The notes beneath the pieces were generated by a model, which was not told the origin of the DNA, did not search any database, and saw nothing but the letters and a program-made list of their open reading frames with translations. A DNA stretch of 37,486 nt from Verrucomicrobiota bacterium. Lineage in GTDB: Bacteria > Verrucomicrobiota > Verrucomicrobiia > Verrucomicrobiales > DEV007. A program made the translations under genes and the position numbers. Position 1 is the first letter of the stretch. Each line of letters opens with the position of its first letter. Where the stretch lies: NCBI GenBank assembly GCA_024277195.1, contig JAJRVS010000022.1, positions 1 to 37,486 on the forward strand. The letters run 5' to 3'. Positions 1 to 37,486 of the stretch are shown in pieces.

Positions 1-466
1 AGGCCCCTTCACGATCATTCATCTTATTATAGGCCAGCGTCATTTTCATCTTCAGCTCCTTCATGAACATCGACAGATCAAACAACCTCTCCTTCACCCC
101 CATCGCAATCTTACTGATCTCCTGATCGCAGCCATTCTCCCGATACATCGCCACCTGCCCCAGCACCTGCTGCGTGCTCCACTCCTTCCGCAGCACCCCC
201 AGCCTCCCAAGATAGTCCTCCTCCGACCACCCCACCGTCGCCAGCTCCTGATCCGGTACCTCCAACAACAAATGAAAGTGATTATCCATAAAACACCAAG
301 CCAGCGCCCGCAGCCCACTAAACTTCAACTGCCGCATCAAAATATAGCGAAAAGCCTCCTTCTCATCATCCCCGAACAGCTTGTATTTCCCCGCCGTCCG
401 GCTCACCACATGATAATAATTGGTCTGCCCCACCTCACCCAACAAAAATTCCCGCGTCTTTCTCAT
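1..466 (-). CDS. REP-associated tyrosine transposase-like protein (Y1_Tnp/RAYT), 3' part outside window
   Basis: Reading leftwards from an ATG at 464-466, an open frame of 155 codons runs off the window edge. The residues HFH at about 63-65, followed by LLLEV, form the HUH metal-binding motif of the Y1 (IS200/RAYT) transposase family. A conserved-looking helix near the end contains Tyr146, a candidate for the nucleophilic tyrosine. The opening, with NYYHVVSRTAGK, is also typical of the family. Such proteins nick single-stranded DNA, and RAYT members are linked to REP palindromes instead of forming an insertion sequence. No IS200-type end hairpins or tnpB are visible, so I favour a RAYT domestic gene over a mobile IS. 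A possible cognate palindrome lies just upstream (514-531). Whether the gene is intact cannot be judged. Confidence 0.85.
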   Translation of the reverse strand, partial: MRKTREFLLGEVGQTNYYHVVSRTAGKYKLFGDDEKEAFRYILMRQLKFSGLRALAWCFMDNHFHLLLEVPDQELATVGWSEEDYLGRLGVLRKEWSTQQVLGQVAMYRENGCDQEISKIAMGVKERLFDLSMFMKELKMKMTLAYNKMNDREGA

Positions 467-513
467 AAAAACCACCCTATCAACCCCTTCCCCACAACAC
501 AAGAACAAAATAT

Positions 514-531
514 AAATGGAGTCAGTCCCCA
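514..531 (+). repeat. Candidate REP-like imperfect palindrome, copy A
   Basis: This 18-base site is centred on GTCAG with AATG-type and CCCA-type arms. It lies 47 bases upstream of the RAYT-like start codon. It matches the reverse complement of the perfect palindrome at 27328-27344 at 14 of 18 aligned positions, and more loosely that at 27375-27391. Arms pair at about six of nine positions. REP-type palindromes next to RAYT genes are known. Assignment to a family is inference from only three copies. Confidence 0.35.
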
Positions 532-544
532 CTTATTTATTTTT

Positions 545-1429
545 TCACCCGAGCTCAAATGTTGTGATTCCGTAAATGTTGTTCCACGGCAGCTGTGAGG
601 CTTTAGCAGAGGGATCACCATAATACATCCGAGCGCAGCCAAACACTTCCTTCATGTCGTTTTTCTGCGCTAATTTCATCGCTGAGGCGTTTACTTCCGG
701 CACATCTAGAATCAATGGTTGTCCAGCGGCACGATCCCCCAAAACGGCAAAAAGCTGGGTGGCCAATTTTTCGTTATCGGCAAACAATGGGCCGATTTTA
801 AAACCTTCAGCGCACTCTCTTACCACCCCGGAAGCCACCAACTTCCCTTCATCCAAGATCCCCAGCGCCCGGCCGGATTCGGGCTGAATCCATGAACGAA
901 GGAAGCGCTCACGATCGAAACCAAAATGGCGACGATCATAGTCCGCTACCATTGCAAAAGGCAGCTCACCCAAGTCCACACAACCTTGCGACTCTGCTGT
1001 TTTTGCTTTCACCCTTCTTCCTACACCTTGCATTCTCAAATTGCGATGAGCAAACACAAAGGCACCCTTGGCATACCAATCCTGCATATCAAAAACCCCG
1101 TCCATCGCAATCGAGGCGCCTGGGGCAAGACGAGCCAACAAGACATCCCGGCGATGGAACCACAAACGCGTTCCGATCCCCTTACCACGCAAATCCGCGC
1201 GTACGATAAAAAAACCCATGAAGCCAAATTGCCCCCCATAGGAAACCACTGAGCCCGCAGCAACCACTTCCCCATCAAGCTCAACTCCGAGATAACCATT
1301 CGGATCTGTTTGCCAAAAAATATCGGCGTCATACAACCCTGGATTCCACCCCTCTTCTCCAGCCCACTTCACAACCTGCTCAAACTCAGCCCTTACCAAG
1401 GGGCGTATCTTCAACACATCCAAATCCAT
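545..1429 (-). CDS. GNAT family N-acetyltransferase with C-terminal second domain
   Basis: This 294-residue protein has a GNAT fold in its first ~140 residues. The acetyl-CoA-binding motif A is visible as VRADLRGKGIGTRLW (R-x-x-G-x-G/A), followed by the typical strand and helix. The C-terminal half (from about residue 150) resembles the second domain of YitH-like two-domain acetyltransferases; this is inferred from layout and not from a strong motif. The acceptor substrate is unknown. A GTG immediately precedes the ATG chosen here, and either could be used. It begins six bases after the sulfatase stop (three from the GTG), so it is the last gene of a DUF423-sulfatase-acetyltransferase operon and is probably translated by coupling. 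Cytoplasmic; no signal peptide. Confidence 0.85.
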   Translation of the reverse strand: MDLDVLKIRPLVRAEFEQVVKWAGEEGWNPGLYDADIFWQTDPNGYLGVELDGEVVAAGSVVSYGGQFGFMGFFIVRADLRGKGIGTRLWFHRRDVLLARLAPGASIAMDGVFDMQDWYAKGAFVFAHRNLRMQGVGRRVKAKTAESQGCVDLGELPFAMVADYDRRHFGFDRERFLRSWIQPESGRALGILDEGKLVASGVVRECAEGFKIGPLFADNEKLATQLFAVLGDRAAGQPLILDVPEVNASAMKLAQKNDMKEVFGCARMYYGDPSAKASQLPWNNIYGITTFELG

Positions 1430-1435
1430 CACTTA

Positions 1436-2794
1436 TTATTTTTTCTTAGTTTTACCAATACGTGGTCGCTGAGTCGGGTCGGGCATTTTATCCAAAACCA
1501 CTTTCAAACGCTGCCTTGCATTTTTGATATCCCCCGTCACATCCTCGGCGTTCACCCCCGCTTTTTCCAGCTCATCCGCATTCACATCATAAAAACGCCC
1601 ATCAGCGTAAAGTTTATACTGTTGATCCCGCGCAAACCTCGCTTTAACAAATTTTCCCCAACGTGGATCATAATGACAAAATACCCAATTCCGCGGATTT
1701 CCTTTTTTCCCCAGCACTTGTGGCAAAAAACTACGCCCATCCAATTCGGACTCCCCACTGACATCCACTCCGGCGATCTCTGCAAAAGTTTGATAAAGGT
1801 CCGTGAAATCCACCAAATCCTCACACACCGCACCCGATGTCTTTCCTTTCCAATACACGATCAATGGAACATGAGTGCCCGCATTGGGTGTCGTGCCTTT
1901 CCCGCCCCGGTAATTTCGACCATCTACCAACTTCGTCGTTATGCTTGGATGGGTACCATTGTCGCCGGTAAAAATAACCATCGTATTCTCAAGAACACCA
2001 ACTTCATCCAACTTGTCCACCAACTGCCCGACGATTTTGTCGGCATACTCGACCATTTCCCTAAAGTGACGTTTATCCCTTTTCATCCGATTCTCGGGAT
2101 TTTTCCACTCGGGTGAATCCGGGGTCGGCACAAAAGGATCATGAGTGAGCACCATGGGGTAATAGACCAAAAAAGGTTCGTCCTTTTTCCTCTCAATAAA
2201 ATCCAAAAGGTAGTCCCGGAAAACATCCGGCCCATATTGCCCATTCAGCTTTTGGGCAAGTTCACCATTGCGCTCGATCAACGGGTCAGCAAAACGCTCT
2301 CCTTCTTTTGTCCGCAGCTCAGTCAACTGCCACAGACACCATTCATCAAAACCGAATGTCCGGGGTCGGTGATGGTTCTTACGCAAGCTCGCCGGATACT
2401 GCTGAGGATAAGACAAACCGTTCAACTGCCACTTGCCGACAATCACTGTTGCATACCCTGCCTGCTTCACAAGCTGTGCAAATGTTTGCGCACCACTGCG
2501 CAACAAACCAAACTCTTCGTAATTGCGAAAATTATACTTGCCCGTCATGATCTGCACCCTCGATGGCGTGCATAAAGGTGTTGAAAAACAATGCGTGAAT
2601 CGCACCCCTTCCCTTGCCAAACGATCTAAATTCGGCGTTTGATAATCCTTACTGCCATTACATCCCAGACATTCATAACCCATATCATCGGCCATGATCA
2701 GCACGATGTTCGGCTTGCCACCGGCAAAGGTCACGCAACACCCTGCCAGCAGGATGAAGAAAACGATTCCCGTTTTATTCCAATCAATGCCCAT
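1436..2794 (-). CDS. Arylsulfatase-type sulfatase, exported
   Basis: This is a 452-residue member of the alkaline phosphatase/sulfatase superfamily. The N-terminus carries a hydrophobic export signal with LAGC at 16-19, which fits a lipobox, so it may be a lipoprotein. The metal-binding Asp-Asp (36-37, in ADDMG) follows. Cys75 in C-T-P-S-R is the site normally oxidised to formylglycine by a maturation enzyme, none of which is in this window. THDPF and GDNGTH further on are other active-site segments. The substrate is probably a sulfated glycan or small ester, but nothing here fixes it. I start at the ATG at 2792-2794 because AAGGAG lies seven bases upstream; an ATG at 2810-2812 would add six residues. 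It overlaps the DUF423 gene by 11 bases. Confidence 0.93.
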   Translation of the reverse strand: MGIDWNKTGIVFFILLAGCCVTFAGGKPNIVLIMADDMGYECLGCNGSKDYQTPNLDRLAREGVRFTHCFSTPLCTPSRVQIMTGKYNFRNYEEFGLLRSGAQTFAQLVKQAGYATVIVGKWQLNGLSYPQQYPASLRKNHHRPRTFGFDEWCLWQLTELRTKEGERFADPLIERNGELAQKLNGQYGPDVFRDYLLDFIERKKDEPFLVYYPMVLTHDPFVPTPDSPEWKNPENRMKRDKRHFREMVEYADKIVGQLVDKLDEVGVLENTMVIFTGDNGTHPSITTKLVDGRNYRGGKGTTPNAGTHVPLIVYWKGKTSGAVCEDLVDFTDLYQTFAEIAGVDVSGESELDGRSFLPQVLGKKGNPRNWVFCHYDPRWGKFVKARFARDQQYKLYADGRFYDVNADELEKAGVNAEDVTGDIKNARQRLKVVLDKMPDPTQRPRIGKTKKK

Positions 2795-3146
2795 TGTCCG
2801 ACTCCTTGACATTGGGCCAAATGAACAAGCCCCCCCACCCGGCTAGAAACAATAATCCCCCAAGTGGAGTGATCGCTCCCAACCACAGAATATTCGTCAG
2901 CGACAGAGCATACAGGCTACCAGAAAAAACCAGCAGCCCCATCAAAAAACAAAATGCTACTTTCGACCGGGTTGGTGCCACATAAGCCAGGACCCAAATA
3001 GCGAGCGCATGGATCAGATGATAAAACACCGCCGTCTGCCAAGTCGACAACCTGTCATTCTCCGTCAGAACCCCCTCCAAACCGTGAGCGCCGAAAGCCC
3101 CCAGACCTATACCTAAAAACATCAAAAGCGCTCCCGTTCGTTTCAT
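2784..3146 (-). CDS. DUF423 family small membrane protein (YgdD-like)
   Basis: The 120-residue protein has four hydrophobic segments. It opens with the family's hallmark: a short first helix followed by GAFGAHGLEG, then a helix with HALAIW. This is the DUF423/YgdD family of small inner-membrane proteins of unknown function; length is normal. GAGG about nine bases upstream of the ATG serves as a ribosome binding site. Its 3' end overlaps the sulfatase start, making it the first gene of that operon. It is transcribed divergently from the small membrane protein at 3242, so the operon promoter should lie in 3147-3241. A functional link to the sulfatase is not implied by the family. Confidence 0.92.
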   Translation of the reverse strand: MKRTGALLMFLGIGLGAFGAHGLEGVLTENDRLSTWQTAVFYHLIHALAIWVLAYVAPTRSKVAFCFLMGLLVFSGSLYALSLTNILWLGAITPLGGLLFLAGWGGLFIWPNVKESDNGH

Positions 3147-3241
3147 GATTGTCCCCTCATCTGTTTATCATCTTCATCGCGATTTTAATGTTTTTTGAAT
3201 CATTACGCAACTTTTGTGTGTTAATGTCGTTTCATCCACAG

Positions 3242-3691
3242 ATGAACACTCCTGAAGAACAAGATCCAAGCTGGCAATTGTTATTAAAATCCAAGCCCAA
3301 ACAAGCCAATCCGGCATTTGTTCGCGATGTCGTGCGGGAAGTGCGCAAGCTTGAAGCCGATGCTCCGAACAGCACATGGAGTCTATTTCTTTCCTGGCTC
3401 AAGCGCCCGGCCATTATACTGCCTGTGGCCGTCGGAGCCACCGCTGCCATTTTTGCATCGCTCACCCTGCTCCCAAGTTCCTCCACCACCACAAACTCAA
3501 TCGGCGCTATAATCGCAAGCGCCGATACCCCGCTCCCTGCCGATCAAATTCCAAGCAGTGCCCTCAACGAATCGAGCATCACCGAAGATATCGAGCAGAT
3601 CGACTACATCGACGAACTCGTCACGACCGCCGACCCTGCCGACCTCGATGACGATGCCCTGGCCAGCCTTTTTGCCAGCACATCCTTCTGA
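3242..3691 (+). CDS. Small single-helix membrane protein, anti-sigma-factor-like layout
   Basis: The protein has 149 residues. A charged N-terminal segment (MNTPEEQDPSWQLL, then a basic helix with VREVRKLE) is followed by one membrane helix at about 60-80. An outer tail rich in Ser, Thr and Asp ends in a very acidic stretch. The layout recalls the short anti-sigma-like proteins that accompany ECF sigma factors in Verrucomicrobiota, but no sigma gene is adjacent, so the role is a guess. The frame is open upstream to 3149; I chose 3242 because the upstream residues are a hydrophobic run unlike a soluble N-terminus. There is no clear Shine-Dalgarno. A TTGAAT hexamer around 3194 could be part of its promoter. 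It converges with aat. Confidence 0.7.
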   Translation: MNTPEEQDPSWQLLLKSKPKQANPAFVRDVVREVRKLEADAPNSTWSLFLSWLKRPAIILPVAVGATAAIFASLTLLPSSSTTTNSIGAIIASADTPLPADQIPSSALNESSITEDIEQIDYIDELVTTADPADLDDDALASLFASTSF

Positions 3692-3722
3692 GCTGCTACG
3701 ACCATCACTCTACGACATCGGG

Positions 3723-4310
3723 CTAAAACCGCACGTCAAGCTGCAAAGCCGCTGCCAATTCTTCAGCGTATTGCTCCCGCGAAATCTCAATGCAGCCAAA
3801 CTGCACCAGATGTGGATTGCTCCATTGGGTATCAAGCAGCACAAAACCCCGCGCCTTCAGGTGATCCACCAAATGCACCAAAGCCACTTTTGATGCATCT
3901 GTCCGCTGAGTGAACATCGATTCGCCAAAAAAAGCCCCGCCAATGGCCACCCCATACAACCCTCCCACCAAGCTCCCTTCATACCAACTCTCTACGCTGT
4001 GAGCCCAGCCTGAATCGAACAAACGGCTGTAGCTCGTTCGAATGCCGGCGCTGATCCAGGTTTCTTCCCGCTCCGCACAATTCTGAATAACCGCAGGGAA
4101 TGCCGTGTCCATCCGGATCTCATATTCGTTTTTTTTCAGCGCCCGTTTCAAGCCACGAGGAACGTGAAAATCATCTAAGGGAATCACCCCACGGGGGTCA
4201 GGCGCATACCAATCAATCTGTTCCTTGCCCGATTCATCCACATCAGCCATCGGGAACACACCCATCTGATAAGCGCGCAACAACGTATCGGCATCAATTT
4301 CTCCGCTCAT
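3723..4310 (-). CDS. aat: Leucyl/phenylalanyl-tRNA--protein transferase
   Basis: This enzyme transfers Leu or Phe from aminoacyl-tRNA to proteins with N-terminal Arg or Lys, marking them for ClpS/ClpAP degradation (N-degron pathway). Family landmarks are AYQMGVFPM near the N-terminus, WYAPDPRGVIPLD, the central GVAIGGAFFGESMF block and a C-terminal LLDTQWSNPHLVQFG. At 195 residues it is of the short type, lacking the N-terminal extension of the E. coli enzyme. Start is uncertain: an ATG at 4320-4322 and a GTG at 4323-4325 are in frame. It stands alone, divergent from coaD. Its 3' end faces the small membrane protein gene with a 31-base gap and no evident terminator. Confidence 0.95.
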   Translation of the reverse strand: MSGEIDADTLLRAYQMGVFPMADVDESGKEQIDWYAPDPRGVIPLDDFHVPRGLKRALKKNEYEIRMDTAFPAVIQNCAEREETWISAGIRTSYSRLFDSGWAHSVESWYEGSLVGGLYGVAIGGAFFGESMFTQRTDASKVALVHLVDHLKARGFVLLDTQWSNPHLVQFGCIEISREQYAEELAAALQLDVRF

Positions 4311-4350
4311 TTTATTAACCATCACCTGACTGCTAAGTGCTGAATTCTTA

Positions 4351-4379
4351 TTGGCAAGCTCCTCATTCTAGGCCACAAT
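4351..4379 (+). promoter_or_regulatory. Candidate sigma-70-type promoter for coaD
   Basis: TTGGCA at 4351-4356 and CACAAT at 4374-4379 are separated by 17 bases and lie 25 bases upstream of the coaD ATG. They match the bacterial housekeeping consensus at five and four of six positions. Position between two divergent genes supports it. Not tested against background frequency. Confidence 0.4.
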
Positions 4380-4404
4380 AGGAACGCTTATCAAAGTAAA
4401 TAAG

Positions 4405-4893
4405 ATGCAAAAAGCCATTTATCCAGGAAGTTTCGACCCCCTGCACAACGGACACCTCGACGTCATCGGTCGAGCCGCCCGACTATGTGACTCGGTCGTC
4501 GTCGCGATTGCCGCGAATGCCTCGAAAAACGCCCTGCTCTCCACCGCTGAACGCATTGATATCATTAAAAACGCCACCGCCCACCTGCCGGAAGTCTCAG
4601 TAACAGAGTTCGAGGGCCTGCTGGTTGATTTTGTCATCGAACAAAAAGCCGACTGCATCATCCGCGGATTGCGTGCTATATCGGACTTTGAATATGAATT
4701 CCAAATGGCTCTGATGAACCGCCAACTGCGCTCCACGGTCGAAACCATCTTTTTGATGCCCAGCCAGGAGTACATCTACCTCAGCTCGCGCATTATCAAA
4801 GAAATTGCAGCCACTGGTAACGATGTGCGCGATTTCATCTCCGAAAAAGCCGCCGTCGCGGTTGAAAAAAAACTGGCTCTCAAAAAAAAATAG
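4405..4893 (+). CDS. coaD: Phosphopantetheine adenylyltransferase
   Basis: CoaD joins ATP and 4'-phosphopantetheine to give dephospho-CoA, the penultimate step of coenzyme A synthesis. The 162-residue length is standard. YPGSFDPLHNGH at the N-terminus contains the nucleotidyltransferase HxGH motif (residues 14-17). IIRGLRAISDFEYEFQMA is the family block around the middle, and YLSSRIIKEIA is the C-terminal ATP-binding signature. It opens a plus-strand run of housekeeping genes, and its stop lies only four bases before the start of the YceD gene, so the two are very likely cotranscribed and coupled. Cytoplasmic. Confidence 0.97.
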   Translation: MQKAIYPGSFDPLHNGHLDVIGRAARLCDSVVVAIAANASKNALLSTAERIDIIKNATAHLPEVSVTEFEGLLVDFVIEQKADCIIRGLRAISDFEYEFQMALMNRQLRSTVETIFLMPSQEYIYLSSRIIKEIAATGNDVRDFISEKAAVAVEKKLALKKK

Positions 4894-4897
4894 CACC

Positions 4898-5389
4898 ATG
4901 ATTATTCGATTGGGTGACCTCAGAAGCGATCAAGCGACCTTGGAAGGTGTGCTGGACACCGATATTTTCCAGATAGATACGGATGGCGACGTTCGCTCCA
5001 TCGGGCCGATCAGCTGCGAATTGCACACCGCGATCAGCGGTGATCACCTCATCGTTGATGGGAAACTCACCGTCCCCACCCAACTTCGCTGCGTCAACTG
5101 CCTCGAAGATTTCTCCTACCAACACGATTTTAACGACTACCACGCAGAAATTAAAATAGAAAACAACAACATGCTCGACCTGACAGAGCACATCCGCGAC
5201 GATATTTTATTAGAAATCCCCCAATACCCTCATTGCACCACCGGCAGTATTCCTGACCGAGTTTGCCCCATGACCGGCCCCTTTTCCTTTGAAAAACAAG
5301 GCACGCAGCCTCCCTCAGACGACACTGAAGAAGAATCTCCTGCTGATATTTGGGCTGCTTTGGAAGATTTAGACACCAAAGACTCTTAA
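4898..5389 (+). CDS. yceD: YceD/DUF177 family protein
   Basis: This 163-residue protein belongs to the DUF177 (YceD) family, usually encoded next to rpmF and implicated in 23S rRNA accumulation. The family core is seen as CVNCLEDF, a CxxCL motif at about 67-71, followed by DLTEHIRDDILLEIP. A second cysteine set follows (HCTTGSIPDRVCP). The tail is acidic and ends in IWAALEDLDTKDS, close to the usual family ending. The frame is open further 5' inside coaD, but the ATG four bases after the coaD stop gives the expected N-terminus. The location directly before rpmF is the classical arrangement. Confidence 0.93.
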   Translation: MIIRLGDLRSDQATLEGVLDTDIFQIDTDGDVRSIGPISCELHTAISGDHLIVDGKLTVPTQLRCVNCLEDFSYQHDFNDYHAEIKIENNNMLDLTEHIRDDILLEIPQYPHCTTGSIPDRVCPMTGPFSFEKQGTQPPSDDTEEESPADIWAALEDLDTKDS

Positions 5390-5405
5390 GAACGCTTAAG
5401 TCCCC

Positions 5406-5433
5406 TTGACAAAGTTATTTTTTGACCGTTAAT
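5406..5433 (+). promoter_or_regulatory. Candidate promoter for rpmF
   Basis: A perfect TTGACA (-35) at 5406-5411 and GTTAAT (-10, four of six matches) at 5428-5433 are spaced by 16 bases. They lie in the 66-base gap between yceD and rpmF and would start transcription about 15 bases before the ribosome binding site. This would let rpmF be expressed more strongly than the upstream genes. Confidence 0.45.
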
Positions 5434-5455
5434 CCCACACCAACCAAGGATAGAT

Positions 5456-5638
5456 ATGGCAGTCCCAAAACGTAGAACTTCGAAAATGAAAAAACGCCTT
5501 CGCCGCAGCGGTCAGCGCTGGCGTATGGCTAAACTGAAAACTTGTCCGGAATGCGATAGCGCAGTCCGTTCGCATACGGCTTGCCCTTCTTGCGGCTACT
5601 ACCGTGACCGTCAGGTTTTGACAATCGACACTTTCTAG
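5456..5638 (+). CDS. rpmF: 50S ribosomal protein L32
   Basis: L32 is a component of the large ribosomal subunit. The 60-residue sequence begins MAVPKRRTSKMKKRLRRS, the universal L32 opening. It has a zinc ribbon formed by Cys30, Cys33, Cys43 and Cys46 (CPEC and CPSC), so this is the zinc-binding (C+) form. AAGGA six to ten bases before the ATG is a good ribosome binding site. It is preceded by yceD and followed by a terminator and then plsX and fabH, the common bacterial order. Confidence 0.98.
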   Translation: MAVPKRRTSKMKKRLRRSGQRWRMAKLKTCPECDSAVRSHTACPSCGYYRDRQVLTIDTF

Positions 5639-5683
5639 TTGCTCGCCAATCATGGGGCGGCTTCCCATCTGAACAATAATCAG

Positions 5684-5711
5684 GGGCCACCTATTGCGGG
5701 TGGCTCTTTTA
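5684..5711 (+). terminator. Rho-independent terminator after rpmF
   Basis: GCCACC at 5686-5691 pairs with GGTGGC at 5699-5704 around a seven-base loop. The stem can be extended by a G-U and a G-C pair, and is followed by TTTTA. It sits 46 bases after the rpmF stop and well before plsX, so plsX probably has its own promoter or depends on read-through. Confidence 0.75.
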
Positions 5712-5794
5712 TTTCAAATCCGAAGCCAACACCGCCTGTCGATTGGAACGCTACAAATTCGCTGTTTTCACCACCCACATCCTCCTAAACCAAC

Positions 5795-6802
5795 ATGAAA
5801 ATTGCTGTTGATGCTATGGGAGGAGACAAAGCTCCTCAATCGGTGGTCGCCGGAGCTAGGGAAGCTCTATCAGAACTGCCCTTCATCGAGCGACTCTTCC
5901 TCGCCGGTGACGAAAACAGCATCAAAGCCGAAATGGATCGGCAGCAATTCAGCCACCGCAAAATAGAAATCGTGCACGCACCCGAAACGGTCGGCATGGA
6001 GGAAGAAGCTGTGAAATCTGTTCGCCGCAAAAAAAAGTCGTCGATCAGTATTGCCGTGGACCTGATAAAAAACGGTGACTGCGAAGCCGTCGTCAGTGCG
6101 GGAAATACCGGAGCCGCCGTAGCGGCCACCACCATCAAACTGCGCACCTTGCCAGGAGTCGAACGTGCCGGCATCGCTTCTGCCCTGCCCAATGAAAACG
6201 GCCCCTGCAACATCATCGACGCAGGTGCCAATGTCGATGCCAAGCCCAGCCATTTGTTGCAATACGCCATCATGGGCAGTGTTTACGCAGAACATGTGCA
6301 AGGAAAAAAGAATCCTGTCGTCGGATTGATGTCGGTAGGAGAAGAAGACAGTAAAGGTAACAGTTTCACCAAAGAAGTATTCAGACTTTTGAAAGACTCC
6401 CCGCTCAATTTCAAAGGCAATATCGAAGGCCACGACCTGTTCGAGTCCCCCATCGATGTGGTGGTTTGCGACGGATTCATCGGCAACGTCGTGCTCAAAA
6501 GCTGTGAAGCCACTGCCAAGGTGATGTTCAAATGGCTCAAGACTGAGCTCAACATGTCCCCTTTTAGACAAATGGGGGCCCTGATGGCCAAAGGCGCGTT
6601 CATCGCCACCTTGGAGCGAGGAAACTACGAAAATTATGGTGGCAGCCCACTTCTCGGAGTAAATGGTACCTGCATCATTGCTCATGGCTCCAGTTCTCCT
6701 CTGGCGATCAAAAATGCCATTCGGGTCGCAGCGGAATCCGTGAGGCATGAAGTGAACCCTCATATCGAAGAAAAAATTAATAAATACGGACTGATCGGAT
6801 GA
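5795..6802 (+). CDS. plsX: Phosphate acyltransferase PlsX
   Basis: PlsX converts acyl-ACP to acyl-phosphate, feeding PlsY in membrane phospholipid synthesis. The 335-residue sequence opens with the hallmark MKIAVDAMGGDKAPQSVV. It carries SAGNTGAAVAAT and, nearer the C-terminus, VCDGFIGNVVLKS and the NYGGSPLLGVNG block, all family signatures. Length is normal. No clear Shine-Dalgarno precedes the ATG. Its last four bases overlap the fabH start (ATGA), showing translational coupling; the plsX-fabH pairing is widespread. Peripheral membrane or cytoplasmic. Confidence 0.97.
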   Translation: MKIAVDAMGGDKAPQSVVAGAREALSELPFIERLFLAGDENSIKAEMDRQQFSHRKIEIVHAPETVGMEEEAVKSVRRKKKSSISIAVDLIKNGDCEAVVSAGNTGAAVAATTIKLRTLPGVERAGIASALPNENGPCNIIDAGANVDAKPSHLLQYAIMGSVYAEHVQGKKNPVVGLMSVGEEDSKGNSFTKEVFRLLKDSPLNFKGNIEGHDLFESPIDVVVCDGFIGNVVLKSCEATAKVMFKWLKTELNMSPFRQMGALMAKGAFIATLERGNYENYGGSPLLGVNGTCIIAHGSSSPLAIKNAIRVAAESVRHEVNPHIEEKINKYGLIG

Positions 6803-7818
6803 CAAACAAGGAAGCCTCAAACGAAAGTTTACGTGCCGTTCGGATCGCGGGCACCGGTAGTTATGTGCCGGAAAAAATCCTCAGCAATCAGGACTTGGAG
6901 AAAATAGTCGACACCTCGGATGAATGGATCACTTCCCGTACCGGCATCAAAGCGCGCCGCATTGCCGCCGAAGGTGAATTCACCAGCCATCTGGCCACCC
7001 ATGCTGCCCGGCGGGCCATGCAGCAAGCCAACCTGCAAAGTGAAGACATTGACCTGATTATTGTTGCCACCATCACCCCGGATACCCTGACCCCCGCCAC
7101 CGCCTGTTACGTTCAGCAAGCACTCGGCGCTCATCGCGCTGTCGCTTTTGACATTTCCGCGGCCTGTTCAGGTTTCCTTTATGCCCTTGAGTTTGCTCGG
7201 GTTGCAATTGCCGGCGGCACTTTCAACAACGCCCTCATCATTGGTGCGGAGAAACTCAGCGCCTTTGTCAACTGGACTGACCGCAATACCTGCGTGCTCT
7301 TTGGGGACGGCGCCGGAGCAGCCGTGCTCACCCCTGCCAGCGACGAAAAAAAAACTGGCCTTATTCTTTCCACTCATCTGGGAACTGATGGCACAAAAAC
7401 CGAGATTCTCAACATACCCGGAGGCGGCTCAGCCTGCCCCATCACTCTGGAAAATGCCGAACAGCATCTGGCTGCACTGTCGATGCAGGGTCGCGAAGTT
7501 TTTAAAGCCGCGGTCAACGCCATGCGTCGAGCATCAGAAACAGCTATCGAAAAAGCCGGTCTGAGTGCTGATGACATCAACCTCGTCATCCCACATCAAG
7601 CCAATCTGCGCATCATCGATGCCATCACCGACCGTCTCAAAATCGGTAAAGAGCGAGTATTCATCAACCTCGATAAATATGGCAATACCTCCGCCGCCGC
7701 CGTTGCCATCGCCCTCGACGAGGCTACTCGCAATGGAGCGGTGCAACCCGGCGATCGTATCTTACTAGTTGCTTTTGGCGCAGGGCTCACTTGGGCCAGT
7801 GCTGTCATCGAGTGGTAA
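6799..7818 (+). CDS. fabH: 3-oxoacyl-ACP synthase III (KAS III)
   Basis: FabH condenses acetyl-CoA (or another starter) with malonyl-ACP to begin fatty acid synthesis. The catalytic triad is complete: Cys123 in SAACSGF, His266 in PHQANLR and Asn296 in YGNTSAA. The N-terminus has the family's GTGSYVPEKILSN and DEWITSRTGI. At 339 residues it is slightly longer than usual because of about ten extra N-terminal residues. The start overlaps the plsX stop by four bases (ATGA). tatD follows after a five-base gap, so all three are probably one transcription unit. Confidence 0.97.
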   Translation: MTNKEASNESLRAVRIAGTGSYVPEKILSNQDLEKIVDTSDEWITSRTGIKARRIAAEGEFTSHLATHAARRAMQQANLQSEDIDLIIVATITPDTLTPATACYVQQALGAHRAVAFDISAACSGFLYALEFARVAIAGGTFNNALIIGAEKLSAFVNWTDRNTCVLFGDGAGAAVLTPASDEKKTGLILSTHLGTDGTKTEILNIPGGGSACPITLENAEQHLAALSMQGREVFKAAVNAMRRASETAIEKAGLSADDINLVIPHQANLRIIDAITDRLKIGKERVFINLDKYGNTSAAAVAIALDEATRNGAVQPGDRILLVAFGAGLTWASAVIEW

Positions 7819-7823
7819 CTGAC

Positions 7824-8636
7824 ATGTTAATCGATACCCACGCCCATCTGGCCAGCCAGCAATTGTGCGACGATCTTCCCGCAGTGATCAAGCGAGCTGA
7901 TGAAGCAGGGGTCACCCGCATCATCAGCATCGGCACCGATCTGGAGGACAGCCAGCAAAACATCAAAATTGCCGAGCAATTTGACCAGGTTTACGCCACT
8001 GTCGGCATCCACCCGACATCGGTTCACGAAATCACGGAGGACGACTGGCTACAGCAAATCCGAACCTGGCTCGAACATCCAAAAGTTCTCGCCATCGGAG
8101 AAATAGGACTCGACTATTTTCACCCTCCCCGGGACGGCTCGTCACCGACCGCCTGGCAGGAACTGCAAAAAAAGTTTTTTATCGCCCAACTAGATTTGGC
8201 AGCCGAGTTACAGCTCCCAGTCGTGATCCACCAACGGGATAAAAACGGTGAAAGTGAATGCCGCGACGACCTGCTCAAAGTCATCAGTGATTATCAAGGC
8301 CGGGTCCAAGCTGTCTTTCATTGTTTCATCGGCACCTTGCAACAAGCACAGCCGTTTCTAGACCAAGGGCATCTGGTCTCCTTCACCGGCATCGCCACCT
8401 TTTCCAGCGCCAAAGAATTGCAAAGCTGCACCGCGCAGATCCCACAGGGACAGTTTATGGTTGAAACCGACGCCCCTTATCTGTCCCCCACTCCTTTCCG
8501 AGGCAAACGCTGCGAACCTGCTTATACCCGCCACACAGCAGAACACATCGCTGCAGCAAGAGGTATTTCCCTGGAACAACTAGCCTCTTTTACCAGCCAA
8601 ACCGCAGAAAAATTCTTTGCTCTACCGGAAATATAA
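7824..8636 (+). CDS. TatD family metal-dependent hydrolase
   Basis: This 270-residue TIM-barrel metallohydrolase is of the TatD DNase type. Expected metal ligands are visible: the N-terminal HxH (His6, His8 in DTHAHL), Glu in IGEIGLDYF, His in VIHQRD, His in VFHCF and Asp in VETDAPYLSPTPFRGKRCEP. Relatives are 3'-5' exonucleases with roles in DNA repair and RNA turnover. The frame is open 33 bases further upstream, inside fabH, but the ATG at 7824 gives the canonical start MLIDTHAH. It is the last gene of the plsX-fabH-tatD run. I give no symbol because tatD, ycfH and yjjV paralogues cannot be told apart here. Confidence 0.93.
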   Translation: MLIDTHAHLASQQLCDDLPAVIKRADEAGVTRIISIGTDLEDSQQNIKIAEQFDQVYATVGIHPTSVHEITEDDWLQQIRTWLEHPKVLAIGEIGLDYFHPPRDGSSPTAWQELQKKFFIAQLDLAAELQLPVVIHQRDKNGESECRDDLLKVISDYQGRVQAVFHCFIGTLQQAQPFLDQGHLVSFTGIATFSSAKELQSCTAQIPQGQFMVETDAPYLSPTPFRGKRCEPAYTRHTAEHIAAARGISLEQLASFTSQTAEKFFALPEI

Positions 8637-8709
8637 AATATTGTTTGATAAATAGCTGGGCGCCACTACATTCTCCCCCCGCTTCCTTCAGTCTTCCCCC
8701 TATTTCATC

Positions 8710-8895
8710 ATGTTTTCCGTCCGTAACAGCTTTTTCCGTGAGAAAAAATTCTCATCCACCCTGTTTGGCGATACTCTCCGGCGCAGAGAAGGAGATACAC
8801 TAACAGACAACAACGCCTTGTTCATTGCCCACCAAATGCGCAAGCAGGAAGAGCAGCGCAAAAAGCGCAAATCCGGTAACCGCACCGAGCGTTAA
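8710..8895 (+). CDS. Small basic protein of unknown function
   Basis: The ORF encodes 61 residues, with a Phe/Arg-rich N-terminus and a C-terminal stretch of alternating basic and Gln/Glu residues (MRKQEEQRKKRKSGNR) likely to be a helix. Codon choice (many NNC codons, AAA/CGC) resembles neighbouring genes. The opposite strand is also open here (8700-8885) but encodes an implausible Leu/Arg-rich protein. No ribosome binding site is evident, and I recognise no family. It lies 73 bases after tatD and may be read through from it. It could bind nucleic acid, by composition alone. Confidence 0.5.
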   Translation: MFSVRNSFFREKKFSSTLFGDTLRRREGDTLTDNNALFIAHQMRKQEEQRKKRKSGNRTER

Positions 8896-8904
8896 AACCT
8901 GGAC

Positions 8905-8960
8905 GCTACCAAGCGATATCCAAACCTTCTTGGATCAAGCGCTACCCACAATCTGGTAGC
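8905..8960. other. Nested inverted repeat between convergent genes
   Basis: ATCCAA (8918-8923) pairs with TTGGAT (8930-8935) around a six-base loop. An outer GCTACC (8905-8910) pairs with GGTAGC (8955-8960), and a second GCTACC (8941-8946) offers an alternative pairing. The structure fills the spacer between two converging genes. It could act as a weak bidirectional terminator, though no T-tract is present. Confidence 0.3.
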
Positions 8961-8962
8961 TC

Positions 8963-10501
8963 TCACTCTGCCAGTTGCAGTTTCAAAGTCGGCGGCGCAG
9001 CACTGGGATGACGTTTGCTGGCAAAGGCGTGTACCAGTCCACTGCCGCGACGAATCTCCCCCGTCCGACGCACCACCAGAAAAGTAGCCAAACCATCACT
9101 CTTTTTTTCTTGCCGTAAAAAGTTCACCAAGGCATCCCCGTCCACCCCGACCTCTCCGCTATAAACCCCCTGGGGAATGAAAAAAGATCCCAATTCAATC
9201 GCCTCATCCAGATCAGCACTGCCACCGGTATGATTATTTGCCGGAGCATTCTGCCAAGTGATCTGATCACGTTGCCAAAGGTCATCGCGCACCCCATACA
9301 CCACAAACTCTGCATCCGGCACAAAAGAAGCATAACCAAAATTACTGGGTTCAACTGCCAACTTCAATTGCGCCCGTAACAGATCCCCGGAAGATAACAG
9401 GGCATCAAGATCAAAGCGCAGATAAACTTTTCTGGTATAACCAATGCCCGCATCAAACACCTCGGAATTTTTCACCAACAACAACTGCTCCGATGTGTGT
9501 ATATCAGAATCCGTGGCCTGGACATAAACATCTTCTCCCCGTCCATCAGCAGTGGTGATCACCACTTGCTTGCCCACCGCTGATGTATTCCCCACCAAAA
9601 TCCTGTCATCCCCCCCCACTAATTCGAGTGGAGCTCTCTCCATGGTTTCAAACATTTCACCACTCACCCGCGACCCGTTCCCCGTAATCAAGCGCTGCAC
9701 CTTGCCGCTATTTTTCTGCTCGACGTCCACAATCCCATCAAATACCACGACATTGGTTTGCCCATCCCGCTCCCCCACATGCACCCCGAACTCAGTGCCG
9801 TGATCCACCAGTTTGGCGCTATCCGTTTCTACCGTAAACCCCTGCGCGGGTTCAGGCACCTTTGCCACCACCGTGCCTCGATACAATCGACACAGCATCG
9901 GAGAAATCAGTTCAATATCGACCGGCGCCTCCAAAGTAAGCTCCACCCCGGAAACAAATTTCAATCGAGCCAAACCCTGCTGCAAACGTAAACGTCCAGC
10001 CTGCAATTGCGCCCCTTCCTCTGTTGGCAAAACCCCACCTTGCCAGGCGCAATTAGCGGATTTTACCAAGGTAGCCACAATCGGCTGTGAAGTTTTTTTC
10101 TCGGCAAAACCCCAGCCCAACAATACCCCTCCGACCAACACCGCTGCCGCCGCCGCAGCCATTTTACGCCAAGTCCATGGCCCTATCACCAGCTTCCCTT
10201 TTGCCCGTTCTATGCCCGCATCGTCGCCATGCCTTCCCGACAAATGCCCTTCCCCATTCTCCTCCTCCAAACCGGCAATCAAAGAATTAAGCGCAAGAGC
10301 CTCACTTTCCCCCGCGTGCTGCCAATACAAACCCGCGTGCTGATGCATGTATTCCACATAGAGCTTGCGCATCTGCCCATCAGTCACCACCAGCTCCTCC
10401 AGCCGTTTCAATTGTTCGCCATTCAGTTCCTCGCTAAGCGTTTTTTCACACAGTTCAAAAAGCTCCTCTTTCACCGCTGTTTTTTGCTCATCACTCATCA
10501 T
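8963..10501 (-). CDS. FecR-type anti-sigma regulator with C-terminal DNRLRE-like domain
   Basis: This 512-residue membrane protein probably holds the adjacent ECF sigma factor. Residues 1-110 are a helical cytoplasmic N-terminus (EELFELCEKTLSEELNGEQ, LYVEYMHQHAGLYW) like those of PVC anti-sigma proteins. One membrane helix lies near 112-130 (AAAAAAVLVGGVLLGW). A FecR domain follows, with CRLYRGTVVAKVPEPAQGF and VDHGTEFGVHV. From about residue 310 comes a beta-rich domain (RKVYLRFDLDALL, WQRDQITWQNAPA) resembling DNRLRE/CBM96 modules, which may bind polysaccharide outside. It overlaps the sigma gene by four bases (ATGA); a second ATG follows directly. This fits a cell-surface sensor of glycans, but the ligand is unknown. 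Confidence 0.85.
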   Translation of the reverse strand: MMSDEQKTAVKEELFELCEKTLSEELNGEQLKRLEELVVTDGQMRKLYVEYMHQHAGLYWQHAGESEALALNSLIAGLEEENGEGHLSGRHGDDAGIERAKGKLVIGPWTWRKMAAAAAAVLVGGVLLGWGFAEKKTSQPIVATLVKSANCAWQGGVLPTEEGAQLQAGRLRLQQGLARLKFVSGVELTLEAPVDIELISPMLCRLYRGTVVAKVPEPAQGFTVETDSAKLVDHGTEFGVHVGERDGQTNVVVFDGIVDVEQKNSGKVQRLITGNGSRVSGEMFETMERAPLELVGGDDRILVGNTSAVGKQVVITTADGRGEDVYVQATDSDIHTSEQLLLVKNSEVFDAGIGYTRKVYLRFDLDALLSSGDLLRAQLKLAVEPSNFGYASFVPDAEFVVYGVRDDLWQRDQITWQNAPANNHTGGSADLDEAIELGSFFIPQGVYSGEVGVDGDALVNFLRQEKKSDGLATFLVVRRTGEIRRGSGLVHAFASKRHPSAAPPTLKLQLAE

Positions 10502-11040
10502 ACCATTTCCCCATCCTCTAAATTTTTATCCAACTGCAAACTCACACAAGCATGCAACGACTTTCGAATTCGGCTCAGCACCCGATACACCGCCCCACTC
10601 GTTCTGCCCACCGCTTCCGCAATCGCTTCAATCGATTCCCCCCCTTCATAACGCAAATTGACAATGCGCTGATGCTCAGGATCCAACTTGGCCACACAAG
10701 ATGCCAGACTTTGATAACGAGCCTCCAAATGACTTTCATCATCTTTCAATTCTTCAGCCACCAGTTCAACAAAACGGTCACTGAAACAAAGTCGATCCCT
10801 TTGTTTGCGCTTGCGATAAGCCAATACTTGATAAAAAGCCACCTTCCTCGCCCACGCACCAAAATTAGTACCCAGTTTAAAATCCCCAAAATGCCGCCAC
10901 ATCACCACTTTAGCCTCCTGCAGAATATCATCCGCATCCGACGCCTGGGGAGCCATCGACATCACATACAAATACAATCCGCGCTCATGCTCGGACAACA
11001 AACGGATAAAAGCTTCAGTATCTGCGGAATCACGCACCAC
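10498..11040 (-). CDS. ECF-type RNA polymerase sigma factor
   Basis: The 180-residue protein has sigma-70 region 2 (FIRLLSEHERGLYLYVMS, then DADDILQEAKVVMWRHF, a typical core-binding helix) at about 10-75. Region 4 follows at about 115-165 (LDPEHQRIVNLRYEGGESIEAIAEAVGRTSGAVYRVLSRIRKSL in outline), a helix-turn-helix for the -35 element. It resembles the Rhodopirellula/Verrucomicrobium sigma subfamily. Two adjacent GTG codons are the possible starts; no ATG or strong ribosome binding site is present. It overlaps the FecR-type gene by four bases, so the pair is coupled. Target genes cannot be told, although the lipoprotein and permease on the other strand start 134 bases away. Confidence 0.93.
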   Translation of the reverse strand: MVRDSADTEAFIRLLSEHERGLYLYVMSMAPQASDADDILQEAKVVMWRHFGDFKLGTNFGAWARKVAFYQVLAYRKRKQRDRLCFSDRFVELVAEELKDDESHLEARYQSLASCVAKLDPEHQRIVNLRYEGGESIEAIAEAVGRTSGAVYRVLSRIRKSLHACVSLQLDKNLEDGEMV

Positions 11041-11173
11041 ACAAAAACAGGCTACTCACACTCTCTCCAACTATAAAGCCCGCATCACCTTTTTTGGACA
11101 GTAAAATCACAACTTCTCCCAATTTTGTTTCCCACAAGCCCGTCTTTCCTGTAGGCTACTGCTATAAAATCAC

Positions 11174-11662
11174 ATGAAGCACTTATCCTTATTTTTTCCC
11201 AACCCCTCTCAACTCGCCTGCATCGCGATCATTTCAATGCTCGCTCTATCGTCTTGCAAAACCACCGTCACCTCCAGTCCTAGTAATCTGGCTTCAACTT
11301 CAACGAAAAAAAAACGCCCACTGAAAAAAAGGGCTCAGAAACTTTTTCAAAAAAAACCTGGTGATGCCAGAGCCGACTTTCAAAAAGACCTGAAAGCCGG
11401 ACGTTTGAAACTCAAGCAACATGGAGCCCCTTCCGAGATCACCCCCTATTATAATCAAATTCTTAAAGATGACCTTGGGATCAAAACCGAAGTGATCGCG
11501 GACGGAGTCATCGGCACCGCCCTGCTACGCTACGCCAAAGAATACAACGCCTTGATGACGAGGGAAATCGAGCGCAAATACGGCCCTCGCATTCTCCAAA
11601 AAGCCTATTACCGTGCTCGGTTCATGGAACAACAAGTTCGCCAAGGCGGCAGGCAACTGTAA
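11174..11662 (+). CDS. Putative lipoprotein of unknown function
   Basis: A 162-residue protein with a lipoprotein signal: a hydrophobic core ending in LALSSC, so Cys28 should be lipidated. The mature part begins with a Ser/Thr and Lys-rich linker (about 29-60). A compact, mostly helical region of some 90 residues follows, rich in Arg, Lys and Tyr (ITPYYNQILKDDLGIK, YRARFMEQQVRQ). I recognise no domain. It is transcribed divergently from the ECF sigma gene. TATAAA lies only five bases before the ATG, so a leaderless or very short 5' end is possible. The permease begins 41 bases after its stop. Confidence 0.75.
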   Translation: MKHLSLFFPNPSQLACIAIISMLALSSCKTTVTSSPSNLASTSTKKKRPLKKRAQKLFQKKPGDARADFQKDLKAGRLKLKQHGAPSEITPYYNQILKDDLGIKTEVIADGVIGTALLRYAKEYNALMTREIERKYGPRILQKAYYRARFMEQQVRQGGRQL

Positions 11663-11703
11663 GCCCCCCCCCTTACTTACAAAGCAAGCACTACCCCGCT
11701 GCA

Positions 11704-13074
11704 ATGGTCGCCAGTCTCATCGTGCTAGTGGTTGCTCTGCCAGCTAGCGTTTATTTTATTTTTTCCAAGCGTCTGGCCCGGTCAAAAGACTGGGCCGCCA
11801 CCGTTACCCCACTGGCCTCCATCATCGGTAGCGGCTTTTTGGTCTGCGCCCCACTTTTAGCTGATGACATAGGTTATTATGCTGTTTTTGGCATGGCTGC
11901 CCTGCTGCTATTGGCCTACGCAATCGGCTCAGCCTTGCGCTTTAATATCCTCCATACTGAAAAACTATTACAAGAGCCCGTCTCATCCAGTGACAGGCCC
12001 CAAAGCACTCAAGCACAAAACCCATCTCAAAGTCCTGTAGAACCATCTACAAAAAAAACTTCAAACCACAGCCTCTTCATTGGCCATTCCTGGCGAGCCC
12101 GCCTGATTCCCCACCCTTTCTCCGATGGCTTACTTCGTAAAACAGAAACTCTTTCTCACGGGGTACTCATCATCGCCTACCTGATCTCGGTCACCTACTA
12201 CCTCCAGTTACTGGCAGTTTTTAGCCTCAGGGCATTCACCCCTAACCCCGATGAAACTCTAACCTCCATTATAACAACGGTTATCCTCGCAGGCATCACT
12301 GCCATTGGTTTCACCAAAGGGCTTGAAATGCTCGAACGAATCGAACATTACGTGGTCGGCTTGAAACTCGCTATGATCACCTCCTTGACTGCAGGTCTGC
12401 TCTGGCATAATGGCTGGTTAGCTTCCACTGGCGATTGGCATCTGCCCTCCATGCCCGAAGAACACCAACCTTGGCGAACTGTCCGGTTCCTGATGGGCAT
12501 GCTGATTGTCGTTCAAGGTTTCGAAACCTCCCTCTTTCTCGGTTCGCGCCATTCTCCTGAGCAACGCATACGGACCATGCGGCGCGCGCAGATTATCTCT
12601 GCCATTATCTATATAGCCTTCCTGACAAGCGCCACCGTTCTGTTTGACTCCATAGGCGACTCCTCGCCATCTGAAGTCACCGCCGTAATCGACATGGCTA
12701 AAATCGTCTCCCCGGTTCTTCCCATACTATTGATCGTGATGTCGCTGAGCAGTCAGTTTTCTGCAGCCGTAGCAGACGATGCCGGTTGCGGCGGGCTCAT
12801 CGAAACCATGAGCCGCAAAAAAATACCCTCGCGTTACGCTTATCTTTTCATCGGAGTATTGACCATCGCCCTGACCTGGGTCACCAACGTCACCGAAATC
12901 ATCAGTTTGGCGTCACGTGCTTTTGCCGTTTTTTACGCCCTGCAATGCCTGGTGGCAACCATCGCCGCCTACAAAGCCCACGCAGTCACCTACCGCAAAG
13001 TCCGTATCGCCTTTTACCTCCTACTATCGCTGATCTGCGCAGCGGTTGCCCTATTAGGGATTCCAGCAGAATAA
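11704..13074 (+). CDS. Multi-pass membrane permease, LeuT-fold/APC-like
   Basis: This 456-residue protein has about eleven or twelve hydrophobic helices and a polar loop at about 95-125. Features recalling the amino acid-polyamine-organocation superfamily are the early broken helix with ASIIGSGFLV, a middle segment with IAYLISVTYYLQLL, and the segment GFETSLFLGSRHSPEQRIRTMR, close to the conserved loop after helix 6 in APC proteins. No soluble domain is attached. Substrate is unknown. It follows the lipoprotein gene by 41 bases and precedes the large secreted protein by 116 bases. The APC assignment is by eye; a sodium-solute symporter is the main alternative. Confidence 0.65.
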   Translation: MVASLIVLVVALPASVYFIFSKRLARSKDWAATVTPLASIIGSGFLVCAPLLADDIGYYAVFGMAALLLLAYAIGSALRFNILHTEKLLQEPVSSSDRPQSTQAQNPSQSPVEPSTKKTSNHSLFIGHSWRARLIPHPFSDGLLRKTETLSHGVLIIAYLISVTYYLQLLAVFSLRAFTPNPDETLTSIITTVILAGITAIGFTKGLEMLERIEHYVVGLKLAMITSLTAGLLWHNGWLASTGDWHLPSMPEEHQPWRTVRFLMGMLIVVQGFETSLFLGSRHSPEQRIRTMRRAQIISAIIYIAFLTSATVLFDSIGDSSPSEVTAVIDMAKIVSPVLPILLIVMSLSSQFSAAVADDAGCGGLIETMSRKKIPSRYAYLFIGVLTIALTWVTNVTEIISLASRAFAVFYALQCLVATIAAYKAHAVTYRKVRIAFYLLLSLICAAVALLGIPAE

Positions 13075-13153
13075 AAGCGCCTATCTTACTAGCGTCATCG
13101 CGTATCCACTAAGCTTTCGTTTTTGTAACAATCTAAGCAAGCCATGTCATAGT

Positions 13154-13182
13154 TTGACAGAACAACCAAGACCCTTTTTAGT
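13154..13182 (+). promoter_or_regulatory. Candidate promoter for the 1003-residue secreted protein
   Basis: A perfect TTGACA at 13154-13159 and TTTAGT (four of six) at 13177-13182 are spaced by 17 bases. Transcription would start about at the ATG (13191), giving a leaderless or near-leaderless message, consistent with the lack of a Shine-Dalgarno here. Confidence 0.35.
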
Positions 13183-13190
13183 CACAACGC

Positions 13191-16100
13191 ATGAAAAAAT
13201 CCAATCCTCGCCCCTTTTTCCCCATTGTTAAAATAGGTTTTGCCTTCAGTTTGTTATTTGCCTTTGCCTGCAACAGTCAAGCCGAGCTGAGTTTCAAAAA
13301 AGACGACCACATCGTTCTCATTGGTAATACCCTGCCCGACCGCTTTCAACACGTTGGATGGCTGGAAACGCTGCTGCAAAATGCGAACCCCGATCTGCAA
13401 CTCGTCTTCCGCAACCAGGCCGTCTCCGGTGACACCGTGAGCAAAAGACCTCGCAGTAAAGGTTTCAAACCTGTCGATGACTACCTCGCTCACAGCAAAG
13501 CCGACATCATCTTCGCTTTTTTTGGTTACAACGAATCTTTTGCTGGAGACAAAGGAATCGATCAGTTCAAAAAAGACCTCGTCAGCATGCTGGAAAAATA
13601 CCGTGAGCTGAAACCCAACGGCAAGTCTGCCCCCCGCATCGTTCTATTCAGCCCGATTGCCCATGAAAACCTCAATAGCCCCAACCTGCCCGATGGCAAA
13701 TCCAATAACGAGCGTTTGGCCAAATACACGGCAGCGATCAAAGAGGTAGCCGCCCAACAGAAAGCCGGTTTTGTTGATCTGTTTACCAGCTCACAAACTC
13801 TCTATGCTGCAGCAAGAAAACCCCTCACCATCAACGGCATTCACCTCACCGAAGAAGGCAACCGCCAACTCGCTGAAGTCATTGCCAAACAGCTCACTGG
13901 AAAAACACTGGCCGCCACCGACAAGCTCGAAGCCCTGCGCCAGGGAGTGCTCGACAAAAACTGGCACTGGTTCAACCGCTTCCGCGCCACCGACGGCAAC
14001 GATGTCTGGGGCAGTCGCTCAACCCTTAAATTCTACAACGACCAAAGCAACGGCACCGTCCTGATGCACGAGCTCACCATGCTCGACGTCATGACCGCCA
14101 ACCGTGACGTTCGTGTGCATGCCCTCTCCCGAGGCAGTGATATCGCCGTAGTGGACAGCAATGTCCCCAAACCGGTTAAAGTAATCTCGAATATCGGTGG
14201 AGGAAGTAAAAGCTCCAATGCGATGAAAGAAGGTACCCTGAATTACCTCAGCGGCGAAGAAGGCGTCGCCAAGCTCAAAGTGCCCAAAAATTTCAAAGTC
14301 AATCTGTTTGCCGATGAAAAAATGTTTCCCGAATTGGCAAACCCAGTGCAAATGCAAGTCGATGGCAAAGGCCGCCTGTGGGTCGCCGCTTGGAACACCT
14401 ACCCCAAATGGGAACCAATGAAAAAAATGGATGACAGCATCCTCATTCTTAGCGACGAAGACCACGACGGTGTTGCTGACAAAATAACCACCTTCGCCAA
14501 TGTCCACAACCCGCTAGGTTTTGAATTCTGGAATGGAGGGATCCTGGTGACCCGCCAACCCGACATCCTTTTCTTGAAAGACACCGACGGCGATGACGTC
14601 GCCGATGTTAAAATCCGCTACCTCAACGGCATTGGCTCAGCTGACACCCATCACACCGCCAACAACCTGGTCATGGGGCCTGACGGTGCCATCTACTGGC
14701 AAAGTGGTATTTTCATGCACAATAACATCGAGCATCCCTGGGGCCCCTCGCTCAGCACCGGATCCTCGGCGACTTATCGCTTTGATCCACGCCAGTACAC
14801 CATCAGTCACCACGCCACCAATAGCCCCAACCCGCATGGCACCTCCTTCGATTACTGGGGTTACCACTACGCCAATGACGGCACCGGTGGTCGTGCCTAC
14901 CAAGTTCGCCCCGAGGGCAAAGGATTCAAAATGTTCCCGCTCTTGGACAAAGAAGTGCGTCCGGTCGCTGCCGATGAAGTTGTTTCCAGCCAGAACTTTC
15001 CCGACGAAATGCAAGGCGACTTCCTGATCTGTAATACCATCGGATTCCTCGGCATCAAACAATACAAACTCAATCTGGACGGCGGAGTCGAACGCAGCCG
15101 CACCGAAGGCAAGGGAGACAAAAAGAAAACGGTGAAATGGACAAGCCAACTCGGCGAAGTCTGGGGCACTCCTTCCGGCAGCGAGTTGATCACTCACAGC
15201 ATTGATCCCAAAACCGGAGAGAAAAAAGAAACCTCCAATATCGGTTTCCTGATCAGTGAAGACAAAAACTTCCGCCCCACCGACGCCGTCTTCGGCGAAG
15301 ATGGAGCCCTTTACGTTTCTGACTGGCAAAATGTCATCATCGGACATATGCAGCACAATATCCGCGACCCCAATCGCGATCACAAACACGGCCGTATTTA
15401 CCGCGTCGTTAATCAAGACAAACCGCTGCAAAAGCCTGTCAAAATCGATGGAGCTTCCCTGCCCGAATTGATGACCAATCTTGAACATCCGGTTAACGGA
15501 GTCCGTCACCGCACCCGGGTTGAACTCAGCGAACGTCCCAGCAAGGATGTGATCGAGGCATGCCAACAATGGATGAAAAAGTTCGACCCGAAAAAGAAAG
15601 CAGACGCACATCACTTGCTTGAAGCTCTGTGGGTGCACCAGCAACACAACGTGCGTAATACCAAGCTTCTCGGACAAGTGCTGGTTTCACCCGAACCCCA
15701 TGCCCGTGTCGCAGCGAACACCGTGCAGCACTACTGGTACAACGTAGATCTCACCAACACCTCAGGAGAGAAATTCGAGACCCACAAAGAGAGCAAGCTG
15801 CCCAAAGGCATCATCTCCGACAGCGCTGATCTCACCGTGGTGCAGATCAATACCGTGGTGGAAAAAATGCGTTACGACGTAAAAGAGTTCACCGTGAAGT
15901 CGGGCAAAAAGATCAAACTGACCTTCACCAATCCTGACTTCATGCCGCACAACCTGATGATCACTCTACCCAAGAGTGCTGAGGAAGTCGCGTTGGCAGC
16001 AATGGCCATGGGCGCTGAAGGCTTCACCAAAGGCTTCCACCCCGATAGCCCTAAAATCCTCTGGGCAACCAAGATGCTCGATAATGGACAGGATGCCGTA

Positions 16101-16202
16101 TTGGAATTCACCGCCCCGGACAAACCTGGCGACTACGAATTTGTCTGCACCTTCCCTGGTCACTACATGCTGATGCGCGGCATCATGAGGGTGGTGAAGT
16201 GA
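13191..16202 (+). CDS. Secreted SGNH-like / PVC beta-propeller / azurin-like cupredoxin fusion protein
   Basis: The 1003 residues form several domains behind a signal peptide (cleavage near residue 31). Residues ~38-235 are an SGNH hydrolase fold, but block I reads GNT (45-47) in place of GDS and Asn215 replaces the Asp of DxxH (His218 kept), so esterase activity is doubtful. Residues ~360-760 match the PVC membrane-bound dehydrogenase-like propeller (TIGR02604 type), with VGPDG-like repeats and [14 protein letters not shown] short HEAT-like helical part follows. The last ~110 residues are a cupredoxin: His920, Cys986, His991 and Met995 in [10 protein letters not shown] are spaced as in azurin, giving a type 1 copper site. 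No CxxCH haem motif is present. A role in periplasmic redox or carbohydrate oxidation is inferred. A strong terminator follows. Confidence 0.88.
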
Positions 16203-16228
16203 TAATAAGGTTTGCTTCTTGATATTCA

Positions 16229-16269
16229 GAGAGACGTGAATTGACCGCAATCCGCGTCCCTCTTTTTTT
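16229..16269 (+). terminator. Strong Rho-independent terminator
   Basis: A 15-position stem (16229-16243 with 16248-16262) with two mismatches and one G-U closes on an ACCG loop, and is followed by seven T residues at 16263-16269. It lies 26 bases after the stop of the secreted fusion protein and isolates it from the ThuA remnant. Confidence 0.85.
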
Positions 16270-16382
16270 CTTAAAACGAAGCGCACCACTTCACCGCTCC
16301 CGGCCCAGAGAACTCCATTCCGACAGCCTCGCTGAAAGCCTCTTGCAGCCCTAGCTGACTGGCTTATGATTCTTTCAACCCC

Positions 16383-17016
16383 ATGAAAAAATCACTCCTC
16401 CTCATTGTTTCTGTTTGGCTATTATCCTTAATAGGCTCCCTTTGCCAAATACTCATACGACTATCCAAAAAAGGATTACCTTGGAGGTTTTGGACGTCAG
16501 GTCTTAGGCGAAACTTGGAACGGCCACCATGGCAAAAACAACCAACAAAGCACCCGACTTCCCATCATAGAAGAAAAATCCACCCACCCTATACTGCGTG
16601 GAGTCAAAGATATGTGGGTGCCGTCAGGAGGGTATTTCACCGCCCCCACCGAAGACTGCAAAATCCTAGCCATGGCACAACCCTTGAATGGCATGCAAGC
16701 CGATTCCAAAGTAGCGAGTGAACTGAAAGCCGCACCGGGCGCTTGGACCCGAACTTATCAAGGCAAAAATAAAACACACGGACGCACTTTTACCAGCACC
16801 TACGGTGCCTCCGATGATATTCTGAACGAGGGCTACCGCCGCATGCTGATCAACGCCTGCTTCTGGGCCTCCGGCTTGGAAGAAAAAATTCAAGTCAATG
16901 CCGACATCAGTTTGGTAGGCCCCTATCACCCCACCTGGCTCAACGCAGCCGATCCCCACTTCGCAAAACCGGAAACTCTCAGCAGTTGGGACAGCCCAAT
17001 TGGATCGTTAAAATAA
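16383..17016 (+). pseudogene. Broken ThuA-domain protein gene (deletion and frameshift)
   Basis: A signal peptide starts at 16383 (MKKSLLLIVSVWLLSLIGSLC) but its frame soon becomes nonsense. From about 16435 to 17016 the +1 frame is open and encodes a clear ThuA-like C-terminal region: DYLGGFGRQVLGETW, HPILRGVKDMWVP, GGYFTAPTEDCKILAMAQPLNGM, and GASDDILNEGYRRMLINACFW. Both the frameshift near 16432-16440 and the absence of roughly 130-150 residues of the ThuA (flavodoxin-like) N-terminal half show a decayed gene. The ATG at 16612 could express a 134-residue fragment, but without the core fold. ThuA proteins are typically secreted partners in PVC sugar breakdown, which fits the neighbouring propeller protein. 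I judge it non-functional. Confidence 0.78.
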
Positions 17017-17025
17017 CGAAAAAAC

Positions 17026-17673
17026 TCACTCCACTCTTCCCTGCACCAATTTCCCGTCCTCAAGAAAAAACTCCTTATCGGCAATCAAGTCGGCCTCCCG
17101 CCGACTATGGGTGATATGCAATGCGGTGATCCCATGCTCCTTCACCACCGAACGGATCAACTCGACCATGCCTTCATGAGTCTCTTCATCAAGAGCGCTC
17201 AAAGGCTCATCGAGACAAATGATTTTTGGCCGCACCGCCAGAGCCCGCCCCAAAGCCACCCTTTGACGCTCACCTCCACTCAGACCAAAGGGCTTACGCT
17301 CTAAAATATCTTCGATCCCCAATTCTTCCGCCAGTTCCGGCACCCGTTGCTCAATTTCCTTTTTACCCCAACCCTGCACCTTCGGCCCGAAAGCCAACTG
17401 TTGGCGCACCGTCATCGTCGCAAACAAAGCGCCATCCTGGGGCACAAAACCAATGCCGCGCTCCCCCGCCCGCAACCGCGTCACATCCCTTCCCATCAAA
17501 GTAATCCGGCCACTCACCACTTCTTTCAAACCACAAATAGCCTCCAATATCGTCGTTTTGCCACAGCCGGTTTTTCCCATCAACACCCCATGCTCCCCCG
17601 TAGGCACTTCAAAGGAAATACCATCGATGCAAAAGTCCCCCGCTCTAACGGAAAGCTGTTCAACTGCGATCAT
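17026..17673 (-). CDS. ModC-like ABC transporter ATP-binding protein without TOBE domain
   Basis: This 215-residue ATPase powers the adjacent permease. Walker A is GKTGCGKTT (33-41), the Q-loop is FVPQDGALF, the signature is LSGGERQR, Walker B is IICLDEP, and the H-loop is ITHSRRE. Sequence character is that of molybdate/tungstate/sulfate/spermidine importers. It lacks the C-terminal TOBE (Mop-like) domain that binds molybdate in E. coli ModC, so any trans-inhibition by the anion would need another protein. The start is three bases after the permease stop. It is the last gene of the operon that begins at 24459, and it converges with the ThuA remnant. Confidence 0.9.
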   Translation of the reverse strand: MIAVEQLSVRAGDFCIDGISFEVPTGEHGVLMGKTGCGKTTILEAICGLKEVVSGRITLMGRDVTRLRAGERGIGFVPQDGALFATMTVRQQLAFGPKVQGWGKKEIEQRVPELAEELGIEDILERKPFGLSGGERQRVALGRALAVRPKIICLDEPLSALDEETHEGMVELIRSVVKEHGITALHITHSRREADLIADKEFFLEDGKLVQGRVE

Positions 17674-17676
17674 TTT

Positions 17677-18387
17677 TTATAATACAAATTTCTTCCGGCT
17701 CTCCCGACCCCACATTCTGACCGCAATCAATACCACCACCGCGATCGACACCATCATCAGTGATACAATCACCGCACCTTCCAAATTACCAATACTGATC
17801 TCCAGAAATACTGAAGAAGACAACACTTCGGTGCGCCCACGTATGGTTCCCGCAAAAACCAGAATCGGACCAAACTCCCCCATCGCCCGAGTCCAGGCCA
17901 AAGTGCCTGCCGTTGAAACCCCCCGCCAAGCTTCCGGCACCACCACTCGAATAAAAGCCTGCGCCCGGTTGCAGCCCAAAGTCAGCGCCACCTGCTCGGC
18001 ACGCGGACTGATTTGATCAAAGGTATTGCGCATCGTGCGAACCGCAAAAGCCGCCGCCACGGTGAACTGGGCAAGAATCACCGCAGGCACCTTGTAAGTA
18101 ATGCCTGCATCCATGCCCTCCGGCATGAAAGGACCAAAGATCTTGCCAAACATCTCTTCAAAGCTCGGTCCGTCTATTCCCAACCACTCCCATGGCGGCA
18201 TCTTATTGAACAAAATCAGTAAACTCAAACCCACCACCAAGGGCGGCAACACAATCGGAATATCCAGCACCGCATCAATCAGAGCCTTGCCACGGAAATC
18301 ATAACGCGACAGCAAATAACCAATCGGCAAAGCCACCATGACCGACAACAGCGCGGTCACCGTGCAGGTGAACAAAGTCAACTTCAC
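17677..18387 (-). CDS. ModB-like ABC transporter permease, main part after an in-frame amber codon
   Basis: These 236 residues are an oxyanion importer permease of the ModB/CysW type. Five membrane helices are visible, and the coupling-helix EAA signature occurs as EQVALTLGCNRAQAFIRVVVPEA in outline, with a typical LDIPIVLPPLVVG block. The family's first helix is absent but is encoded directly upstream in the same frame (18388-18573), separated only by TAG at 18388-18390. The next codon is GTG, which could restart translation, but no good ribosome binding site precedes it. So this is either a recently inactivated gene, a two-chain permease, or a sequencing error. The flanking binding-protein and ATPase genes are intact. 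Confidence 0.75.
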   Translation of the reverse strand: MKLTLFTCTVTALLSVMVALPIGYLLSRYDFRGKALIDAVLDIPIVLPPLVVGLSLLILFNKMPPWEWLGIDGPSFEEMFGKIFGPFMPEGMDAGITYKVPAVILAQFTVAAAFAVRTMRNTFDQISPRAEQVALTLGCNRAQAFIRVVVPEAWRGVSTAGTLAWTRAMGEFGPILVFAGTIRGRTEVLSSSVFLEISIGNLEGAVIVSLMMVSIAVVVLIAVRMWGRESRKKFVL

Positions 18388-18573
18388 CTAACTCTGAATA
18401 TACTCATCTGCTAGAATCGCTTTAAATTCCTCCCAGCCCACATTGCTCACCGAATAAAACACATCCGCCATCAGCATCCCGCCGATCAACAGCAGATACA
18501 TCACGGCAATGCCGATCATTGCCGCAAAAAACGGAACATCCGAGCGGACTTTAACTGGTGAGTGATCCGCCAC
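18388..18573 (-). CDS. N-terminal helix fragment of the ModB-like permease
   Basis: A 61-residue ORF with one membrane helix (PFFAAMIGIAVMYLLLIGG), ending in ILADEYIQS and an amber stop. It is exactly in frame with the following permease ORF. The combined length (about 298 codons) and six helices fit one complete ModB-type subunit, so this is most simply the 5' part of one interrupted gene. It starts three bases after the binding-protein stop, which keeps the operon spacing regular and suggests the break is recent. Confidence 0.65.
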   Translation of the reverse strand: MADHSPVKVRSDVPFFAAMIGIAVMYLLLIGGMLMADVFYSVSNVGWEEFKAILADEYIQS

Positions 18574-18576
18574 AGT

Positions 18577-20112
18577 TTATTGCTTTTTTTTGCCCTCTTC
18601 TTCTTTCCCCAGTTCCCAGCGAAAACCATGTTTCATGAATTTCTTCTTACCCTGAGCCGACACCGCTGCGGTGAAAAAGCGATCGAGCAAATAGCGGTGT
18701 TTTGAATTTTTAGCCACCGCATACGGTTGATGGGCAATCGCATTGGGACGATCAATACCCACAATTTCATAATCATCCACCGTCGATTGACTGGCCATGG
18801 CGTTGCTCTTATAAACAATCACCGCATCCAAGGAGCCCGTCTTAACCTGATTGACCAAAAAATCCCCGGTGGGCGAATCCATTTTGATATTGCCCGAATC
18901 CACCACCTTTTGATACAAACCCTCTTCTTCCAACAGATACTTGGTCAGGAAACCCAAGGCCGATTTCTGCGGATGGGCAAAACCCAAACGAATCCCTTCT
19001 TTTGATAAATCCGTCAGTTTGAGAATCCCTTTAGGATTGCCCTTTTCGGTAAGAATCACCATCTCATTAGCTGAAACCAAAGTGGATTCTAGAAAACGGT
19101 CTGCCACCATTTGCATAAACTTTACGTCGCAGGAAAAATAAGCGTCGGGTTTTTCTCCGGCTTTCATTTGCGAGACCAATACCCCACAACCATTGAACAC
19201 CGGCGTGATCGTCACCCCTTCACGTTTCTCAAAGGATTTGATAGTATCCTGAATCGCCGGACGCAACATCGCACCGCTGAACAATAAAATATCAGGCTTC
19301 AGCGCCCACTCGTCCCCATCAACCACGTCATATCCTTCTTTCTTGAATACCGGCAAACCCTTGTCTTTGGCGCTCAAATAACGACAGAACCTCAAAGCTT
19401 CCGTCGGTTGCTTGGAAGCCGTCAAAACCCCAATTGTGATATTTTTCCTCTCAACATCAAACTCCGGCAGATTGACAAAATCAATTTCATCATACTGGTG
19501 AGTCAACGCGTCCCAGCAAATCACCACATCCACCGTGCCCAGTTTCAAGGCATTCGCCAATTCGTTCACTGTCGGCAACAAAACCGTTGGTTTCACATCT
19601 TTCCAAATACCATGTTTACTAAGAACCTTTTTGGTGAACTTGCCCACCGACGCCGCATCCGGGTTGGCAATGCCTATTTTTAAATCTTTACGCGTCAAAT
19701 CCGCCAGTTTGCTCAATCCTTTGGGATTACCCTTGGGCACTCCGAAACCCGCGCGCATGAAAGCCACCGGCATGGTTTCTTCCAGCAATTTTTTACCCTT
19801 GGCGATATCCGTGTAACTCGAATCGGCTGCCAGGTAAATATCGCCCGGCGCGATCTCCAAACTGCTCAACAATGTTCCCGAACCGCCATATTGCAGTTGC
19901 ACTTTCACCCCGTATTCTTCTTCATATTTTTTTGCTACCTCAGCCACCGGAGTCTTGATACCCGCTGCGCAAAACATCACCAGGGCCTTAGTCTTGTCCT
20001 TACCACCTCCGCCGCCACAAGCCCCCAGTAAAAAAACTGACAATAAAACCGCCGCCGCCCTGGTGAAGGGCTGCACCAAATACAAAAAAGAATTCTTAAT
20101 TAAATACAACAT
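18577..20112 (-). CDS. Tandem ModA-like substrate-binding lipoprotein (two domains in one chain)
   Basis: The 511-residue protein has a lipoprotein signal ending LLGAC followed by a glycine run. Two complete type 2 periplasmic binding domains follow. Domain 1 (about 42-270) begins ALVMFCAAGIKTPV and contains LQYGGSGTLLSSLE; domain 2 (about 272-500) begins ILLFSGAMLRPAIQ and contains VFNGCGVLVSQMK. Each has the paired NPKG-L-L-DL and DAVI-type segments, so they look like an internal duplication. ModA-type proteins bind molybdate or tungstate, but the first ligand-serine position reads Gly-Ile or Gly-Ala here, so the ligand is uncertain. The ATG overlaps the MoeB-like stop as TGATG; a GTG one codon upstream is the alternative start. 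Confidence 0.88.
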   Translation of the reverse strand: MLYLIKNSFLYLVQPFTRAAAVLLSVFLLGACGGGGGKDKTKALVMFCAAGIKTPVAEVAKKYEEEYGVKVQLQYGGSGTLLSSLEIAPGDIYLAADSSYTDIAKGKKLLEETMPVAFMRAGFGVPKGNPKGLSKLADLTRKDLKIGIANPDAASVGKFTKKVLSKHGIWKDVKPTVLLPTVNELANALKLGTVDVVICWDALTHQYDEIDFVNLPEFDVERKNITIGVLTASKQPTEALRFCRYLSAKDKGLPVFKKEGYDVVDGDEWALKPDILLFSGAMLRPAIQDTIKSFEKREGVTITPVFNGCGVLVSQMKAGEKPDAYFSCDVKFMQMVADRFLESTLVSANEMVILTEKGNPKGILKLTDLSKEGIRLGFAHPQKSALGFLTKYLLEEEGLYQKVVDSGNIKMDSPTGDFLVNQVKTGSLDAVIVYKSNAMASQSTVDDYEIVGIDRPNAIAHQPYAVAKNSKHRYLLDRFFTAAVSAQGKKKFMKHGFRWELGKEEEGKKKQ

Positions 20113-20867
20113 CACAATTTTTTACAAATTTTACAATCAGGGTTTCGCACAATTTTCACCTTTTGCAGTTTCATCGCTAAAGTATCAAAATAAATCAAGC
20201 GGTTCAAGTTTACCCCCGACAAGCCCGCAATCAACTTAATCCCTTCCATCGCACCAATGTTGGCGATCAAAGCCGACACCGCACCGATCACCGGAAACCG
20301 ACGTTTCCAATGCTCCGGCACCTCCGGATACAAACAGGCCAGGCAAGCCGTCTCACCTGGCACAATGGGAATCACCTGCCCCTCCATATTGAACATCGCA
20401 CAATCAATCAACGGCTTCTGCTGCAACACACACTCCCGGTTCATCAAAAAACGTTCTTCAAATAAAGGAGCCGCATCAAAAACGATGTCCGCCCGCTCTA
20501 CCAAATCCGCGGCATTGCCCTCGGTGAAATTTTCCGCCACCGTTTCAATTTCAATATGGGGATTAAATTGACGCAGGGTCTCAGCCGCTGCATCCACCCG
20601 GTTTTTACCCAAATAATCATGCCTCATCAATATCTGACGATTCAAATCATCCGGACGTAAATGACCGCCATGCACCAAAATCAATTTTCCAATACCTGCC
20701 GCCGCCAGAGACAAGGCCAATGGCCCACCCAGACCTCCTATTCTAGAAACCAGCGCCGTGCTGTTTCGCAATTTCACCTGCCCTTGTTCTCCCAAGCCAG
20801 GCACATTCAATTGCCATTCATAAATCGCCCGATCACGATCCGATAATTCGTTCTCAATATCTTCCAT
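20112..20867 (-). CDS. MoeB/ThiF-type E1-like adenylyltransferase, divergent
   Basis: The 251-residue protein belongs to the ThiF/MoeB/HesA family, which adenylates the C-terminal glycine of a ubiquitin-like sulfur carrier; the MoaD-like gene is next to it. Visible are the Rossmann glycine-rich segment (RIGGLGG), DDLNRQILM with the conserved Arg, GKNRV, NPHIEIE, and a zinc site of CLAC plus CKIC near the C-terminus. It is unusual: the first Gly of GxGGxG is Arg, the acidic residue after the second strand is in a His-Gly-Gly segment, and the usual DCTDN reads DAAPLFEE. It lacks a rhodanese domain. A divergent subfamily is more likely than a damaged gene, because the rest is well conserved. Confidence 0.85.
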   Translation of the reverse strand: MEDIENELSDRDRAIYEWQLNVPGLGEQGQVKLRNSTALVSRIGGLGGPLALSLAAAGIGKLILVHGGHLRPDDLNRQILMRHDYLGKNRVDAAAETLRQFNPHIEIETVAENFTEGNAADLVERADIVFDAAPLFEERFLMNRECVLQQKPLIDCAMFNMEGQVIPIVPGETACLACLYPEVPEHWKRRFPVIGAVSALIANIGAMEGIKLIAGLSGVNLNRLIYFDTLAMKLQKVKIVRNPDCKICKKL

Positions 20868-20897
20868 TGTTCTCGAATGACTCAGGATTCCTAATTC

Positions 20898-21179
20898 TTA
20901 ACCTCCTGCGATCGGTGTCATCAGCATCAACACCTTCACTCCCTCCAGAGACAAATTTTCTTTATCCCCCGCCGCCTGTTCACCATCCAAGACCACCAGC
21001 AAAGTCGATCGAATACGCCCCTCCCCATCAAAAACCAGTTCACCAAATTTTTCACCATACACCTCCAGGCGTCCCTTTAACACATCCGCCACAGAATCCC
21101 CTTCAGCGACCTCAACCGCCTCCTCCGATGCTCCCACCACCGAGGCCAACTGGCCGGTGTAATCGATGGTTAAAGTCAT
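20898..21179 (-). CDS. MoaD/ThiS-family ubiquitin-like sulfur carrier protein
   Basis: This 93-residue protein ends in Gly-Gly (TPIAGG), the mark of beta-grasp sulfur carriers that are adenylated and thiocarboxylated. The N-terminus (MTLTIDYTGQLASVVG) and the central LLVVLDGE match MoaD, where it would donate sulfur to molybdopterin. Its stop lies 30 bases before the MoeB/ThiF-like gene and its start overlaps the LolD-like stop by four bases. No moaE, moaA, moaC or mogA are in the window, so the carrier could instead serve another pathway, such as thiamine- or cysteine-type sulfur transfer. Confidence 0.85.
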   Translation of the reverse strand: MTLTIDYTGQLASVVGASEEAVEVAEGDSVADVLKGRLEVYGEKFGELVFDGEGRIRSTLLVVLDGEQAAGDKENLSLEGVKVLMLMTPIAGG

Positions 21180-21901
21180 TCTCCCTGCCCCTCCTTTTTC
21201 TCACCTTGCTGATCTGAAGAAATCATTTCACCTCCATCCAAATGCATCGCCGATTTTGCCGCGGCCTTGGCCCGGTCATCATGGGTCACCATGATCACCG
21301 CTCCGCCGTCATCAGCAAAGTCCGCCAAATGTTGCAGTATGATTTCCGAATTTTCCGGGTCGAGATTTCCTGTCGGTTCATCAGCCAATACCAACTCTGG
21401 AGAATGTAATAATGCTCGGGCCAAGGCCACCCGTTGCTGTTCGCCGATACTCAATTTGGACGGCACATGATGCAGCCGGTGACCGATATTAAATTTCTCT
21501 AACAATTCGCGGGCTCGATCCCCGTTTGATTCACCGCCTGACGATCTGTTCGCCAGATCTCCTATCAATACATTATCCAACACATTGAGGTAGGGGATCA
21601 AATGAAACTGCTGGAAAACAAAACCCACGTGTTCGGCACGAAAAGCAGCCCGCCCCTCAGCTTTTAATTCATAAGGGTTTTTCCCCGCGATTTCGATCAC
21701 CCCCTCATCCGGAGATAACAAAGCTCCGGTCATCAATAACAAAGTAGACTTACCGCAGCCACTCGGCCCATGCAAAGCGACAAAATCTCCCGCACAAATC
21801 TCAAAAGAAACGTCATTGACCGCATGTACCTCCTCCTCGGTGGTCACAAACCTTTTATGCAAGCCTTCTGCTTTTACGGCTATTGGTTGATTATCAGTCA
21901 T
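21176..21901 (-). CDS. LolD/MacB-type ABC transporter ATP-binding protein
   Basis: The 241-residue ATPase has Walker A GPSGCGKST (45-53), a Q-loop in FVFQQFHLIPYLNVLDNV, signature LSIGEQQR (with Ile for the usual Gly), Walker B LVLADEPTGNLD and H-loop VTHDDR. These are typical of the LolD/MacB/FtsE group, which works with FtsX-fold permeases by mechanotransmission rather than transport through the membrane. The partner permease is the upstream gene, which it overlaps by eight bases. The tail is acidic and Gly/Glu-rich. It also overlaps the sulfur carrier gene, so the Lol-type module and the sulfur-carrier genes share one transcript. Confidence 0.93.
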   Translation of the reverse strand: MTDNQPIAVKAEGLHKRFVTTEEEVHAVNDVSFEICAGDFVALHGPSGCGKSTLLLMTGALLSPDEGVIEIAGKNPYELKAEGRAAFRAEHVGFVFQQFHLIPYLNVLDNVLIGDLANRSSGGESNGDRARELLEKFNIGHRLHHVPSKLSIGEQQRVALARALLHSPELVLADEPTGNLDPENSEIILQHLADFADDGGAVIMVTHDDRAKAAAKSAMHLDGGEMISSDQQGEKKEGQGE

Positions 21902-23174
21902 AGCGTAACACGTCTGCTGGATCTTTTTGGGCAGCCATCAATGAAGGCAACCAGGCGGACACCGCCGCCAGAAAGGGAGCCGCGAGCAAAAGCCATGCAC
22001 ACTCGCTCACGCTGATCACCTCACCCAAAGTGATGCCATGGAAAAAACGTTCCTTCAGCAAAGGATAAATCACGGCAAAAAACACCGCCCCCAGCGAAGC
22101 CCCCAACAAACCCGCCACCACCGCTCTGGAAAGAAAAGCTGTCAGAATGATTTTCGAACTCACCCCAATCGCTCGCAACACCCCGATCTCCGTCACCCGC
22201 TCACGCACATTCATAAACGCCAACATCGCAATCCAAGCCATCGCAAACAGCAGCACGATAGGCAGTAAAACGCCCGCAAACCTTTCTCGCTCCGCACTCG
22301 CCTGCTTGCGGTGCTGCTTAGCCGTGGCAATTTGTTTTTGCGCCGTTGCCTTGGCCTTGGTCCGGGATTCCGCACGAGCCAAAGCAGTGCTTCCGGTCTC
22401 GGTGATTTGAGTATTTGGCAAAATTTGCATCAACTCCGCCCGAATTTCTCCCAAGCGATCCAGCGTCGCACAGTTGCATTCGAGCGCTTGGATCGCATTG
22501 ATCAGTCCCTTTTTACCTAACAACTCCTGACACTCGGTTAGATTCATCCAAATCGTGATATCATCCTTACTGCCTCTTTCCTGATAAGCTTTGCTCAACT
22601 TGAAGGACTTGCCCTTGAACATCAACTCATCACCCAGCTTCAAGCCCAAACTACGATGCAGTTCATAACCGAGCACCAACTCACCCTTTTTCACCGGATC
22701 GATCAAAGGTGATTTAGGATCCCTATGCGCCAACGGCACTTCACCGCGCACTCCGATCAGAATCACATTACGTTTCTTTTCCGGCCACTCCAACTTCTGA
22801 GTCAGACTGGGAAGCAAATGATTGACCGTCACAATTTTTGAATTTGCCAGGATTGTCGCATACTCTTCAGGCATCGTCTTGGATGCATAACCCTGATCAT
22901 AAACTTCACTCATATCCTGATCCTTGGGGAAAATGTAGATATTAAAACCCAAGCCCTTCATCGTTTTGCGGATATCGTCCTCCAACTGCTTCATCTCCTT
23001 CTGGGTATCCGCTTCCATCTTGGCAATAAGCGCATCCGAGTTCAACTCGAAGGACCGCATCGCCGCCAAAGTTGCCAGCACACACACAATCGCCAGTGCC
23101 GCACCCAGCAAAGCTAGAAAAAAATTTGTCTTGCGGTGAAAAATTTCCCGCATCACCAATCGCCTCAAATTCAT
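21894..23174 (-). CDS. FtsX-like ABC transporter permease (MacB/LolE type)
   Basis: The 426-residue protein has the four-helix MacB layout. One helix lies near the N-terminus (FFLALLGAALAIVCVLATLAA, about 18-38). A periplasmic domain of some 250 residues follows, with a Lys/Glu-rich helical part after the first helix and an Ala/Lys/Arg-rich coiled segment just before helix two. Three helices then form the FtsX domain, with the conserved MNVRERVTEIGVLRAIG and a final PADVLRYD. It is paired with the LolD-like ATPase downstream and begins one base after the stop of the unrecognised upstream protein, so the three probably act together in the envelope. The exported or extracted molecule is unknown. 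Confidence 0.88.
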   Translation of the reverse strand: MNLRRLVMREIFHRKTNFFLALLGAALAIVCVLATLAAMRSFELNSDALIAKMEADTQKEMKQLEDDIRKTMKGLGFNIYIFPKDQDMSEVYDQGYASKTMPEEYATILANSKIVTVNHLLPSLTQKLEWPEKKRNVILIGVRGEVPLAHRDPKSPLIDPVKKGELVLGYELHRSLGLKLGDELMFKGKSFKLSKAYQERGSKDDITIWMNLTECQELLGKKGLINAIQALECNCATLDRLGEIRAELMQILPNTQITETGSTALARAESRTKAKATAQKQIATAKQHRKQASAERERFAGVLLPIVLLFAMAWIAMLAFMNVRERVTEIGVLRAIGVSSKIILTAFLSRAVVAGLLGASLGAVFFAVIYPLLKERFFHGITLGEVISVSECAWLLLAAPFLAAVSAWLPSLMAAQKDPADVLRYD

Positions 23175-23175
23175 A

Positions 23176-24459
23176 TCAGTCGGCGTTCTTTTTGATCATT
23201 ACCGTTCCCGCACCAATCACCACAATCACCAAACCAATGATCAATACCAAGGGCATCAACGGCATCCCTTGTTCTTGCGCTTCATCGGCATTTTGTTCTG
23301 GCGCCCCATCGCCCGTTCCGTCTTCACCCACTTGACCGGCAGCCTTCCCCTCATCCGCCTCCTCATTTACATGAGCCTGGTCAGGCACTTCCTTCGTCAC
23401 CACCGTCGCGCCCCCTTGCGGTGCCGCCGCATGACTGCCTTTCATCGAATGACTGCCCTTGTTTTGTGACATCAGCGCCGCCGTGCCCTCCAAGGGCGGC
23501 AGCATTTTATCAATAATCACCTGACTGCCCTCCATCGCCGCATCCCAGTCCATCGCCACCAACAAATCCATCCCAGGGTTCTGATCCTTCACCTCACAGG
23601 AACATGCCCCTGTCAGATAAGCCGAATGCTCGATGACATTATCGTAATTAAGCCCCAGCCCGATCAAAGGCTCCAAAATCCGTCCACGACCAAAAACCGG
23701 AAACGCCATTGGCTCTTTGGAATATTCACCCAAGTCATCCTCCAAGTTCAACAACATCTGCAAAAACACTTCCTCCTCCACATCAAGTCGAGAAATCCTC
23801 AATACGGAAAAACCGATTTTTAACGGCACGTCTGATTGCAAAATATTCGCTTCATCCCCAGGGCGCATCTCTTTCTGTTTCTCGGTGTCATTTTTCCCCA
23901 CAACTCCGTCGGGCAAAGTCAAAATTTTCGCAGCTTTGCCGGCATGTTCGATCAAAGCCTTTTCCGCCGCATCATCCTTTTTAGGGTCACCACTTTCCAC
24001 CAATAACCAAGTAGCTGACTCCCCAGTCAAAATACGCTTGACCAATTCTTTCCGCAGCGGTGATTGCACAATTTTGCTCGCATTCTCAATTGTCGCATCA
24101 CCACTCCAAATAGGCTTGGTCAAAAAACCACGCATTTTGCCCGGATAAAAAAGGTCGAAGCGAGCCACGCTACTGTTATTTTCGCCTTCGGCATCCACCT
24201 TGACCGTTATATTGGCAGGAAAGGCCTGATCCTGTGCCGCATCGCGCAAAGCTTTCAAAGCCGCCGCCTCCGCAGGTTTCAATCCTCCTTGAGCCGGCAC
24301 ACAAATCAACTCGTAAGGGTCCGCAGGCCAACGCTCCAACGCATATCGAAATACCGGAACCTGACAGGCCAGCAAAATCCCTCCGGCCGTTAAACTCAGA
24401 AATAAAACCAAAGTGAAAAGCCACCGGGGTGGGGTGATTGGGCGGGGGGATATCTTCAT
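23176..24459 (-). CDS. Unrecognised bitopic envelope protein, first gene of the sulfur-carrier/oxyanion operon
   Basis: The 427-residue protein has a hydrophobic helix at about 13-31, directly followed by a cysteine (LLAC, Cys32, a weak lipobox) and CQVPVFRYALERWPADPYE. A large periplasmic region follows, containing a CSC pair (GACSCEVKDQNPGMD). Then comes a low-complexity linker rich in Ser, His, Gly, Ala and acidic residues (about 330-395), and a C-terminal membrane helix (VLIIGLVIVVIGAGTVM) with a short basic end. I cannot assign a family. The tight spacing to the FtsX-like permease suggests a periplasmic partner of that transporter. The upstream gap (24460-24609) should hold the operon promoter; I see only a poor match there. 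Confidence 0.8.
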   Translation of the reverse strand: MKISPRPITPPRWLFTLVLFLSLTAGGILLACQVPVFRYALERWPADPYELICVPAQGGLKPAEAAALKALRDAAQDQAFPANITVKVDAEGENNSSVARFDLFYPGKMRGFLTKPIWSGDATIENASKIVQSPLRKELVKRILTGESATWLLVESGDPKKDDAAEKALIEHAGKAAKILTLPDGVVGKNDTEKQKEMRPGDEANILQSDVPLKIGFSVLRISRLDVEEEVFLQMLLNLEDDLGEYSKEPMAFPVFGRGRILEPLIGLGLNYDNVIEHSAYLTGACSCEVKDQNPGMDLLVAMDWDAAMEGSQVIIDKMLPPLEGTAALMSQNKGSHSMKGSHAAAPQGGATVVTKEVPDQAHVNEEADEGKAAGQVGEDGTGDGAPEQNADEAQEQGMPLMPLVLIIGLVIVVIGAGTVMIKKNAD

Positions 24460-24609
24460 AACAAACGCTGTGTGCTAATCTGGCACCCTACAGGCTCAAG
24501 TTCAAGCGCACTTTACAGAGAAATCTGACGAATCCCCCTGTTGAACCTTACTCAATTTTTCAACCAGCAAAGTCAACAGTTGCCGGTAAATCCTGCTAGC
24601 TGACACCAT

Positions 24610-26142
24610 TCACTTCGGGAAAATCGGGGTAAAATTCCACAGTTGATTCAATAATCCCTTGGGTTGAGCCACCGCATCCTGCAGTTGCCCCTTGTAAATT
24701 ACCCGGATCACATAACCCACATCCCGCGCAGGTTGCACCGCCCCCCCTTCCATACGAAGCGGCAAATCATACAAAAATTCCATCACCTCGGCTTGCTCGA
24801 TCGTCCAGTCTGGCAGAATCGAGATCCAATTCACATCCGGTGCCCCCGATTGAATCAAATGAACCCTCTCCGCATCCGCCAGATCAAAAAAGAAGACTTG
24901 GATCTCCACTTTGGAAGGATCTATTTTTGCGAGTTTTTCCTTCTTTGCCACCTTTTCATCCTCTTCACCATCTTCGCCCTCGCTTTTTTTACCGCCAAGT
25001 TTCGCCCCCCTGCGCGCAATCGGCAAAACCAGACGCAGTCGCCGCGTCTCCTTTTTCTCCCGCGCTGCTTCGCCCCCCTCCAAGTCAATCTGCAACGACA
25101 AATCCACTTCCCCAATCTTCAACAACGCTTGACTACTATTTTCCTGGCTTTCCCGCCTTTTGATCTCAGCCTCAATAAATTTCACATAACGCTTCACCCC
25201 GATGGCCGTCAACTTGGCAACCTTGGCCGCATCCAATTCACGCCCCAATTCAAGCTGGATCACCGGATAATGCGCCGCCTGCAGCGCCGGGCCGCGACCA
25301 AAACGAATGCCGGCATCCTTTGCACCCGCGCCTGCGACAATCTGCCCTTGGATCAGAGTCGCCAGCGCCAGATTCTCTGCATCAAACAAATTGCCTGCAT
25401 AAACCGTCTGTTCCCCTTTCGAAATCGAATTTCCCACATACACCGGCGCCCCCGCCGAAGCGAGAATTACTGAGCGCACCTCGTCTTTGGACAAATCCTT
25501 CGCCCCAACCACCACTCGCAACATCACCGAGCCTCCCACCCCACCGGAATGCCGCGCTTTCATCGCCACCGGTTGCCCCGGCAACGTCACTCCCCATGGC
25601 CCTGATGCCGTTCCCACCCGCACTTCCACATTTTCGATCCGCAAATGCTCACGCAACAGCTCGATCAACACATCCGCATTAGCCACCCCTTCTCCCGAAG
25701 CATTTTCGATCAGAATATGCCTTACCGAACTCGGTTGCATGTGACTGGTCGGTCTGAAAATCAAATCCATCACCCCGCGCAGATCAGCCACCGAGACAAT
25801 CGCCGTCCTTCCCTTGCCCTCAATCGGATACTGCAATTCGTAACGCAGCCCGTTGATTTTAAACTCCCGGCTGCCTAATTTCGCTTTAAGCACCACCGCA
25901 GAGCTCTGCAGCAAGACCTGCCCACTGCGCACTTCCGTTTTGCGAAAACCATACATCTTGGCCACGTTCTCCACCGTCACATAAGGCCGATAGTGCCTCA
26001 TCACCACCCCCCACTTCGCCGTTTGGTCTGCCGCCTGCGTCAGAACCGCTGCCCAACAGAAAACCAGCAGCCCTAAAAGGCCACTTTTGCGCAGGCCAAA
26101 ACAAGGCCTGGCACTCTTTCGGATATCATCAAATCGAATCAT
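24610..26142 (-). CDS. Exported protein resembling a degenerate N-acetylmuramoyl-L-alanine amidase (amidase_3)
   Basis: A 510-residue protein with a signal peptide (LLGLLVFCWAAVLTQAAD). An N-terminal part (RPYVTVENVAKMYGFRK and after) resembles the copper amine oxidase-like N-domain that precedes some amidases. The segment from about 150 to 340 follows the order of amidase_3 (the ETVYAGNLFDAENLALATLIQ region, then AGIRFGRG and YPVIQLELG), but the metal-binding DPGHGG is replaced by LIENASGEG. The zinc ligands thus seem lost, and catalysis is unlikely. The C-terminal 150 residues are of unknown type with a Lys/Glu-rich linker. I chose the ATG at 26140-26142; a GTG at 26181 gives a 523-residue form. 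It may bind the cell wall. Confidence 0.6.
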   Translation of the reverse strand: MIRFDDIRKSARPCFGLRKSGLLGLLVFCWAAVLTQAADQTAKWGVVMRHYRPYVTVENVAKMYGFRKTEVRSGQVLLQSSAVVLKAKLGSREFKINGLRYELQYPIEGKGRTAIVSVADLRGVMDLIFRPTSHMQPSSVRHILIENASGEGVANADVLIELLREHLRIENVEVRVGTASGPWGVTLPGQPVAMKARHSGGVGGSVMLRVVVGAKDLSKDEVRSVILASAGAPVYVGNSISKGEQTVYAGNLFDAENLALATLIQGQIVAGAGAKDAGIRFGRGPALQAAHYPVIQLELGRELDAAKVAKLTAIGVKRYVKFIEAEIKRRESQENSSQALLKIGEVDLSLQIDLEGGEAAREKKETRRLRLVLPIARRGAKLGGKKSEGEDGEEDEKVAKKEKLAKIDPSKVEIQVFFFDLADAERVHLIQSGAPDVNWISILPDWTIEQAEVMEFLYDLPLRMEGGAVQPARDVGYVIRVIYKGQLQDAVAQPKGLLNQLWNFTPIFPK

Positions 26143-26250
26143 CGAAGTCCATTCTACGCAGAACTTGCCTAGAACACACAATTAATGCAAGAAAATCCTA
26201 GACTAGCCCCTTGCTCCTTAGTAGCATTCCGCGTGAAAAACATCACCGAA

Positions 26251-27282
26251 ATGCTCAAAGCCAATCGCTCGGATGACCTTGCTCAACAGCAGGCCGTCGT
26301 TACCGAGCTGTTTCCCGCCGAGCTGCTGGGTGATGACCTGGCTGGGATCGAAACCGCCATCGCCGATCAGGCTGAAGCTTTCGACCCCGCCGTAGCGCCT
26401 TATATTTCCTACATCTGCAATACCAAAGGCAAACGCATCCGTCCGGTGCTGACCTTTTTATCCGGCGGAGCCACCGGCGGCAATACCGAGGCTCACACCA
26501 AGCTCGCCACTACTTTAGAGCTGATCCACATGGCCACCCTCGTCCATGACGACATCATCGACGAAGCCGAAATCCGTCGCCAGGCCCCCACTGCCAATGC
26601 CAAATGGGGCGCATCGCTCAGCGTTTTGCTTGGAGACAGCCTATTTGCGCAAGCCTTGCTGCTTTCCACCGAATTTAACGACGCTTCCATCGGTCGCTCC
26701 ATCGCCCAGTCCACCAAGGACGTCTGCACCGGAGAGATCATCCAGACCCAGCGCCGCTTTGACTTCCAACTTTCCCGCGAAGATTATTTCGAAATCATCC
26801 GTCTGAAAACCGCCGCCCTTTTTGCCTCCGCGATGGAACTCGGCGCAAGGCTCAATAATCAAAGTGAAGCCATACAAGAGCAATTGCGTGATTACGGTAT
26901 GAAAATCGGCACCGCTTATCAGATTTACGACGACTGCCTCGACCTCACCGGCGACGAGGCCACCGTGGGCAAAACCCTGCGCACCGACCTCAACAAAGGC
27001 AAACTCACCTTACCTATTCTCAACCTGATCGATCAAGCCTCATCCGCACAACGAGCCAAGCTCAACAAATTGCTGATCCAAAAAGAAGCCATCGACATCT
27101 CCGCCCTCGGCAGTATCGCCGACTACGAAGGCTCAATCGAGTCCGCCGTGCAAACCGCCAAAAATCTCGTCAACGAAGCCCGCGAGTGCCTCGAATGCCT
27201 CGAAGACAACGACCACACCGACGCCCTCGGCCAAATCACCCTCTACCTCGACGGCCTGCTCGACAGCTGCTGCGAAGGCTAA
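26251..27282 (+). CDS. Polyprenyl (long-chain) diphosphate synthase
   Basis: This trans-prenyltransferase adds isopentenyl units to allylic diphosphates, making quinone side chains or related lipids. KGKRIRPVL, the first Asp-rich motif DDIIDEAEIRR (DDxxD), the GDSLFAQA helix, and the second Asp-rich motif YDDCLDLTGD with a downstream KT and DLNKGKLTLP are all present. Length from the ATG at 26251 is 343 residues, normal for the family. The frame is open to an ATG at 26185, but the extra codons (AGA, CTA, TTA, GTA) differ from the rest of the gene, so I prefer the later start; GTG at 26233 is another choice. It diverges from the amidase-like gene. Chain length cannot be read reliably, hence no symbol. 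Confidence 0.92.
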   Translation: MLKANRSDDLAQQQAVVTELFPAELLGDDLAGIETAIADQAEAFDPAVAPYISYICNTKGKRIRPVLTFLSGGATGGNTEAHTKLATTLELIHMATLVHDDIIDEAEIRRQAPTANAKWGASLSVLLGDSLFAQALLLSTEFNDASIGRSIAQSTKDVCTGEIIQTQRRFDFQLSREDYFEIIRLKTAALFASAMELGARLNNQSEAIQEQLRDYGMKIGTAYQIYDDCLDLTGDEATVGKTLRTDLNKGKLTLPILNLIDQASSAQRAKLNKLLIQKEAIDISALGSIADYEGSIESAVQTAKNLVNEARECLECLEDNDHTDALGQITLYLDGLLDSCCEG

Positions 27283-27327
27283 AACGCCCCCCGCCACCCC
27301 CAAATCGCAAAACAAGAACAAATCCGC

Positions 27328-27344
27328 ATGAGGTCTGACCTCAT
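27328..27344 (-). repeat. Perfect 17-base palindrome, candidate REP-like copy B
   Basis: ATGAGGTC (27328-27335) and GACCTCAT (27337-27344) are perfect inverted arms around a single T. It lies in the gap between two convergent genes, the usual location of REP elements. Its reverse complement resembles the site at 514-531 beside the RAYT-like gene. It could also be an operator or weak terminator stem, but has no T-tract. Confidence 0.45.
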
Positions 27345-27374
27345 TTAACTGGCCCAACACAAGCATAATATTGC

Positions 27375-27391
27375 AATAGGCCTGACCCATT
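27375..27391 (-). repeat. Imperfect palindrome, candidate REP-like copy C
   Basis: AATAGGCC (27375-27382) and GACCCATT (27384-27391) flank a T, with six of eight pairs formed. It has the same orientation as the perfect palindrome 47 bases away and the same core (GTCAG on the minus strand, with AATG and a pyrimidine arm). The pair could be a REP doublet. Confidence 0.35.
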
Positions 27392-27514
27392 CTGATGCCT
27401 GGCTCACGTTGATCCCGTCACAATCCTTTCTTATCCGCGCCCATCCACTAAATCTGCGGTAAAAAAACTCAAACTCGGAACTAATCGTTTAATTCGCCTT
27501 TTAATCAGCGGTTC

Positions 27515-29737
27515 TCATTTCCCCCGCACATCTAGCTCCTCAAAGCCCAGCAGCCTGAACACCTGTTGCTCTCCCACCCGGAAATCATCCGCGTCCGGAT
27601 CCTTTAAGCTCGGATCCTGCACCATACTGCCACGCTCCCCCCCCCGAGCTCTCTGCTCGCGTAAAAAATCATCCGCCCATTTTTTATCCGCGGAATTGAA
27701 ATACAAGTTGTAATCCGATTGGCACGAACTCAAAGAAGCTGGTGCTTGCACTCGTCCTCCACGCTTCCAGCCCTTTTGATGTTCATACAAAATCGCCTGC
27801 CCCGCCTCCCGCGATACAAATATATTGCGCTGCACCCGTGATCCCTTCACTGGCGCTCCGCTGAAAACCAAATATCCCCGCTGATGAATCACCGACTTCC
27901 CCTCCGGAGTCCGCGATCTCAAATCATAAATGATATTATTGAGAATATCATTTCTCCCTTTGCTTATAATCCCCTCCCCACACACCCGGGCGATCACATT
28001 TTTTTCGATCACCACCCCATGCTGGTCATCATCACAGCGAATCGCCGCATTCATATTCGCCGTTGTCACATCATGAATAAAATTATGCCGCACCCGGTTA
28101 CCCTTGCCCGTGCCTGACACATAAATCGCGTTACCGTCCCCCATCACTTCCATGCAATGCGAAATATCATTGTAGGCAATCATATTAAAACGCCCATGCA
28201 TCAAAGGCTCTCGCTTCAACCAACTGCGTTCCTCACCCTCCAGTAATAAATTCAACTCATCCCAGCGCACCGTGCGACTCGACTCCTTACGCCCTTCTCG
28301 ATCCAGTTGAGTCCGTCCGCTCACCACGATCGCCGTATAGGGCACATGATGAATCCGATTTCGCACGATCTGGTTCATCCCGCTTTGCCAAATAAAAATC
28401 GCCGGAGAATGTTTCCACACACGTCCAATATGATGCAATTCATTATCAGCAACCACATTAGCCTTGTTAACGTCCTTCATCCCCAATCCATAACCCGCCA
28501 TCAACACCCCCACCCCACCAAGTTGGGAAAACTCACAGCGCCTTATTTCATTACGCTGACAGTGCAAATCCAAGCGAATCCCAGCCGCTCCACTGTCCAC
28601 AAAACGACACTGGGTAAAGCTGCAATCCTCCGCACCCCGCAGACGAACCATCGCCGAAGCTTGATCATGCATTTCCCAATCATGCTGCAAGCCCCTACCA
28701 GACTTACTCGCATCCCAGGCAAAAGCATTGGCCTGGGTAAAAGCCAAACGATGAAAACTCAACCCCTTCACCGGTTGGTCCCGTAAGTCCGTCTCATCAA
28801 CTTCCCCCTCAATCAGTATCAACTGCGTCACCCGCCCCGCCAGCACCTGCTTACCCGGCTTCCCCCCTTCTATCGGCCACAAATACAGCTTCCCTTTTTT
28901 CACATCGTGAACCCATTCACCAGGTTCATCCAACACCGCCAACACATTCTCCACCCACAAACTTCCCTCAGGAAAATAAGCGGCAGGCGGCGGCACCATT
29001 GCATAAGTGGCCGGCTCTCTCGTTTTGATCAATCCACTTTCACCATCCACACTCTCCACCGACAGCCGATTCATAACCCATGGGTATTTGGGCACCAACT
29101 CGATTTCAGCCCCAGCAAGATTCCCCAGTTTGTTCACCCAAGCCTTAGGCAAATACAAATGCCGCTGATCAATCGCCCGCCGAAAACGATACGGCACATC
29201 GGCAGGAGGTTTGGCCAATGACTGCATCCCCTCGCTACGCGCCCGAGGCAGCATTTTCCTCCCATCAAACAGAGTCCGTATCTGTGCCCATCCCTGCGGC
29301 ACATCCATCTGCCAGACATTCGCCATCTCACTCTGCCGCCATTCCCCCGGTAAAAAACTCGCCCCGCTCAACACGGCATTCTCTCCCGGATAACTCGCAT
29401 ACACCACCCGCGATCCGGCGCCTGCACTGTCTTGTAGAGAAAATACCACCGTTCTCTCCATGTGATAAGTCCCCCCACGCAGCCACACCCGGATTTCTTT
29501 CCCCGGGCCTCTGTTCACCTGTCGCACCGCATCTCTAGCCCGCTGCAAAGTAGCAAAAGGAGCCGATTCACTGCCCGCCTGCTGATCATCACCATTCACC
29601 GCAACAAAAAACTCCACCTTCTCCGCTGCCGATACCTGCCACCCGAAGCCCATCATCAGGCAGCCCCCGAGCAGACTCAAAAAACATCTCCCCCCTTTTC
29701 GCCCCCCCTGGCCGATCTCTTTAAACCATGAAACCAT
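27515..29737 (-). CDS. Secreted right-handed parallel beta-helix protein
   Basis: A 740-residue exported protein with a signal peptide (FLSLLGGCLMMGFGWQVSAA). It starts with the standard opening FFVAVNGDDQQAGSESAPFATLQRA in outline, which precedes many pectate-lyase-like beta-helices. The segment GGTYHMERTVVF follows, and in the second half many short strand repeats (NEIRRCEFSQLGGVGV, IVRNRIHHVPYTAIVV, NRVRHNFIHDV, IEKNVIARVCGEGI) form the helix. Such folds are common in polysaccharide lyases and hydrolases, but no catalytic residues can be named, so substrate and activity are open. A GTG nine bases upstream is another possible start. Its likely theme is extracellular glycan degradation, along with the sulfatase. 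Confidence 0.85.
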   Translation of the reverse strand: MVSWFKEIGQGGRKGGRCFLSLLGGCLMMGFGWQVSAAEKVEFFVAVNGDDQQAGSESAPFATLQRARDAVRQVNRGPGKEIRVWLRGGTYHMERTVVFSLQDSAGAGSRVVYASYPGENAVLSGASFLPGEWRQSEMANVWQMDVPQGWAQIRTLFDGRKMLPRARSEGMQSLAKPPADVPYRFRRAIDQRHLYLPKAWVNKLGNLAGAEIELVPKYPWVMNRLSVESVDGESGLIKTREPATYAMVPPPAAYFPEGSLWVENVLAVLDEPGEWVHDVKKGKLYLWPIEGGKPGKQVLAGRVTQLILIEGEVDETDLRDQPVKGLSFHRLAFTQANAFAWDASKSGRGLQHDWEMHDQASAMVRLRGAEDCSFTQCRFVDSGAAGIRLDLHCQRNEIRRCEFSQLGGVGVLMAGYGLGMKDVNKANVVADNELHHIGRVWKHSPAIFIWQSGMNQIVRNRIHHVPYTAIVVSGRTQLDREGRKESSRTVRWDELNLLLEGEERSWLKREPLMHGRFNMIAYNDISHCMEVMGDGNAIYVSGTGKGNRVRHNFIHDVTTANMNAAIRCDDDQHGVVIEKNVIARVCGEGIISKGRNDILNNIIYDLRSRTPEGKSVIHQRGYLVFSGAPVKGSRVQRNIFVSREAGQAILYEHQKGWKRGGRVQAPASLSSCQSDYNLYFNSADKKWADDFLREQRARGGERGSMVQDPSLKDPDADDFRVGEQQVFRLLGFEELDVRGK

Positions 29738-29798
29738 ATCCGTCACAATAAGCTAAACTCATTGCCGATCAGCCAAAAAAATGCCACCTTGCCCCATT

Positions 29799-30764
29799 AT
29801 GAAACCCACCCCTCAAGAATCCGACCTTTCAACCCTCGGCCGCCGCGACCTTTTACTCTCAGCTGGAGCCATCGTCGGTGGCCTGGCCTGCGCCACAGCT
29901 CCCAGCCTACTAGCACAAAAAAAGCCTTCCACCAAGCCCTTTACCTATTGCCTCAATACCAGCACCATTCGTGGCCAGGAACTCACTATCGAAGAGGAAA
30001 TCGACGTCGCCGCCAAAGCTGGTTATGACGCCATCGAACCCTGGTTCCGCAAAATCAATCCCTACATTGAAAAAGGCGGCTCACTGAAAGACCTGCGCAA
30101 ACGCATCGACGATCACGGTCTGCAAGTGCCCAGCTCAATCGGTTTTGCCAAATGGATCGTCGACGACGACAAAGTTCGCGCTGCCGGCCTCGAAGAAGCC
30201 AAACGAGACATGGACACCATCGCCCAACTCGGCGGCACACGTCTTGCAGCTCCTCCCGTGGGCGCCACCAAAGAAGCCGGCCTCGACTTACATCGCGCCG
30301 GCGAGCGCTACCGCGCCTTATTGGAACTCGGTGACAAAATGGGTATCGTGCCCCAGGTCGAAGTCTGGGGATTTTCCAAAAATCTCTACCGCCTGTGTGA
30401 CTCCGCATCCGTCGCCATCGCAGCCGACCACCCCAAAGCCTGTGTTCTCAGTGACGTTTACCATCTCTATAAAGGCGGTTCAGCCTTCGAAGGCTTGCGC
30501 CAACTCGGCCCTCAATGCCTGCAAGTCATCCACATGAATGACTACCCCAATATCCCTCGTGAAAAAATCGGTGACGCCGACCGCGTCTTCACCGGCGACG
30601 GCATCGCCCCTCTCGGCCAGGTCTTCGATATCTTCTCCGCCATCGGCGCCCATCCCGTGCTCTCCCTCGAACTCTTCAACCGTGACTACTGGAAAATGGA
30701 CGCCTACAAATGCGCCAAAATGGGACTCGACAAATTAAAAGCCAGCGTAGCCAAATACACTTAG
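29799..30764 (+). CDS. Tat-exported sugar phosphate isomerase/epimerase-like protein (xylose isomerase-like TIM barrel)
   Basis: The 321-residue protein has a twin-arginine signal, GRRDLLLSAGA, followed by a hydrophobic stretch and cleavage near SLLAQ. The rest is an AP-endonuclease-2/xylose-isomerase-like TIM barrel: LNTSTIRG at the first strand, AKAGYDAIEPWF, LGGTRLAAPP, VPQVEVWGF, LSDVYHLYKGG, IHMNDYPN and PVLSLELFN. The Glu, Asp, His and Glu residues in these strand ends are the expected metal ligands. Substrate is unknown. An ATG at 29781 would add six residues. It lies divergent from the beta-helix gene and converges with ftsW with only an eight-base gap. Confidence 0.9.
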   Translation: MKPTPQESDLSTLGRRDLLLSAGAIVGGLACATAPSLLAQKKPSTKPFTYCLNTSTIRGQELTIEEEIDVAAKAGYDAIEPWFRKINPYIEKGGSLKDLRKRIDDHGLQVPSSIGFAKWIVDDDKVRAAGLEEAKRDMDTIAQLGGTRLAAPPVGATKEAGLDLHRAGERYRALLELGDKMGIVPQVEVWGFSKNLYRLCDSASVAIAADHPKACVLSDVYHLYKGGSAFEGLRQLGPQCLQVIHMNDYPNIPREKIGDADRVFTGDGIAPLGQVFDIFSAIGAHPVLSLELFNRDYWKMDAYKCAKMGLDKLKASVAKYT

Positions 30765-30772
30765 AACCGTCC

Positions 30773-31921
30773 TCACACCCTCGGCGTGATCCGTCTCTTA
30801 GCGATCCCCTGAAACCTCGCTTTGCCAGAGATATCTCCCTGGCGAAAAATATTAAGCAAAATCCCTATCCCCGCCATCACCGCCATCAAAGCCGATCCGC
30901 CATAAGAAATAAACGGCAAGGGCAAACCCGTGTTAGGCAGCACCGAAGTCGTCACCCCGATATTCACCACCGCCTGCAAACTGATAAAACTCACAATGCC
31001 AACTCCCAGCATCGTACCAAAACGATCGCGGGCGTGAAAGGCAATGGTCAGCCCCGCCACAGAGATCAATAAAAAAGCAAATACCACCGCCAAGGTCACC
31101 CTCAAACCCAGCTCCTCCCCGATCATCGGAAAAATAAAATCCGTATGAGCAAAAGGCATATACAACATCTTTAATCTGCCCGACCCCAGCCCCATACCTT
31201 CCACGCCCCCCGAACCCAAGGCCATCAAAGCCATCCACTGCTGCAAGCCCACCCCCGAGCGATGCAAGTCCGGATGTAAAAAGGCCGTCAAGCGTTCCAT
31301 TTTATCCGGACGCTCTAAAACCATCAAGGTGAATGCTCCTACCGCAAGCGCACTGCTCATCGCCAGGTATTTCCAATCCGTCCCCCCCACAAACATCAAC
31401 ACAAAAACCACCGCAGAAAGAATCACCGTGGTTCCCAAATCCACCTCGAATAAAACCAAAGCCACCATCAAACCCGAGATCAATCCCGGAAACAGCAGCC
31501 CGGACCTGAACGGCTTGCCCTCATCAAAATAACGCGCGAACCAGTGCGCCATTACCACCACCATCGCCAGTTTTGCCAACTCGGAAGGCTGCAAGCTGAA
31601 CACCCCGGCGATATTGATCCAACGACTTTCACCATTAAGCGTCTGCCCGACTCCAGGCACAAAACACAAGGCCAGCAACAGAATGCAAATCCCGTAAATC
31701 AACCACACCATCTTCTGCAACAGATGATAATCAATGTTAGCCATCATCATGCAGACCATGCCAGCAAGAACCACCCACACCAGCTGGCGTTTGACATCGT
31801 AATAGACATCCTCACTGGGCACATCGATACCAAACACACTCGTGCTCACTAACATAATGACGCCCACCCCCAGTAGAAAAACCACCGCAGCCATCATCAC
31901 CTGTGCGCTCCACTTAGTCAT
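30773..31921 (-). CDS. ftsW: Cell division peptidoglycan polymerase FtsW
   Basis: FtsW is the SEDS-family glycosyltransferase that polymerises septal peptidoglycan with a class B PBP. The 382-residue sequence has about ten membrane helices and the SEDS signatures: LNGESRWINIAGVFSLQPSELAKLA in outline, the loop with GSGRLKMLYMPFAHTDFIFPMIGEELG, and the final LPNTGLPLPFISYGGSALM. I call it ftsW and not rodA because it ends the murE-murF-mraY-murD run. It starts 56 bases after the LysM gene's stop. murG and murC, which often come next in such clusters, are not here. Confidence 0.95.
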   Translation of the reverse strand: MTKWSAQVMMAAVVFLLGVGVIMLVSTSVFGIDVPSEDVYYDVKRQLVWVVLAGMVCMMMANIDYHLLQKMVWLIYGICILLLALCFVPGVGQTLNGESRWINIAGVFSLQPSELAKLAMVVVMAHWFARYFDEGKPFRSGLLFPGLISGLMVALVLFEVDLGTTVILSAVVFVLMFVGGTDWKYLAMSSALAVGAFTLMVLERPDKMERLTAFLHPDLHRSGVGLQQWMALMALGSGGVEGMGLGSGRLKMLYMPFAHTDFIFPMIGEELGLRVTLAVVFAFLLISVAGLTIAFHARDRFGTMLGVGIVSFISLQAVVNIGVTTSVLPNTGLPLPFISYGGSALMAVMAGIGILLNIFRQGDISGKARFQGIAKRRITPRV

Positions 31922-31977
31922 GATATCATAGTTTCTTGAGTGAGAAAAGCCCCTTCAAAAGCAGCTTGAACAGATGT

Positions 31978-32898
31978 CTATTTAGCAGAAATTTTCAAGA
32001 CCTGTCCCACTTGCAACAACTCAGGTTTGTCCAATTTATTCAATGACATCAAGGTAGAATAACCAACCCCGGTCTTGCGGGCAATCGAATACAAATTATC
32101 ACCCGATTTCACCGTGTAAGTCCCACCCTTATTCGACGAAGAAACCGTATTTTTCTTTTTCACCACCACAGGTTTGGCCACGATCGCCTTTACCGGCTTA
32201 CTTACCTTGGCCACATGCGCCACTTTGGGAGCCGTCTTTGTCGCTGAACTCCCGACAGGCTTTGCCTTCAGCACTTGTTTAGGCGCAGCAAAGTTATCCT
32301 TATTCGCCGCATCCTTACCATTGCCCACCACCAACTCCTTTTTCTCAGGAACCGTCAGCCATTTGCCCGCGTAAAGTTTGTCACCCGTATGCAGATCATT
32401 CAAACGCCTCAACTCAGCCACACTCACCCCCTGGTCACGGGCGATGCTCACCAAAGTCTCCCCGTCGGAAACCCGGTAAACCGACATCCCCTGGCGTGAT
32501 GGGTCCGCTACGATCACAGGATTCCTGCGCTCCACTTTCAACGGCTCTTTCACCGCCTGTTTGACCGGAGCAGCATTGACTGATACCGCCAATTCCTTGG
32601 CTGCTGATTTTTTCGATTTTTCATCCAGCTGTTTGTCATCGATCCCACTGGTATCGGTTATAGCCGCTGGTGACGAAGCTTTTTCGATCATCTTGAACGC
32701 TAGAATTCCACCCACTGCAACCAAATGCAGAATCAAAACGATGGTGAAAACCCGGGTCAACTTAACTTCGGCTCCATCGAGATACCATTCGGGTTCATCG
32801 CTCACATGCGCCGGCAAGCGTTGGGTTCCTTTAAACAAAGATCCCATCAGTCCGCGACTTGTTGATCCTCCTCTTTTTCTTCTCTTTGTTTTTTTCAT
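31978..32898 (-). CDS. Membrane-anchored protein with two LysM domains
   Basis: A 306-residue protein with a very basic N-terminus, a signal anchor at about 48-70 (VFTIVLILHLVAVGGILAF) and two LysM peptidoglycan-binding modules. The first is at about 140-185 (YRVSDGETLVSIARDQGVS) and the second at about 260-303 (YTVKSGDNLYSIARKTGVG). They are joined by an Ala/Lys/Val-rich linker. No catalytic domain is present, so it likely tethers cell-wall synthesis to peptidoglycan at the septum. GGAG nine bases before the ATG is a good ribosome binding site, and the start overlaps murD's stop by four bases (ATGA). Location between murD and ftsW strongly suggests a role in division. Confidence 0.88.
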   Translation of the reverse strand: MKKTKRRKRGGSTSRGLMGSLFKGTQRLPAHVSDEPEWYLDGAEVKLTRVFTIVLILHLVAVGGILAFKMIEKASSPAAITDTSGIDDKQLDEKSKKSAAKELAVSVNAAPVKQAVKEPLKVERRNPVIVADPSRQGMSVYRVSDGETLVSIARDQGVSVAELRRLNDLHTGDKLYAGKWLTVPEKKELVVGNGKDAANKDNFAAPKQVLKAKPVGSSATKTAPKVAHVAKVSKPVKAIVAKPVVVKKKNTVSSSNKGGTYTVKSGDNLYSIARKTGVGYSTLMSLNKLDKPELLQVGQVLKISAK

Positions 32899-34232
32899 AC
32901 TTGTTCTCCTATTTGGGGTTTGATCTGTTTGACAAAATTTTTAAAACACTCACCACGCTCAACGTAACCACTGAACATATCGAAGGACGAAGTTCCCGGC
33001 GAAAACAGCACCACCTGCCCGCTTCTCGCTGCTTTAAAAGCACTCTCGACTGCCTGCTGCAGAGAATCTGCTTTTTGACAAGGCACTTGGTCTTGCCACA
33101 CAGCTAAGATCGAATCCGCCACTTCTCCAATAGCCAAAACCTGATCCACATGAGCCGTGACCCGCTCCGTGATCTCGCTATAATCCAAGCCCTTGTTCTT
33201 GCCTCCTACAATCAGCACCACTTTTTCATCCTGACCTCGCAACGAGCTCTCCAAGGCATGCAAATTGGTCGCCTTGGAGTCATTGACAAAAACCACCCCG
33301 TCGATTTCAGCCACCTTTTCACAGCGGTGGGCCGGCGCTTCATATTCCAACAAAGCATCATTCATATCCTCAAAAACAATGCCCATAGCATGCGCCGCAG
33401 CCATCGCCGCCATCATATTTTCAGCATTATGACGCCCGTGCAATTTGCCCGACGTAAAATCCACCAGCGCCTTGCCATGATAAAAAATCTCCCCCGCCTC
33501 ATAAGTAAAGTCCGCCTGCGCACCAAAAGCGCTGAAACGAACCGTCTGCGCGACAATCCCCTCCGGCACATCTTCCGCATTCACAATGGCTGTATCCTGC
33601 GCACTTTGATTTTCAAAAATCCGCAACTTGGCCCGACGGTATTCATCCAGCGAGTGATAACGATCCATGTGATCCGGAGCAAAATTCATCCACACACTCA
33701 CCTGCGGACAAAAACGATCGATCTCTTCCAATTGAAAAGAGCTGACCTCCAATACCACCACATCCCAGGCATCCTCCAAGGCCACTTCCGAATAAGCCTT
33801 GCCATAATTACCCGCGGCCACCGCCCGCTTGCCATTTGCATTCAACAAATGCGTTAGCAACTCAGTGGTAGTGGTCTTGCCGTTGGTGCCAGTGATCGCT
33901 ACCACCGGACGATCGTCGCGTTGAAAAGCAAACTCGATTTCACTGATCATCGACGCCCCGGTTGCGAGGAAACTTTTCACCAAGTCCGTCTCCCGGTCAA
34001 TGCCCGGACTCACCACAATCAAATCAACGTCCACAGGTGCCTTCAAGGCCTCCGAGCCACAACACATTTCAATACCAACAACTCGCAAATCCTCTCGAGT
34101 ATCAGAAAAACGCTCCGCCTCAGCGGTGTCAAAAATACACACCAAAGCCCCGCCGGCCAAAGCCAGACGTGCGGCGGCGATGCCACTGGCACCCCCTCCC
34201 AATACAGCTATTTTTTTGCCCTGGTCTTTCAT
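32895..34232 (-). CDS. murD: UDP-N-acetylmuramoyl-L-alanine--D-glutamate ligase
   Basis: MurD adds D-glutamate to UDP-MurNAc-L-Ala in the cytoplasm. The 445-residue sequence has an N-terminal Rossmann-type domain (AVLGGGASGIAAARLAL), the ATP-binding loop GTNGKTT (115-121), the segment ISEIEFA, and a C-terminal ligase domain with HRCEKVAEIDGVVFVNDSKATN, a MurD hallmark. Length is normal. It starts one base after the mraY stop and its last four bases overlap the LysM gene, so it is part of a tightly coupled operon. Confidence 0.96.
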   Translation of the reverse strand: MKDQGKKIAVLGGGASGIAAARLALAGGALVCIFDTAEAERFSDTREDLRVVGIEMCCGSEALKAPVDVDLIVVSPGIDRETDLVKSFLATGASMISEIEFAFQRDDRPVVAITGTNGKTTTTELLTHLLNANGKRAVAAGNYGKAYSEVALEDAWDVVVLEVSSFQLEEIDRFCPQVSVWMNFAPDHMDRYHSLDEYRRAKLRIFENQSAQDTAIVNAEDVPEGIVAQTVRFSAFGAQADFTYEAGEIFYHGKALVDFTSGKLHGRHNAENMMAAMAAAHAMGIVFEDMNDALLEYEAPAHRCEKVAEIDGVVFVNDSKATNLHALESSLRGQDEKVVLIVGGKNKGLDYSEITERVTAHVDQVLAIGEVADSILAVWQDQVPCQKADSLQQAVESAFKAARSGQVVLFSPGTSSFDMFSGYVERGECFKNFVKQIKPQIGEQV

Positions 34233-34233
34233 T

Positions 34234-35334
34234 TTAACGAATCTTCAAAGTCATCAAGCCCAACAATGCGAACATGATCGAAATGATCCAAAAACGAGCG
34301 ATCACTTTACTCTCCTTCCACCCCATCAGCTCAAAGTGATGATGAATCGGCGCCATCCTGAAAATACGCTTACCGGTGAGCTTGAAGCTCAACACCTGCA
34401 AAATGACCGATACCGCTTCCAATACAAACACCCCGCCTACGACCACCAACAAAACTTCCTGCTTGGCACAAATCGCGATCATCGCCAGCAAACCGCCAAT
34501 CGCCAGTGAACCGGTATCCCCCATGAAAACTTGCGCTGGGTGGCAGTTGAACCACATAAAACCCAGACCCGCACCCACCATCGCCGCACAAATAATCGTC
34601 AACTCACCCACCAGAGCCTGATGCGGCAATAGCAAATAATTCGCCGCCACGGCATGCCCGGTCACATAAGTGAGCAAAGCATAAGCCATCGCCGATGACA
34701 GCATGCAACCCGTCGCCAAACCATCTAGGCCATCCGTCAGGTTCACCGCATTGGAACACCCAATAATAACCACCGCCATGAACACATAAGCGAACCAACC
34801 CATGTCATTGATCACCGGTTCTTTGAAAAACGGCACATACAGTTGTTTCATGTGCTGCGCCGTCTCAGGATGCACCGAAAGGAAATGAATCGCAGCCACC
34901 GCTACCAAAAACTGCACCAGCAGTTTCACTTTACCATGCACCCCCTCCGATGTTTTTTTAGTGACTTTTAAATAATCATCGACAAAACCCAAAGCTCCCA
35001 AAGTGGCACCGACAAACAGCACCGCCCAGATCATCGGGTTATCGAGCCGCGCCCACAACAAAGTCGAAACAATCACCGAACCAATCAGCAACACCCCACC
35101 CATCGTTGGTGTGCCCCCCTTGCCACCGTGCAATTCGGCCAATTTATGCACCTCACTTGCTTGACGGAGGGGTTGACCTGCCTTCAAGGAAATCAGTTTC
35201 AAAATCACCCGGTTTCCCAACAACAGACACAACAGAAAAGCCAGCATGCAAGCTCCCGCTACACGGAAAGTCTGCGACTCAAAAAGCCTCAGCGCCGAGA
35301 AATGCTCACTCCATTCATGTAAATAATACAACAT
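34234..35334 (-). CDS. mraY: Phospho-N-acetylmuramoyl-pentapeptide transferase
   Basis: MraY moves phospho-MurNAc-pentapeptide to undecaprenyl phosphate, forming lipid I. The 366-residue protein has about ten membrane helices. Diagnostic loops are GGKGGTPTMGG near residue 70, the Asp pair in FVDDYLKV, NLTDGLDGLATG, FMGDTGSLAIGG, and HHHFELMGWKESKVIARFW near the C-terminus. All catalytic aspartates and the HHH motif are present. It lies seven bases after murF and one base before murD. Confidence 0.97.
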   Translation of the reverse strand: MLYYLHEWSEHFSALRLFESQTFRVAGACMLAFLLCLLLGNRVILKLISLKAGQPLRQASEVHKLAELHGGKGGTPTMGGVLLIGSVIVSTLLWARLDNPMIWAVLFVGATLGALGFVDDYLKVTKKTSEGVHGKVKLLVQFLVAVAAIHFLSVHPETAQHMKQLYVPFFKEPVINDMGWFAYVFMAVVIIGCSNAVNLTDGLDGLATGCMLSSAMAYALLTYVTGHAVAANYLLLPHQALVGELTIICAAMVGAGLGFMWFNCHPAQVFMGDTGSLAIGGLLAMIAICAKQEVLLVVVGGVFVLEAVSVILQVLSFKLTGKRIFRMAPIHHHFELMGWKESKVIARFWIISIMFALLGLMTLKIR

Positions 35335-35341
35335 CCGTTTT

Positions 35342-36709
35342 TCAGTCGTTTAAAATTTTGATCACTTTTTCCATTCCCGCAGAACGGCTGCCTTTAACCA
35401 ACAAAAGATCGCCCGCACTCAGATTCTGCTGCAAAAACAGCCCAGCCTGGTCACAATCCGCAAATTCCTTCACCACCACTTCCCCCTCCAGCGACTCAGC
35501 CATCAAAGCAGGCAAATCCCCCACCGTCACCAGCAAGTCAACCCCCGCCCGCGCCACCTCCTTAGCCAAAGCACGGTGCTCACTCTCCGCATGCTCACCC
35601 AGTTCCGCCATCACCCCTAGGGCCGCACAACGCCGTCCCTCACACGGCAAAGTTGCCAGAGTTTGCAAGGCCGCCACCATCGAATCCGGATTGGCATTAT
35701 AACTGTCGTCCAAAACTTCAACGCCATTGATCTGCCGTTGCTGCAATCGCCCACCCGTCAATTTTGCATCAGCAAGACCTGTAGCAACATCCGACCAATC
35801 CACTGCCATCACCTTGGCCACCGCAGCCGCCAACAAAGCATTCACCACCATGTGACGCCCGGGCACATCAATCTGCACATCGCAGCATTTGCCATCACCA
35901 TCGACGATCTCAAAACGAGTACCGCTTGCCGTTTCAACTAAATTCTCAGCACGCAAGTCACCACAAGCGATTCCCACCGTCATCAGCGTCGCTCGACTGC
36001 GCGCAGCAATGCTCGCGGTAAAAGCATCGTCCTTCGGCATGATCAAAAACCCATGCTCGGACAAACTCTCCGCCAGCATGCCCTTCTCTTCAGCGATCGC
36101 TTCACGCGATTTCATATGCTCCAAATGCGCCACCCCCACGTTCGTGATCACCCCGATATCAGGCGCGGCGATCTGCGCCAGCAACTCGATTTCACCCGGA
36201 TGACTCATCCCCATTTCCCACACCCCTACCCGGTCAGCGGCTGCCGTCGACAACACCGTCAACGGCAGGCCAATGTGATTATTCAAATTCCCCGCAGTCG
36301 AGCTGACCTCATGGACTTGCTGCAAAATCGACTTGATGAAATCCTTGGTGCTGGTTTTGCCATTACTCCCCGTCACCCCCACCACTTGAAAGCCACTCAA
36401 ACTCTGACGGTACTTCCTCGCCCATTGCTGCAGCGCCGCCAGCGTATCCTTGACATGAATCACTGCTCCGGTCAGCTGCTCAGTATCAGCCGTCAACTGA
36501 CTTACCAGAACTCCACTCGCTCCGTTCTGCTGCGCCTGCACCACAAAGTTATGCCCTTCAAAATTCTCCCCCGCCAAAGCCACGTAAAGATCCCCCGCCG
36601 CCAACGCACGCGTATCCTTGGAAACCCCTGTTACCAAATCAGCAGGCCGCCCCTGAATCAGGGTCCCGCCGCACATTGCCGTGATGTCCCCTAAAGACAA
36701 AGCTCTCAT
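35342..36709 (-). CDS. murF: UDP-N-acetylmuramoyl-tripeptide--D-alanyl-D-alanine ligase
   Basis: MurF attaches D-Ala-D-Ala to the UDP-MurNAc-tripeptide. The 455-residue sequence has the MurF N-terminal domain (DTRALAAGDLYVALAGENFEGHNF in outline), the ATP loop GSNGKTS (114-120), NLNNHIGLPLTVL, WEMGMSHPGEIELL, and DDSYNANPDSM in the central domain, all typical. The start overlaps the murE stop by four bases (ATGA). A strong ribosome binding site, AGGAGG, eight bases before the ATG, lies inside murE's unusual Glu/Arg-rich 3' tail. Confidence 0.97.
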   Translation of the reverse strand: MRALSLGDITAMCGGTLIQGRPADLVTGVSKDTRALAAGDLYVALAGENFEGHNFVVQAQQNGASGVLVSQLTADTEQLTGAVIHVKDTLAALQQWARKYRQSLSGFQVVGVTGSNGKTSTKDFIKSILQQVHEVSSTAGNLNNHIGLPLTVLSTAAADRVGVWEMGMSHPGEIELLAQIAAPDIGVITNVGVAHLEHMKSREAIAEEKGMLAESLSEHGFLIMPKDDAFTASIAARSRATLMTVGIACGDLRAENLVETASGTRFEIVDGDGKCCDVQIDVPGRHMVVNALLAAAVAKVMAVDWSDVATGLADAKLTGGRLQQRQINGVEVLDDSYNANPDSMVAALQTLATLPCEGRRCAALGVMAELGEHAESEHRALAKEVARAGVDLLVTVGDLPALMAESLEGEVVVKEFADCDQAGLFLQQNLSAGDLLLVKGSRSAGMEKVIKILND

Positions 36710-37486
36710 TCCTCGTCCCTCCTCTCTTCATCAAACTTTCCGCTCTCGAACTCTTCTTCCGCCAGACGCTCCTCTTCCAAACGCTCCGCCTCGATTTCCT
36801 CCGCGCGCTCCTCCACCGTTGCCGCAATGTAATTCCGTGCCATCTTCCTATCATCAAAGTCATGTCTCACCCCATCGATTTCCTGATAGTCCTCGTGCCC
36901 CTTGCCCGCGATCAAAACAATATCCCGCGCTCCAGCCATATCAATAGCCGCCCGAATCGCCTTGCGCCGATCGGCGATCACCTGATGCCGTCCCCGCTTC
37001 ATTCCCGCCACCACCTGCTCAATGATATCTTCCGGATTCTCACTACGCGGATTGTCCGAAGTGACAATAGCCAGATCGCTCAACTCCGCCACCGCTTGCC
37101 CCATCTTGGGCCGCTTGTCACGATCACGATCCCCACCGCAGCCAAACACCGTAATGATACGCTCAGGCTGCAAGTCCTTCAAAGTAAGCAAAGCCTTCTC
37201 AATCGCATCCGGAGTGTGTGCGTAGTCCACATACACTCGGAAGTTTGTCTGGCGACCGCCCACCGACTCCAGACGCCCAGGGATCTGCAGTGCATTGGCC
37301 AGATTGGCAACCGCCTCACGAAGGTTCAAATTCAATCCCTGAGCCGCCGCCAGAGCCGCCAGAGTATTATAAACATTAAAACTGCCAATCAAAGGTGTGC
37401 GCACCAACATCGAGCGGCCCTTCATCTCCAGTTGGAAAACCGTACCATCCAGATTGGAGCGAATATTCGAAGCTCGAAAATCACAC
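36706..37486 (-). CDS. murE: UDP-N-acetylmuramoyl-tripeptide synthetase MurE, C-terminal part (5' end outside window)
   Basis: The frame remains open to the window edge, so only the last 259 residues are seen. They include IGSFNVYNTLAALAAA, GRLESV, VDYAHTPDAIEKAL, VFGCGGDRDRDKRPKMG, and DNPRSENP. The DNPR motif selects meso-diaminopimelate, so the peptidoglycan is probably of the Gram-negative A1-gamma type. LIAGKGHEDYQ and DDRKMARNYIA mark the usual end of the protein. An extra tail of about 40 residues follows, almost entirely Glu, Arg and Leu (for example EEIEAERLEEERLAEEEF), which is unlike most MurE proteins and would be a charged helix. Coupled to murF by a four-base overlap. Confidence 0.96.
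   Translation of the reverse strand, partial: CDFRASNIRSNLDGTVFQLEMKGRSMLVRTPLIGSFNVYNTLAALAAAQGLNLNLREAVANLANALQIPGRLESVGGRQTNFRVYVDYAHTPDAIEKALLTLKDLQPERIITVFGCGGDRDRDKRPKMGQAVAELSDLAIVTSDNPRSENPEDIIEQVVAGMKRGRHQVIADRRKAIRAAIDMAGARDIVLIAGKGHEDYQEIDGVRHDFDDRKMARNYIAATVEERAEEIEAERLEEERLAEEEFESGKFDEERRDEE

Follow-up and report, generated by a model that had tools for sequence, protein, structure and literature searches.

NosDFY is thought to supply sulfur for the copper-sulfide CuZ centre of nitrous oxide reductase (PMC7660919). By analogy, NosDFY-NosL would be the nearest known system in mode of action to the locus described here: in both, a dedicated ABC transporter and an anchored factor (metal-binding in Nos) would mature an extracytoplasmic beta-propeller, a role that is proposed for the present locus. 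The two differ in that the ABC module here is of the LolC/MacB type, the anchored protein (BIT) is thioredoxin-like, ModABC and E1/ubiquitin-like protein (UBL) genes are added, and the putative clients are many and carry cysteine sites, whereas Nos has one His-liganded centre. In gene content the nearest system is the AOR-linked MoaD/MoeB cluster, which likewise holds a ubiquitin-like carrier and an E1-like gene; in contrast, AOR occurs in 0 of the 75 genomes of the host's family, the E1 active site is rewired, and the clients are secreted propellers.

Single components also have familiar relatives. The permease-ATPase pair shares its fold and ATPase family with the LolCDE/MacB type VII ABC transporters, but has a single permease with an invariant periplasmic CxC and scores below the Lol cut-offs. 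The ThiF-like protein has the fold, Arg73 and zinc CxxC/CxxC of canonical MoeB/ThiF E1 enzymes, whereas Asp130, Lys86, Arg14, Asp62 and Cys187 are replaced or lost. HesA of nif clusters, a ThiF/MoeB-family protein tied to molybdenum and sulfur supply for a metallocofactor (PMC6361004), is comparable in family and in the proposed link to metallocofactor supply, but the nitrogenase cofactor is cytoplasmic and no shared neighbours were found. No description of the cluster was found in searches of open-licence papers for combinations of its genes, and the portion of Iyer 2006 (PMC1779556) that lists MoaD/E1 neighbourhoods does not mention it; relative to open-licence papers and general knowledge, the cluster and its link to propellers appear to be undescribed.

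Results

Organization of the locus

The window analysed is a whole contig of 37,486 nucleotides (C371) from a 5.49 Mb, 422-contig Verrucomicrobiota genome (also labelled G000). Eight genes occupy positions 17026-24459, all on the minus strand, in the order BIT-FtsX-LolD-UBL-ThiF-ModA-ModB-ModC. The tight same-strand run reported in a first-pass annotation of the sequence was confirmed: a 1 nt gap separates BIT from FtsX, FtsX and LolD overlap by 8 nt and LolD and UBL by 4 nt, the largest gap (30 nt) lies between UBL and ThiF, ThiF and ModA overlap by 4 nt, and gaps of 3 nt follow both ModA and ModB. Pfam and NCBIfam likewise upheld the gene families that had been assigned, leaving the bitopic head protein without a family. 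An Rfam search of the window gave no match to a Moco or tungsten riboswitch. Positions 24610-26181, immediately upstream of the operon and in the same orientation, encode a 523-aa protein with no Pfam family that shows 78% identity in a congener (L032). A 1003-aa protein at 13191-16202 has an N-terminus that is SGNH-like, a heme-binding region of the PVC type and, at its C-terminus, an azurin-like copper domain.

Conservation and co-occurrence

Conservation was examined in 75 genomes of the host's family and in 388 genomes of the phylum, with the ModA and ThiF cut-offs placed where the ranked scores showed visible gaps. In the family sample BIT was found in 42 genomes and tandem ModA in 44, with 42 genomes harboring both, none BIT only, two ModA only, and 31 neither (p = 5e-19). 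Within one genus of patchy distribution BIT and ModA occupy identical sets of genomes (13 of 34), so that their agreement does not reflect deep inheritance only. System-type ThiF (bits >240) is present in 45 of the 75 genomes, 40 of them with BIT, and is separate from canonical MoeZ (bits 115-160), which occurs in nearly all of the family genomes. UBL was detected in 35 genomes, all having system-type ThiF, and FtsX (profile A2) in 29, all with tandem ModA; FtsX is absent from 31/31 genomes lacking tandem ModA.

The gene order of the window recurs at five loci of the host family (L032, L037, L038, L044 and L048), and two Planctomycetota loci (L162 and L170) carry all eight genes as BIT-FtsX-LolD-ModA-ModB-ModC-UBL-ThiF, an order that is also seen, with insertions, in isolate CA13 (L140). 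In one genus BIT lies on a separate contig from the remainder, both parts being present (L043/L046 versus L071-L073). A subtype (e.g., L067-L070) without UBL and FtsX/LolD retains ThiF, ModABC, BIT and the client described below, which indicates that these retained components form the core. The eight genes are thus one conserved, co-inherited unit: the Lol-like, UBL/ThiF and Mod-like parts are kept together in different genera and phyla, and where they lie on different contigs they are still found in the same genome. The single system suggested in the first-pass annotation therefore holds, the neighbourhood comparison having found the modules adjacent in far more than one genome.

The same annotation had judged a standard Moco operon not to be the obvious reading. 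That candidate is ruled out, as MoaE sits on another contig (C241) and nearly every genome of the family has a canonical MoeZ apart from the system; given where MoaE lies, the genome may have a Moco pathway at another site.

BIT and the FtsX-LolD module

BIT (23176-24459, minus strand) is a bitopic extracytoplasmic protein with an N-terminal signal/anchor and a C-terminal membrane helix, and matches no Pfam or NCBIfam family. Its AlphaFold (AF2) model (pLDDT 81.7) places helices at residues 12-31 and 401-426, and between these two membrane helices lie two thioredoxin-like domains. The fold matches thioredoxin with Z 9.4 over 98 residues and the b-b' domains of the protein disulfide isomerase (PDI) ERp57 with a Foldseek value of 3e-4, the whole-chain TM-scores being low. 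A CxxC active site is lacking, and the only invariant cysteines in alignment A1 are 32, 286 and 288. Cys32 (codon at 24364-24366, minus strand) is the first residue past the N-terminal hydrophobic helix, is invariant in 42/42 sequences as well as in alignment A1, and stands in the context [AGS]-C-x-[VI]-P-V-F-R-[YF]-A-L-[ED]-R-W. The Cys286-Ser-Cys288 motif (23596-23604, minus strand), in the context G-x-C-S-C-x-V-K-x-x-N-P-G-x-D, is invariant in alignment A1, and a CxC is present in 127/127 distinct BIT sequences.

FtsX (21894-23174, minus strand) is a LolC/LolE/MacB-type ABC permease (Pfam PF02687, 3.5e-11); matches of its model and profile to MacB, LolC, LolE and the heme exporter HrtB confirm the LolC/LolE permease fold. 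It carries a periplasmic Cys233-Asn-Cys235 (22470-22478, minus strand), which the AF2 model places after the first long helix and before the second. Both cysteines are invariant in alignment A2, and the CxC occurs in 61/61 distinct FtsX sequences with a freely varying middle residue. The ABC ATPase LolD (21176-21901, minus strand; Pfam ABC_tran, 1.5e-31) has intact Walker A and signature motifs, and LolD is its best NCBIfam match. Neither protein reaches the curated NCBIfam equivalog cut-off, LolD scoring 189 vs 307.75 and FtsX 44.8 vs 362.45 for lolCE.

UBL and the ThiF-like protein

UBL (20898-21179, minus strand) is a ubiquitin-like protein of MoaD/SAMP1 type that remains below the curated family cut-offs (SAMP1, 34.5/60; moaD_arch, 26.2/49.5; Pfam ThiS, 17.8/22.5). 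Its C-terminus, Pro-Ile-Ala-Gly-Gly here, ends in a Gly-Gly that is invariant in alignment A4 and in all listed relatives. The E1/MoeB-like protein encoded at 20112-20867 (minus strand) matches Pfam ThiF (PF00899) at 6e-52, yet residue alignment reveals a rewired active site: in 43/43 system ThiF proteins MoeB Asp130 is replaced by Pro, Arg14 by Trp, Asp62 by His, Asn70 by Asp and Lys86 by Arg, and MoeB Cys187 is also replaced or lost. Arg73 is kept in 46/46 sequences and the zinc CxxC/CxxC cysteines in 44-45/46, and the non-system ThiF-family proteins aligned with them retain the canonical residues, including Asp130. Roles for Asp130, Lys86 and Arg73 are described in the literature, where the arginine finger Arg14 is reported to be non-essential (PMC12355090, PMC13139853), and mutation of Tcd2 Asp188, the counterpart of MoeB Asp130, gave an inactive enzyme (PMC13139853).

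With its adenylation residues replaced, ordinary adenylation by the system ThiF-like protein appears doubtful, and either canonical MoeZ charges UBL or the E1-like protein has another role. The sulfur-carrier pair proposed in the first-pass annotation is consequently doubtful, the carrier keeping its Gly-Gly while the E1-like partner has lost Asp130, Arg14, Lys86 and Asp62 and one subtype dispenses with UBL. Within the cluster of isolate CA13, modC is separated from UBL/ThiF by a gene of the TauE/SafE type and a ThiS-like/ThiF fusion (L140, 16275-17478).

The ModABC-like importer

The tandem ModA-like binding protein (18577-20115, minus strand) contains SBP_bac_11 twice and passes the TIGR01256 cut-off (115.8 vs 62.5 bits). 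Conserved cysteines are found at positions 49 (48/49), 310 (46/47 ungapped) and 329 (46/47). Escherichia coli ModA binds its ligand through Ser12, Ser39 and Tyr170; with the halves aligned by eye, the corresponding positions are Gly/Ser/Trp in the N-terminal half and Met or Val/Cys/Tyr in the C-terminal half, which would place Cys310 at the position of Ser39. The ModB-like permease gene (17677-18573, minus strand; Pfam BPD_transp_1, NCBIfam ModB) is interrupted in the assembly by an in-frame TAG (18388-18390, minus strand; YIQS*VKLTL) at a position that is a sense codon in all aligned relatives, including congeners at 92% and 88% identity, and the TAG may reflect either a genuine nonsense mutation or a fault in the assembly. 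The 215-aa ModC/WtpC-like ATPase (17026-17673, minus strand) matches Pfam ABC_tran at 4.4e-33, and its best NCBIfam match, WtpC, is below cut-off.

Putative client propellers

Large secreted PQQ-like beta-propeller proteins (Pfam PQQ_2, 9e-11 to 3e-29) adjoin BIT at many loci in several phyla. A C-x19-C-x-C or C-x17-C-x-C motif, with only these two spacings, is present in 88 of 94 clients, whose flanking domains are very diverse (LamG, malectin, methyltransferase-like); by sequence, the client propeller matches only generic propellers in the PDB. A profile of the client motif (A3), biased toward system-bearing genomes because these supplied the clients for its construction, detects 16 sites in the genome of the window, against one operon. 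It matches 45 of the 75 family genomes, 43 of which have tandem ModA, and among the 42 family genomes that are at least 90% complete, BIT and the motif are both present in 23 and both absent in 19, with no genome having one alone. In the phylum sample, BIT is present in 29 of the 30 genomes that have a client, and a single client genome is found among the 344 without BIT (p = 1e-31); 15 of the 44 BIT genomes gave no client match, and the profile may miss divergent clients. The PQQb propellers lack the motif and were excluded from the clients. In place of the one envelope metalloenzyme envisaged in the first-pass annotation, the putative clients are a family of secreted beta-propellers.

Several loci have features of their own. 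In one genus (L043, L046 and L054) BIT and a 1270-aa client are separated from the other system genes and have a dienelactone-hydrolase-like gene on one side and a DUF1501 gene on the other, and at L168 (1-12000) three large PQQ-like proteins stand in tandem before an FtsX-LolD-ModABC-ThiF cluster. The client at L044 (12069-14807) and similar secreted PQQ propellers include a degenerate Rossmann segment that is methyltransferase-like and odd for an extracytoplasmic protein. Near the CA13 cluster (L140, 6256-8985), a 909-aa protein has a hydrazine-synthase alpha middle domain (HZS_alpha, 3e-36).

Discussion

On balance, we lean toward the operon being a dedicated maturation or supply apparatus for secreted PQQ-like propellers bearing C-x19-C-x-C or C-x17-C-x-C, with a predicted thiol-bound cofactor (metal, metal-sulfur or sulfur). 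In such an apparatus, an anion resembling molybdate or tungstate, or else an oxyanion of sulfur, would enter through the ModA-like tandem protein and ModBC, and thiols might help to hold it; in the cytoplasm, the imported anion would be processed, or sulfur supplied, by the ThiF-like protein and UBL; and the FtsX-LolD module would move or offer the product outside, where it could be handed by thiol exchange from the CxC of FtsX to the CxC and N-terminal cysteine of BIT and on to the three cysteines of the client. A relay of a thiol-bound group is suggested mainly by the CxC common to the three extracytoplasmic parts. A third cysteine is found in BIT and the clients, and because both keep three cysteines and not two, the cargo that seems likeliest from the sequences is a metal or metal-sulfur group. 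Export by FtsX cannot be universal, since FtsX/LolD and UBL are missing in the subtype that keeps the core.

Sulfur delivery without a metal, in which ModA takes a sulfur oxyanion, UBL-ThiF carries sulfur, and FtsX and BIT pass sulfane sulfur to the client cysteines, is unlikely, although the invariant Gly-Gly of UBL and the TauE/SafE-type gene inside the CA13 cluster are in line with it, and MoaD/E1/JAB clusters with sulfate transporters have been described (PMC1779556). The E1-like protein, however, lacks the adenylation Asp, UBL is missing from one subtype, and ModA scores above the molybdate-family cut-off. A thiol-redox (disulfide) system also strikes us as unlikely. BIT would act like PDI or Mia40, oxidizing or isomerizing propeller cysteines, and the CxC would be a redox dithiol along FtsX, BIT and client. 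The resemblance of BIT to PDI b-b' and thioredoxin fits such a role, and a CxC can be redox active, as in the CPC of Mia40, but BIT has no CxxC, the conserved cysteines come in threes and not in pairs, and disulfide chemistry gives no account of the ModABC-like importer and E1-like protein, which are tied to BIT more strictly than FtsX is.

A chance juxtaposition of ordinary modules, two or three in number, that serve lipoprotein release and the uptake of molybdate for Moco is very improbable: every module has familiar relatives, but the order is conserved across genera, the genes are present across phyla and co-occur when split, FtsX is confined to genomes with tandem ModA, and canonical MoeZ is separate. 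An AOR-type tungsten-cofactor cluster, in which MoaD and MoeB adjoin the enzyme gene, is hardly credible and was rejected, for although MoaD, E1 and an oxyanion importer together resemble AOR clusters (PMC1779556), the E1 catalytic residues are replaced and the tungsten aldehyde oxidoreductase domain AFOR_C matched none of the 75 family genomes while control genomes were positive.

Within the favored maturation apparatus, a bolder version can be put forward only tentatively, and we consider it rather doubtful: the clients might form a new class of extracytoplasmic metal-sulfur propeller enzymes, possibly thiomolybdate- or thiotungstate-based, in Verrucomicrobiota, Planctomycetota and other phyla, whose cofactor would be assembled in the cytoplasm, with an imported oxyanion and sulfur borne by the carrier as its sources, before its export by the LolC-type ABC module and its relay through the thiols of CxC motifs.

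The system defines an E1-like subfamily whose active site is consistently altered, and a permease of the LolC type in which a thiol pair is conserved. To our knowledge, no cofactor is known for the secreted PQQ-like propellers that occur in large sets in Verrucomicrobiota and Planctomycetota, and the present findings link such propellers to a single apparatus and to a site of three cysteines. The chemistry of the propellers can thereby be tested in isolates, for example Gimesia or Planctomycetes bacterium CA13, and if the cargo is a metal-sulfur group, the apparatus would constitute a new extracytoplasmic cofactor pathway.
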